Assembly (NCBI GenBank): GCA_009699205.1
Contig: WLOP01000010.1
Span: 1-54,371, forward strand
Length of the DNA: 54,371 nt
From: Actinomycetota bacterium
GTDB lineage: Bacteria > Actinomycetota > Actinomycetes > Nanopelagicales > Nanopelagicaceae
Direction: 5' to 3'
The first letter of the stretch is position 1. Each line of letters opens with the position of its first letter. The translations under genes were made by a program, and so were the position numbers. This document shows, one piece after another, positions 1 to 54,371 of the stretch. The notes below the pieces were generated by a model, which saw only the letters and a list, made by a program, of their open reading frames with translations, did no database searches and was not told the origin of the DNA.

Positions 1-282
1 AATCTTTGGTCGCATCCGAACCTCTTTAACCACGATGTGGGTTTGGTTCTGTCGCGCTTCCCGGGCCTTCTGTGCAATTTCGTACTTATACTTTCCGAAA
101 TCCATGATCTTGCACACGGGTGGAACTGCGTCAGGGGCTATCTCGACTAGGTCGAGGCCAGCCTCATCTGCCATTCGCAATGCGGTATCGATATCCACGA
201 CTCCAATTTGCTCAGCGGTTGGTCCGATGAGGCGAACTTCGGGTACGCGAATTCGATCATTGATGCGGGCTTCAGTTGTGAT
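1..282 (-). CDS. infC: Translation initiation factor IF-3, 5' part (partial)
   Basis: Only the first 94 codons are inside the window; the gene runs off the left edge. The protein reads [20 protein letters not shown] and later [13 protein letters not shown], which is the N-terminal domain and start of the linker helix of IF-3, the factor that binds the 30S subunit and monitors start-codon selection. The start is the non-standard codon ATC at 282-280, preceded by a good Shine-Dalgarno (AAAGGAG, ending five bases upstream). No ATG, GTG or TTG would give the conserved N terminus. Rare AUU/AUC starts are the classic basis of infC autoregulation in bacteria, so the start choice fits the family. The transcript comes from the 283-497 leader behind fabI; rpmI and rplT would be expected beyond the edge. 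Confidence 0.93.
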
Positions 283-497
283 AAAAACTCCTTTGCGCTT
301 CTGTGCTAGTCAGTAGAAAAGTCGCTGCTAGAAAAGAAACCGCAAGAAAACCCATCAAGGGATTTCGACGAACCCTCTCGCCTGGGCAAGGTAGGTGGGA
401 GCGGTAACTCCTCTTGCAGTGGCTAGGCCACTGGTCTTGGCGCTTAGGGTACTAGAAGGTCGGCAAAGGTGGAAATCCAAGGCAGGAAGGCTGATAT
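283..497 (-). promoter_or_regulatory. infC leader with possible attenuator hairpins
   Basis: This 215-base non-coding stretch lies between the fabI stop and the infC start. In the direction of infC it holds a perfect 7-bp hairpin (433-417, CAGTGGC with a 3-base loop). Next come two overlapping hairpins sharing the segment AAATCCC. The first (376-358) pairs AGGGTTCG with CGAA..CCCT. The second (365-347) pairs AAATCCC with GGGTTTT, with one mismatch, and is followed by a T-rich run. The two cannot form together, which is the layout of an attenuator. A possible -10 hexamer TACCCT is at 451-446 without a convincing -35. Structure is read by eye; regulation by IF-3, L20 or another ligand is inference. 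Confidence 0.5.
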
Positions 498-1265
498 TTA
501 GCCTCCGATCGCGTGAACTCCTCCATCAACGTGCAATATTTCGCCCGTTGTTTTTGGCAGCCAATCTGAGAGTAAAACTATGGCAGCTTGGGCCGCTGGA
601 ACTGGATCGCTGAAATCCCAGCCTAAGGCAGAGCGCTGGTTCCAAATTGGTTCAAATTCTTCAAATCCTGGAATTGATTTTGCAGCGATAGTTTTAATCG
701 GACCCGCTGCGACAAGGTTGACGCGAACATTCTCTGGACCTAGATCACGAGCTAGATAACGTGAGGTTGATTCAAGTGCCGCTTTGGCCACGCCCATCCA
801 ATCGTATTTAGGCCATGCAACGCTCGCGTCGAAATCCAGACCCACGACTGACGCCCCTCCATTGAAGAGCGGGCGAGCGGCCATAGTTAACGACTTCAAC
901 GAGAAAGCTGAAATTTGAAGAGCAGTAGCAACATCCGCCCATTGGGTATTGAGAAAATTTCCACCAAGAGCTGCTTCGGGTGCGAATCCGATTGAATGTA
1001 CAACACCGTCAAGGGTAGGAACGTGCACGCGTACTCGATCAGCCAGCGCTGCTAAATCTTCATCGTTAGACACATCTAACTCGATGACCGGAGCCAATTG
1101 CGGCAAACGCCCAGCGATACGCTCTGTTAAACGGTGTACGCGACCGTACGAACTCAAGACAACGGTTGCTCCCTCTTCTTGGGCCAAACGGGCGATATGG
1201 AAAGCAATGGAAGCATCAGTTAAGACCCCTGTCACCAAAATGTTCTTTCCTGAAAGTAACCCCAT
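498..1265 (-). CDS. fabI: Enoyl-ACP reductase (NADH), FabI/InhA type
   Basis: A 255-residue short-chain dehydrogenase of enoyl-ACP reductase type, which carries out the last reduction of each fatty-acid elongation cycle in the cytosol. The N-terminal nucleotide-binding region has the family's relaxed glycine motif (VTGVLTDASIA, residues 11-21). The catalytic Tyr154 and Lys161 sit in KYDWMGVAKAALES, the same spacing as InhA. The C-terminal EILHVDGG motif is also present. It starts one base after the fabG stop, so the two are co-transcribed in the fabG-fabI (mabA-inhA) order typical of Actinomycetota. Length matches FabI/InhA (about 260-270). Nothing is broken. Whether it makes mycolate-like products cannot be told from sequence; ordinary fatty-acid synthesis is the likelier role. 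Confidence 0.93.
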   Translation of the reverse strand: MGLLSGKNILVTGVLTDASIAFHIARLAQEEGATVVLSSYGRVHRLTERIAGRLPQLAPVIELDVSNDEDLAALADRVRVHVPTLDGVVHSIGFAPEAALGGNFLNTQWADVATALQISAFSLKSLTMAARPLFNGGASVVGLDFDASVAWPKYDWMGVAKAALESTSRYLARDLGPENVRVNLVAAGPIKTIAAKSIPGFEEFEPIWNQRSALGWDFSDPVPAAQAAIVLLSDWLPKTTGEILHVDGGVHAIGG

Positions 1266-1266
1266 C

Positions 1267-1974
1267 TCAGTGCCCCATTCCTAATCCGCCATCAACTGGT
1301 ATTAACGCCCCTGTGATATATCCAGCTTGTGAAGAAGCTACAAATGCAACTACATGTGCAATCTCCTCACTCGTACAAAACCTGGCTAAGGGAATTGCAC
1401 CTGCAATTTCAGCGCGTCGATTTTCATCTAAGCCCGCCGTCATATCGGTTTCAACGAACCCTGGCGCTATGACATTTGCAGTAATTCCTCGGCTACCTAA
1501 TTCGCGCGCAAAAGATCTAGCCATGCCTATTAGGCCTGATTTACTCGCGGCATAATTCACTTGGCCTGCCGCGCCGATGCTTCCTACAACTGACCCAACG
1601 AAAATCAACCGACCACGCTTGAGCTTCAATAAACCTTTAGTGGCTCGTTTAGCTACTCGGAAAGCACCGGTTAAATTGGCATCCAAAACTTCTGTGAAAT
1701 CTTCTTCGCTCATCCGCAGAACTAAAGTGTCTTTAGTAATCCCAGCATTGGCAACAATCACTTCTGGGATACCGAATTCTTTCTCAATGATCGTAAATGC
1801 CTCATCAACGCTTTCAGATGATGTGACATCCATCTGCACTGCGTGAAAACCAGCAGGTGCATTGCCCGTTCTATAGGTAATGACGACGTTAAATCCTTCT
1901 TTCTGCAACTGCGAGGAAATCGCCAAGCCAATTCCCCGGTTGCCACCTGTCACCAGAGCGATCGGAGATTCCAT
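1267..1974 (-). CDS. fabG: 3-oxoacyl-ACP reductase
   Basis: A 235-residue classical short-chain dehydrogenase that reduces 3-oxoacyl-ACP with NADPH in fatty-acid elongation. Visible motifs are TGGNRGIGLA (cofactor binding, residues 9-18), NAG (76-78), and catalytic Ser128, Tyr141 and Lys145 in GSVVGS...NYAASKSG. PGFVETDM follows the active site and GALIPVDGG is near the C terminus. It heads the fabG-fabI operon. No Shine-Dalgarno precedes the ATG. Instead TAAGTT (1986-1981) ends six bases before it, the arrangement expected for a leaderless transcript. The gene diverges from the DUF3099 gene across 100 bases. Confidence 0.93.
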   Translation of the reverse strand: MESPIALVTGGNRGIGLAISSQLQKEGFNVVITYRTGNAPAGFHAVQMDVTSSESVDEAFTIIEKEFGIPEVIVANAGITKDTLVLRMSEEDFTEVLDANLTGAFRVAKRATKGLLKLKRGRLIFVGSVVGSIGAAGQVNYAASKSGLIGMARSFARELGSRGITANVIAPGFVETDMTAGLDENRRAEIAGAIPLARFCTSEEIAHVVAFVASSQAGYITGALIPVDGGLGMGH

Positions 1975-1980
1975 GGGTAG

Positions 1981-1986
1981 AACTTA
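1981..1986 (-). promoter_or_regulatory. -10 element of a leaderless fabG promoter
   Basis: TAAGTT, then six bases, then the fabG ATG, with no Shine-Dalgarno. Transcription starting at the A of the ATG would give a leaderless mRNA. No clear -35. Confidence 0.5.
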
Positions 1987-2062
1987 CTGGCTACTCGAGC
2001 GTAAGTAGGAATTTCCACGCCGAATTAGCTATATCGAAGATGCGTGAAATCTTTCAAGAGCC

Positions 2063-2068
2063 TAGGGT
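2063..2068 (+). promoter_or_regulatory. -10 element of a leaderless promoter for the DUF3099 gene
   Basis: TAGGGT followed by exactly six bases (TGTCAC) and the ATG at 2075. This is the same geometry as the divergent fabG promoter and there is no Shine-Dalgarno. Confidence 0.5.
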
Positions 2069-2074
2069 TGTCAC

Positions 2075-2341
2075 ATGCCCGATGAAATCCATGACATCAC
2101 CTCGGCACAGATAAGTTTGAGCGAGAATCTTCCTGGTCGCCAACGTCGTTACTTCATCTCAATGATGGTGAGAACGGCCTGCTTTATTGCTGCAGTCATA
2201 ACTCCCAGCCCGTTCCGATGGTTCTTCCTCCTGGGAGCAGTCTTTCTTCCATACTTCGCTGTCGTTATTGCTAACGCTGGGCGCGAAAAAATAAGCCCCG
2301 GAACATCACTCATCGATGACACGCGTCAAAGCCTTACCTAA
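2075..2341 (+). CDS. DUF3099-family small membrane protein
   Basis: An 88-residue protein with two predicted membrane segments (about residues 31-43 and 48-66) separated by a short PSPFRW turn. The pattern [20 protein letters not shown], then RTACF, then [10 protein letters not shown] resembles the DUF3099 family, which is found in actinobacteria and has no established function. The ATG is at the expected distance from a TAGGGT -10, so translation is probably leaderless. The 3' end overlaps the SURF1 reading frame by 26 bases, so the two are probably one transcript. The neighbour suggests, but does not show, a link with the respiratory chain. Confidence 0.75.
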
Positions 2342-3044
2342 AGAGCACAGGAAAGAGCCCTACGGGATCTTCCTCTCTACCCTCGCTATCGCTCTCATAC
2401 TCCTGTGTTTAGTTGCCAGTCACTGGCAATATCAGAGAGGCGTTGATCGTCATGCAAATAACGCTCTGATAGCTTCGCACGTATCGCAACCTCCCGTGAT
2501 GATTGCTAGCGTCATCAAGAACTTGACTGTCGCTCAGTGGCGGCAAACAACTGTCCAAGGCGCTTTTGATTCTTCCAATCAAATTCTTTTGCGTAATCGC
2601 TATTTCGAAGGTAAATATGGTTTCGATCTACTTACGCTCTTCCACGAAAAATCTGGACTAACCTTTTGGATTGATAGAGGCTGGATTCCACCTGGCTTCA
2701 ACGCCTCCACTCCACCCACTCTGCCACCAACCATTTCTGCAACAGTCACAATCACAGGCAGAGTTCGCCTCGATTACTCGCTCCCCCAAGGATCATTTTT
2801 CGCAATACCTTCAGGAAAAAATGGGAAATTGATTCCTCAATGGAATGCGCAGAGCAAAGTTACATACGACACGGAGAATTTCTACTTGGATCTATTAACA
2901 GTCTCCGACGCATCGATGGCGCCCGAAGTTCCAGTAGAACTTCCAGAACTTACCGATGGTCCGCACATGGCCTACGCATTGCAGTGGATATTCTTTGCAG
3001 GGCTAATCTTCTACGCTCGAATTCTCTTGCGCAGGTCCAGATAA
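2316..3044 (+). CDS. SURF1-family cytochrome oxidase assembly protein
   Basis: A 242-residue protein with the SURF1 layout: one membrane helix near the N terminus (about residues 18-37), a large extracytoplasmic domain, and a second helix at the C terminus (about 219-238). Family signatures include WQYQRG just after helix 1, [30 protein letters not shown] and the terminal [20 protein letters not shown]1 proteins assist assembly of the heme a3-CuB centre of aa3-type oxidase, which fits the ctaA gene further along. The start inside the DUF3099 gene is the only good one. The last 42 bases overlap the convergent ABC exporter gene, an unusually long tail-to-tail overlap. Confidence 0.88.
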
Positions 3045-4895
3045 ATCTTGCCGGCTATAAAGTTCGGCATATAACCCTTTGGCTCGCACCAACTCTTCAT
3101 GGGTTCCGCGTTCCACGATGGATCCGTTTTCTAGTACCAGGATCTGATCTGCTTCCATCACGGTACTCAATCGGTGCGCAATTACGATACTCGTGCGTCC
3201 TTTCAGGGCAGCGCGCAAGGCATCATGAACAAGCGCTTCATTCTCTGAATCCAGATGAGCAGTAGCTTCATCTAGAATCACGATCGCAGGTGACTTCAAC
3301 AGTAAACGCGCGATAGCAAGCCGTTGCTTCTCGCCACCAGAAAGGCGGTGGCCGCGCTCTCCCACCATTGTTTCTAAACCATTGGGTAATGATTCAATCA
3401 AACTCCAGATCCGCGCAGATTCGCAGGCAGATTTCATTTGCGCCTCTGTTGCATCAGCATTGGCATAACGCAAGTTTTCGGCAATAGTTTCGTGAAAAAG
3501 ATGAGCATCTTGCATTACAACTCCAACGGAGGATCGGAGCGAAGTAAGTTTAAGATCACGAAGGTCTACTCCACCTATTAAAATTGCCCCTTCCGTTACA
3601 TCATATAAACGTGGGATTAGAGCGCTTATCGTTGTTTTTCCCGCTCCCGATGGACCTACAAGAGCGGTCATCGTTCCGGGTGCAGCGGTGAAAGTAATCG
3701 ATTTCAATACTTTGCCACTGTCTACTGTTTCCGGCTTTGCGGCCGATTCCAAAGAGGCAAGAGAAATTTCATTTGCTCGAGGGTAAGCAAAACTTACATT
3801 ACGAAACTCAACACCCGGTGAAGGGGTCGGAATATCTATAGCTGTTGGCGAATCTACAACCATCGGTTCGAGGTCAAGCACTTCAAAAACTCTTTCAAAG
3901 GACAATAGAGCAGTCATTACATCGATTCGAACATTTGAAAGCGCCGTTAATGGTCCATAGAGTCTTGCAAGAAGTGCAGTAATTGCAAGGAGAGTTCCGA
4001 CACTTACTGATCCAGAAATCGCAAGGTGACCACCAATTCCATACGCAAATGCGGTGGCAACCGCGGCTACGCTAGTGAGCGCTACGAAGAATAAGCGATT
4101 GAGTAACGCTATCGAAATTCCGATATCAGCAACCCGTCGAGCACGAGAGGAGAAATAGGCACTTTCGCGTTCAGGGTCCCCATAGAGATTAACTAGCAAA
4201 GCACCCGAAACGTTGAAACGTTCGGTCATCGTGCTCGACATCTCCGCATTTACCTGAAATGAAGAACGCGTTAAGACTTGCAACTTCTTACCCACCCATT
4301 TAGTAGGTATTAAGAAGAGCGGGAGCAGAACGAGCGAAACTGCTGTGATCTGCCACGACAGGAAAAGCATCGTTGCGATGACCAGCACCAGGCTAACGAC
4401 ATTGCTAATGACCCCCGATAACGTGGAAGTGAATGCCTGCTGTGCGCCAATAACATCCGAATTGATGCGCGAAATTAGCGCGCCAGTTTGAGTGCGGGTA
4501 AAGAAAGCGATTGACTGTTTTTGAATATGGGCAAAAACGAGTGAGCGCAGATCGTAAATCAACCCTTCGCCAATTCTGGAGGAATACCAACGACCTATAA
4601 CACTCATCACGGAATCTGCAATCGCCAACAAACCTACAACGAGAGCTAATTGCGTAACGAGAGAACCATTGCGCGGGATTACGCCTTCATCAATGAGTTT
4701 GCGAAGTAACAATGGCGAAGCGATAACCAATACTGCGTCGATAACAACGGTAATTAAAAAGAATACAATTTGCAGTTTATAGGGAATTGCGAAATGCAAA
4801 ATCCTACGGACTGTCCCAGGTTTGAGTTTTTGGTTCTTGACGGAAGGATCCGCCGTCATTGATCGCAAACTCTGCCAATTGGCATGCATTGACAT
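3003..4895 (-). CDS. ABC exporter, fused membrane and ATPase domains
   Basis: A 630-residue half-transporter: an exporter-type transmembrane domain with six helices (about residues 30-330) followed by a nucleotide-binding domain. The latter shows Walker A GPSGAGKTT (near 420), a Q-loop (VVMQDAHLF), the signature LSGGEKQRLAIAR, Walker B AIVILDEATAHLD and the switch histidine (VIAHRLS). It is of MdlB/BmrA type and probably works as a dimer; the substrate cannot be read from sequence. The start is uncertain: ATG at 4895 is used here, ATG at 4889 is equally possible. TATAAC overlaps the preceding sufT stop codon and lies eight bases before the 4889 start, so a leaderless transcript would favour that one. 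The 3' end overlaps SURF1 by 42 bases. Confidence 0.88.
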   Translation of the reverse strand: MSMHANWQSLRSMTADPSVKNQKLKPGTVRRILHFAIPYKLQIVFFLITVVIDAVLVIASPLLLRKLIDEGVIPRNGSLVTQLALVVGLLAIADSVMSVIGRWYSSRIGEGLIYDLRSLVFAHIQKQSIAFFTRTQTGALISRINSDVIGAQQAFTSTLSGVISNVVSLVLVIATMLFLSWQITAVSLVLLPLFLIPTKWVGKKLQVLTRSSFQVNAEMSSTMTERFNVSGALLVNLYGDPERESAYFSSRARRVADIGISIALLNRLFFVALTSVAAVATAFAYGIGGHLAISGSVSVGTLLAITALLARLYGPLTALSNVRIDVMTALLSFERVFEVLDLEPMVVDSPTAIDIPTPSPGVEFRNVSFAYPRANEISLASLESAAKPETVDSGKVLKSITFTAAPGTMTALVGPSGAGKTTISALIPRLYDVTEGAILIGGVDLRDLKLTSLRSSVGVVMQDAHLFHETIAENLRYANADATEAQMKSACESARIWSLIESLPNGLETMVGERGHRLSGGEKQRLAIARLLLKSPAIVILDEATAHLDSENEALVHDALRAALKGRTSIVIAHRLSTVMEADQILVLENGSIVERGTHEELVRAKGLYAELYSRQDLSGPAQENSSVED

Positions 4896-4898
4896 CGG

Positions 4899-5210
4899 TT
4901 ATACCGTGAAACCTAGTGCGCGAAGCTGGTCCCTTCCATCATCAGAGATTTTATCTGGGCCCCAAGGTGGCATCCATACCCAGTTGATTTTCACATCACT
5001 GGTGAGATTGGCTAAAGCTTGTCGAGTTTGATCTTCGATGACATCTTGTAAAGGGCAGGCCGCGGATGTGAGAGTCATATTCAATATTGCGATATTACTT
5101 TCATCAACCATGACATCGTAAATAAGGCCAAGATCTACAACGTTAATACCTAGCTCCGGGTCAACGACATCCTTCATCGCCTCAGTCACATCATCTACCT
5201 TTGCAACCAT
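4899..5210 (-). CDS. sufT: Metal-sulfur cluster assembly factor (MIP18/DUF59, SufT-like)
   Basis: A 103-residue MIP18/DUF59 protein. Recognisable blocks are VVDPELGINVVDLGLIYDV near residue 15, MTLTSAACPLQDVIEDQ with the conserved cysteine, and VWMPPWGPDKISDDGR in the C-terminal half. Members act in maturation or transfer of Fe-S clusters and often close suf operons, as here, last after sufU with a 42-base gap. An AAAGG Shine-Dalgarno lies seven bases before the ATG. The symbol is used by position and similarity. Confidence 0.85.
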   Translation of the reverse strand: MVAKVDDVTEAMKDVVDPELGINVVDLGLIYDVMVDESNIAILNMTLTSAACPLQDVIEDQTRQALANLTSDVKINWVWMPPWGPDKISDDGRDQLRALGFTV

Positions 5211-5252
5211 TCCCGTACCTTTCGTTAGCCGTGCATTGAACGAACAGAGTGA

Positions 5253-5696
5253 TTAAGCAGTTCGATTTGCAATCTGCAGGGCGGCATCTTTGTAGGCCAT
5301 CCATGCCAAGAGTGCACACTTTATACGAGCCGGGTACTTGGAGACCCCTGAAAACGCGACCGCATCCTCTAAAACTTCTTCATCCCCGCTCTGGGTACCT
5401 TTACTTTGCATTAACGTCAAAAATGAATCAAAGATAATTTGTGCTTGGTCTGTGCTTTTGCCAAGAAGCAAACCTGACATCACTGAGGCGCTAGCCATGG
5501 AAATAGAACACCCAACGCCCTCCCAAGTGACTGCGCTAACAATTCCTTCAATCATGCTGAGGTTCAACGTCAGTTCATCACCGCAACTTGGATTTAGATG
5601 ATGAACTTGAACATCCTTCGCGACGGACAACCCTTTGTTCTGGGGATGTTTGTAATGATCAAGAATTACCTCTTGATACAGGTGATCAAGGTTCAT
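5253..5696 (-). CDS. sufU: Fe-S assembly sulfur-transfer protein SufU
   Basis: A 147-residue IscU-like protein of SufU type. The three conserved cysteines are Cys38 (NPSCGDELTL, with Asp40), Cys63 (GVGCSISMASASVMSG) and Cys127 (RIKCALLAW). The insertion between the second and third cysteines, typical of SufU rather than IscU, is present. SufU takes sulfur from the SufS persulfide with a bound zinc and passes it to SufBCD. Its ATG overlaps the sufS stop (ATGA), so the pair is translationally coupled, as expected for direct partners. Confidence 0.93.
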   Translation of the reverse strand: MNLDHLYQEVILDHYKHPQNKGLSVAKDVQVHHLNPSCGDELTLNLSMIEGIVSAVTWEGVGCSISMASASVMSGLLLGKSTDQAQIIFDSFLTLMQSKGTQSGDEEVLEDAVAFSGVSKYPARIKCALLAWMAYKDAALQIANRTA

Positions 5697-6946
5697 GCCT
5701 TGACCCCAAAATAATTCTTGGCCGCGATAACTCCGTTGATCAGCGCATCAATGTCACTCTTCTCGTTATAAAGATAAACCGATGCCCTTGTCGTTGCTGC
5801 TACCCCTAATTTGCGATTGAGCGGCCATGCGCAATGGTGACCAGTTCGCACAGCGATTCCTTGCGAATCCAGATATTGGCCGAGATCATGTGGGTGTATG
5901 CCATCTACGGCGAAAGAAACAACGCCACCTCGTGAATGCAAATCTGTGGGTCCAAAGATTTTCAGATGAGAGATATCTTGCAACCCGGCTATTAAATCCC
6001 CAGTGAGGGAGATTTCATGTTCATGAATATTGTCTAAGCCAATTTTCGTTAAGTACTGCAAAGCGGCTCCCAAGCCAACAGCTTGCGCCATGTTGGGAAC
6101 ACCAGCCTCGAATTTGCGAGGTGCTGGTGCCCACGTCGAATCTGTCATAGTCACAGTTTCAATCATCGATCCGCCGAAGAGAAAGGGCGGCAGTTGACCC
6201 AGCAACTCTGAGCGTCCCCATAAGACACCTACACCTGTCGGTCCTAAAGCTTTGTGACCAGAAAACGCTAAGAAATCGATGTCGAGCCCTGTCACATCAA
6301 CAGCCATGTGCGGAACTGATTGACAGGCATCTAAAACTAAAAGTCCGCCAACTTCGTGCGTCCGTTTAGATATTTCAGAGAGAGGATTTATAGTTCCGAG
6401 AACATTTGATTGGTGTGTCAGCGCGACAATTTTAGTTCTGTCGTTAATCAAAGAATCGATATTAGAAAGATCTAATCGCCCATTCGAATCAACGTCGAAC
6501 CAAACTAACTCACACCCAGTTCTTTTAGCCAATTGTTGCCAAGGGACCAAGTTTGCGTGGTGTTCCATTTCGGTAACAACTATCCGATCGCCCGCTTGTA
6601 AATGGAAGATATTCCCTAGTGGAGCGCTACCAATTGCATAGCAGAGCAAGTTCAAGCTCTCTGTGGCGCTCTTCGTAAATACGATTTCATCTACATCTGC
6701 GTGTAAAAAATGCGCAACAATCGCTCGTGCGCCTTCGTAAGCATCTGTAGCCTCTTCAGCTAGTTGGTGCGCCCCACGATGAACTGCAGCGTTCCTGAAC
6801 CTGTAGAAATCTCCTTCAGCATCGATAACTACATTTGGCTTTTGGCTTGTGGCGCCGCTATCCAAATAGATTAACTTTCTGCCATCCCGGATACTCCGTT
6901 CAAAGATCGGAAAATCCTTCTTGATAGCGCTGATATTGAGAGTCAT
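5693..6946 (-). CDS. sufS: Cysteine desulfurase SufS
   Basis: A 417-residue PLP-dependent group II cysteine desulfurase that releases sulfur from L-cysteine as an enzyme persulfide. The PLP lysine is Lys232 in FSGHKALGPTGVGVLWG. The persulfide cysteine is Cys372 in RTGHHCAWPL. TEMEHHANLVPW and THQSNVLG are further PLP-site blocks. The gene follows sufC after 20 AT-rich bases without a clear Shine-Dalgarno. TACAAT ends five bases before the ATG, so an extra internal promoter is possible but weak. Full length, no sign of damage. Confidence 0.95.
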   Translation of the reverse strand: MTLNISAIKKDFPIFERSIRDGRKLIYLDSGATSQKPNVVIDAEGDFYRFRNAAVHRGAHQLAEEATDAYEGARAIVAHFLHADVDEIVFTKSATESLNLLCYAIGSAPLGNIFHLQAGDRIVVTEMEHHANLVPWQQLAKRTGCELVWFDVDSNGRLDLSNIDSLINDRTKIVALTHQSNVLGTINPLSEISKRTHEVGGLLVLDACQSVPHMAVDVTGLDIDFLAFSGHKALGPTGVGVLWGRSELLGQLPPFLFGGSMIETVTMTDSTWAPAPRKFEAGVPNMAQAVGLGAALQYLTKIGLDNIHEHEISLTGDLIAGLQDISHLKIFGPTDLHSRGGVVSFAVDGIHPHDLGQYLDSQGIAVRTGHHCAWPLNRKLGVAATTRASVYLYNEKSDIDALINGVIAAKNYFGVKA

Positions 6947-6966
6947 TTGTAATTGTAAATACGTGG

Positions 6967-7719
6967 TTAGAGTCCGACGTACTCGGCATAACCCTTCTCT
7001 TCAAGTTTATCTGCGAGTTCAGGTCCGCCTTCTTCAACGATTCGACCGTTGGCAAATACGTGCACGAAATCGGGTTTGATATATCTTAAAATTCGCGTGT
7101 AGTGGGTAATAAGCAGAACGCCCATCTCGTTGGATGCTTTTGCGCGGTTGACGCCTTCGGAAACTATACGCAACGCATCAACATCTAAACCGGAATCTGT
7201 TTCGTCAAGAATTGCAATTTTTGGCTTGAGAAGTTCCAATTGCATAATCTCATGGCGCTTCTTCTCGCCACCTGAGAAACCTTCGTTCACATTTCGCTCG
7301 GAAAAAGATGCATCCATGTTGAGGGCGCTCATGGCAGCTTTAACTTCGCCTACCCATGTACGCAATTTAGGAGCTTCTCCGCGCAAAGCAGTTGCTGCGG
7401 TACGCAAGAAGTTTGAAACGGAGACTCCAGGAATTTCTACTGGGTACTGCATTGCAAGAAAGAGCCCGGCTTTCGCACGCTCATCCACTTTCATAGCGAG
7501 AACATCAGCTCCGTCGAGCGTCACTGTTCCAGCTGTGATTGTGTATTTAGGATGGCCAGCAATCGAATACGCAAGGGTGGACTTACCTGAACCATTTGGC
7601 CCCATGATCGCATGAGTTTCACCTGACTTGATCGTCAGGTCAACGCCACGCAAAATCTCAATCGGCCCTTTTTCGGTGATAACCGATACCTCTAGTCCGC
7701 GAATTTCTAATGTGCTCAT
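6967..7719 (-). CDS. sufC: Fe-S assembly ATPase SufC
   Basis: A 250-residue ABC-type ATPase that drives the SufBCD scaffold. It has Walker A GPNGSGKST, signature FSGGEKKRHEI, Walker B PKIAILDETDSGLDVDALR and the switch His in LITHYTR. The frame is open for 20 codons upstream into the Rieske gene. I place the start at 7719 (MSTLEIRGLEV) because GAGG lies six bases before it and SufC proteins begin here. It lies between the Rieske gene and sufS in the suf operon. Confidence 0.94.
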   Translation of the reverse strand: MSTLEIRGLEVSVITEKGPIEILRGVDLTIKSGETHAIMGPNGSGKSTLAYSIAGHPKYTITAGTVTLDGADVLAMKVDERAKAGLFLAMQYPVEIPGVSVSNFLRTAATALRGEAPKLRTWVGEVKAAMSALNMDASFSERNVNEGFSGGEKKRHEIMQLELLKPKIAILDETDSGLDVDALRIVSEGVNRAKASNEMGVLLITHYTRILRYIKPDFVHVFANGRIVEEGGPELADKLEEKGYAEYVGL

Positions 7720-7747
7720 TATTTCCTCATCTCTCGTTGCTGACGTT

Positions 7748-8044
7748 TCAAATCTCAATGGTGACGGAATCTCCGTCAATTAGGACTGGATATGTATCCA
7801 ACTTAGTTACTGCTGGCAAAGTGAGTGCTTCACCCGTACGAAGGTCGAACTCAGCTCCGTGAAGCCAGCATTCGATCTTCATATTCGATGACTCACCTTC
7901 AGATAAGGAAGCATCTGAATGCGAGCAAATATCCGAAACTGCAAAAACTTCATTGCCAACCCGTGTCACGCAGATAGATTGACCATTTTTTTCAAGTTTT
8001 ACTGGCTTGTTCTCCGCTAGATCAGAGAGAAAGAAATCACTCAT
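7748..8044 (-). CDS. Rieske-type non-heme ferredoxin within the suf operon
   Basis: A 98-residue [2Fe-2S] Rieske ferredoxin. The ligand pairs are Cys40-x-His42 (CSH) and Cys59-x2-His62 (CWLH), in the order and spacing of bacterial Rieske ferredoxins (NirD/BphA3-like). No membrane segment or signal peptide, so it is cytosolic. The start at 8044 (MSDFFLSDL) lies one base after the sufD stop and matches family length; the frame is open ten codons further into sufD. Such a gene between sufD and sufC is common in actinobacteria. An electron-donor role in cluster assembly is plausible but inferred. Confidence 0.9.
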   Translation of the reverse strand: MSDFFLSDLAENKPVKLEKNGQSICVTRVGNEVFAVSDICSHSDASLSEGESSNMKIECWLHGAEFDLRTGEALTLPAVTKLDTYPVLIDGDSVTIEI

Positions 8045-8045
8045 A

Positions 8046-9137
8046 TTAAGCACCCGCCTTTGTGAGTTCGTCATCGATACGGGCCATTAAGCGCTCTTCA
8101 ATTTGTTCATTAGATATTTGAGAAATTACCTCAGCGAAAAACCCGCGGACTACCAACCTGCGAGCTTCATCCATTGGAATTCCTCGCGACATGAGATAGA
8201 AAAGTTGCTCATCATCAAATCGCCCCGTAGTACTGGCGTGCCCAGCTCCTACGATTTCTCCTGTTTCAATTTCGAGATTGGGAACTGAATCGGCTCGTGC
8301 TCCATCACTAAGGAGAAGATTCCTATTGAGTTCATAGGTATCAGTGCCTTCGGCGGCTGCACGGATGAAAACATCTCCGATCCAGACCGTATGCGCTTCT
8401 TTGCCTGCTAACGCTCCCTTGTAATTTACGCGGGATTTGGCTTTTGGAACTCCGTGATTGACATGTATGCGATGTTCGAAATGTTGCCCCGCAGTTGCGA
8501 AATAGACTCCAGAGAGCGCAGCGCTAGCTCCGGGAGCTAAGAATTCGATCGTAGGCAAAATGCGCACCAGCGAACCGCCCACTGTTACGGTGATTGAATC
8601 AAAGGTCGCATCCTTACCAATATTGGCATGGTGACGGGCCGCATAAACTGAACCATCGGACCATTCTTGAAGAGTGACGAATTTGAGATTGCCACCGGGG
8701 GCAATAAATACTTCAATATCTTCGCCCAAGATGACAGCGCCAGAATTTTCGATAATCACGGTGGCATGCGCGTTTTCGCCCACTTCAATCCGCAGTTGGG
8801 AGTATTGAGCTTCAAAACCTTGATTGTGAATGCGGTTGAGCAGAATCGGTTGAGCGACCTGAGAATTAGCTGCAATCTTCAATAAGGCGATCTGCGTAAC
8901 ATTTCCGTGGATGCGTTGAACAATTACATCGTCAGATTGCGTGGCAGGCGACAAAGCATCTTGAGAAACCATTGCAAAGGAAACACCTTGAGGTAGCTCA
9001 TCGGACGAATTCAACGATTGCTCGGTTGAAATTCTTGCGCTGCCATCGTGTAGCCCACCAAGACGATTTAGTGGCGTAAAACGCCAAGCTTCTTCCCGCC
9101 CGGTCAACGCTAGATAATTACTTGTAAGAGTTGGCAT
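8046..9137 (-). CDS. sufD: Fe-S assembly scaffold protein SufD
   Basis: A 363-residue SufB/SufD-family protein. The C-terminal core is a right-handed beta-helix with blocks such as [67 protein letters not shown] and MDEARRLVVRGFFAEV. SufD pairs with SufB in the SufBC2D scaffold. The start ATG shares one base with the sufB stop (TAATG). It is shorter than SufB and has the divergent N-terminal region expected of SufD. Confidence 0.93.
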   Translation of the reverse strand: MPTLTSNYLALTGREEAWRFTPLNRLGGLHDGSARISTEQSLNSSDELPQGVSFAMVSQDALSPATQSDDVIVQRIHGNVTQIALLKIAANSQVAQPILLNRIHNQGFEAQYSQLRIEVGENAHATVIIENSGAVILGEDIEVFIAPGGNLKFVTLQEWSDGSVYAARHHANIGKDATFDSITVTVGGSLVRILPTIEFLAPGASAALSGVYFATAGQHFEHRIHVNHGVPKAKSRVNYKGALAGKEAHTVWIGDVFIRAAAEGTDTYELNRNLLLSDGARADSVPNLEIETGEIVGAGHASTTGRFDDEQLFYLMSRGIPMDEARRLVVRGFFAEVISQISNEQIEERLMARIDDELTKAGA

Positions 9138-10546
9138 TAACCGACAGCACCTTCCATCTGAAGTTCGATAAGACGATTAAGTTCGAGGGCGTACTCCATT
9201 GGTAACTCACGCGCAATCGGTTCAATGAATCCACGAACAATCATGGCCATTGCTTCATCTTCCGATAAACCACGGGACATTAGATAGAAAAGTTGATCAT
9301 CGCTAATTTTGGAAACCGTGGCTTCATGCCCCATCGAGACATCATCTTCGCGAATATCTACATACGGATATGTGTCAGAACGTGAAATTGTGTCAACGAG
9401 TAAAGCGTCACATTTGACGGTGCTCTTGGAATGATGAGCGCCTTCTTGAATCTGCACTAACCCTCGATAGGAAGTTCGGCCACCACCACGCGCAACTGAT
9501 TTAGAAATAATCGTTGAAGATGTGTAAGGAGCAGCGTGAACCATCTTCGCGCCTGCGTCTTGGTGTTGTCCCTCTCCCGCAAAAGCGATGGAGAGAGTTT
9601 CGCCTTTCGAATGAGGCCCCAAGAGAAAGACAGCTGGGTACTTCATCGTAACTTTAGACCCGATATTTCCATCGATCCATTCCATAGTTGCACCCTCAGC
9701 ACAAGTGGCACGTTTGGTAACTAAGTTATAAACGTTATTAGACCAATTCTGAATTGTCGTATAACGAACTCGCGCACCCTTCTTGACGATGATTTCAACA
9801 ACTGCCGAGTGCAAAGAATCAGATTTATAAATCGGAGCGGTGCAACCTTCGACGTAATGTATATAGGAATCCTCATCAGCGATGATCAAGGTGCGTTCAA
9901 ACTGCCCCATGTTCTCGGTATTGATACGGAAATACGCCTGTAATGGGATATCGACGTGTACTCCTTTAGGAACATAAATGAAAGATCCGCCCGACCAAAC
10001 TGAGGTATTCAAAGCTGCGAACTTGTTATCGCCTACCGGGATAACGCTTCCAAAATATTCTTTAAATAGCTCTGGATGTTGCTTGAGTCCAGAATCGGTA
10101 TCAAGGAATATAACGCCTTGCTTCTCTAAATCTTCACGAATCGAGTGGTAGACAACCTCGGATTCATACTGTGCTGCAACCCCAGAAACCAAACGTTGCT
10201 TTTCGGCTTCTGGAATTCCCAAACGATCATAAGTATTCTTAATTTCATCCGGTAAGTCATCCCAAGTTGTCGCTTGTTTTTCAGTTGAACGGACGAAATA
10301 TTTAATCGTGTCAAAGAAGATTCCAGAGAGGTCTGAACCCCAGGTAGGCATCGGTTTCTTGCCAAAGAGAGATAATCCTTTAAGGCGCATATCCAACATC
10401 CACTGAGGTTCGGATTTCAGCGCGGATATATTACGCACAACTTCCTCGCTCAAACCTCGTCGCGAATTGGCGCCAGCGGTATCAACATCGGACCAACCAA
10501 ATTCATATTTTCCGATACCGTCTAGCTCAGGATGCGCAATCGTCAT
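9137..10546 (-). CDS. sufB: Fe-S assembly scaffold protein SufB
   Basis: A 469-residue SufB. The N-terminal segment ([16 protein letters not shown]) is typical, and the beta-helix core includes [30 protein letters not shown], and [14 protein letters not shown] with a conserved cysteine. The [27 protein letters not shown] block near the C terminus is the most conserved region. SufB is the main scaffold on which the nascent Fe-S cluster is assembled. The ATG overlaps the sufR stop (ATGA) and has a strong GGAGG Shine-Dalgarno, so it can be translated much more heavily than sufR. Confidence 0.95.
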
Positions 10547-11223
10547 CTTTTTCCTCCCGTAGTGGATTTATTTTGTAAACGCGGTATGTATGTCGTGCAG
10601 ACTCCATCGCCATGCGCGATTGTTGCTAAACGTTGAACATGGGTTCCGAGCAATTGGGAAAGAGTTTCGGTCTCGGCTTCGCAGAGTTGGGGAAATTCGG
10701 AAGCAACGTGCGCGATCGGACAATGATGCTGACAAAGTTCATCCCCATTTTCGCGCGCTAAAACTGTGGCGGCATATCCCTGAGCGCTCAGTGCTGATGC
10801 CAAAGTTTCTAAAGAATTTGCACCCTTGCCTGCAGTAAGAGTTCGAAGCATTTCATCCCCACGTCGACGCGCAAATGCGTCAATGGAAGCTTCACCATTC
10901 TCCTCTGCTAAGAATTTCAAGGCCGACACTGCAAGGTCATCATAGGAATGTTCAAATTTAGTTCGACCGTTATCGGTCATGAGAAATACTTTGGATGGGC
11001 GCCCTCTACCCCGAGAAATATTGCTGGCACCTGTGCGGGGTTCACGTCCTTCAACGATTCCATCGTGGGAAAGAGCATCAAGATGACGGCGGATCCCAGC
11101 CGGCGTAAGCCCTAGGCGATTGGCGAGAACTGCGGCGCTACTAGGCCCATTCTCCAGAATTGAGCGTGCGACAAGGTCTCGAGTACGAGGATCATCATGG
11201 CCCACGGCGCCCTTGTTTTTCAC
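10543..11223 (-). CDS. sufR: Fe-S-sensing transcriptional repressor SufR
   Basis: A 226-residue winged-helix regulator. The helix-turn-helix is at about residues 26-60 ([24 protein letters not shown]). The C-terminal half carries Cys164, Cys168, Cys181 and Cys209, the cluster-binding cysteines of SufR regulators. It heads the suf operon, so it probably represses its own operon when holding a cluster. The start is uncertain: GTG at 11223 has no Shine-Dalgarno and no well-spaced -10, while an in-frame GTG at 11205 follows AAGGG. Divergent from ctaA. Confidence 0.9.
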
Positions 11224-11342
11224 AACAGAAGTGTGTCGTAATTCCCCTTAAATCGCCACTTGAGCGCAGGTGTCGCGGGCCACAGCCATGCCAATAGGTG
11301 GGCTCCAATCATTCCCCTTCTACTGGTCTTAGGCTACCGAGC
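11224..11342. promoter_or_regulatory. Divergent sufR / ctaA control region
   Basis: 119 bases that must carry the suf operon promoter (-) and the ctaA promoter (+). The nine-base direct repeat ATTCCCCTT occurs at 11241-11249 and 11311-11319, 70 bases apart, one near each gene. A short partial dyad (CACA..TGTG) overlaps the upstream sufR GTG start at 11221-11235. Either could be a SufR site, but no known consensus is matched, so this is a suggestion only. Confidence 0.3.
11330..11335 (+). promoter_or_regulatory. -10 element of a leaderless ctaA promoter
   Basis: TAGGCT, seven bases, then the ATG at 11343. The position supports this ATG over the upstream in-frame ATG at 11298, which would start before the promoter. 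Confidence 0.5.
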
Positions 11343-12203
11343 ATGAGACGCGAAGAGATTGAACGGGCGCTCACCCCGCTTTTAGGCTTGCTGCTCTTTC
11401 TGCAAAGCGCAATCGTTGTCACGGGCGGCGCTGTTCGCCTCACTGGCTCTGGGTTGGGATGTCCTACATGGCCCGAATGCACGCCCGGATCAATTAAACC
11501 GGTACCCGATCAAGTGCAAGGCCAAGTTCATGCGTGGATCGAATTTGGAAATCGTTTACTCACATTTGTTCTCATCTTCTCTTCGGTAGCAGTACTGATT
11601 GCAGTGCGGTATTTGAAGCGACGGGACATTCGCACTCTCGCGATTTTTCAACTCCTAGGAATCTTCGCGCAAATTCCTCTAGGCGGCATCACAGTTCTCA
11701 CCCATCTGAATCCAATTCCTGTAGCAGGACATTTCTTACTTTCTATAATTCTTATCGCAGCCGGTACATCGCTCTTTGAACGACGTAATTTAATTACTGC
11801 GCCAAATGAAATCAGCAAATTGCCTCAACCTATTTTCACTCGAGCTCACTTAGCTCTAACAACGTTGGTGATTATCGTAGGCACTATCGTTACCGGCAGT
11901 GGTCCCAATGCAGGAGACTGGTCTGCGCCGCGCTTCCACATACGCATCCAATTGATCGCCTGGATACATGCAGGATTAGTCATCGCATTGATGCTTCTGA
12001 GTATTTACCTATACCTTCGTGCAACAAAGGGATCTTTATTCAAGCAACGATTACTCATATTTCTTCTCTTATCTTTGGGCCAAGGCGCTATTGGATTCAT
12101 TCAGTTCTATCAAGGAGTTCCTGAATTATTGGTTGGGGCACACCTCATTGGCGTGACTTTAGTGTGGATCGGCGCATGGCGAATCCATTTAGTAGCAAAG
12201 TGA
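11343..12203 (+). CDS. ctaA: Heme A synthase (CtaA/COX15 family)
   Basis: A 286-residue polytopic membrane protein with about eight helices. It converts heme O to heme A for aa3-type cytochrome oxidase. Conserved features include GGAVRLTGSGLGCPTWPEC with a cysteine pair in the first loop, and histidines in VHAWIEFGNR, THLNPIPVAGHFLLS, WIHAGLVIAL and GAHLIGV that match heme-binding positions. The start at 11343 is chosen because a TAGGCT -10 sits seven bases upstream and there is no conserved sequence before it. It is followed by tkt after seven bases. Heme O synthase (ctaB), often next to tkt in actinobacteria, is not here. Confidence 0.9.
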   Translation: MRREEIERALTPLLGLLLFLQSAIVVTGGAVRLTGSGLGCPTWPECTPGSIKPVPDQVQGQVHAWIEFGNRLLTFVLIFSSVAVLIAVRYLKRRDIRTLAIFQLLGIFAQIPLGGITVLTHLNPIPVAGHFLLSIILIAAGTSLFERRNLITAPNEISKLPQPIFTRAHLALTTLVIIVGTIVTGSGPNAGDWSAPRFHIRIQLIAWIHAGLVIALMLLSIYLYLRATKGSLFKQRLLIFLLLSLGQGAIGFIQFYQGVPELLVGAHLIGVTLVWIGAWRIHLVAK

Positions 12204-12210
12204 GAGCGAA

Positions 12211-14268
12211 ATGAATCAGAATAAACCTGAATGGACCGAACTAGACCTTCGTGCAGTTGCTTATGCTCGAGCGCTCGCTATGGATTCGGTGCAAAAGGTT
12301 GGTAACGGCCACCCTGGTACCGCTATGGCATTGGCGCCTGTGGCATACGCTCTCTTTCACAAACATATGGTGCATGACCCATCTGATCCACAATGGTTAG
12401 GTCGAGATCGATTCATACTCTCTTGCGGTCATTCATCTATCACTTTATATACCCAGCTTTTTTTCAGCGGATACGGTCTAGAAATGAAAGATCTCCAGGC
12501 ATTTCGCACGTGGGGTTCATTAACTCCGGGCCATCCTGAATACGGCCACACTGCAGGCGTTGAAACAACCACCGGGCCGCTCGGTCAGGGAATCGCAAAT
12601 GGTGTCGGAATGGCGATGGCAGCTCGATTTGAACGCGGACTTCTAGATCCTAAAACGCCCGTAGGTGAAAGTATTTTCGACCATAACATCTGGGTGATCT
12701 GTTCGGATGGGGACCTAGAAGAAGGTGTCAGCGCTGAAGCATCCTCACTCGCAGGGACGCAAGCTCTCGGTTCGCTCAACGTTATATACGATGACAATCG
12801 AATTTCAATTGAAGGCGATACGCACGTGGCATTTACTGAAGATGTCTCTGCTAGGTATCGCGCCTACGGATGGCATGTCATCGAAGTTGCCACTGCATCT
12901 GACGGCAACGTCGATCACCTTGCACTCGATATGGCAATCATCGCGGCCAAAGCAGAACTTGCGCGTCCAACGCTAATTAGATTGAAAACTGTCATCGCCT
13001 GGCCAGCTCCTAAGGCACAAGGCACATCAAAATCGCATGGCTCCGCTTTAGGCGATACCGAGATTAGCGAAACAAAGAAATTGCTCGGTCTCAATCCTGA
13101 AGAGCATTTTGCGATGCCTGAAGAAATACTCGCTCACGTGCGCAAAGTTAAAGATCGTGGAATTTCGGCACATACACTTTGGAATGAACGCTTCGAGGTA
13201 TGGAAAGCAAGTAACCCTGCACAAGCCAAACTTTTAGAACGTCTAGCAATTCGCGCACTACCTCAAGGTTGGGATTCATCTCTCCCATCATTTGAAGTTG
13301 GCGCTTCGGTTTCCACACGGAAAGCATCTGGAGATGTTATCCAGGCTCTTGCCACATCACTTCCAGAGTTCTGGGGTGGATCTGCTGATTTAGCAGAAAG
13401 CAATAACACCACTATCGAAGGTGGCGGATCATTCCTGCCCGCATCTAGCGCCATGAAAGGTGCCAACCCCTATGGGCGCATCATCCATTTTGGAATTCGC
13501 GAAAATGCTATGGGTTCGATTCTTAATGGAATTACTTTGCACGGGCTCACCCGAGTTTTTGCTGGCACATTCTTAGTCTTCAGCGATTACATGCGCCCAG
13601 CAGTTCGTTTAGCTGCGCTCATGGGTCTTGGTACTACTTTTGTTTGGTCGCACGATTCCATCGGTGTCGGAGAAGATGGACCTACGCATCAACCAATCGA
13701 ACATTTCGCAGCGCTGCGTGCAATACCAGGTTTGGCAGTCATCCGTCCTGCAGATGGAAACGAAGTTGCTGCCGCATGGAAAGAAATCATCACACGTGAT
13801 CAACCCTGCGCCCTGTTGTTATCTCGTCAAAACCTCTCTGTTCTGGATGGATCTCAGAGCCACGGAAAAACGGGCGTCTCTCAAGGCGCCTACATCCTCA
13901 AAGAAGGTTCCCAAAAAACTCCGCAAGCAATATTGATTGCTACCGGCTCAGAAGTTGAATTAGCTGTCAGCGCTGCAAAGATTCTGGAAGAAGAAGGAAT
14001 CTCCACGCGCGTTGTGAGCGCACCCTGCCTGGAATGGTTCCAAGAACAATCCCCCGAATATCGTGAAAGCGTTCTTCCCAAAGCTGTTCCCACCAAGGTA
14101 AGTATCGAAGTCGGAATCGCACAAGGTTGGCGTGAATACGTCGGTGATAACGGCGCATCTATCTCCCTCGAACGCTTTGGTGCTTCTGCTTCAGCGTCTA
14201 TTCTCTTTCGCGAATTTGGTTTCACTCCTGAAGCGGTAGTTGCAAAAGTTAAGGAAATCTTGCCGTGA
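12211..14268 (+). CDS. tkt: Transketolase
   Basis: A 685-residue thiamine-diphosphate enzyme that moves two-carbon units in the non-oxidative pentose phosphate pathway. Motifs in order: GNGHPGTAMALAPVAYALF, CGHSSITLYTQLF, HTAGVETTTGPLGQG, the ThDP/metal motif CSDGDLEEGVSAEASSLAG, GGSADLAESNNT, FGIRENAMG with the catalytic glutamate, and WSHDSIGVGEDGPTHQPIEH. Length is normal (about 660-700). It follows ctaA by seven bases and its stop overlaps the tal GTG start, so tkt, tal and pgi are one operon. Confidence 0.96.
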   Translation: MNQNKPEWTELDLRAVAYARALAMDSVQKVGNGHPGTAMALAPVAYALFHKHMVHDPSDPQWLGRDRFILSCGHSSITLYTQLFFSGYGLEMKDLQAFRTWGSLTPGHPEYGHTAGVETTTGPLGQGIANGVGMAMAARFERGLLDPKTPVGESIFDHNIWVICSDGDLEEGVSAEASSLAGTQALGSLNVIYDDNRISIEGDTHVAFTEDVSARYRAYGWHVIEVATASDGNVDHLALDMAIIAAKAELARPTLIRLKTVIAWPAPKAQGTSKSHGSALGDTEISETKKLLGLNPEEHFAMPEEILAHVRKVKDRGISAHTLWNERFEVWKASNPAQAKLLERLAIRALPQGWDSSLPSFEVGASVSTRKASGDVIQALATSLPEFWGGSADLAESNNTTIEGGGSFLPASSAMKGANPYGRIIHFGIRENAMGSILNGITLHGLTRVFAGTFLVFSDYMRPAVRLAALMGLGTTFVWSHDSIGVGEDGPTHQPIEHFAALRAIPGLAVIRPADGNEVAAAWKEIITRDQPCALLLSRQNLSVLDGSQSHGKTGVSQGAYILKEGSQKTPQAILIATGSEVELAVSAAKILEEEGISTRVVSAPCLEWFQEQSPEYRESVLPKAVPTKVSIEVGIAQGWREYVGDNGASISLERFGASASASILFREFGFTPEAVVAKVKEILP

Positions 14269-15362
14269 GCGTAGGTGCAATTTCATCTGCCGGTACATCA
14301 ATTTGGCTTGATGACCTCTCTCGCGCCAAAATTGCAGGAAGCGATAAACACTCTCTCCCCCATCGCATCGCCCATGATGGAGTGGTGGGAGTTACAACTA
14401 ATCCAAGTATTTTTAGTAACGCTATCTCTCAAGGCGCCGAATACGCAGCAGATATCGAGAAATGGAAATCTTCTAGCGTGGATGAAGTTGTCCGCGTACT
14501 CACTACAGATGATGTACGAGCGGCTTGCGATCTTTTCGCACCAATCTTCCACAATACTTCTGGGATTGATGGCCGGGTGAGCATTGAAGTTGATCCTCGC
14601 TCTGCGCGCAATACAGCTGCGACTATCTCTGAGGGTGAACTCCTATGGAAGATTGTCGCCCGCCCCAATACCTTGATCAAGGTACCTGCAACCCTCGAAG
14701 GGTTGCCCGCAATCACTGCTCTCATTGCACAGGGAATTAGCGTCAACGTCACGCTGATATTTTCCGTTGATAGATACAAAGCAGTGATGGATGCCTTTAT
14801 CGCCGGTTTGGAAAAAAGAGTTGCCGATGGTTTGCCACTCACTGGTATTGCATCAGTTGCATCCTTTTTCATTAGTCGTATCGATACTGCGATTGACCAA
14901 GAGCTCAAAAGTATTGGTACCTCGCAAGCTTTAGAACTTTGCGGAAAATCAGCGATCGCCAACGCCGTTCTTGCTTATGAAGCTTTCTTGCAAGTAGAGG
15001 CATCAGCGCGTTGGCAATGCCTACACATTCTCGGAGCTTCTATGCAGCGACCACTATGGGCTTCCACCGGCGTAAAAGACCCTGCCTACGATGACACCCA
15101 ATATGTCATGCAGTTGCTCGATACACACACTGTGAACACGATGCCTCAAGCCACTTTAGACGCCGTCATCGATCATGGCGCTGACAATCACGGCCGAATT
15201 CGTGACCACTTCGTATCTGCTAAAGAAGTTCTGGCGAAAATTGATGCCTTGGGCATCAATCTCGGCCACGTTACTGAAGCCTTAGAAATCGATGGGGTCA
15301 TGAAGTTCGAGCAAGCTTGGAATGAACTCCTTTCTAATGTTTCATCGGCGATCTCCAAATGA
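14265..15362 (+). CDS. tal: Transaldolase
   Basis: A 365-residue transaldolase of the longer, type-2 actinobacterial form. Blocks are IWLDDLSRAKI, GVTTNPSIFSNAI, NTLIKVPATLEGLPAI with the Schiff-base Lys139, and GISVNVTLIFSVDRYKAVMDAFIAGLEKR. LQVEASARWQCLHILGASMQRPLWASTGVK follows in the second half. It transfers a dihydroxyacetone unit from sedoheptulose-7-phosphate to glyceraldehyde-3-phosphate. The GTG start lies in the tkt stop (GTGA), and its own stop overlaps the pgi ATG (ATGA), so all three genes are translationally coupled. Confidence 0.94.
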   Translation: MSVGAISSAGTSIWLDDLSRAKIAGSDKHSLPHRIAHDGVVGVTTNPSIFSNAISQGAEYAADIEKWKSSSVDEVVRVLTTDDVRAACDLFAPIFHNTSGIDGRVSIEVDPRSARNTAATISEGELLWKIVARPNTLIKVPATLEGLPAITALIAQGISVNVTLIFSVDRYKAVMDAFIAGLEKRVADGLPLTGIASVASFFISRIDTAIDQELKSIGTSQALELCGKSAIANAVLAYEAFLQVEASARWQCLHILGASMQRPLWASTGVKDPAYDDTQYVMQLLDTHTVNTMPQATLDAVIDHGADNHGRIRDHFVSAKEVLAKIDALGINLGHVTEALEIDGVMKFEQAWNELLSNVSSAISK

Positions 15363-16897
15363 TTCATCTACATGGGACTTACATCTCCAAGATTGATTTT
15401 CTGGATTCAAAATTTCATGCGCTAGTTGAAGCTAGCGCTCGGCTGGCCAAGAAGGACTTCACTCTGTGGGGAAGCGCCGCCGAAGATGAAGCAAGGATGC
15501 GACTTAATTGGGTGGACCTTCCGGAAACTTCACGAGACCTACTTCCAGAACTTGATGCGCTCGCTGCGAGATTCAGATCCCATACACATGTAATTCTCTG
15601 CGGAATGGGCGGCTCTTCCCTAGCCCCAGAAGTAATCGCTGGCGCTTTCGGCAAGAAGATCTTTATTTTAGATAGTACCGATCCACAATATATTTCCGCG
15701 GCCCTAGATTGCGATCTATCAACTACGGTTGTTGTAGTCAGTTCTAAATCGGGCTCCACTATTGAAACTGCTTCACAACGGGCCTTATTCACGCAGGCTT
15801 TCATCAATGCAAACCTAAATCCTGCCGATCACATGGTGATTGTTACCGATCCCGATTCACCTCTAGATAGAGATTCCAGATCTCAAGGATTTACTGTGGT
15901 CAACGCTGACTCCAATGTAGGTGGACGTTTCAGTGCATTAACTGCTTTTGGCTTAGTGCCGGCTGCCCTCATGGGCGTAGATGTCTCTTTGTTGCTTGAT
16001 AGCGCATCCGATGCCGTTGCGACTTTTCAAGGGGCTACTTCTCCAGCTGTAGCTGCGGCCTATCTGCTCTCCTATCACGCCGACCAATACCTTTCTTTTG
16101 ATGATTCCTCCTCCCAGTTTCCAGGTATTTCAGATTGGATCGAACAACTCATTGCGGAATCAACTGGTAAAGATTTCGTAGGACGACTCCCGGTAGTTAT
16201 CGAATCAGATTCAGCGCCCGTGGCCGGTAAACATTTCTCCATCGCATTCTCTGGCAATCGCGATTTAGTTGTAGAAGCGCAGCTCGGCGCACATTTCATC
16301 TTTTGGGAATGGGTAACTGCGTTGATCGGATTCGCAATTGGAGTCGATCCATTTAATCAACCAAATGTCACTGAAGCCAAGAACCAAACATCCACGCTAT
16401 TGGCTCAATGGTCTGGCCAACTTCCAACTTTTACCCCCACAGCGACTGATGGCGCTGTGGAAATTTTCGCGAATGCACAGTCAATCGAAGAAACTTTGAC
16501 GCAGCTTATCGATGCAGTTTCTGCTGATGGCTATTTGGCAATCATGATTTATGCGGATCGATTAGCGGATCGAGAACTAGGCCAGCTGCGAGCCGTTTTA
16601 GCTAGTAAATCAGAGCGGCCGGTAACACTTGGTTGGGGCCCGCGTTTCCTCCATTCCACTGGCCAGTTCCATAAAGGTGGTCAGCAAAATGGAGTCTTCT
16701 TGCAGATTACTGCCGAGAGCGAAAATGATTTAGAAATTCCAGGAACGGAATTAACTTTCCAAACTTTGATTATGGCTCAAGCACTCGGCGACGCGCAGGC
16801 TCTATCTTCGCGTGATTTCACTGTTGCGCGTTTGCATATGCGCGATCGAAGTGAAGGTGCGGCACAAATACTAAAGGCCGCTCGAGCAATTATTTAG
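15359..16897 (+). CDS. pgi: Glucose-6-phosphate isomerase
   Basis: A 512-residue SIS-domain isomerase interconverting glucose-6-phosphate and fructose-6-phosphate. Sugar-phosphate sites appear as HVILCGMGGSSLAPEV and VVVSSKSGSTIETASQ. DSNVGGRFSALTAFGLVPAALMG and LGWGPRFLHSTGQFHKGGQQNG are other family blocks. It resembles the isomerase half of the bifunctional transaldolase/glucose-6-phosphate isomerase proteins, and here it sits directly behind tal with an ATGA overlap. The stop overlaps the convergent rbpA stop by four bases, leaving no room for a terminator. Confidence 0.92.
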   Translation: MIHLHGTYISKIDFLDSKFHALVEASARLAKKDFTLWGSAAEDEARMRLNWVDLPETSRDLLPELDALAARFRSHTHVILCGMGGSSLAPEVIAGAFGKKIFILDSTDPQYISAALDCDLSTTVVVVSSKSGSTIETASQRALFTQAFINANLNPADHMVIVTDPDSPLDRDSRSQGFTVVNADSNVGGRFSALTAFGLVPAALMGVDVSLLLDSASDAVATFQGATSPAVAAAYLLSYHADQYLSFDDSSSQFPGISDWIEQLIAESTGKDFVGRLPVVIESDSAPVAGKHFSIAFSGNRDLVVEAQLGAHFIFWEWVTALIGFAIGVDPFNQPNVTEAKNQTSTLLAQWSGQLPTFTPTATDGAVEIFANAQSIEETLTQLIDAVSADGYLAIMIYADRLADRELGQLRAVLASKSERPVTLGWGPRFLHSTGQFHKGGQQNGVFLQITAESENDLEIPGTELTFQTLIMAQALGDAQALSSRDFTVARLHMRDRSEGAAQILKAARAII

Positions 16898-17238
16898 TCG
16901 TCTTCTCCACGAAGTTTGCGTAGAGCCTCATCAAGGATCTTTGCTCCCTCTGCATCGGTGCGTCGCTCTTTAACATAAGCCAAGTGCGTTTTGTAAGGCT
17001 CATTCTTCACTGGGCTAGGCGGATTAGCTTTGTCGCGTCCGGCTGGGAAACCACAACGTGGACAATCCCACTCATCAGGAACAACTACCGTTCCATCCTC
17101 AGCAAATGATGGACGAGTCTCATGCTTATTGGAACACCAGTAGGAAACTTGAAAACGACCGATCGAATCACCGCGTTCGGCTTCGCCCATGGGGCCAGCA
17201 CCGACACGACTTCCACGAATTGCGCTTCCGCCTGCCAT
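16894..17238 (-). CDS. rbpA: RNA polymerase-binding protein RbpA
   Basis: A 114-residue RbpA, an actinobacterial RNA polymerase subunit that stabilises the open complex with group 1 and some group 2 sigma factors. Seen here are the N-terminal GGSAIRGSRVGAGPMGEAERG tail and a central zinc-ribbon-like core with Cys35, His39, Cys59 and Cys62 (WCSNKH...CPRCG). The C-terminal sigma-interaction helix region is KTHLAYVKERRTDAEGAKILDEAL. AAGAGGAG lies just upstream of the ATG. It follows secG by 51 bases and may have its own promoter. It is a strong lineage marker. Confidence 0.95.
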   Translation of the reverse strand: MAGGSAIRGSRVGAGPMGEAERGDSIGRFQVSYWCSNKHETRPSFAEDGTVVVPDEWDCPRCGFPAGRDKANPPSPVKNEPYKTHLAYVKERRTDAEGAKILDEALRKLRGEDD

Positions 17239-17289
17239 TTTTACTCCTCTTGGTTCTTGCTAGTACTTGTTAATAATTCTTTCGGGCGT

Positions 17290-17517
17290 TTACTTAAGAA
17301 CCAAACTTAGGGCCACGACACCTGCGAACCAAAGACCACCAACAACGATTGTGATGCGATCGAGGTTGCGCTCAACGACTGATGAACCGCCGTAGTTGGA
17401 AGAAACCCCACCACCAAAGAGATCGGATAATCCGCTTCCCTTACCTTTGTGGAGAAGGACAAGGAGAATCATCAGAACGCTGGTGACAACCAGCAGAATG
17501 GAGAGCCCTAGCTTCAT
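17290..17517 (-). CDS. secG: Preprotein translocase subunit SecG
   Basis: A 75-residue protein with two membrane helices (about residues 2-20 and 53-73) joined by a GKGSGLSDLFGGG loop, the SecG signature. SecG assists SecYE in protein export. An AAGGGG Shine-Dalgarno lies eight bases before the ATG. It follows tpiA by 45 bases, the usual place in actinobacteria behind gap-pgk-tpiA. Confidence 0.93.
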   Translation of the reverse strand: MKLGLSILLVVTSVLMILLVLLHKGKGSGLSDLFGGGVSSNYGGSSVVERNLDRITIVVGGLWFAGVVALSLVLK

Positions 17518-17562
17518 TTCACAACCCCTTAGCCTTCTTGTAGAGCGACAGGATACTGTAAA

Positions 17563-18336
17563 TCAGCCAGCAATATGAAACTTGACGATTTTCGCGAGTT
17601 CCTCTGGATCTAGGCTCGCTCCGCCGATAAGAGCGCCATCTACATCGCCCTCTTTCATGATTTCTGCGATATTGGCCGATTTCACAGATCCCCCATAGAG
17701 AATTCGCATTGCAGAGGCAATCTCTGGCGAACCAATCTCTTCTATTTCGCCGCGAATTGCACTGCATACTTCTTGCGCGTCCTGAGGTGTCGCAGTCTTT
17801 CCTGTTCCAATCGCCCATACGGGTTCGTATGCAATAACAACTTTTTTCATCTCCGGCTTTGTTACTCCGGCTAATCCTGCGCGGAGTTGACGCACTACAT
17901 GTGAAACATGTGTTCCCGATTCACGAATAGGTAGTTCTTCGCCGACGCAAAAGATCGCAATCAGATCATTGGCTAGAGCAGCCTTAAGTTTGCGGTTGAG
18001 AAGTGCATCGTCTTCGCCATGAATTGCTCGGCGTTCACTATGACCAACTAACACATAGGTGCAACCCAATTTAGAAAGCATCGAACCTGAGATATCCCCA
18101 GTGAAGGCACCTTGAGCTTCCGGCGAAAGATCCTGCGCTCCATAAGTGAGTCGCAATCGATCGCCATCGACAAGAGTTTGTATCGAGCGAATATCGGTAA
18201 ATGGCGGAATGATCGCTACATCTACGGCATCGAAATCTTTGTCCTCCAGGCTATAAGCCAACTTCTGCGTTACTGCAATCGCCTCAAGATGATTGAGGTT
18301 CATTTTCCAGTTGCCCGCCATAAGTGGTTTACGCAT
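17563..18336 (-). CDS. tpiA: Triose-phosphate isomerase
   Basis: A 257-residue TIM-barrel enzyme interconverting dihydroxyacetone phosphate and glyceraldehyde-3-phosphate. Active-site residues are Lys11 (AGNWKMN), His99 (VGHSERR) and Glu171 ([12 protein letters not shown], followed by the flexible loop). The phosphate-binding [12 protein letters not shown] and GALIGGASL are near the C terminus. An AAGGAG Shine-Dalgarno is six bases before the ATG, and pgk ends 36 bases upstream. Normal length and intact. Confidence 0.96.
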
Positions 18337-18372
18337 CTTCTGCTCCTTACCTAAGAGTTCGCTAAATTGGTT

Positions 18373-19523
18373 CTAGAGGCCAAGTGCCAATAGACCAGGG
18401 AGTTCTTTTCCTTCTAGATACTCCAGGGAAGCTCCGCCTCCCGTAGAAATGTATCCAAAATCTGTATCTGCAAACCCGAGGGTTCGAACCGCTGCCGCTG
18501 AATCGCCACCACCTACAACAGAGATGCCAGAGACGCCGGTCAAAGCTTCTGCAACAACTTTAGTTCCATGAGCGAAAGCTGAAAATTCGAAAACACCCAT
18601 AGGCCCATTCCAGAAAAGAGTTTTGCATGAACGTATCGCTTCCGAGAAAGTTTGTGCTGACTCTGGTCCGATATCCAACCCGATTTCATCTTTTCCAATG
18701 TTATCAACGTTCACAATTTTCGCCTTAGCATCTGAAGAGAACTCAGTTGCAACGGCGATATCGGTAGGCAGCACTAGAGCTACCCCGAGGCTGGATGCAC
18801 GTGCGATCAAATCTTTTACTGTGGGGATGAGATCAACCTCAACAAGTGATTTACCAATCTCCTTACCTTGGGCAGCAAGAAAGGTGAAAACCATTCCCCC
18901 GCCAATTGCCAGAACATCCACCTTGTCCAACAGATTGGAGATGACGCCAATCTTGTCTGAAACTTTCGCGCCTCCTAGAACCACTCCGTATGGACGTTCT
19001 GGATTTTGCGTAAGTTTTCTCAGGACTTCAACTTCTGCAGCAACAAGAAAACCAGCAGCATGGGGTAATAGCGCGGGTAAGTCGAAAACCGATGCGTGTT
19101 TACGGTGAACTGCGCCGAAACCATCACCGACATAAATATCTGCTAGTTGGGCTAATCCACGAGCAAAAATAGATCGCTCAGAATCATCTTTGCTTGTTTC
19201 AGCGTTATTAAAACGTAGGTTTTCGAGTAGATGCACCTTTGCGCCCGTGATTGATTCCGCAAAATCGACAGGAGTTCCGAGCAATTGCGCAAGACGTTGA
19301 GCTACGGGAGCGAGAGAAAGTTCAGGTTTAACTTCGCCCTTTGGTCGACCAAGGTGTGCGCCGATGACGATCGTTGCACCACCATCAAGCAAGAACTTAA
19401 TAGTGGGCAACGATGCACGAATTCTGCCATCATCAGTGATTACGCCATCTTTCAATGGAACATTGAGATCGCACCGAAGGAATACTCGCTTGCCTGATAC
19501 TTCAAGAGTATTCAAGGAACTCA

Positions 19524-19524
<1 letters not shown>
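18373..19524 (-). CDS. pgk: Phosphoglycerate kinase
   Basis: A 383-residue two-domain kinase making ATP from 1,3-bisphosphoglycerate. Signatures are KRVFLRCDLNVPLKDG, GAHLGRPKGEVKPELSL, LLENLRFNNAETSKDD and VGDGFGAVHRKHASVFDLP in the N-terminal domain. VVLGGAKVSDKIGVISNLL, WNGPMGVFEFSAFAHGT and the terminal GGGDSAAAV...STGGGASLEYLEGKELPGL belong to the nucleotide domain. The ATG shares one base with the gap stop (TAATG). Slightly shorter than average but complete. Confidence 0.96.
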
Positions 19525-20534
<1,010 letters not shown>

Positions 20535-20559
20535 TTAGTGGGTTCCCAGGGTGGGCTCA

Positions 20560-20589
20560 AAAGTAGCCACGTCGTTGGGGATGACCCAA
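20560..20589 (-). promoter_or_regulatory. gap promoter
   Basis: Read on the minus strand: -35 TTGGGT (20589-20584), 18-base spacer, -10 TACTTT (20565-20560). Transcription would begin about 37 bases before the gap GTG. The same 18-base spacing is seen in the proposed livK and rpsA promoters. Confidence 0.5.
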
Positions 20590-20590
20590 C
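20574..20590. repeat. Inverted repeat over the gap -35 (possible operator)
   Basis: GTTGGG and CCCAAC, perfect 6-bp arms around a five-base centre. One arm contains most of the -35 hexamer. No T-run follows, so it is unlikely to be a whiA terminator. A repressor site controlling glycolysis is possible. Confidence 0.35.
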
Positions 20591-20604
20591 CTTATCAGCC
20601 GCTC

Positions 20605-21582
20605 TTAGTTGAGTAAATCTGGGGAGAGGCCGGACTCTGTATCTGGAATTCCCAATTCAGAGGCGCGTTTATCTGCCATCGCGAGCAATCTACGAATTCT
20701 TCCTGCAATTGCATCCTTGGTCATAGGTGGCGTAGCTAAAGAACCTAACTCCTCGAGGCTGGCTTGTCCGTGATTAACTCGTAATTGCCCAGCTTCTTGC
20801 AAATGATCGGGAATTTCCGGCCCGAGAATTTCCATCGCGCGTTGAACCCGCGCCGAGGCAGCAACTGCCGCACGCGCAGATCTACGTAAATTCGCATCGT
20901 CAAAATTGGCAAGTCTGTTAGCCGTTGCGCGCACTTCTCGGCGCATGCGACGTTCTTCCCACGCCAAAACACATTCATGAGCACCTAAACGTGTAAGCAT
21001 CACTCCAATAGCGTCACCGTCACGGATAACAACTCGATCGACTCCGCGCACTTCACGTGCCTTTGCGGCGATGCCTAATCTGCGCGCTGCACCGACAAGT
21101 GCTAGCGCCGCTTCTGGGCCCGGGCAGGTAATTTCAAGTGAAGAGGATCGACCAGGTTCTGTCAGTGAACCATGAGCAATGAATGCTCCGCGCCATGCAG
21201 CTTCAGCATCACAGATCGATGCAGAAACAACTTGTGGCGGTAGGCCTCGAACTGGTCGACCATTTGCATCAACTAAACCTGTTTGTCGTGCGAGGGCTTC
21301 ACCATCTTGCACCACGCGTACAACGTATCTACTACCTTTTCGTAATCCACTTGAAGACAAGACCGCTAATTCACTTTCATGACCGTAAATATCAGATATA
21401 TCTTTACGCAACCTACGAGCGCTATGAGCTGCATCTAATTCAACTTCGATGACGATTTTGCCTGAGGCTATATGGAGCCCCCCGGCGAAACGAAGAAGCG
21501 CGGAAACTTCAGCTTTGCGACAGCAAGGCTTTGTGATTGAGAGCCTGCTGAGCTCATCTTTAACCGCTGATGTCATTGCCAT
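20605..21582 (-). CDS. whiA: Sporulation/cell-division regulator WhiA
   Basis: A 325-residue WhiA protein: an N-terminal homing-endonuclease-like (LAGLIDADG-derived) domain, then a C-terminal helix-turn-helix ([33 protein letters not shown]). Very conserved blocks include [19 protein letters not shown] and [21 protein letters not shown]. WhiA exists in non-sporulating actinobacteria and is tied to cell division there. I place the start at 21582 ([11 protein letters not shown]), as in relatives. The frame is open upstream to a TTG at 21594 that would overlap yvcK. It follows yvcK by four bases. Confidence 0.94.
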
Positions 21583-21586
21583 TGGG

Positions 21587-22534
21587 CTATCCAATCAGGG
21601 AATCGCTCATGATGTGGCTCAAAACAGAAGTTAATTTTTTCTCATCATGATGAACGCTTCCGGGGGCTTGGCGAACATCGGCGATTATTAAACGTGCCCC
21701 TAAATCAGCGGCCTTTCTTTCGAGGGCGCTGCGATTTCTGACGATGCTGGGATCGGCTACGAGAAATTTCACGCGTAGAGATGGTGCATAGAGCTGCATT
21801 AACTCCAGATGCTCCTCTGCTGCGTACCCTGCATACTCATCTCCGCCTTGGCTCGGATGTGCATCCAAATTTAACAGCACAATCTTTCCTGCTGAACTCT
21901 CAACCAATCCTTGACGTTGCGCAGGGAGCAATAAATGAGGCAGGACGCTAGATAGCCAAGAACCGGGGCCCATAGTTATCCAATCGGCATCTGCCAAAGC
22001 TTCGAGAGTTTCGGGGCGCGCAGGTGCATCTTCAGGCAAGATTCGCAGAGACTCTAACTTGCCTTTAGCTGTAGCTACTTCCTTCTGACCTCGAACAACA
22101 ACGCGACCAACAGAAGTGATGAAAGTTCCCTCGATATCTAATGGGGTTGTCGACATCGGAAGTACGCGCCCTATCACTCGCAGCAATGAGCCAACGCGAT
22201 CTAACCCAGTAACAAAATCACCATCTCTATCCCAGAGTGATGCGAGTAGAAGGTTGCCTATGGGATGACCACTCAAATATCCATCACCTGAAAAACGATA
22301 TTGTAAAATTTGAGCCCAACTTCTTCCCCATTCGTCATCGCTACACAATGCCGCTAAAGCCATGCGTAAATCCCCTGGCGGCAAGATGTCGAATTCTTGT
22401 CGTAACCGACCACTTGATCCACCATTATCTGCCACGGTAACAATCGCTGTAATCGATGATGTCAACGGGCGCAAAGCACTTAAAGTTGCAGCTAGACCGT
22501 GCCCACCGCCTAACGCAACTACCTTGGGTTGCAC
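21587..22534 (-). CDS. yvcK: YvcK/CofD-like protein (gluconeogenesis factor family)
   Basis: A 315-residue protein of the YvcK family, a Rossmann-like relative of the 2-phospho-L-lactate transferase CofD. Motifs: [66 protein letters not shown] and [19 protein letters not shown]. Homologues are needed for growth on gluconeogenic carbon and for normal cell shape, and bind UDP-sugars. Starts with GTG, sharing one base with the rapZ stop (TAGTG). The order rapZ-yvcK-whiA is conserved in Gram-positive bacteria. Confidence 0.93.
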
Positions 22535-23406
22535 TATTCGCGCCCCATGTCGCGATGGACTGCAAAGGCATCAATTGCACTACTTGCTCGCGATTCAGTA
22601 AGTCTTTGGGCGATTGCTTCGGCTATCGCAACACTTCTGTGCTTGCCGCCAGTACATCCCACTGACAAGGTGAGATAACGCTTTCCTTCACGTAGAAAAC
22701 CTTCAACCATTCGCAGAACTACAGCAACGTATGCATCTACAAATTCCTCAACACCTTCGCTTCCAAGAACTGCAGCACTCACTTCTGGGGATGTTCCAGT
22801 GAGGGGACGTAACCTTGGATTCCAATGCGGATTAGGAATGAAGCGGCAGTCAACTACTAAATCCGAATCAACTGGAATTCCATATTTATAACCGAATGAG
22901 AGAACGTTGATGCGCATCGCCTGCGTTTGTCCTGAGGCAAAGATTTCGCCGACGCGTTTTTCAAGTTGGTGGACATTTAGGTTTGTCGTATCGATAACAA
23001 CATCAGCGCTAGAGCGCAAGGCATCTAAACGCGTTCGTTCGCGAGCGATACCATCCAAAATTCTGTCACTACCCTGTAGTGGATGAGGCCGACGAGTCGA
23101 TTCAAATCTTTGAACTAACGCTTGATCCGTAGCATCTAAGAAAAGTAAACGATGCTCGGTCTCGGCTGCGTTAAGTGCTGCAAGAGAAGAAGTAAGTTCA
23201 TCAAAAAATCGACCGCTACGAACATCGACAACGACAGCCATAGATGAGATTTCAGGGCTTTCGGTTTGCGAAATTAGGGAAGGCAAAAGTGAAGCAGGGA
23301 CGTTATCCACTACATACCATCCCAAATCTTCCAAAGCATGCGCGACCGTAGATCGACCTGCACCTGACATTCCGGTCAAGATCAGAACCTCGCGTTTAGA
23401 GCTCAT
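22534..23406 (-). CDS. rapZ: RNase adapter RapZ-family nucleotide-binding protein
   Basis: A 290-residue RapZ/YvcJ ATP/GTP-binding protein. The P-loop is LTGMSGAGRSTVAHALEDLGW. Other blocks are VVVDVRSGRFFDEL, LDATDQALVQRFESTRRPHPL, SFGYKYGIPVDSDLVVDCRFIPNPHW and SVGCTGGKHRSVAIAEAIAQRL. In E. coli RapZ controls glucosamine-6-phosphate synthase through small RNAs; the role in actinobacteria is less clear. ATG at 23406 is chosen (AGGA nine bases upstream). A TTG at 23433 overlapping the uvrC stop is an alternative. Confidence 0.92.
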   Translation of the reverse strand: MSSKREVLILTGMSGAGRSTVAHALEDLGWYVVDNVPASLLPSLISQTESPEISSMAVVVDVRSGRFFDELTSSLAALNAAETEHRLLFLDATDQALVQRFESTRRPHPLQGSDRILDGIARERTRLDALRSSADVVIDTTNLNVHQLEKRVGEIFASGQTQAMRINVLSFGYKYGIPVDSDLVVDCRFIPNPHWNPRLRPLTGTSPEVSAAVLGSEGVEEFVDAYVAVVLRMVEGFLREGKRYLTLSVGCTGGKHRSVAIAEAIAQRLTESRASSAIDAFAVHRDMGRE

Positions 23407-23429
23407 AGTTAGTAATCCTGCTATACCTG

Positions 23430-25352
23430 TCAAGAACCTTCAAGAATTTCGCCACTCTGAGCATCAAAACCTATATCCGCACTGATTTGGATATGGGCGT
23501 ATACAAGAGTGGCAATTTTTTCACCGATACCAGGGATAGATGCAATCTCTTCAACGCTTGCTCGTCTGATCGCAGCCACCGAACCAAAATGGGTAAGAAG
23601 CGCTTTCCTCCGCACTTCGCCCAGTTGGCTAATGTCATCCAAAGTAGATTCCAACATCGCTTTGGAACGTCTTGAGCGATGAAATGTGATTGCAAATCTA
23701 TGGGCTTCATCGCGAATTCTCTGCAGTAAATAAAGAGCTTCACTTGTCCGCGGGAAAATCACAGGGGTTGGATTCCCCGGCAACCACACCTCTTCCAACC
23801 GCTTTGCCAGACCACAGAGTGCGATATCGGTAACCCCTGCTTCATCGAAAGCCCGTCGGGCTGCGTTTACCTGTGGCACACCACCATCCACAATTATCAG
23901 CTGAGGAGGGTAAGAAAAACGTTCTTGTTTTCCACCTTGTTCCATCACTTCGAGCGGATCAACGTTTCGTTCATTAGCCAATCGTCTCAAACGTCTAGTC
24001 AGCACTTGATGCATCGCTCGCGTGTCATCCCATGCAGTTGATGTATCGATAATGAACCTTCGATACTGACTTTTCTTCGCAACCCCGTCTTCAAATACGA
24101 CCATAGATGCCACGACAGTGGTTCCCGAAATATTAGAAATATCGAAACATTCAATCCTCAGAGGTGGTTTAGGAAGATGCAAGCCCTCCTCAAGTTCTAT
24201 GAGAGCGCGCCCATTGAATGCTGCATCACTTGAACGTTTGTTGACGAAGGTTATAAGCGCATATTGTGCATTTCTCTTCACGGTCGCGAGAATCTCAAGT
24301 TTTTCTCCGCGTTGCGGAACTTTGATCTCTACGCTCTTTTCGCGTATAGAACTTAACCACGCTTCTAGTAAAGATTTCTCATCTGGTAGTTCACTCACGA
24401 TAATCTCGGCAGGAATATCTGAGGCGTTCGCTTCGCCATAAACAGACGCGAACAAGGTAGTAATTTCATCAGTTCCTTCAATCGCTGCTTTCTGATCCAG
24501 TAACCATGAGCGTGAACCTTTGATTGAACCCCCACGGATACTAAAGAATGATCCCGCACAATGCACGCCGTCACGATGCAGAGCAATTACATCTGCGGTG
24601 AGTGTGTCCGATAGGGCGCTCCCCGTAGATTCCAAAACTCTTTCAAGGGATTGAATCTGATCGCGGAATTTCGCTGCTCTCTCAAACTCCTCGTTCTGCG
24701 CCGCTAACGACATCTCTGTTCGCAACGTCGGCAAAACATCCCCTTGTCCTGCGTTCATAAAACCGACCAATTTCTGCGCTAGCTGACGATGCTCATCTTC
24801 TGACACCCATCCCACGCAAGGCGCAGCGCATTTACCTATATCCCCCAGTAGACATTGCCGACCTGATTTTTGAGCTTTCTCAAAATTGCTGTCTGTACAA
24901 GATCGCAAGGGAAAAAGTTTAAGAAGAACATCAAAGGTATTTTTCAGCGCCCAAGAATAGGTGAAAGGACCAAAATATTTGACGCCTGGTCTTTTACTTT
25001 TACGAGTGATGAATATGCGGGGAAATTGATCTTTGAGAGAGATTGCTAAATATGGATAGGACTTATCATCGCGAAATTGAACGTTATAAGCGGGGTTATA
25101 TTGTTTGATCCAGGAAAACTCCAGCGCAAGAGCTTTGATTTCTGAATCAACAATTGTCCAATCTACGCGATCGGCTTCATGAACCATGCGATAGGTCTTC
25201 TCGGGGAGGTTATTTTGGAAATAACTCCCTAATCGTGATTTCAAATTGATCGCTTTGCCTACATATATCACTTCGTTCTTTTCATTGAAGAATCGATAAA
25301 CCCCGGGTTGAATCGGAATATCAGTCGGGCGGTAACTTAAGGGATCGGCCAT
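23430..25352 (-). CDS. uvrC: Excinuclease ABC subunit C
   Basis: A 640-residue nucleotide-excision repair endonuclease. It has an N-terminal GIY-YIG nuclease (GVYRFFNEKNEVIYVGKA, residues 18-35) for the 3' incision and a cysteine cluster (CLLGDIGKCAAPC) near 170-185. A UVR motif that binds UvrB comes next (NEEFERAAKFRDQIQSLERVLE). The RNase H-like domain for the 5' incision (IECFDISNISGTTVVASMVVFEDG, LIIVDGGVPQV) follows, and a C-terminal helix-hairpin-helix (LTHFGSVAAIRRASVEEIASIPGIGEKIA). The ATG shares one base with the uvrA stop. Confidence 0.96.
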   Translation of the reverse strand: MADPLSYRPTDIPIQPGVYRFFNEKNEVIYVGKAINLKSRLGSYFQNNLPEKTYRMVHEADRVDWTIVDSEIKALALEFSWIKQYNPAYNVQFRDDKSYPYLAISLKDQFPRIFITRKSKRPGVKYFGPFTYSWALKNTFDVLLKLFPLRSCTDSNFEKAQKSGRQCLLGDIGKCAAPCVGWVSEDEHRQLAQKLVGFMNAGQGDVLPTLRTEMSLAAQNEEFERAAKFRDQIQSLERVLESTGSALSDTLTADVIALHRDGVHCAGSFFSIRGGSIKGSRSWLLDQKAAIEGTDEITTLFASVYGEANASDIPAEIIVSELPDEKSLLEAWLSSIREKSVEIKVPQRGEKLEILATVKRNAQYALITFVNKRSSDAAFNGRALIELEEGLHLPKPPLRIECFDISNISGTTVVASMVVFEDGVAKKSQYRRFIIDTSTAWDDTRAMHQVLTRRLRRLANERNVDPLEVMEQGGKQERFSYPPQLIIVDGGVPQVNAARRAFDEAGVTDIALCGLAKRLEEVWLPGNPTPVIFPRTSEALYLLQRIRDEAHRFAITFHRSRRSKAMLESTLDDISQLGEVRRKALLTHFGSVAAIRRASVEEIASIPGIGEKIATLVYAHIQISADIGFDAQSGEILEGS

Positions 25353-28213
25353 TAGCGTGCCGCCACAGCACTCTTTCGGTTACTGGCCAATATCTCCGCT
25401 AAATAATGACCGGTATAACTTGCCACGTTAACTGCAATCTCTTCTGGGGTTCCTTCGGCCACAACCGTGCCACCTCGGAAACCACCTTCTGGGCCCATAT
25501 CGATAACCCAATCGGCGCACTTGATTACATCAAGATTATGTTCAATAACCACAACAGTGTTGCCTGTATCAACCAAGCGTCCTAGGACCCCGAGTAATTT
25601 ATTCACGTCTTCAAAATGCAAACCAGTTGTAGGCTCATCGAGAACGTAAATTGTGCGGCCAGTGGAACGACGTTGAAGTTCGGTAGCCAATTTAACTCTC
25701 TGGGCTTCACCGCCAGAAAGCGTTGGGGCCGATTGTCCCAATCGAACGTAACCTAACCCGACATCACACAAGGTTTTAAGGAAACGCGAAATCGTTGGCA
25801 CGGCTTCGAAGAAATCCCTAGCGGTTTCAATTGGCATATCCAACACTTCAGCAATCGTCTTACCCTTGTAATGAACTTCTAAGGTTTCACGGTTGTAACG
25901 AGCTCCGTGGCATACCTCGCAAGGGACATAAACATCAGGTAAGAAGTTCATCTCGATTGTGATGGTTCCGTCGCCCGAACAATTCTCGCATCGCCCGCCT
26001 TTTACATTGAACGAGAAACGCCCCTGAAGATATCCACGAACCTTTGCTTCAGAAGTTTCAGCGAAAAGAGCGCGAATCTTGTCAAAGACACCGGTATAGG
26101 TAGCTGGATTGGATCGAGGGGTGCGTCCGATAGGAGATTGGTCGACATGTACAACTTTATCAAGGAGGTCTATGCCTGAGATTGAACGATGGCGACCAGG
26201 TACTAAACGAGCCCCATTAAGTTTGTTAGCAAGCGTTACATAAACGATGTCATTGATAAGGGTGGATTTTCCCGACCCACTCACACCAGTGATGGCAACA
26301 AAAACTCCAAGAGGAATCCCGACTTCCAAATCTTTGAGGTTATTCTCTTTGGCGCCTTTAACTACCAAACGCCTTTTAGGATCTACAGGTCTACGTTCAG
26401 CCGGAATCGCTATTGATTTACGACCGGAAAGATAGGCACCAGTGATTGATTCTTTTGAGGCTAATAATGATTTATAGTCACCAGAAACCACAACTTTTCC
26501 GCCGTGCTCCCCCGCACCAGGACCAATGTCTACTATCCAATCGGCGGCGCGAATTGTTTCTTCATCGTGCTCTACAACAATCAAAGTGTTACCGAGATCT
26601 CGTAAACGGATCAGCGTTTCAATCAATTTACGGTTATCGCGCTGATGTAACCCGATACTTGGTTCATCGAGTACGTAAAGCACACCGACTAATCCGGAAC
26701 CTATCTGAGTAGCTAAACGAATTCGTTGCGCTTCTCCACCGGAAAGGGTCGCAGCTGGTCTTTCTAATGATAAGTAATCCAGCCCCACATCGAGCAAGAA
26801 TCCAAGGCGAGCATGTACTTCCTTCATTACTCGCTCAGCGATCTGACTTTCCCGCGCATTAAGTTTGATACTTTTGAGGAAGATTGCACAGTCTGCGATA
26901 GATAGCTCGCAAATTTGAGCGATGTTTTTGCCCCCGACAGTTACAGCTAAGACTTCTGGTTTAAGGCGTGCACCTTTGCAGACGGGGCAAGGTATTTGAC
27001 GCATATACCCTTCGTATTTATCGCGACTGTAATCACTATCGGTTTCACTGTGGCGACGATGAATGAACGGAATTACGCCTTCAAACCCAGTGGAATAATT
27101 GCGTACACGTCCGTATCGGTTCTTGTATTTAACATGTACTTCGTAATCTGAACCGTGCAAAATTGCTTCCTTCGCTTTCAAGGAGAGCTTCTTCCAGGGC
27201 GTATCCATTGAGAATTTAATTTCCGTAGAAAGACCTTGCAAGAGCCTGGCGAAATACTCAGATGTTTGACCAGAAGCCCAAGGCGCTACTGCCCCCTCTG
27301 CCAAGGAGATTGAATCATCCGGCACAACAAGTTCTTCATCTACCTCTAATTTTGTTCCGATACCCGAACAATCTGGGCAGGCGCCAAAGGGAGAATTGAA
27401 TGAAAAGGAGCGAGGTTCCAACTCTTCAAAAGATAATTCGCAATTATGGCAAGCAAGATGCTCGCTGAACGTCCGTTCTTTCTCCGCGCTTTTAGCATCG
27501 ACGAAATCAAGGAGAACAATCCCTTGAGCCAAACGCAGCGCCGTTTCAATCGAGTCAGTGAGACGATTCTTTGACTCTGCCTTTGCGCTTAGTCGATCAA
27601 TCACCACTTCAATTGTGTGCTTTTCTTGCTTCTTAAGTTTAGGCGGCTCAGATAACTGGATAATCGCTCCATCAACTCGAGCTCGTGCATACCCCTGCGA
27701 TACCAACTCTTGAAAGAGATCTACGAATTCACCTTTACGGGCACGAACTATCGGGGCCAGGATTTGGAACTTGGTAGTCGCAGGTAAAGTGAGAATTTGA
27801 TCAACTATCTGCTGCGGACTTTGCCGAGAAACTGGCGCTTGGCACTTGGGACAATGGGGACGACCGGCCCGTGCAAAGAGTAAACGTAAGTAATCGTAAA
27901 CTTCAGTAATCGTTCCCACTGTTGAGCGAGGGTTACGGTTAGTCGATTTTTGATCAATCGAAACGGCCGGTGACAAACCTTCGATGAAATCAACATCGGG
28001 TTTATCCATCTGACCGAGAAACTGCCGTGCATAAGCCGAAAGTGATTCCACATATCGACGTTGACCTTCAGCGAATATTGTGTCGAAAGCCAAACTTGAT
28101 TTTCCGGAGCCCGAAAGCCCTGTAAAAACAATTAGCGCATCTCTTGGTAATTCAATCGAAACATCTTTGAGATTATGCTCTCGTGCGCCCCGTACAACTA
28201 ACTTCTCGATCAC
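25352..28213 (-). CDS. uvrA: Excinuclease ABC subunit A
   Basis: A 953-residue damage-recognition ATPase with two ABC modules. The first Walker A is [16 protein letters not shown] and the second is [16 protein letters not shown]. Signature motifs ([35 protein letters not shown]) and zinc-finger cysteine pairs (CHNC...CPDC; CENC...CEVC) are intact. The GTG start lies two bases after the uvrB stop, so uvrB-uvrA-uvrC is one transcription unit. Start GTG-ATC-GAG-AAG matches the family N terminus. Confidence 0.96.
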
Positions 28214-28215
28214 TG

Positions 28216-30300
28216 TTAAGCCCCCGCCGTTTCCATCGCCCGTAATTCTTTCTTTAAATCCCGTATTTCATCGCGCAAGCGACCTGCTAACTCGAAGGCG
28301 AGATCGGCAGCTGCCGCCCTCATCTGATCGGTGAGCGACTCTATCAACGCCAATAACTCCTGTCGCGGCAGAGATGCCGGGGCTTTAGCGTGAAGCCCAA
28401 TTCCAGGAGATTTCACACGTGAATTCTTGCCAGTGCTCGAGGCCAATAGTTGCGCGGTATCTTCATTCTCGCGATTGATGGAATCGGTGATGTCAGCAAT
28501 TTTTTTACGCAAAGGCTGTGGGTCGACGCCACGTTCCAAGTTATAGGCAACCTGCTTAGCTCGTCTTCGGTTGGTTTCGTCAATGGCCTTGGCCATCGAT
28601 TTAGTGATGTTGTCGGCGTACATGTGAACCTCACCCGAAACGTTACGCGCAGCTCGCCCAATAGTTTGGATGAGCGCAGTCGCCGAACGCAAGAAACCCT
28701 CCTTATCAGCATCCAATATCGCAACTAAGGAAACTTCAGGAAGATCTAAACCTTCACGAAGAAGGTTGATGCCAATCAAAACGTCATATTCTCCTGAACG
28801 TAGTTCACGGAGAAGTTCCACTCGTCGCAAAGTATCTACTTCTGAATGCAGATAACGAACCCTTACTCCACGTTCTTGAAGGTAATCGGTTAAATCCTCT
28901 GACATTTTCTTTGTTAAAGTCGTGACCAAGACGCGTTCATTCTTTTGCGCGCGTATATGGATCTCCGCAAGAAGATCATCGATTTGACCTTTAATTGGCT
29001 TGATAATGATTTTGGGGTCCACTAACCCCGTAGGTCTAATTACCTGCTCCACGACATCATTATCAACTTTGTTCAATTCGTACGGACCAGGCGTTGCGGA
29101 GAGAAAAACCTTCTGACCTACTCTTTCAAGAAACTCGTCCCAACGTAAAGGGCGATTATCCATCGCACTTGGCAATCGGAATCCATGTTCAACTAAGGTG
29201 CGCTTTCGGGAGGCATCTCCTTCAAACATCGCGCCAATTTGCGGTACCGTGACATGCGATTCGTCTATAACCAGAAGAAAATCTTCGGGGAAATAATCCA
29301 GCAAGCAGTTAGGCCCAGATCCCGCAGCGCGCCCATCAATATGTCGCGAGTAGTTTTCGATTCCTGAACAGAATCCAAGCTGTTGCATCATCTCTATATC
29401 AAAAGTTGTTCGCATTCTGAGACGTTGCGCTTCGAGCAGCTTGCCTTGGCGTTCGAAATTCTCCAGCGCAATAGCCAATTCCGCTTCGATATCAACAATC
29501 GCCCGCTTCATAGTCTCTGGCCCGGCCGCATAATGCGTGGCAGGGAATACGTACATTTCACTTTCATCGCGGATAATCTCACCCGTCAGTGGATTCAAAG
29601 TCGTGATCTTTTCAATCTCATCACCAAACATTTCGATGCGTAATGCCAATTCCTCGTACATTGGGATAATTTCAATAGTGTCCCCACGAACGCGAAATGT
29701 TCCTCGCTCGAAAGCTATGTCGTTACGGCTATATTGAATATCGACGAATTTGCGAAGCAAAACATTTCGTTCTATTTCATCTCCAACCCGCAGCCTGACC
29801 ATCCGATCTACATATTCCTGCGGCGTACCTAAACCATAAATACAGGACACGGTCGCTACTACGATGACATCGCGACGAGTGAGCAACGAATTGGTTGCTG
29901 AGTGGCGCAACCGTTCTACCTCATCGTTGACGCTCGAATCCTTCTCAATGAAGGTATCGGTTTGAGGTACATAAGCTTCCGGTTGGTAATAGTCGTAATA
30001 TGAAACGAAATACTCAACTGCGTTATTGGGCATCAACTCTCTAAATTCATTGACCAGCTGCGCGGCGAGAGTCTTATTCGGAGCGATAACTAATGTGGGA
30101 CGTTGCAACTTTTCGATAAGCCAAGCGGTACTCGCTGATTTTCCAGTTCCTGTAGCGCCCAAGAGAACGACGTCCTGCACGCCTTGAGAAATTCGGCGAG
30201 TGATTTCTGCAATGGCTTCAGGTTGGTCACCTGCTGGTACATAATCGCTAATGACCTCAAAGGGTTCAACGCTGCGTTGCAAATCGCTCAGTGGCCGCAC
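28216..30300 (-). CDS. uvrB: Excinuclease ABC subunit B
   Basis: A 694-residue helicase-like repair protein that loads UvrC at damage. Walker A is [15 protein letters not shown], the form seen in actinobacteria. The beta-hairpin region includes [29 protein letters not shown], and the DEAD-like motif is [15 protein letters not shown]. Motifs V-VI ([39 protein letters not shown]) and a C-terminal UVR domain ([17 protein letters not shown]) follow. The GTG start sits six bases after TAGAGT, so it has its own leaderless promoter downstream of coaE. Confidence 0.96.
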
Positions 30301-30306
30301 GGCGTC

Positions 30307-30312
30307 ACTCTA
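30307..30312 (-). promoter_or_regulatory. -10 element of a leaderless uvrB promoter
   Basis: TAGAGT, six bases, then the uvrB GTG. No Shine-Dalgarno. It would let uvrB-uvrA-uvrC be expressed apart from coaE. No LexA-like palindrome was recognised. Confidence 0.5.
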
Positions 30313-30319
30313 GTAGGAG

Positions 30320-30922
30320 TCAGCCTTTGGCGCGTTGTAGAGCCGGGAGAATCGACTCCCAGATGCGCTCTACCTCCCGCAATAGCTCCTCTTGCGTACC
30401 ATTATTTGTAATGACCAAATCTGCGATAGCTGCTCGTTCCTCAGCCGTGGCTTGCGAGGCGATACGGCTATCGATTTCATTCGAACTCATGCCACGCGCT
30501 CGTAAGCGTTCGTATCGGATGGAAATTTCACATTCAACGCTGATGATGAAATCGAAAAGTCCTTCTGCTCTACTTTCGACCAGCAAAGGAATCTCGTAAA
30601 CCAGAACTTCTTCGCCATGAAGAGCATCGACTGCTTGCAGAAATTGAGAACGTACGATCGGATGGATAATTGATTCGAGTTTGCGGCGAGCCGTGGCATC
30701 TGCAAATACTCGCTCTGCCAAGACTCTTCGATCTATGGCTCCATTACTCAATACTGAATCTCCAAAAAACGATACGACTTGGTCAAATCCATCGGTGCCT
30801 CGGTCTATAGATTCGCGGGCTAACTGATCGGCATCGACCACTACTGCACCTAATCTTGCAAAGAGTTCTCCGACCATAGATTTACCACTGCCGATACCTC
30901 CGGTAAGACCAACAACCACCAT
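30320..30922 (-). CDS. coaE: Dephospho-CoA kinase
   Basis: A 200-residue kinase for the last step of coenzyme A synthesis. The P-loop is GLTGGIGSGKSMVGELFARLGA. DADQLARESIDRGTDG, HPIVRSQFLQA, VYEIPLLVESRAEGLFDFIISVECE and ATAEERAAIADLVITNNGTQEEL are typical family blocks. Normal length. A TAAAGT -10 lies seven bases before the ATG with no Shine-Dalgarno. It lies between rpsA, whose terminator comes just before it, and uvrB, a common actinobacterial order. Confidence 0.95.
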   Translation of the reverse strand: MVVVGLTGGIGSGKSMVGELFARLGAVVVDADQLARESIDRGTDGFDQVVSFFGDSVLSNGAIDRRVLAERVFADATARRKLESIIHPIVRSQFLQAVDALHGEEVLVYEIPLLVESRAEGLFDFIISVECEISIRYERLRARGMSSNEIDSRIASQATAEERAAIADLVITNNGTQEELLREVERIWESILPALQRAKG

Positions 30923-30929
30923 GGTGAGG

Positions 30930-30935
30930 ACTTTA
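30930..30935 (-). promoter_or_regulatory. -10 element of a leaderless coaE promoter
   Basis: TAAAGT, seven bases, then the coaE ATG at 30922. It lies directly after the rpsA terminator, so coaE does not depend on rpsA read-through. Confidence 0.5.
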
Positions 30936-30946
30936 CTCGCTGAGAA

Positions 30947-30984
30947 TGAAAAACCGCCTCTTGCAACATCTGCAGAGGCGGTTT
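30947..30984 (-). terminator. Rho-independent terminator of rpsA
   Basis: A perfect 10-bp stem (AAACCGCCTC at 30951-30960 with GAGGCGGTTT at 30975-30984) and a 14-base loop. On the minus strand the stem is followed by a run of five T. It lies 18 bases downstream of the rpsA stop. Confidence 0.85.
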
Positions 30985-31002
30985 CTCGTTAACTTTCTCG
31001 TG

Positions 31003-32370
31003 TTATTCGGCTACTTCTACGACGCTCTCATCTGGAGCAACCGTTGCGGCAGCAGCATCAGCAGCTTGCGCTGTCTCCTTCTGCTTCTTATGTGCGATGA
31101 AGCGAGTCTGCGCTTCAGCATACTGACGTTCCCACTCTTCGCGCTGAGTTTCGTATCCTGGTTTCCATTCTTGGGAATCAGCATCGAATCCTTCTGGATA
31201 GATGAAGTTGCCCTCAGCATCGTAGCGCGCAGCCATTCCGTATTGAGTGGGATCGAAAGCTTCAATCTCGACCTCATGTCCTTCATTGGCTTGCTTAAGA
31301 GAGAGCGAAATACGACGACGTTCAAGATCGATGTCGATAATCTTCACAAAGAGTTCATCATCAACTTGAACTACTTGCTCAGGAATCTCCACGTGGCGCT
31401 CTGCTAATTCGGAAATGTGAACTAACCCTTCGATTCCTTCATGGACGCGGATGAAGGCGCCGAACGGAACGAGTTTAGTTACTTGTCCAGGAACTACCTG
31501 ATTAATTGTGTGTGTGCGAGCAAATGCCTGCCAAGGATCTTCTTGGGTTGCCTTAAGTGAGAGAGAAACACGTTCGCGCTCGAAATCAACTTCGAGAACT
31601 TCAACAGTAACTTCGTCGCCAACTTCAACAACCTCGTTTGGATGATCGATGTGCTTCCAGGAAAGCTCTGAAACGTGGACGAGACCATCAACGCCACCAA
31701 GGTCTACGAAAGCACCAAAATTAACGATTGAAGAAACAACGCCAGTGCGCACCTGGCCCTTTTGGAGCTGGCTAAGGAATGTGGTGCGTGATTCTGATTG
31801 AGTTTGCTCTAGGTAGGCACGTCGAGAAAGAACTACGTTGTTGCGGTTCTTGTCGAGTTCAATAATGCGAGCTTCAACCTGCTTGCCAATATATGGAGTG
31901 AGGTCGCGAACGCGGCGCATCTCAACGAGTGAAGCAGGCAAGAAGCCGCGAAGCCCGATATCAACGATCAAGCCACCCTTAACAACTTCGATGACGGTAC
32001 CGATAACAACTTCGTCGCGCTCTTTCTTGCCTTCGATATCTCCCCATGCGCGTTCGTACTGCGCGCGCTTCTTGGAAAGAATGAGGCGACCTTCTTTATC
32101 TTCCTTCTGAAGAACTAGAGCTTCAACTTTTTCGCCAACTTTAACGATTTCGCTTGGATCTACATCATGGCGAATAGAAAGTTCGCGGGCTGGAATTACG
32201 CCCTCGGTCTTGTATCCAATATCAAGTAATACTTCGTCGCGATCTACTTGTACGACGATGCCTTCAACAAGGTCCCCATCATTGAAATTTCTGATGGTTC
32301 CTTCAATTGCGGCGAGAAAATCTTCGGCTGTTCCAACATCATTGACTGCGATTACTGGTGAGGTGCTCAA
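31003..32370 (-). CDS. rpsA: 30S ribosomal protein S1
   Basis: A 455-residue S1 with four S1 RNA-binding repeats at about residues 35-105, 122-190, 207-277 and 294-364, for example GDLVEGIVVQVDRDEVLLDIGYKTEG and GQVRTGVVSSIVNFGAFVDLGGVDGLVHVSELSW. An acidic/alanine-rich tail follows. Four-repeat S1 is usual in actinobacteria, shorter than the six-repeat enterobacterial form. The start is TTG with GGAG five bases upstream. A TTG start on so highly expressed a gene is worth noting. Promoter proposed at 32413-32442; strong terminator after the stop. Confidence 0.95.
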   Translation of the reverse strand: MSTSPVIAVNDVGTAEDFLAAIEGTIRNFNDGDLVEGIVVQVDRDEVLLDIGYKTEGVIPARELSIRHDVDPSEIVKVGEKVEALVLQKEDKEGRLILSKKRAQYERAWGDIEGKKERDEVVIGTVIEVVKGGLIVDIGLRGFLPASLVEMRRVRDLTPYIGKQVEARIIELDKNRNNVVLSRRAYLEQTQSESRTTFLSQLQKGQVRTGVVSSIVNFGAFVDLGGVDGLVHVSELSWKHIDHPNEVVEVGDEVTVEVLEVDFERERVSLSLKATQEDPWQAFARTHTINQVVPGQVTKLVPFGAFIRVHEGIEGLVHISELAERHVEIPEQVVQVDDELFVKIIDIDLERRRISLSLKQANEGHEVEIEAFDPTQYGMAARYDAEGNFIYPEGFDADSQEWKPGYETQREEWERQYAEAQTRFIAHKKQKETAQAADAAAATVAPDESVVEVAE

Positions 32371-32412
32371 GTTGCTCCGTAGGGATAGAAAGTAGTAGGG
32401 ATAGGGCGGCTA

Positions 32413-32442
32413 AGGGTACGGTTTTTGCCTATCTGCGGTCAA
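32413..32442 (-). promoter_or_regulatory. rpsA promoter
   Basis: On the minus strand: -35 TTGACC (32442-32437), 18-base spacer, -10 TACCCT (32418-32413). Leader of about 36 bases to the TTG start. Confidence 0.55.
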
Positions 32443-32453
32443 TTTCGGGCAGG

Positions 32454-32459
32454 TACACT
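32454..32459 (+). promoter_or_regulatory. -10 element upstream of the MFS gene
   Basis: TACACT, eight bases, then the ATG at 32468, with no Shine-Dalgarno. It is a near-leaderless arrangement and lies back to back with the rpsA promoter. Confidence 0.4.
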
Positions 32460-32467
32460 TAGCTCTC

Positions 32468-33661
32468 ATGAAAAGTTACCGTGACCTTTTACGCGTTCGA
32501 CACGTGAAAACTCTCATATTGGCTGCTTTCCCCGCTCGAATTGCCTATGGCATGGTTTCCCTTGCAATCTTCTTTAAAGCAACTCACGAGACGAATTCCA
32601 TCCCTACCGCTGGCCTTGCCATTGGGCTCAACGGATTGGCGGGCGCTTTAACTTCTGGCATTAGAGGTTCGCTCATAGATCACTACGGACAGAAATGGCC
32701 GCTGCGAGTCTTAGTGCCAGGGTATGCGCTAATGCTCGTAATATTAAATTTCGCTCATTCCTCGATACTCATTCTTGCGCTCGCTTTTATTCTTGGGCTA
32801 AGTGCGCCCCCCATTAATTTATCTATTCGCCCGCTCTGGAAATCTCTACTAGCTCCAGAGCAGTTGCGAACCGCTTACGCACTAGATACAGCAATTATTA
32901 GTGCAGCAGGAGTAATCGGACCGATTGTTGCAACGACGTTGGCGCTCTCATCGCATCCAGAAAGCGCTCTCCTGCTCTGCTCGTTTCTCATTGCACTTGG
33001 CGGAGGTTGCCTTGCTCTCACTCACGTATCGCGCACATGGAATCCAGAGAAACGTATAAAGGAAGAAGCCCCGCTTTGGCGCCATCCAGCAATGCGACTT
33101 TTGGCTCTCGAAGGTTGTTTTATTGGTTTCGGTTGGGGTGCATTCGGAGTTGCGGTTCCAGCCTTTGCAACTTTGGAAAATCTCCCCCATCGCACCGCAT
33201 GGGTTTTATCCACGATGGGAATTTTCAATATTGCTGGAGGCTTACTCGGTGGTTTAGCTTCAAAGAAAAGATCATCACTTGTAGTTTTTAAACGCACTTA
33301 CATCATCTGGCTTATCTCATCGCTCCCATTGGCATTCACCTATCCTGGGTGGAGCATGGTTCTAGTAGGCGCAGCTCTAGGACTTTCCGGTGGCGCACTT
33401 CAAGTTTTCTATTGGGAAGTTATGGAAGCAGTGAGACCTCGAGGAAGTGCTACAGGTTCCTTGGGATGGTTATGGACCGTTGAAGGTTCTTTCGCATCTT
33501 TTGGCGCTGCAGTGGGTGGTTGGATCTCGCAAGCAATTTCGCCACGCGTATGTTTAGGGATCACTACCCTCTCCACTATTTGTGGGCTAGTGATTCTTTC
33601 AATCGGCACTCCGAGATTGAGCGCGGCCGATAAACCCCCTGCGAAGGAAAATGCGCCTTAA
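32468..33661 (+). CDS. MFS-type membrane transporter
   Basis: A 397-residue protein with about 12 hydrophobic segments and the typical six-plus-six MFS pattern. A short charged start (MKSYRDLLRVRHVKTLILAA) leads into helix 1. The loop after helix 2 has GIRGSLIDHYGQKWPLRVL, a variant of the MFS motif A. The interdomain loop is LTHVSRTWNPEKRIKEEAPLWRHPAM. Substrate unknown; drug or metabolite efflux is common in this family. It stands alone, divergent from rpsA, and its stop overlaps the polA stop by four bases. Confidence 0.8.
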   Translation: MKSYRDLLRVRHVKTLILAAFPARIAYGMVSLAIFFKATHETNSIPTAGLAIGLNGLAGALTSGIRGSLIDHYGQKWPLRVLVPGYALMLVILNFAHSSILILALAFILGLSAPPINLSIRPLWKSLLAPEQLRTAYALDTAIISAAGVIGPIVATTLALSSHPESALLLCSFLIALGGGCLALTHVSRTWNPEKRIKEEAPLWRHPAMRLLALEGCFIGFGWGAFGVAVPAFATLENLPHRTAWVLSTMGIFNIAGGLLGGLASKKRSSLVVFKRTYIIWLISSLPLAFTYPGWSMVLVGAALGLSGGALQVFYWEVMEAVRPRGSATGSLGWLWTVEGSFASFGAAVGGWISQAISPRVCLGITTLSTICGLVILSIGTPRLSAADKPPAKENAP

Positions 33662-36234
33662 TGCGCCGCTTCATTCCAACTCACACCCACCCCGATATTT
33701 ACAGCCAATGGAGCATCGAGCGGGAATGCTTTACCCATCTGTAAGCGGACGATTTCAGTAAGTTCATTCTCTTCACTCGTTGCAACTTCGAAAATCAATT
33801 CATCGTGAACTTGCAAAAGTAAACGAGATTTAAGATCTGCAGAGACAATTGCCTTTTCTACATTGAGCATTGCGACTTTGATGATATCTGCAGCGGAACC
33901 TTGGATAGGCGCATTAAGCGCCATTCTTTCGGCTACTTCTCTACGCTGACGGTTGTCATGATTAAGGTCGGGTAGATATCGTCGTCGCCCCATAATGGTC
34001 TGGGTGTAGCCAACTTTTCGAGCTTGCTCAACAACACTCTGCAAATAATCGCGAATTCCGCCAAAGCGTTCAAAATACTTATCCATTAACCCTTGAGCTT
34101 CACCAGGACTAATCGAAAGTTGGGCCGAAAGCCCAAAAGAAGAGAGTCCATAAGCTAACCCATATGACATCGCTTTAATCTGACGGCGCATCTCTGGAGT
34201 AACTCCTGATGGTTGAACGCCAAATACTTGCGAGGCAACTGTCGAATGTAAATCCTCCCCTGCGGCAAATGCTTCGAGAAGATGGGAATCGTGAGATAGA
34301 TGAGCCATAATGCGCATTTCGATTTGGCTGTAATCAGCAGTTAATAGAGATTGATACTCCTTTGCCGGGACAAAGCACTCTCGAATCTTGCGCCCTTCAT
34401 CCGTTCGAACCGGGATATTCTGCAAATTTGGTCCAGTGGATGACAAGCGACCAGTCGCAGCAACTGTCTGCTGAAAATGCGTGTGAATTCGATTATCTGA
34501 ACTAACTTCAACCAGTAATCCATCAATAGTAGTACGGAGTTTATTTGTCTCACGGATTCGCAAAAGATGTTTAAGTATCGGATGCTCAGTTTTTGCCCAA
34601 AGCCAATCGAGTGATTCGGCATCTGTCGTGTAACCGGTCTTGATCTTCTTGGTTTTAGGAAGATTGAGCTCATCAAATAGAACAACCTGCAATTGCTTAG
34701 GCGAAGCAACATTGAATTCATGGCCTGCGCAGTCATGAGCACTGCGGGTTTCACGTTCAACTTCACCTACAAAGAAAAGCTGCAATTTCTCGAGGGCAAG
34801 ACGATCGACGGCAATGCCCCTACGTTCCATTCTGGAAAGCAGGCGCGAGATAGGCAGCTCCAGATTCTCGTATAAATCAAGAACCATACGCTCCTTCATC
34901 TCCTTGCTTAAAGATTTCTCAAGTGCAAAAAGAATCCTCGCGCAATAAAGTAGATCGAGATTTGGTGGCGCAGAGGAATCCACCCAACGCTCGACAAGAT
35001 CGTTTAATTCCTGAGTGCGCGAGCCAGGATTTACCACATAGGCTGCCAACGAAGTATCGAATACCACGCCATCGAGTTCAGTAACCCGAGTAAGCGATTT
35101 ACTATCGTGGAGTATTTTGGGGAGCTTGGGGTTGATTGCCCAATCCCCCATGGCGCCAGAATGCACTACGTAGACCTCTGCCTCCGATAAGGCCACTGCG
35201 TATTTATGTAGCTTCTCGTTTTCGATTTCATAAGCAATCGCTATCGTGCCAACGTGGTTTGCGAGAATTTTCTGTAGTTCTTCTGGAGTTTTAACATCTT
35301 CGCTCTCATCGAAACCAAATAGCGCTAACGGTTCAGGCTCGGGTGACCCTTGAGAGCCATCTGCAAATAGGGGCTTTGTCCGATCAAATAAAGTTCTAAA
35401 TTCAAGTTTATCGAAGAGCGGCGAAATCTTCTCTGAATTCGCGCCATCCCACTGAAGTGATTCAATATCAAAGTCAATCGGTACATCGTGCAACAGTTGG
35501 GTCAACTCTCTATTGCGTTGGATGATCTCGATATTGGCACGTAACGATTCGCCAACTTTTCCCGAAATTTCGCCACACTTTTCAATGAGGTTGCTTAGGG
35601 AACCATACTCAACCACCCATTTAGCTGCCGTCTTTTCTCCGACGCCAGGCACCGAAGGCAAATTGTCGCTAGGGTCTCCGCGCAAAGCTGCAAAATCCGG
35701 ATAGTTCGCAGGATGCATTCCATATTTTTCAAACACTGCGTCGGGGGTCATATGAGCCAGTTCCGACACCCCGCGTTTAGGATAGAGCACAGTAATTTTC
35801 TCGGTAACGAGTTGGAACGTATCTCTATCTCCTGAACAAATCATTACTTCGAAATTAGATAGTGCGGCTCTAGAAGAGATTGTCGCCAAAATGTCATCGG
35901 CTTCATACCCTTCGAGCTCAAATTGAGATATCCCAAAAGCGCTCACTAATTCATGAAGGTAACTCATCTGTGAGCGAAATTCATCCGGAGTTTTTGCTCG
36001 ATTGGCCTTGTACTCTGGGAATTTCTCGCTTCTGAAAGTTTTGCGGGATACATCAAAGGCAACTGCCACATGGGTGGGCTTTTGCTCCTTGAGTAAGGAG
36101 ATCAACATCGTGGCAAAGCCATATATCGCGTTGGTGTGCTGCCCATTGGCGGTGGTGAAATTCTCCGCTGGTAATGCGTGGAAAGCTCTGTAAGCCATGG
36201 AATGACCATCAATAAGTAATAATCGCGAGGCCAT
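33658..36234 (-). CDS. polA: DNA polymerase I
   Basis: An 858-residue PolA: a 5'-nuclease domain (residues 1-290; LLLIDGHSMAYRAFHALP, YEADDILATI, GDRDTFQLV, ALRGDPSDNLPSVPGVGEKTA), a 3'-5' exonuclease-like domain and a family A polymerase. The polymerase shows LLTADYSQIEMRIMAHLSHD, RRQIKAMSYGLAYGLSSFGL (O-helix) and LLQVHDELIFEV. The middle domain lacks the acidic residues of a working proofreader: the first motif reads AIAYEIENE and there is no Tyr-x3-Asp motif. The start at 36234 (MASRLLLIDGH) is preferred over the ATG at 36243, because TAGAAT lies seven bases before it. Confidence 0.94.
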   Translation of the reverse strand: MASRLLLIDGHSMAYRAFHALPAENFTTANGQHTNAIYGFATMLISLLKEQKPTHVAVAFDVSRKTFRSEKFPEYKANRAKTPDEFRSQMSYLHELVSAFGISQFELEGYEADDILATISSRAALSNFEVMICSGDRDTFQLVTEKITVLYPKRGVSELAHMTPDAVFEKYGMHPANYPDFAALRGDPSDNLPSVPGVGEKTAAKWVVEYGSLSNLIEKCGEISGKVGESLRANIEIIQRNRELTQLLHDVPIDFDIESLQWDGANSEKISPLFDKLEFRTLFDRTKPLFADGSQGSPEPEPLALFGFDESEDVKTPEELQKILANHVGTIAIAYEIENEKLHKYAVALSEAEVYVVHSGAMGDWAINPKLPKILHDSKSLTRVTELDGVVFDTSLAAYVVNPGSRTQELNDLVERWVDSSAPPNLDLLYCARILFALEKSLSKEMKERMVLDLYENLELPISRLLSRMERRGIAVDRLALEKLQLFFVGEVERETRSAHDCAGHEFNVASPKQLQVVLFDELNLPKTKKIKTGYTTDAESLDWLWAKTEHPILKHLLRIRETNKLRTTIDGLLVEVSSDNRIHTHFQQTVAATGRLSSTGPNLQNIPVRTDEGRKIRECFVPAKEYQSLLTADYSQIEMRIMAHLSHDSHLLEAFAAGEDLHSTVASQVFGVQPSGVTPEMRRQIKAMSYGLAYGLSSFGLSAQLSISPGEAQGLMDKYFERFGGIRDYLQSVVEQARKVGYTQTIMGRRRYLPDLNHDNRQRREVAERMALNAPIQGSAADIIKVAMLNVEKAIVSADLKSRLLLQVHDELIFEVATSEENELTEIVRLQMGKAFPLDAPLAVNIGVGVSWNEAAH

Positions 36235-36241
36235 GGGCAGC

Positions 36242-36247
36242 ATTCTA
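36242..36247 (-). promoter_or_regulatory. -10 element of a leaderless polA promoter
   Basis: TAGAAT, seven bases, then the ATG at 36234. An upstream in-frame ATG (36243) overlaps this hexamer and would not be on a leaderless transcript. Confidence 0.55.
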
Positions 36248-36258
36248 TGTCCGCAAGA

Positions 36259-36264
36259 TAGGAT
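36259..36264 (+). promoter_or_regulatory. -10 element upstream of the thioesterase gene
   Basis: TAGGAT, eight bases, then the ATG at 36273. Only 11 bases separate it from the opposing polA -10, so the two promoters cannot have independent -35 regions. Confidence 0.5.
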
Positions 36265-36272
36265 GTGTGCTT

Positions 36273-36686
36273 ATGAACGAGAAAACCGATTTCCTAGAGA
36301 TTTTGCGCGAACGTGGAAGTGGCGCCCTAGATAAGAAAATGGGCATTGAGATTGTTGAAGCGAGCCCACAACGCCTCGTCGCGACAATGCCTGTCGAAGG
36401 CAATACCCAACCTTTAGGACTTCTTCACGGTGGAGCTAGCGTGGTACTTGCCGAAAGCCTGGGCTCGATTGGAACGCAACTTCATGCCGGTCCTGAGAGA
36501 AGAATCGTAGGCGTTGACATCAACGCTACTCATCATAAATCTGCAACAGAGGGCGTGGTTACAGGCGTCGCTACAGCGATTTCACTTGGAAAGACGATGT
36601 GTAGTTATGAAATCGTCATTACCAATGACAAAGGTGAGCGAACTTGCACCGCCCGCATCACCTGTCTCATTCTTGCGCAACGCTAG
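36273..36686 (+). CDS. PaaI/YdiI-like hotdog-fold thioesterase
   Basis: A 137-residue single hotdog-domain protein. MGIEIVEASPQRLVATMPVEGNTQPLGLLHGGASVVLAESLGSIG contains the HGG motif and the catalytic acidic residue (AES) of the PaaI/1,4-dihydroxy-2-naphthoyl-CoA thioesterase group. VGVDINATHHKSATEGVVTGVA follows. It hydrolyses an acyl- or aryl-CoA thioester; the substrate cannot be fixed from sequence, and menaquinone synthesis is one option. A GTG two codons upstream (36267) is an alternative start. It ends three bases before the convergent livF stop, with no terminator. Confidence 0.85.
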   Translation: MNEKTDFLEILRERGSGALDKKMGIEIVEASPQRLVATMPVEGNTQPLGLLHGGASVVLAESLGSIGTQLHAGPERRIVGVDINATHHKSATEGVVTGVATAISLGKTMCSYEIVITNDKGERTCTARITCLILAQR

Positions 36687-36689
36687 GGA

Positions 36690-37403
36690 CTAACCTCCGA
36701 GATAAGCCTTAGTAACGGCTTCATCCTTAGCAAGATCCGAAGCATTCCCGCTCATCTTGATTAACCCTGATTCCAGAACATAAGCGCGATCGGCAACTTC
36801 TAAAGCCGCAGCAGCATTCTGTTCAATCAACAAGATGGTAATTCCTTGTTGGCGAATTTTGATAATGGTTTCAAAAATCATATCTACAAGTACTGGTGCT
36901 AAGCCCATCGAAGGTTCATCGAGTAAGAGTAATTTCGGAGCGCCCATCATCGCACGTGCAACAGCGAGCATCTGCTGCTCGCCACCAGACATGGTTCCGC
37001 CCTTTTGCTCATAGCGTTCACGTAACCGTGGAAAGAGATCCAAAACTCTTTCACGATCGGCTTCGATTCCTTCTTTATCATTTCGCAAAAAAGCACCGAG
37101 ATCCAAATTTTCACGGACTGACATGCGAGGAAAAATGCGTCGACCTTCAGGTGACTGGCAAAGGCCCTTTGCAACGATTTCATGGCCATGCTTGCCATCA
37201 ATTCGTTCGCCCTGGAAAGTAATAGTTCCTGACTTAGGCTTGAGCAATCCAGAAATCGTGCGGAGGGTTGTCGATTTTCCAGCACCATTAGAACCAATGA
37301 GAGTAACAATCTCACCTTCATTAACGGTGAGTGATACTCCTTTCACAGCAAGAATCGAACCGTAAGCCACTTGCAGATCTTTAACTTCAAGAAGAGCGCT
37401 CAT
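36690..37403 (-). CDS. livF: Branched-chain amino-acid-type ABC transporter ATPase LivF
   Basis: A 237-residue ABC ATPase of the LivF group: Walker A LIGSNGAGKSTTLRT, Q-loop LCQSPEGRRIFPRMSV, signature GTMSGGEQQMLAVARAMM, Walker B PKLLLLDEPSMGLAPVLVD and switch His replaced by the LivF-type LLIEQNAAAAL. One of two ATPases powering the importer. Its ATG overlaps the livG stop (ATGA). Last gene of the liv operon. Confidence 0.93.
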   Translation of the reverse strand: MSALLEVKDLQVAYGSILAVKGVSLTVNEGEIVTLIGSNGAGKSTTLRTISGLLKPKSGTITFQGERIDGKHGHEIVAKGLCQSPEGRRIFPRMSVRENLDLGAFLRNDKEGIEADRERVLDLFPRLRERYEQKGGTMSGGEQQMLAVARAMMGAPKLLLLDEPSMGLAPVLVDMIFETIIKIRQQGITILLIEQNAAAALEVADRAYVLESGLIKMSGNASDLAKDEAVTKAYLGG

Positions 37404-38179
37404 GCCTTCTCTCCCTTTGCTTTGCCGAGGTATGCCTCGATCACTCGTTGGTTGGCTTTAATCTCTGCTGGCGTGCCTTCGGCAATCTTTTCGCCTTGAT
37501 CGAGGACTGTTACTCGTTCAGAGACGGACATGACCACACTCATGTCATGCTCAATGAGCAGAATCGAAACCTTCTTCTCGTCGCGCACTCTATAAACGAA
37601 ATCAATGAATGTTTTTGACTCTTGCGGGTTCATACCTGCAGTTGGTTCGTCAAGTAAGAGAACTTTAGGTTTAAGAGCTAGAGCTCTGGCAACTTCAAGG
37701 CGTCGCTGATCTCCGTAAGAAAGGTTCCGAGCATATTCCCCGGCCCATTTGCCTACGCCCACGAAGTTAAGAAGCTCACGTGCTTTCTCGTGCGCATCCT
37801 TTTCTTCGCGACGTTGGCGGGGAGTTCCAAAGATTGTTGCCAAGATTCCGGACTTCAAATGAGAATGCATAGCAACCATGACATTCTCTTCAGCGGTCAT
37901 AAGACCAAAAAGGCGAATGTTTTGGAAGGTACGAGCTAGTCCACCTTGAGCAATCTTGTGCGGTGGGGTGGCAGTAATATCTCGCCCCTCAAAATGAACA
38001 AATCCACTTGTGGGCTTGTATAGACCAGTGAGAACATTAAAGAAAGTTGTCTTACCCGCTCCGTTAGGTCCGATGAGACTCACAATCTTTCCTTCAGGAA
38101 TGTCAAAGGAAACATTGTTTACCGCGGTGAGACCACCAAATTTAACAGTGATATTTTCAGCGTTCAATGGTGCACTCAT
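37400..38179 (-). CDS. livG: Branched-chain amino-acid-type ABC transporter ATPase LivG
   Basis: A 259-residue ABC ATPase of the LivG group: Walker A LIGPNGAGKTTFFNVLTGLY, GGLARTFQNIRLFGLMTAEENV (LivG hallmark), signature NLSYGDQRRLEVARAL, Walker B PKVLLLDEPTAGMNP and LLIEHDMSVVMSV. Forms the ATPase pair with LivF. The ATG shares one base with the livM stop (TAATG). Confidence 0.94.
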   Translation of the reverse strand: MSAPLNAENITVKFGGLTAVNNVSFDIPEGKIVSLIGPNGAGKTTFFNVLTGLYKPTSGFVHFEGRDITATPPHKIAQGGLARTFQNIRLFGLMTAEENVMVAMHSHLKSGILATIFGTPRQRREEKDAHEKARELLNFVGVGKWAGEYARNLSYGDQRRLEVARALALKPKVLLLDEPTAGMNPQESKTFIDFVYRVRDEKKVSILLIEHDMSVVMSVSERVTVLDQGEKIAEGTPAEIKANQRVIEAYLGKAKGEKA

Positions 38180-39378
38180 TAGTGATGCCCTTCTAAGTTT
38201 GCGGATGCATCATCGCCTTCATGCAAAATTGCTTTCAATCGTGACTCTGGTATCAAACCTTCGCGTTTAAAGAGCATCATGAAAATCAACACTCCCCCGA
38301 ATAGAACGAAGTTATAAGAAGGGAAATTGATGGATGTACCAAAGGAGGTATTAACGAGATCACCCAGGGCTTGTAAGCCAGTTGAGTTAACCCAGGCAAT
38401 GAGAAGCGCGCCAACCATGACCCCCCAAACGTTACCCATTCCACCAAGAACAACCATTGCTAGCAAAATAATTGAAATCGAGAAGTTGAATCGATCAGCA
38501 AAGACACCATTGACGTGCGTGGCGAATGCAACGCCACCGATACCACCCGTGAAAGCCCCCACAGAATAGGCAGCCAACTTAGTACGCATCAAAGGTACGC
38601 CCATCATGCTCGCGGCTAGTTCATCTTCGCGGATAGCTAACCAAGCGCGGCCGAGGCGCCCCGTACGCAAACGTAGTGAAATGAAAACCATCATGGCGGT
38701 GAGTAGAGCAAAAATAGTGAACTTCCAACTGAAATCGAAAGGTCCAAGAGCTTTTCCCGGTACGCCAATATTGTCTACAGGGGAAATCCCCTTGGTCCCG
38801 TTAGACATATTGAATCCAGCGATGTTTTCGCCATTAGTAAAGATTTGCGGAATGATTTCACCGAAACCTAGAGTGACAAGTGCGAGATAGTCGCTCTTAA
38901 GGCGAAGCGTTGGCGCACCAATAATCACTCCAAAAATCGCGCAGATTACGCCACCGATAAAGATAACTCCCCAGAAAGAAATGTGGATCCCGGGCAATTC
39001 TGGTTTTACCGTACTGAATAAATGGAAGTTCACTTGACGGAAAAACGCCGACATAAACCAACCGGCGCTATATCCCCCGATTGCCCAGAAAGCTACGAAT
39101 CCTAAATCAAGCAATCCGGCATATCCGACCACGATGTTGAGGCCAAGAGCGCAGATAACCCAGACCATCGCTTCATTGAGTTTTGTTGGTGGTAACCAGT
39201 TTTGGAAAACTGTTTGCACGCTGTAAGGAAGGCGGAACATGATGAATGTATAGAAGGTCCACAAAACTACTGCGGCGATAATAAAACCGATCGCCCACGT
39301 TCTTTGGCTTGCTGCAGGCTTAAGGGCCTTACTCTTTTTAGCTTTCTTCTTCAACGCTATCTTGGCCATCTCGCTCAC
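38179..39378 (-). CDS. livM: Branched-chain amino-acid-type ABC transporter permease LivM
   Basis: A 399-residue permease with about ten hydrophobic segments after a lysine-rich cytoplasmic start (ALKKKAKKSKALKP). Family blocks: GLNIVVGYAGLLDLGFVAFWAIGGYSAGW, APTLRLKSDYLALVTLGFGEI, GRLGRAWLAIREDELAASMMGV and AMVVLGGMGNVWGVMVGALLIAWV. The GTG start overlaps the livH stop (GTGA); an ATG at 39369 is an alternative. It pairs with LivH in the membrane. Confidence 0.92.
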   Translation of the reverse strand: MSEMAKIALKKKAKKSKALKPAASQRTWAIGFIIAAVVLWTFYTFIMFRLPYSVQTVFQNWLPPTKLNEAMVWVICALGLNIVVGYAGLLDLGFVAFWAIGGYSAGWFMSAFFRQVNFHLFSTVKPELPGIHISFWGVIFIGGVICAIFGVIIGAPTLRLKSDYLALVTLGFGEIIPQIFTNGENIAGFNMSNGTKGISPVDNIGVPGKALGPFDFSWKFTIFALLTAMMVFISLRLRTGRLGRAWLAIREDELAASMMGVPLMRTKLAAYSVGAFTGGIGGVAFATHVNGVFADRFNFSISIILLAMVVLGGMGNVWGVMVGALLIAWVNSTGLQALGDLVNTSFGTSINFPSYNFVLFGGVLIFMMLFKREGLIPESRLKAILHEGDDASANLEGHH

Positions 39379-40415
39379 ACCTTCTCTGTTGTGGGCTTGC
39401 CCAACAACCCTGTAGGTCTAAAAGCCATCAAAAGAATCAAGATTGAAAAGACCACGGTCTGAGACCATTGCTGTCCTAATCCAATCGGTAAGCCATCGTT
39501 GAGGCCTTGAATCAATCCAATAAGGAGAGCACCGAGAACTGCGCCTTGCAGGTTACCAATTCCGCCCATAACAGCCGAGGTAAATGCGATTAAACCAAGC
39601 TGATATCCCAAGTTATAGGAGGTAAGCCCTCGAGTTTGTTGGAAGAGTAACCCGGCTGCTCCTGCAAGCGCTCCTCCAAGTGCAAATGTAAATGAGATCG
39701 TGCGATCGACATTGATACCCATCAAACGAGCTGCATCTTGATCCTGAGCAGTTGCGCGCATTGCCTTGCCTTGACGAGTGCGAGTAACAATCCAACTCAT
39801 CAAAAGGAGAAGTGGGATTGTCACGGCAAAGGAGAAGAGCGTCGTGTAATCAATGCTTACGCCGGATATATGGAATGCACCAGCAGGCAAAACGCTATTC
39901 CAAGTCTTAGGACCGGATCCATTCCAACGTAATCCAACAAACTGCAAACAGAATGAAACTCCCACTGCGGTAATCAGCGGCGCTAACTTCGGAGCTCGCC
40001 TTAAGCGCCGGTAGGCAAATCTCTCAATCCCAACGTTTACCGTCGCACTGACCGTCATAACCACAAGTAGGCAAAGAAAAAAGATTCCCCACGCTGCAGG
40101 ACCTGACGAAGTTTTGCCAAACCAGATAGAAATAAAGTTGGCGGAAAAAACTGCTCCAAGCATAAAGAGATCACCATGAGCGAAGTTAATCAACTCAATG
40201 ATTCCGTAAACAAGTGTGTATCCCAAAGCGATGAGCGCGTAAAGTATTCCGTTACTCAAACCGATAAGTGATGCTTGGAAGAATTGTGAAGGAGATTTTA
40301 TAAAATTTATAGAGAGCCAGAAAAGAACGAGTACTGAGGCAAGGGAACCTAAAGTACGCTCGAGATAACGGCGACGTAATTGTCTAGCCTGATATCCAGT
40401 GGTGAAGATACTCAC
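39375..40415 (-). CDS. livH: Branched-chain amino-acid-type ABC transporter permease LivH
   Basis: A 346-residue permease with about eight hydrophobic segments. GLSNGILYALIALGYTLVYGIIELINFAHGDLFMLGA, RTRQGKAMRATAQDQDAARLMGINVDRTISFTFALGGALAGAAG and TSAVMGGIGNLQGAVLGALLIGL are LivH-family blocks. The frame is open further upstream, but the GTG at 40415 has a strong AAAGGAG six bases before it and gives the expected N terminus. It comes after livK and an intervening terminator-like hairpin. Confidence 0.92.
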   Translation of the reverse strand: MSIFTTGYQARQLRRRYLERTLGSLASVLVLFWLSINFIKSPSQFFQASLIGLSNGILYALIALGYTLVYGIIELINFAHGDLFMLGAVFSANFISIWFGKTSSGPAAWGIFFLCLLVVMTVSATVNVGIERFAYRRLRRAPKLAPLITAVGVSFCLQFVGLRWNGSGPKTWNSVLPAGAFHISGVSIDYTTLFSFAVTIPLLLLMSWIVTRTRQGKAMRATAQDQDAARLMGINVDRTISFTFALGGALAGAAGLLFQQTRGLTSYNLGYQLGLIAFTSAVMGGIGNLQGAVLGALLIGLIQGLNDGLPIGLGQQWSQTVVFSILILLMAFRPTGLLGKPTTEKV

Positions 40416-40509
40416 GCCTGCTCCTTTATAGAAATGGACGACTCTCTCTTGCACGAATACTAAACCAGGTTATAGAAGAAAGATAGGAAAATCATTTAAA
40501 GCTACTAAG

Positions 40510-40549
40510 AAAATATCGGGGTGGGCACAGAGCCCACCCCGATATTTTT
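40510..40549. terminator. Strong hairpin terminator between livK and livH
   Basis: A perfect 17-bp stem (AAAATATCGGGGTGGGC and its complement) around a five-base loop, with A/T runs on both sides so it can act in either direction. It lies just past the livK stop and 95 bases before livH. It probably ends most livK transcripts and lets a minority continue into livHMGF. Confidence 0.9.
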
Positions 40550-40564
40550 ACTAATTTGCTAGGA

Positions 40565-41821
40565 CTACTTAATTGTCCAAGCGGTAACTGTAGTTTCTGC
40601 GCCACCCTTAACTTGCTCGATGGTGATGTCAATTGCGTTGGTGTCACCAGTTGCAGGATCAAGTGCAACAGCCTTACCAAGAACTGAATCATTTGCAGAG
40701 ATTGAGATACCAGCACCCGAGAAGATTGCCTTCTGAACGCCAGCACGTGTTCCATCAGAGCCTGCAATAGCGGCCATGATGATTTGAACTGCAGCAACGC
40801 CGTAAAGTGGATATGACCCGACTGGATCAACGCCATATTCAGCCTTGTATGCAGCTACGAATGTTGCACCAGCACCTGTTGGGTTGTTGGCAAGAAGTAG
40901 GTCAGTTGAAAGACCTGCGAAGGAGAGATAAACACCCTCTGCTTCGGCCATCTTGTTAAATTCTGGGTAACCAGTAAATCCGTCTGGTGCCATGACCTTA
41001 ACCTTGGTGTTGTCGCCAAGAACCTTGACCTTATCCTTCATCAACTGTCCACCGTTGTTGTCGAAGATACCGGCAACATAAACCATGTCAGGGCTGAGAG
41101 CCTTGATCTTGGTGAAGAGAGCTTCGTATGAAGTTTGCTTTGCATCCCAACCTTCGCCATTGGCGCCGCTGGAAAGAACTTTAAGACCAATCTTGTTGGC
41201 TTCAGTTGTAAATGCTTGTCCAACACCTTGACCGTAGGTCTGAGTATCGTTCAAAACATAAACACTCTTCACGCCAATTGATTGCGCGAATTGAGCTGCT
41301 GCAGCACCTTGGAAATCATCGGTGGTGCATACGCGGCCGTAGTTACGTACGCCTGATGGGTAGTAAACCTCTGGCTCACCTGGATTCCAGGCCTTTGTAA
41401 GTCCTGGGTTGGTGTTTGCATCAGAGATCATTGCCATTGGACCAGTTGGATCTTGGTTCAAGATTGGAACGATGATCTTTGCGCAACCTGAGTTGTATGT
41501 ACCCATAACGGCAACTTCAGCCTTGTTAGCAACGTGTGCTTGTGCATTAGCTGCGCACTGTGCATCATCCCAGCCACCCTTGGCAGCTGTTGCGTTGTCA
41601 TAAATCTTCAATTTAACTTTGAAGTCACCGGCTTTGTAGCCCTGTTGCTTCAAGTAAAGTTCAATGGCCTTATTTGTTGAATCGTTAGAGTCAAAAGATG
41701 AACCCTGCAACGGAAGATCTGTTGCAATGATGAGTTCGTTGGATGAAGAACATCCAGTCAAAGTTGTTGAAACCAACGCAGCAGCTGCGATGATTCCAAA
41801 AACGCGTGAACGTAGTTTCAT
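40565..41821 (-). CDS. livK: Branched-chain amino-acid-type substrate-binding lipoprotein
   Basis: A 418-residue periplasmic-binding-type lipoprotein. The signal peptide (MKLRSRVFGIIAAAALVSTTLTGC) ends in a lipobox LTGC with lipidated Cys24. The mature protein starts ELIIATDLPLQGS and has the two-lobe type I fold of Leu/Ile/Val-binding proteins (VAVMGTYNSGCAKIIVPILN, VYVLNDTQTYGQGVGQAF, MVYVAGIFDNNGGQLMKDKV). The exact ligand (branched-chain amino acids, other amino acids or amides) is not decided by sequence. AGGAAGG lies eight bases before the ATG. First gene of the liv operon, with a recognisable promoter at 41866-41895. Confidence 0.92.
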   Translation of the reverse strand: MKLRSRVFGIIAAAALVSTTLTGCSSSNELIIATDLPLQGSSFDSNDSTNKAIELYLKQQGYKAGDFKVKLKIYDNATAAKGGWDDAQCAANAQAHVANKAEVAVMGTYNSGCAKIIVPILNQDPTGPMAMISDANTNPGLTKAWNPGEPEVYYPSGVRNYGRVCTTDDFQGAAAAQFAQSIGVKSVYVLNDTQTYGQGVGQAFTTEANKIGLKVLSSGANGEGWDAKQTSYEALFTKIKALSPDMVYVAGIFDNNGGQLMKDKVKVLGDNTKVKVMAPDGFTGYPEFNKMAEAEGVYLSFAGLSTDLLLANNPTGAGATFVAAYKAEYGVDPVGSYPLYGVAAVQIIMAAIAGSDGTRAGVQKAIFSGAGISISANDSVLGKAVALDPATGDTNAIDITIEQVKGGAETTVTAWTIK

Positions 41822-41865
41822 AAACTGCCTTCCTGTAGCTACTGTCCCCGGAGAGGGAAGCCGAA

Positions 41866-41895
41866 AGAGTATCGGGCAAGTAGAGGGTGAGACAA
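41866..41895 (-). promoter_or_regulatory. livK promoter
   Basis: On the minus strand: -35 TTGTCT (41895-41890), 18-base spacer, -10 TACTCT (41871-41866), leader of about 37 bases. A tandem repeat lies 14 bases upstream of the -35. Confidence 0.5.
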
Positions 41896-41909
41896 GAGGT
41901 TGAGCGAGT

Positions 41910-41931
41910 AATTCACGCGCAATTCACGCGT
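41910..41931. repeat. Tandem direct repeat upstream of the livK promoter
   Basis: Two adjacent 11-base units, AATTCACGCGC and AATTCACGCGT, differing only in the last base. The 11-base period is one helical turn, so both copies face the same side of the DNA, as expected for a dimeric activator site. It lies 14 bases before the proposed -35. Confidence 0.6.
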
Positions 41932-41943
41932 AGGAGCTGCCAA

Positions 41944-42531
41944 TCAGCGCTCGGGAACCGCCGAAGGCGAGATAACGGCAAGGGCTACCTCTTTCATACT
42001 TAAACGCCTATCCATAGCTGCCTTTTGAATCCAGGAAAAGGCTTGAGGTTCAGTAAGGTTCAAAGCCCCCATGAGAATGCCCTTCGCGCGATCGATCAGT
42101 TTGCGCGTTTCAAGTCGTTCATGAAGATCGGCAACTTCGGCGCTTAGGGAAAGCATTTGTTTGTGACGACTCATCGCGATCTCAATCGCGGGAACCAATT
42201 CGGCTATCGAAAAAGGTTTAACCACATAGGCCATAACTCCGGCATCTCGAGCGCGTTCAACCAATTCTTTCTGACTAAATGCGGTGAGCATTAATACTGG
42301 CGCGATGGGGATGATTTGTTCTGCTGCAGAAATCCCATCCAGCACCGGCATCTTCACATCCAAAATTGCTAAATCGGGTAAGAATTCTTTGGCTAGCGCA
42401 ATCGCTTCTTCTCCATTAGTAGCTTGAGCAACTACTTCGTAACCGGCTTCGGTGAGCATTTCCACCAAATCCATGCGGATGAGCGTTTCATCCTCGGCCA
42501 CAAGAATGCGCGGTGCTGAGTTAGTTGTCAT
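41944..42531 (-). CDS. pdtaR: PdtaR-type response regulator (REC + ANTAR RNA-binding domain)
   Basis: A 195-residue two-domain protein. The receiver domain (about 8-120) has Asp14, phosphorylation site Asp58 (AILDVKMP), Thr83 and Lys105. A coiled linker (ALSAEVADLHERLETRKLIDRAKG) leads into an ANTAR domain (about 131-190; KGILMGALNLTEPQAFSWIQKAAMDRRLSMKEVA). ANTAR proteins bind paired hexaloop RNA hairpins and prevent termination when phosphorylated; the partner kinase is not here. The ATG is the only sensible start, has no Shine-Dalgarno, and lies one base after the mature 3' end of the tRNA gene. So tRNA end-processing would yield a nearly leaderless mRNA. Confidence 0.94.
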   Translation of the reverse strand: MTTNSAPRILVAEDETLIRMDLVEMLTEAGYEVVAQATNGEEAIALAKEFLPDLAILDVKMPVLDGISAAEQIIPIAPVLMLTAFSQKELVERARDAGVMAYVVKPFSIAELVPAIEIAMSRHKQMLSLSAEVADLHERLETRKLIDRAKGILMGALNLTEPQAFSWIQKAAMDRRLSMKEVALAVISPSAVPER

Positions 42532-42532
42532 G

Positions 42533-42605
42533 TGCCCCGAGTCGGATTCGAACCGACACTATGCAGTGTTTGAGACTGCCCTCTCTACCGTTGGAGTACC
42601 GAGGC
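42533..42605 (-). tRNA. tRNA with anticodon CAA (Leu-like) but a short variable loop
   Basis: A 73-base cloverleaf: acceptor GCCTCGG/TCGGGGC (with G-U pairs), a three-pair D stem (CTC/GAG), anticodon stem GCAGT/ACTGC with loop CTCAAAC, a five-base variable loop ATAGT, and T arm GTCGG-TTCGAAT-CCGAC. Base 73 is A; CCA is not encoded. Anticodon CAA (42572-42570) would read UUG. Real leucine tRNAs are class II with a long variable arm, which is missing, so charging with leucine is uncertain. A weak D arm (C10-G25, mismatch at 13-22, G rather than A at 21) is also odd. It lies 11 bases after the pyk stop and one base before pdtaR. Confidence 0.8.
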
Positions 42606-42613
42606 GTGGGCTC

Positions 42614-42619
42614 AGTCTA
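42614..42619 (-). promoter_or_regulatory. Possible -10 element for the tRNA (overlaps pyk stop)
   Basis: TAGACT, whose first three bases are the pyk stop codon, lies eight bases before the first base of the tRNA. It fits a start with almost no 5' leader. No good -35 is seen. Confidence 0.4.
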
Positions 42620-44056
42620 GCGATAAGCAGGTGCTGCGCCACCAACAGCATCTCCGATGCAATGAACGCGCATCGCATTGGTAGATCCTGGGATTCCTGG
42701 AGGTGAACCTGCCACGATCATGATGAGCTCACCAATAGTGGCTCGTCCAGAATTAATAAGTATGGAATCCACCTGCTTGACCATTTCATCCGTGTGATTA
42801 ACGGTAGGAGCCAACATCGATTCAATCCCCCACGAGAGCGCCATACGGTTATATGTGCCTACTTCAGGAGTGAGTGCCAAAATTGGAATTGGTGAACGCA
42901 AGCGCGCCATGCGGCGTGCAGAATCTCCGCTTTGAGTAAATGCCACTAAGAATTTGGCGCCAACAGTTTGCCCTACATCAACTGCTGCACGCGTAATCGC
43001 GCCACCTTTGGTGCGAGGAGAATGCTGTAGCGGCTGAATGCGATGTAATCCCCCCTCTTCGGTCCGTTCGATAATTCTCGCCATAGTTTGAACGGCTTCA
43101 ATAGGGAAGCTGCCCACGCTGGTTTCGCCCGAGAGCATGAGCGCATCGGCGCCATCCAAAACTGCATTAGCGCAATCTGTCGCTTCTGCACGGGTGGGAC
43201 GTGAATTTAAGATCATCGAATCCAGCATTTGCGTTGCAACGATTACCGGCTTGGCTGCTTCGCGCGCTAATTCTACGCAATGTTTTTGAACAAGTGGGAC
43301 ATCTTCAATGGGTAACTCCACGCCAAGATCCCCACGAGCAACCATAATTCCGTCAAAGGCGTCAACAATTCCTTGCAGATTAGCAACTGCCTGTGGCTTT
43401 TCAATTTTTGCAATCACTGGGATGCGGATTCCGACCTCGTCCATAATGCGATGAACATCTTTAATGTCATCTGCGCTTCGTACGAAAGATAGCGCTATGA
43501 AATCTGCGCCGGCATTGAGGCCCCAACGCAAATCTTCGATATCTTTTTCAGACATCGCTGGAACCGAGACAGCAACTCCGGGTAAATTGATACCTTTATT
43601 GTTGCTGACGAAACCTGGCTCGATTACTTTGGTAACAACATCATTTCCTTTAACTTCTACAACTTCAACTGTAACTTTTCCATCATCAATCAAAATACGG
43701 TCACCACTCTTGCAGTCACCTGGCAAACCCTTATAAGTAGTTCCTACGCGCTCACGAGTACCTTGAATGTCATCTGTGGTGATCGTGAAAATGTCACCGC
43801 GTGCAAGCTCGTGTGGACCATCAGCAAAGCGAGCCAATCTGATCTTTGGACCTTGCAAATCTACGAGGATCGCAACTGGCACCCCAGCTGCCTTTGCAGC
43901 TTCGCGAACGCGGTCGAATCGAATTTGGTGCTCATCATAACTTCCGTGAGAAAGGTTGAGGCGAGCCATGTTCATGCCTGCATCTATAAGCTCGCGAACC
44001 TTCTCGGGAGACTCAACCGCTGGACCCATCGTGCAAACAATTTTCGCTCTACGCAT
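42617..44056 (-). CDS. pyk: Pyruvate kinase
   Basis: A 479-residue pyruvate kinase making ATP and pyruvate from phosphoenolpyruvate. Sequence blocks: KIVCTMGPAVESPEKVRELIDAGMNMARLNLSHG, ILVDLQGPKIRLARF, ADFIALSFVRSADDI, the catalytic-lysine region VIAKIEKPQAV, metal site GIMVARGDLGVELP, and the K+/effector region TQMLDSMILNSRPTRAEATDCANAVLDGADALMLSGETSVGSFPIEAV. No extra C-terminal PEP-utiliser domain. TAAGGT lies six bases before the ATG and overlaps the gltD stop codon, so the message is probably leaderless. Confidence 0.96.
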   Translation of the reverse strand: MRRAKIVCTMGPAVESPEKVRELIDAGMNMARLNLSHGSYDEHQIRFDRVREAAKAAGVPVAILVDLQGPKIRLARFADGPHELARGDIFTITTDDIQGTRERVGTTYKGLPGDCKSGDRILIDDGKVTVEVVEVKGNDVVTKVIEPGFVSNNKGINLPGVAVSVPAMSEKDIEDLRWGLNAGADFIALSFVRSADDIKDVHRIMDEVGIRIPVIAKIEKPQAVANLQGIVDAFDGIMVARGDLGVELPIEDVPLVQKHCVELAREAAKPVIVATQMLDSMILNSRPTRAEATDCANAVLDGADALMLSGETSVGSFPIEAVQTMARIIERTEEGGLHRIQPLQHSPRTKGGAITRAAVDVGQTVGAKFLVAFTQSGDSARRMARLRSPIPILALTPEVGTYNRMALSWGIESMLAPTVNHTDEMVKQVDSILINSGRATIGELIMIVAGSPPGIPGSTNAMRVHCIGDAVGGAAPAYR

Positions 44057-44062
44057 TCATCA

Positions 44063-44068
44063 ACCTTA
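44063..44068 (-). promoter_or_regulatory. -10 element of a leaderless pyk promoter (overlaps gltD stop)
   Basis: TAAGGT, six bases, then the pyk ATG. The first three bases are the gltD stop codon TAA. Confidence 0.5.
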
Positions 44069-45520
44069 AACCATCATCGGACGTGCAGTGGGTGGAATTG
44101 GAGAAGGTAAACGTGTATGTCCTGTTAAATATTGATCGACTGCAGATGCTGCGCTTCGGCCCTCTGCAATAGCCCAAACAATGAGGGATTGACCACGACC
44201 AACATCACCGCATACGAAGACGCCTTCGGATGAACTTTGGAAATTCTCGTCGCGGCGAATGTTTCCACGTTCATCGAGTTCCACCTCTAATTGGGTAAGC
44301 AACGGACTCTTCGCTGGACCTACAAATCCCATTGCTAGAAAGACATAATCGGCAGGGATTTCTGCCTCTGTACCGGCGACAGGTTCAAACTTCCCAGCGT
44401 TAAATTTTGTCTCAACAATCTTCAGTGCTCGCACGTTGCCATCTGAATCCCCTAAGAAACTTTCTGTGCTTACAGAGAAAATTCTGTTATCAAGTTCTTC
44501 GTGTGCACTTGATACTCGGTAAATCATTGGGTAAGTCGGCCAAGGTTGGGCAGAAGGTCGCTCTTGGGTAGGTCTTGGCATAATTTCGAGTTGCGTAACA
44601 CTTGCAGCGCCTTGGCGGATCGCGGTACCTAGGCAATCAGCGCCGGTGTCTCCACCGCCGAGCACAACAACCTTCTTACCAGCTACGTTAATTTCAGGAT
44701 TGGGTGCCTCATTAAGCGCTTGTTTATTCCCCCATGGCAGATATTCCATTGCTTGGTAAATACCGTGTAACTCACGGCCGGGTACTGGCAACTCGCGAGC
44801 TTGAGTTGATCCAACGGCAAGAACTATTGCGTCATAACGTGAACGCAATTGCTGTCCGGTAACTTCGGTTCCGACATCAATACCTGAACGAAAACGCGTT
44901 CCTTCTTCTTGCATCTGGTGAAGTCGACGATCCAAAATTGACTTCTCCATTTTAAATTCTGGAATTCCGTAACGAAGAAGCCCGCCAATTTTTTCGGCCC
45001 GCTCGTAAACGGCGACGGTGTGACCTGCTCGCGTAAGTTGTTGGGCTGCAGCCAACCCTGCTGGCCCAGAACCCACCACTGCAATTGTTTTACCAGTCAA
45101 ACGATCTGGCGGAAGCGGTGAAACTTTCCCTGATTCGAAAGCTTCTTCTATGGTCCGTAGTTCAATCTGCTTGATGGTGACAGCATCAGCATTGATACCG
45201 ACGACGCAAGCAGTTTCGCAAGGAGCGGGGCATAAGCGCCCAGTAAATTCAGGGAAGTTATTTGTTGCGTGAAGACGAGCAATTGCTTCAGTGGTATCCC
45301 CACGCCAAATGAGGTCATTCCATTCTGGAATTAGGTTGCCGAGTGGACAACCTTGATGGCAAAAAGGGATTCCGCAATCCATGCAGCGGCCAGCTTGTTT
45401 CTGCAAGTGTGAGAAATCTTGTGGTTCATAAACTTCCTTCCAATCCATGATGCGCACTGAGACTGGACGGCGCTTGGGCACCTCTCGAGGTGTTGTAAGG
45501 AAACCTTTGGGATCAGCCAT
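44066..45520 (-). CDS. gltD: Glutamate synthase small subunit
   Basis: A 484-residue flavoprotein that passes electrons from NADPH to the GltB subunit. The N-terminal Fe-S region has cysteines in [25 protein letters not shown] and [15 protein letters not shown]. The FAD motif is [20 protein letters not shown] and the NADPH motif [21 protein letters not shown]. The C-terminal [26 protein letters not shown] closes the FAD domain. ATG at 45520 has GGAGG six bases upstream, embedded in the end of gltB, whose stop it overlaps. A TTG at 45526 is a less likely start. Confidence 0.95.
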
Positions 45521-48500
45521 GACCAACCTCCATTACATATTTCTCTGGTGGCAATCCTTCACGTACGGCGCGTTCCATTGCCAGCAATACACGCGCATAG
45601 TCACGAGGCATCACCATCGTGAATCTAGAGATTGCCGATTCCCAATCATCAAGCAGGGCTCCGGCAATTTGTGAATCTGTTTCGATATCAAATTGGGAGA
45701 CGAGGGAACGCAGAATTTCACGCTGATCTTGCGGCACTGCGACGATATCTACCATCTCACCATTGACCGCTGTTCGATCTAAATCAAGAACAAATGCCCG
45801 ACCGCCAGACATACCAGCCGCAAAATTTCGACCTGTGCGTCCGAGAACAACAACAACTCCACCGGTCATGTATTCGCACCCATGATCGCCAATTCCTTCA
45901 ACGACCGCAGTAGCTCCGGAGTTCCTGACACAGAAGCGTTCTCCGACTATTCCTCTAATGAATATTTCACCAGATGTAGCGCCATAACCAATGACGTTTC
46001 CGGCAATCACATTTTCGTTGGACGCAAAAGGGGCTTTCTCGTCAGGTCGCAAAATAACTCTGCCACCAGAAAGTCCCTTCGCGACATAATCATTGGAATC
46101 GCCCACCAAGCGAAGAGTCAGTCCTTGCGGAATAAAAGCGCCTAAGGATTGTCCAGCCGATCCTCGCAGAGTGACATCAATTGTTCCATCTGGTAATCCA
46201 GCCCCTGCGAATCGTCGTGTTATTTCCGCACCTAACATCGTGCCTACCGTGCGGTTAACGTTTCTTACTGGTAAATCAATCCTTACCTTCTCGCCTTTTA
46301 GTAAAGCGGGTTGAGCCAAATCAATAAGTTCGTTATCAAGTGCGCGATCTAGGCCGTGATCTTGCATCTGGGTCTGATGAAGCGCTCCAGATGCTGGCGG
46401 CACTGTGAGCAACGGCGTGAGATCAAGTCCGCTTGTTTTCCAATGATCTACTGCGGCTCGAGTGTCAAGGAGTTCTACGTGACCTATTGCTTCTTCAATT
46501 GTACGTAACCCAAGGGCGGCAAGATATTGGCGAACTTCTTGCGCGATATATTCAAAGAAAGTTTCAACGAACTCAGGTTTACCTGAAAAACGCTTCCGTA
46601 ATTCCGGATTTTGAGTTGCAACGCCCACGGGACAGGTGTCGAGGTGGCACACGCGCATCATCACGCACCCAGATACAACGAGCGGCGCCGTAGCGAAGCC
46701 GAATTCCTCGGCCCCTAATAGCGCAGCGATGAGAACATCTCGACCAGTCTTTAATTGCCCGTCCGTTTGGACAACGATTCGATCGCGCAGTCCGTTAAGC
46801 AAGAGCGTCTGTTGCGTTTCGGCAAGACCAAGTTCCCAAGGAGCTCCTGCGTGCTTTAAGGAAGTCAGTGGCGACGCACCGGTACCTCCATCGTGGCCCG
46901 AGATAAGAAGTACATCGGCGTGCGCCTTACTCACTCCAGCGGCCACGGTTCCGACTCCGACTTCGGCAACCAATTTCACATGAATGCGGGCGTTCTTATT
47001 TGCATTCTTTAAATCATGAATTAGTTGCGCAAGATCTTCAATCGAATAGATATCGTGGTGTGGAGGTGGAGAGATGAGACCCACGCCTGGAGTGGAATAA
47101 CGTACCTTCGCAATCCAGGGATAAACCTTGTTGCCGGGTAATTGACCGCCTTCGCCAGGTTTTGCCCCTTGTGCAATTTTGATCTGAATATCATCGGCAT
47201 TCACCAGATACTCACTCGTAACACCAAATCTGCCACTAGCTACTTGTTTAATTGCAGAACGTTTTGAATCACCATTTGCAAGAGGAAGATTTCTCTCTGG
47301 GTCTTCGCCGCCTTCACCTGTATTGGATTTACCGCCTAGACGATTCATCGCGATAGCCATGGTTTCATGAGCCTCTTGAGAAATAGATCCGTAGGACATG
47401 GCTCCCGTAGAAAATCTCTTAACAATATTTGATACAGGTTCGACCTCATCGATTGAAATTGGGGTCCTGCCAGCTGTTGCAAAGGAGAACAACCCGCGCA
47501 AAGTCATTAAAGCTTTACTCTGATCATCAATCCGATTGGTGTAGCGCTGGAAAATATCAAAACGTTTATTCCGCGTGGAATGTTGGAGAGTAAAAACAGT
47601 CTCAGGGTCGAAGAGATGTGGTTCGCCCTCGCGACGCCACTGGTACTCCCCGCCTATGGGTAAACGCTTTGTACCCGGAACTTCTCCCCCTGGTGGATAA
47701 GCAATGTGGTGGCGGGCAATTGTTTCTTGAGCAATAACATCAAGACCAATTCCACCCAACCTTGAAGTTGTTCCTGTGAAGTATTCATCAACAATTTCAT
47801 GTGAAATCCCGATAGCTTCAAAAACTTGAGCGCCCGTATAAGAAGCAATTGTTGAAATGCCCATCTTGGACATTACTTTAAGTACGCCTTTACCAAGTGA
47901 CTTAATAAGATTTCGCACTGCCTTTTCTGGAGTAATTCCTTGGATAACTCCCTGGAGCACTAAATCTTCGGCGCTTTCCATCGCGAGGTAAGGATTTACT
48001 GCGGCGGCTCCATAACCAATAAGGAGGGCGACATGATGAACTTCTCTCACATCTCCCGCTTCAATGATTAATCCAACTTTCGTTCTCGTCTTTTCGCGGA
48101 TGAGGTGGTGATGTACCGCCGCGCAAAGAAGTAGTGACGGAATCGGTGCGTTATCAGCATCACCATCACGGTCAGAAAGAACAATGAGTCGAGCGCCTTG
48201 TGTAATTGCTGTTGAAACTTCTGAACGTATCGTGTCTAAACGTTTACGGAGCGAATCCCCTTCTCCTGCGATTGGGAAGAGTCCTCGGACAATCGTGGTT
48301 TGGAATCCCGGGTGATTTCCATCGGCGTTGACGTGAATGATTTTTGCTAATTCATCGTTATCGATGACAGGAAAATCCAAATCAATCTGTCGGCAAGACG
48401 CTGGTCCTGGCTCTAGTAAATTATGTTCTGGGCCAATAGAGCCGCCGAGGGATGTAACTAATTCTTCGCGAATGGCATCCAGTGGTGGGTTTGTCACTTG

Positions 48501-50027
48501 GGCGAAAAGTTGTGAAAAGTAGTCAAAAAGTAATCGGGGTTTATTGGAAAGGGCTGCGATAGGCGAATCCGTGCCCATCGATCCCAGCGGTTCGGCGCCA
48601 GTGCGAGCCATCGGAGTAAGTAGCACTCGCAACTCTTCTTCTGTGTATCCAAATGCTCGTTGGCGGCGAAGAACAGAGGAGTGCGGATAAACAATGTGTT
48701 CACGTGCAGGCAAATCTGAGAGTTTTACTTTGCCCGCATGAAGCCATTCACTATAAGGGGCAGAATTAGTTAACTCGTTCTTAATTTCTTCATCTTCAAT
48801 GATTCGACCAGCTTCAATATCAACTAAGAACATCTTCCCTGGCTGAAGACGACCCTTTCGCAGAACGTTCTCGGGTGCAATATCTAGCACCCCGACTTCA
48901 CTTGCTAGCACCACTAATCCATCTTTGGTTACCCAAAATCTTGATGGGCGAAGACCGTTGCGATCGAGAACTGCACCTACTTGGTGACCATCGGTAAATG
49001 TCACGCATGCTGGTCCATCCCACGGTTCCATGAGCGATGCATGGAAGGTGTAAAAATCACGACGTTCCTGCGACATGGAGGCGTGATTTTCCCACGCTTC
49101 TGGAATCATCATCAAGATTGAGTGAGGCAACGAACGACCGCCAAGATAGAGGAGCTCGAGCACTTCATCAAAGGAAGCAGAGTCGCTGCCCTGCGGATTA
49201 ACGATTGGGAATAGCCGGGAAATATCACCTGGAATAAGAGTGCTCGATAGAAGTGCTTCTCGGGCGCGCATCCAATTTCGATTTCCTTTAACTGTATTGA
49301 TCTCGCCATTGTGGGCAATGAAGCGATAAGGATGTGCAAGCGGCCAGGAGGGGAAAGTATTTGTGGAGAAACGTGAATGGACCAAAGCTAGCGGTGAGAT
49401 TACTCGCGGGTCAGATAAATCCGGGAAGAAATCTTCTAATTGCCCAGTTGTTAACATTCCCTTGTAAACAATTGTTTGAGAGGAAAGTGAAGGGAAATAC
49501 ACTTCAAGAGAGTGCTCGGCACGTTTACGTAAACAAAAAGCTAAACGATCAAGGTTTAAACCTGATTCTCCATTGACTCCTGCGAGAAATATCTCCTTAA
49601 AACGTGGCATCACTGACACCGCAGTTTTACCAAGAGTTGACGAGTCGATCGGCAAATCACGCCAGCCCAAAACTCTTAAGCCTTCTGCTCCAGCCAATTC
49701 TTCGATGGACTTTTCGATTGCCTCGTTGGCGCCAAGGAATGCAATGCCCGCAACGAAGGAGCCAGCAGGCGGAAGTTCAAATGGGAGGACTTCTCTGTAA
49801 AAAGCATCGGGGATGCGAATCAGAATTCCAGCGCCGTCACCGCTATCAGGTTCGGCGCCCGATGCACCTCTATGTTCAAGATTGCGAAGTGCAGTGAGGG
49901 CAGTTGAAACGATCTCATGAGTGGGAACTTTATTTAATGTTGCAACCATCGCAACGCCGCAGGCATCATGTTCATAAGCAGGGTCGTAGAGACCTTGCTT
50001 GTGAGGTAGATGCGACGGTAACGGCAT
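45513..50027 (-). CDS. gltB: Glutamate synthase large subunit
   Basis: A 1504-residue enzyme forming two glutamates from glutamine and 2-oxoglutarate. After a 22-residue propeptide, Cys23 ([12 protein letters not shown]) is the predicted N-terminal nucleophile of the glutaminase domain. The FMN/2-oxoglutarate domain contains [22 protein letters not shown] and the 3Fe-4S cysteines in [19 protein letters not shown]. The C-terminal beta-helix ([33 protein letters not shown]) is complete. A GGAGA Shine-Dalgarno is nine bases before the ATG and touches the arm of a hairpin. Works with GltD, encoded next. Confidence 0.96.
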
Positions 50028-50165
50028 GTAAACAATCTCCTGTTGTCGGATGTGATGTGGGACAACAGTGGCCCTTTTTCAAATAACTCATTGCCTCTTT
50101 ACACCATTAATAGAGCGGCAATGCAGGTGCAGAGCGTAGCAAGAGAAGAGGTAAAGATGGAACGA
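50028..50165 (-). promoter_or_regulatory. gltB leader with hairpin next to the ribosome-binding site
   Basis: 138 bases between the VIT-family gene and gltB. An 8-bp inverted repeat (CTGTTGTC / GACAACAG at 50040-50068, 13-base loop) ends inside the gltB Shine-Dalgarno (AGGAGA), so the hairpin could hide it. No T-run follows, so it is not a standard terminator. No GlnR-like box was recognised. A promoter is expected here but I could not fix its -10. Confidence 0.4.
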
Positions 50166-50873
50166 CTAAATGCCAGTGAGATGAACCAAACTTCCGATTC
50201 CAGCGGTGATTGCCATGCCTAGCCCTCCGCCAATAAGGACTCGGATGGTTGGCTTGAGTACCGCAGAACCGGCAGTTCGAGCGCTGATGATTCCGGTCCC
50301 AAGGAGCCCGACGATAGTGAAGGCGACGATGCTCCATGCTTTAGCTCCAAGTGTCGGCGCGAATGCTCCCGCAAAGGGAATAAGCCCGCCTAAAGTAAAG
50401 CTTGCTGCTGAAGCAACTGCTGCTTGTACTGGACGCGCTTTGGTATGAGGATGCTGACCTAACTCATCGCGCAAATGTGCGGCTAGCGCATCTTTCTCGT
50501 GCATTGCTTCGGCAACTTGGTGAGCAAGTTCTGGAGTGAGCCCACGATTGATATAGATATGAACAAGTTCAAGGAGTTCGCCTTCAGGATCTACGGCTAA
50601 GTGTTCGATTTCCAATAAGCGATCAGATTCTTCGACGTCATTTTGTGATCGGACCGATACATATTCGCCCACTGCCATCGACATCGCGCCTGCAACAATT
50701 CCAGCAATACCTGCAGTAATTAAAAAACTATCAGCGTTAGCAGCGGCCACACCGATCATCAAGCTTGCTGTGGAAACCAGTCCATCATTAGCGCCGAGAA
50801 CTGCAGCCCGTAACCACCCTGCGCGATGAGTCCGGTGTGCGAGGTTGCGCTGATAAACCTCTTCAAGGGACAT
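50166..50873 (-). CDS. VIT/CCC1-family iron or manganese transporter
   Basis: A 235-residue membrane protein of the VIT1/CCC1 family. Helix 1 contains RAAVLGANDGLVSTASLMIGVAAA, followed by AGAMSMAVGEYVSVRSQNDVEESD, the two most conserved regions. A cytoplasmic segment rich in Glu and His (residues about 85-142; EGELLELVHIYINRGLTPELAHQVAEAMHEKDALAAHL) corresponds to the metal-binding domain. Three more helices follow. It exports or stores Fe(II) or Mn(II) by proton exchange in characterised relatives; the metal here is not known. TACGCT lies six bases before the ATG, so it is probably transcribed leaderless from inside the end of lgt. Confidence 0.88.
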   Translation of the reverse strand: MSLEEVYQRNLAHRTHRAGWLRAAVLGANDGLVSTASLMIGVAAANADSFLITAGIAGIVAGAMSMAVGEYVSVRSQNDVEESDRLLEIEHLAVDPEGELLELVHIYINRGLTPELAHQVAEAMHEKDALAAHLRDELGQHPHTKARPVQAAVASAASFTLGGLIPFAGAFAPTLGAKAWSIVAFTIVGLLGTGIISARTAGSAVLKPTIRVLIGGGLGMAITAGIGSLVHLTGI

Positions 50874-50875
50874 GG

Positions 50876-51715
50876 TTAGAGCGTACCTGACTCTTCATCT
50901 ATATGAGGTGATTCAAAATGTGATCTTCTGCGAAATCCCCACAATGCAGCAGAAGCAACAAAAATGCTCATCCATGCGTTAATTCGCAATCCAGCAATCG
51001 AATGAGCTGTATCAATACGTAAAATTTCGAAGAAAAATCTTCCTACACAATAGGCGCCAATATAGAAAAGGAAGCTCTGCCCCGGTTTGAAATTCTTTTC
51101 CAGGCGCAAGATAAGAAGTGCAACCACAACGCACCAGAGAGCTTCATAGGCAAAGGTTGGATGGAAGGTGTGAAATTGCGAATATCCCATCGGGCGGGAA
51201 AAGAAAGGGATTTCCAGGCCCCAAGGCAGGGTGGTTGGTTTGCCAAATAACTCCCCATTAAACCAATTACCAAAACGACCGATTGCTTGAGCTAAGAGAA
51301 CTCCCGGTGCCAAGGCATCTGCGAACTTGGCAAAAGAGAGCAAACCCGCACGTCCTTCTTTGCGTAACCGTTCATGCTGCCACCACGCGGCTAAGGTGCC
51401 AAGGGCGATTGCTCCCCAAATTCCGAGACCTCCTTGCCAGATCTTGAAGGCATCCATCGGATTCCCGTTCGCTCCGAAATAATCATCTGGTGATGTTATT
51501 AAATGGTAAATCCGCCCGCCGATGATTCCGAAAGGAACAGCGAAGATTGCCACGTCAGCAACTACGTTTTTTGCCCCACCAAATTTCCTGTAGCGCTTAT
51601 CACCGAGGAAAATCGCAACTGCGATACCAGCAACTATGCAGAGCGCATAGAAATGCACCGTAAAGGGACCGACGCTAAAAGAGGAAATGTTTGGCGTAGG
51701 TATAAAACGATGCAT
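50876..51715 (-). CDS. lgt: Prolipoprotein diacylglyceryl transferase
   Basis: A 279-residue polytopic membrane enzyme that attaches diacylglycerol to lipobox cysteines, such as that of the LivK lipoprotein in this window. Blocks: FTVHFYALCIVAGIAVAIFLGDKRYRKFG, VPFGIIGGRIYHLI, WQGGLGIWGAIALG and the Lgt signature AQAIGRFGNWFNGELFGKPTTLPWGLEI. HPTFAYEALW and GRFFFEILRID follow. It lies 11 bases after the DsbA-like gene in a trpB-trpA-mauE-dsbA-lgt run. Confidence 0.95.
   Translation of the reverse strand: MHRFIPTPNISSFSVGPFTVHFYALCIVAGIAVAIFLGDKRYRKFGGAKNVVADVAIFAVPFGIIGGRIYHLITSPDDYFGANGNPMDAFKIWQGGLGIWGAIALGTLAAWWQHERLRKEGRAGLLSFAKFADALAPGVLLAQAIGRFGNWFNGELFGKPTTLPWGLEIPFFSRPMGYSQFHTFHPTFAYEALWCVVVALLILRLEKNFKPGQSFLFYIGAYCVGRFFFEILRIDTAHSIAGLRINAWMSIFVASAALWGFRRRSHFESPHIDEESGTL
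50880..50885 (-). promoter_or_regulatory. -10 element of a leaderless VIT-gene promoter
   Basis: TACGCT, six bases that include the lgt stop codon, then the ATG at 50873. No Shine-Dalgarno. It lies within the 3' end of lgt. Confidence 0.45.
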
Positions 51716-51726
51716 TTGATGCTTGC

Positions 51727-52395
51727 CTAGCCTTCGATGACTTTCTTAAATGCAGCGGCATTGAAGTAATCGGTATTGCGATTGATCTCAGTACCATTCA
51801 CGAAAACAGTAGGAGTCTGGTTAACGTTCTTAGCGCCGCCATCAGCTGCAACGTTATTTACCCAATCACCATATTTAGAATCTTTGACACAGCTAGTAAA
51901 AGCTTGTGAGGTCAGACCTGCCCCTTTGCCAGCTTCAAGAAGTCCGGCCGCGCTCCATAGACCAGAATTTTCAGTCTTCGATTGATGCGCATATAGGTAT
52001 GCGTGGAAGGCAAGGAATTTATCTTCATCAGCAGCACATGCAGCAGCGTTAGCGGCTTGAATAGATTCAGGTCCAAGGAAGGAAAGGAGATGAAAAACTA
52101 CTTTTGCCTTCTTCTGAGAAATCAGTGATTGCATATATGCCCCATTGAGTGTTTCAAATTCTCCGCAGATTGGACATTGAAAATCTTCCCACAGGTCAAC
52201 AGTGGGGACGCCCTTAAGGTCGCCGTTAAAAACAACTCCATAACCTTCAGCTTTAGAAACGATGGAAGGAATTGCTACGCCGTTGGTTGATTTGCTCGAG
52301 GTGTACGAGAAGATCGCTCCGATTGCTACGACAAATGCCACCATGCCTATAACAATGTTGCGTGTGATTTTGTCTCCACCAGGTTTAGTAGCCAT
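51727..52395 (-). CDS. Membrane-anchored DsbA-like thiol-disulfide oxidoreductase
   Basis: A 222-residue protein with one N-terminal membrane anchor (about residues 12-30) and an external thioredoxin-fold domain of the DsbA/DSBA-like thioredoxin_4 type. The active site is Cys74-Pro-Ile-Cys77 (DFQCPICGEF) and the cis-proline loop is NQTPTVFVNG. It likely oxidises or isomerises disulfides outside the membrane. The gene begins right after the stop of the MauE-like gene. The pairing suggests that MauE re-oxidises it. Confidence 0.9.
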   Translation of the reverse strand: MATKPGGDKITRNIVIGMVAFVVAIGAIFSYTSSKSTNGVAIPSIVSKAEGYGVVFNGDLKGVPTVDLWEDFQCPICGEFETLNGAYMQSLISQKKAKVVFHLLSFLGPESIQAANAAACAADEDKFLAFHAYLYAHQSKTENSGLWSAAGLLEAGKGAGLTSQAFTSCVKDSKYGDWVNNVAADGGAKNVNQTPTVFVNGTEINRNTDYFNAAAFKKVIEG

Positions 52396-52851
52396 TTATT
52401 GATCTTCTTTCTCGAGAGCGAATCGACTCGTAGGGTAGCGAATTAAGAAGTAAGAAATAAGAATAAAAGCGATATCGCGGCCAATCTCTGGTAAATATTT
52501 AGTTTGAGATGGGTCCACTTGCCCGCCCCCACCAAAACAACCACAATCAATGGAGAGCCCCCGTGCCCATGCTTGGCCAATGGCGATGATAAAAACGAAC
52601 ATAAGGAGCGCGGTGAATCGAGCGGTGAATCGAGTGGCAACCCCGAGAATAAGTAGGAAGCCGACCCCAAGTTCTACCCACGGAAGAAGTACGCCGAGGA
52701 TATTGGCTAGTGCAATGGGAAGCACTTCATAGGCTCTCACTGCCATCTTCGCTTTGCTGGGATTAAAAGCTTTGAGATAGCCCGCGGTGATGAGAACTCC
52801 CCCAAGAATCAACCTGGCCAATAGCCCAAACCACGGGAAGTATTTTTTCAT
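52396..52851 (-). CDS. MauE/DoxX-like membrane redox protein
   Basis: A 151-residue protein with four predicted helices in the DoxX/MauE pattern (LILGGVLITAGYLKAFNP, LPWVELGVGFLLILGVATRF, LLMFVFIIAIGQAW, RDIAFILISYFLIRY). A Cys103-Gly-Cys105-Phe-Gly motif lies in the last external loop. MauE-type proteins are proposed to exchange electrons with DsbA-like partners, and such a partner is encoded immediately downstream. The ATG overlaps the trpA stop (ATGA), so it is translated with the trp genes. DoxX-type relatives of other function cannot be excluded. Confidence 0.85.
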   Translation of the reverse strand: MKKYFPWFGLLARLILGGVLITAGYLKAFNPSKAKMAVRAYEVLPIALANILGVLLPWVELGVGFLLILGVATRFTARFTALLMFVFIIAIGQAWARGLSIDCGCFGGGGQVDPSQTKYLPEIGRDIAFILISYFLIRYPTSRFALEKEDQ

Positions 52852-53651
52852 CGAGCTAAAGCCATCCCTTCGCGCAATTGGGTTACAAGCGCACGTACAT
52901 TCTCTAAACCCTGCGCTTCGTTAGGTGCCTCTAAAAGGAGTTTAATAAAAGCAGAACCTACGATAACACCGTCAGCGTATGAAGCTACTTCCCGCGCCTG
53001 CTCACCCGTTGAAACGCCTAGACCAACCGCTACCGGTAGGTCAGAGGTAGCCCGAATACGTGCAACAAGATCGGCGGCACCGGCTCCCACTGAATTTCGC
53101 GCTCCAGTAACTCCCATCAAACTCGCAGCATAAACAAAACCTGAACATTGTTGTGTAACTTTCGATAATCGATCTTCGGTAGTAGATAGAGCCACCACAA
53201 AAACAGTATTAATTTCTGCCTTTGCTGTAACCATTTTCCACTCTGCTGCTTCCTCGATTGTAAGATCGGGGGTAATCACTCCTGATCCTCCACTTCGTGC
53301 CATCTCGGCTGCAAATTTATCGACTCCATATTTTGCAATGGGGTTCCAGTAAGTCATTACCAAAGTTGGTAAACCAGATTGATGAGCAAACTTGACGGCG
53401 TCAAAAACATCGCTGGCACCAGTGTGTTGAGAAAGTGCAATCTGAGCGGCCTCTTGAATGGTTGGACCGTCCATAACTGGATCGCTATATGGAAAACCAA
53501 TTTCTACCGCGTCAACACCTGCTGCCGCAAAAACTTGTATTACTTTTTTGCATCCTTCAATCGTTGGAAATCCCGCGGGTATATATGCAATAAGAGCAGC
53601 CCGATTATCTTTACGTGCCTGCGAGAACATCTCTTCAAGTGGCGTTCTCAT
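52848..53651 (-). CDS. trpA: Tryptophan synthase alpha chain
   Basis: A 267-residue TIM-barrel enzyme that cleaves indole-3-glycerol phosphate to indole. The catalytic residues are Glu50 (VEIGFPYSDP) and Asp61 (VMDGPTIQ). GVDKFAAEMARSGGSGVITPDL, FVYAASLMGVTGAR and the phosphate site VGLGVSTGEQA...GVIVGSAF are intact. The ATG directly follows the trpB stop (TAAATG), so the two subunits are translationally coupled. Confidence 0.95.
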   Translation of the reverse strand: MRTPLEEMFSQARKDNRAALIAYIPAGFPTIEGCKKVIQVFAAAGVDAVEIGFPYSDPVMDGPTIQEAAQIALSQHTGASDVFDAVKFAHQSGLPTLVMTYWNPIAKYGVDKFAAEMARSGGSGVITPDLTIEEAAEWKMVTAKAEINTVFVVALSTTEDRLSKVTQQCSGFVYAASLMGVTGARNSVGAGAADLVARIRATSDLPVAVGLGVSTGEQAREVASYADGVIVGSAFIKLLLEAPNEAQGLENVRALVTQLREGMALAR

Positions 53652-54371
53652 TTAGAGCGGTATTCCAAAATAATCTGCTGCAGTTTGAACATCTTTATCG
53701 CCACGACCAGAAAGATTTACCAGAAGAATCGCATCTGGTCCTACCTCTTTGCCGACAACCATCGCTCCGGCCAACGCGTGGGCGCTCTCAATTGCAGGGA
53801 TTATTCCTTCAGTTTTAGATAGAAGGGAAAAAGCTTCCATAGCTGCGTCATCGTTGATGGCCCGATATTCCGCACGCCCAATGTCATGCAGATATGCGTG
53901 CTCGGGGCCAACTCCTGGGTAGTCCAAACCGGCAGAGATTGAATGTGATTCGATTGTCTGACCATTTTCATCTTGCAAGACATATGAACGGGTTCCGTGG
54001 AGCACTCCAGGAGAACCACCTGTAATCGTTGCAGCATGGCGACCCGTGGAAATACCATCTCCCCCGGCTTCAAATCCGATCAAACGCACTTCAGCGTCTG
54101 GAATGAATGCATGGAATATCCCGATCGCATTAGAACCTCCACCAATGCATGCCAAAACTGCATCAGGTAAACGTCCGGTTAAATCCAGGACTTGCTGACG
54201 AGCTTCTTCGCCGATGATTTTATGAAAATCTCGAACCATCGTTGGAAATGGGTGCGGTCCAGCAACTGTTCCAAGCAAATAGTGGGTGCTATCGACATTA
54301 GTCACCCAATCTCGCATAGCTTCGTTAATCGCATCTTTCAAAGTTTTGGACCCGGTAGTGACAGGAATAAC
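53652..54371 (-). CDS. trpB: Tryptophan synthase beta chain, C-terminal part (partial)
   Basis: The last 239 codons of trpB; the 5' part, including the PLP lysine, is beyond the right edge. The frame is open to the edge ([19 protein letters not shown]), so there is no start inside the window. Seen are [18 protein letters not shown], the PLP-phosphate loop [32 protein letters not shown], and the C-terminal [13 protein letters not shown] and [13 protein letters not shown]. TrpB joins indole and serine. A trp operon continuing to the right is expected. Confidence 0.95.

Follow-up and report, generated by a model that had tools for sequence, protein, structure and literature searches.

A class I tRNA-Leu(CAA) beside pdtaR and two leucine tRNA architectures in Actinomycetota

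The tRNA gene between pyk and pdtaR

The window, that is, the whole 54,371-nt stretch of Nanopelagicaceae DNA that was analysed, carries a tRNA gene on its minus strand between pyk and a pdtaR-like gene. ARAGORN calls tRNA-Leu(CAA) at 42605-42532 (-), and Rfam RF00005 matches over the full length, 42605-42533 (52.1 bits, E 2.2e-8). Nucleotides 1-73 occupy 42533..42605, with G1 at 42605 and A73 at 42533; these are exactly the limits given in an earlier note made from the sequence alone, which had also anticipated that a scanner would call the gene tRNA-Leu(CAA). Upstream, on the same strand, lies the pyruvate kinase ORF pyk (42617..44056; PF00224, PF02887), whose stop codon is 11 nt from the tRNA. 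On the other side, 1 nt separates the tRNA from the ATG (42531-42529) of the pdtaR-like gene (41944..42531, -), an ORF of 195 amino acids encoding a response regulator with a C-terminal ANTAR domain (PF00072, PF03861). Further downstream on that strand, past pdtaR, 39375-41821 encodes a binding protein resembling LivK and a permease for branched-chain amino acids resembling LivH, so that in the window a leucine tRNA and an ANTAR regulator lie close to genes that are likely to serve leucine uptake.

A table of tRNA positions bore out the class I shape, the CAA anticodon and the five-base variable loop. The acceptor stem has 7 bp, including two G.U pairs. The D arm (10-25; 42581..42596, -) is of the leucine type, with three pairs (C10-G25, U11-A24 and C12-G23), a C13.A22 mismatch and the loop AACGGUAG, which contains A14, A15, G18, G19, A20a and G21. 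A 5-bp anticodon stem closes the loop CUCAAAC, in which the anticodon CAA (34-36; 42570..42572, -) reads UUG. The variable loop, AUAGU (44-48; 42558..42562, -), ends in U48, the Levitt partner, and at 5 nt is well short of the 10 nt or more that define a class II arm. A 5-bp T stem and the discriminator A73 complete the molecule. The cloverleaf is the minimum-energy fold, with a single-sequence folding z-score of -1.25, which is unremarkable and frequent among tRNAs.

Class I relatives, class switching and origin

The same 74-nt gene, identical or near-identical, was found in at least 36 genomes of the window's family, Nanopelagicaceae, whose members have small genomes of 1.2-1.5 Mb, many of them closed, and homologues of full length (73-77 nt) occur across the class. 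A model of class I tRNA-Leu built from 28 homologues (R1) gave 91.9 bits to the window tRNA and 93.8 to the tRNA-Leu(UAA) of the same genome, with the next tRNA of that genome, a non-leucine one, at 59.6. Across the 28 distinct class I sequences, 99.5% of pair cells hold standard pairs and there are 109 two-sided changes, against 29 in shuffles; not one of 500 shuffles reached either value. All helices covary or are invariant, as is A73. The 15-48 pair is A15-U48 in 27 of the 28 and G15-C48 in the remaining one, and so covaries once. Some class I CAA tRNAs of Streptomyces-type genomes (loci L116, L120 and L127) have G15-C48, which leucine identity in E. coli would not predict.

The earlier note had proposed looking for conservation across Actinomycetota, and a phylum-wide search showed that many more families have the class I form; the best 24 candidates per genome were scored, so that matches count and misses do not show absence. 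Records with the class I form include Mycobacterium, Nocardioides, Pimelobacter, Lentzea, Streptomyces, Actinomadura and Nocardiopsis, and further lineages are Acidimicrobiales, Thermoleophilaceae, Nitriliruptoraceae and Euzebyaceae. The pattern search of contigs reports only class I tRNA-Leu with a 6-nt variable loop, and names lineages rather than counts.

The leucine tRNA complement of ten further genomes was established with R1 together with a class II leucine model (R2). Both the CAA and the UAA tRNA are class I in G073, G087 and G021. In G042 and G264 the CAA tRNA is class I and the UAA tRNA class II, that of G042 being similar to Streptomyces bldA; G228 has the reverse arrangement. The CAA and UAG tRNAs are class I in G247, G040 combines a class II CAA with a class I UAG tRNA, and all five leucine tRNAs of G119 are class II. 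Within none of the ten genomes was an anticodon found in both classes; in the larger ones the best 150 candidates were scored, and there the search may have overlooked a class II duplicate.

A tree of 148 leucine tRNAs, 114 of them class I, was built from 63 positions, excluding the anticodon and variable region. The two classes fall into a single clade that excludes the other tRNAs of the window's genome (support 0.943), and 99 of the 114 class I sequences form one clade within the analysis (support 0.979). This topology argues that the class I form is a leucine lineage that shed its arm, probably on one or a few occasions, and later came to serve several anticodons. Such a lineage would have replaced class II genes anticodon by anticodon, mostly among the readers of UUG and UUA and sometimes of CUA.

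Instead of arising in place by loss of the arm, the form may have entered Actinomycetota with phages or mobile tRNA arrays, an origin that we consider possible but distinctly less likely. Class I tRNA-Leu genes are present in the Streptomyces phages Alone3 and LuckySocke and in Synechococcus phage S-CREM1, and in tRNA-rich contigs of Gemmataceae and Butyrivibrio; since phages carry the form, part of its spread may be horizontal. However, phages may equally have acquired these genes from their hosts, the cellular gene remains at the pdtaR locus, and the single clade of 99 class I sequences, in a tree of only 63 sites, speaks for descent within one lineage. A plasmid origin was dropped, as the plasmid search returned no match.

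Class I tRNA-Leu genes with the anticodons UAG, AAG, CAG and GAG also occur, several of them in phages or tRNA-rich contigs (G247:C1:2880360; G040:C27:13445; Alone3, L266 710-784; Butyrivibrio, L207; Gemmataceae, L192 and L195). In the window's genome, the 3' end of the tRNA-Leu(UAA) gene has a near-copy, 29 nt long, at a distance of 1.5 kb on the downstream side (L152; G000:C11:122442-124002). A 464-amino-acid ORF separates the two and no integrase was seen there; the near-copy is perhaps an att-like duplication.

Leucine identity and the decoding of UUG

The genome from which the window comes (1.42 Mb, 96% complete, 43 tRNA genes) has five leucine tRNAs, one per anticodon: CAA and UAA are class I, and UAG, GAG and CAG class II. 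A search for a class II tRNA-Leu(CAA) elsewhere, as suggested in the earlier note, found no other CAA tRNA of either class among the 43 genes, and a second one could lie in the missing part of the genome. The same note had reasoned that the lack of any other tRNA for UUG, together with clear charging by LeuRS, would mark the gene as an ordinary decoder. The first of these is largely what we find, except that tRNA-Leu(UAA) can read UUG by wobble; the CAA tRNA therefore need not be essential.

When all tRNAs of the genome were tabulated, the combination of A15, U48, G21, an unpaired 13-22 and A73 was confined to the five leucine tRNAs, and the class I UAA tRNA shares its D loop, AAUGGCAG, with the class II UAG and CAG tRNAs. 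The mismatch at 13-22 and G21, which had been read as weaknesses of the D arm, are therefore real but constitute a leucine signature. In E. coli, leucine identity resides in A73, A15-U48, G18G19 and A20a, while the anticodon and the arm are not crucial; armless E. coli tRNA-Leu variants remain leucylated, and human mitochondrial tRNA-Leu(UUR), which has no long arm, is likewise leucylated (PMC9976931). Every one of these E. coli determinants is present in the window tRNA, which also keeps U8-A14. E. coli LeuRS can do without the long arm, and the premise of a LeuRS that depends on it is therefore wrong for bacteria.

The genome encodes one intact LeuRS of the bacterial type (829 amino acids, editing domain present), which most likely charges the window tRNA. 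A bacterial LeuRS would read A73 and the corner formed by the D and T loops (A15-U48, G18G19 and A20a), all of which are kept, and the short-loop tRNA would work because this recognition has no need of the arm. Our preferred reading, to which we assign a probability of roughly 0.9, is that the window tRNA is an ordinary UUG decoder charged with leucine by the single LeuRS, with a short loop in place of the arm.

The principal alternative to ordinary decoding is that the tRNA is poorly charged or serves outside translation, as the earlier note suggested, perhaps in a regulatory or cofactor role, and is retained beside pdtaR for that reason. Its placement between pyk and pdtaR is as described there, and the neighbour is indeed fixed across the phylum: among 98 genomes from 23 families, 96 have the class I tRNA-Leu(CAA) next to pdtaR, and sequence conservation within the window's family is very strong. 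However, in two other families (G040 and G119) a class II tRNA-Leu(CAA) occupies this site, likewise divergent from pdtaR, making the neighbourhood independent of shape; class I UAA genes were never seen beside pdtaR in the locus survey, and the UAA isoacceptor switched class without any link to pdtaR. As class I and class II CAA genes alternate at the pdtaR site, the place belongs to the CAA gene and not to its shape, which rules out inferring a special role of the short form from its place. The window tRNA is, moreover, the sole CAA tRNA found in the genome. Poor charging, charging with another amino acid and extra-translational use all lack support in view of the leucine-type D arm, the retained determinants and the alignment of UUG with leucine, and we regard poor charging or an extra-translational role as improbable.

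Charging with another amino acid, which would make UUG ambiguous or reassigned, is more improbable still. Beyond the class I shape, what could be cited for it is that the nearest tRNA of the genome outside the leucine family by core identity is Thr(CGT), at 57%. Against it stand the leucine-specific D arm, the Levitt pair and A73, and the clustering of the window tRNA with leucine tRNAs in the tree. Of the 328 leucine codons in six window genes, 63 (19%) are UUG. In gltB, a test of one protein and 60 cells against three comparison genomes with a class II CAA tRNA, leucine stands opposite UUG in 41 of the 60 cells (68%), no worse than UUA (67%) and inside the range of the CUN codons (58-77%). 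Nothing in these codon comparisons suggests reassignment, and recoding of UUG was rejected on the alignment of this one protein. The missing arm and 3-bp D stem might suggest a pseudogene or a class II tRNA in decay, but this reading is excluded for practical purposes by helices that covary or are invariant across relatives, by conservation of the gene in 36 or more family genomes and by the lack of a replacement gene in the genome.

Junctions of tRNAs with start codons

In most families the tRNA is divergent from pdtaR, whereas in the window's family it is reversed and stands directly ahead of pdtaR. The sole base between A73 and the start codon is an encoded C74 (42532, -), and this C-ATG junction is found in 34 of 36 family genomes, the exceptions being one genome with a later ATG and one with divergent order. 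The pdtaR coding sequence, unlike the junction, becomes variable soon after the ATG in family genomes. A C follows the discriminator in each of the genome's 43 tRNA genes, although the full CCA is present in a minority only; the C is therefore part of the tRNA, and no further base precedes the ATG.

Two other tRNAs of this genome have the same arrangement, with only C74 between tRNA and start codon. tRNA-Pro(GGG) abuts a CDP-alcohol phosphatidyltransferase gene (L282 1576), as it does at all 10 of 10 family loci, one of which has GTG as the start codon. tRNA-Ala(UGC) abuts a cyclophilin gene (L312 1583; 12 of 14 family loci). Together with the Leu(CAA) junction (window 42529-42533, -), they show the hallmark of tRNA punctuation, a tRNA that abuts a start codon.

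A weak candidate -10 element, TAGACT (42614..42619, -), lies 14 nt upstream of nucleotide 1 and overlaps the pyk stop codon, and most of 34 genomes have a TANNNT motif that starts 14-16 nt before the tRNA. A sigma-70 scan, uninformative here, found no full promoter at the locus, and no terminator was found by scan. From the gene order, we infer a dicistronic tRNA-pdtaR transcript. In the simplest mechanism, RNase Z or a similar enzyme would cut at the tRNA 3' end, at A73 or C74, and excision of the tRNA would give a pdtaR mRNA whose leader is 0-1 nt long and which would be translated as a leaderless message. Leaderless translation is common in Actinomycetota. We give even odds to the wider proposal that Actinomycetota possess two interchangeable leucine tRNA architectures, switched by anticodon at fixed loci, and that in Nanopelagicaceae tRNA excision yields leaderless pdtaR, CDP-alcohol phosphatidyltransferase and cyclophilin mRNAs, a bacterial parallel to the tRNA punctuation of mitochondria.

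Leucine tRNAs are taught, and modelled in annotation programs, as long-armed, and specialists would not expect the short-armed architecture in free-living bacteria. No description of short-armed tRNA-Leu as a phylum-wide trait was found in the open-access literature, and the passages of a 2020 review of non-canonical tRNAs (PMC7609411) that a keyword search reaches do not mention short-armed tRNA-Leu from Actinomycetota. Class switching in this phylum and the A73-C-ATG junction of the family both look little described, if at all. Short-armed versions, present also in Mycobacterium and Streptomyces, interchange with long-armed ones at the same locus, and this class switching offers a natural experiment on the demands that LeuRS and the ribosome make of the arm. 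The short-armed form explains likely isotype mismatches in annotation and is relevant to tRNA engineering, while the tRNA-start codon fusions make leaderless translation via tRNA excision directly testable in free-living bacteria.

Several known tRNAs invite comparison. One known class I tRNA that bears CAA is a hardly expressed copy of tRNA-Met whose anticodon has mutated; the window tRNA, by contrast, has a leucine body and deep conservation. The tRNA-Leu(TAG) of a Mycobacterium phocaicum/mucogenicum tRNA cluster is likewise a short-loop tRNA-Leu in an actinobacterium, but an extra copy beside a normal class II isoacceptor (PMC6582537), whereas the window gene is the sole chromosomal gene. 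With the E. coli type of bacterial class II tRNA-Leu, the window tRNA shares A73, U8-A14, A15-U48, G18G19, A20a and G21, together with the 3-bp D stem, the unpaired 13-22 and a decoding role. The class I form departs from that type in lacking the long variable arm, in having A9 rather than G9 and C12 and C13 in the D stem, and in a variable loop that is usually NNAGU. In human mitochondria, tRNA-Leu(UUR) lies directly ahead of ND1, an instance of tRNA punctuation. Metazoan mitochondrial tRNA-Leu(UUR) also has in common with the window tRNA the class I shape, the reading of UUR codons, charging by LeuRS without an arm (here predicted) and identity through A73 and A14 (PMC9976931). The mitochondrial tRNA is fragile, however, whereas the window tRNA is a regular bacterial cloverleaf in a cell that keeps class II tRNAs for the CUN codons.
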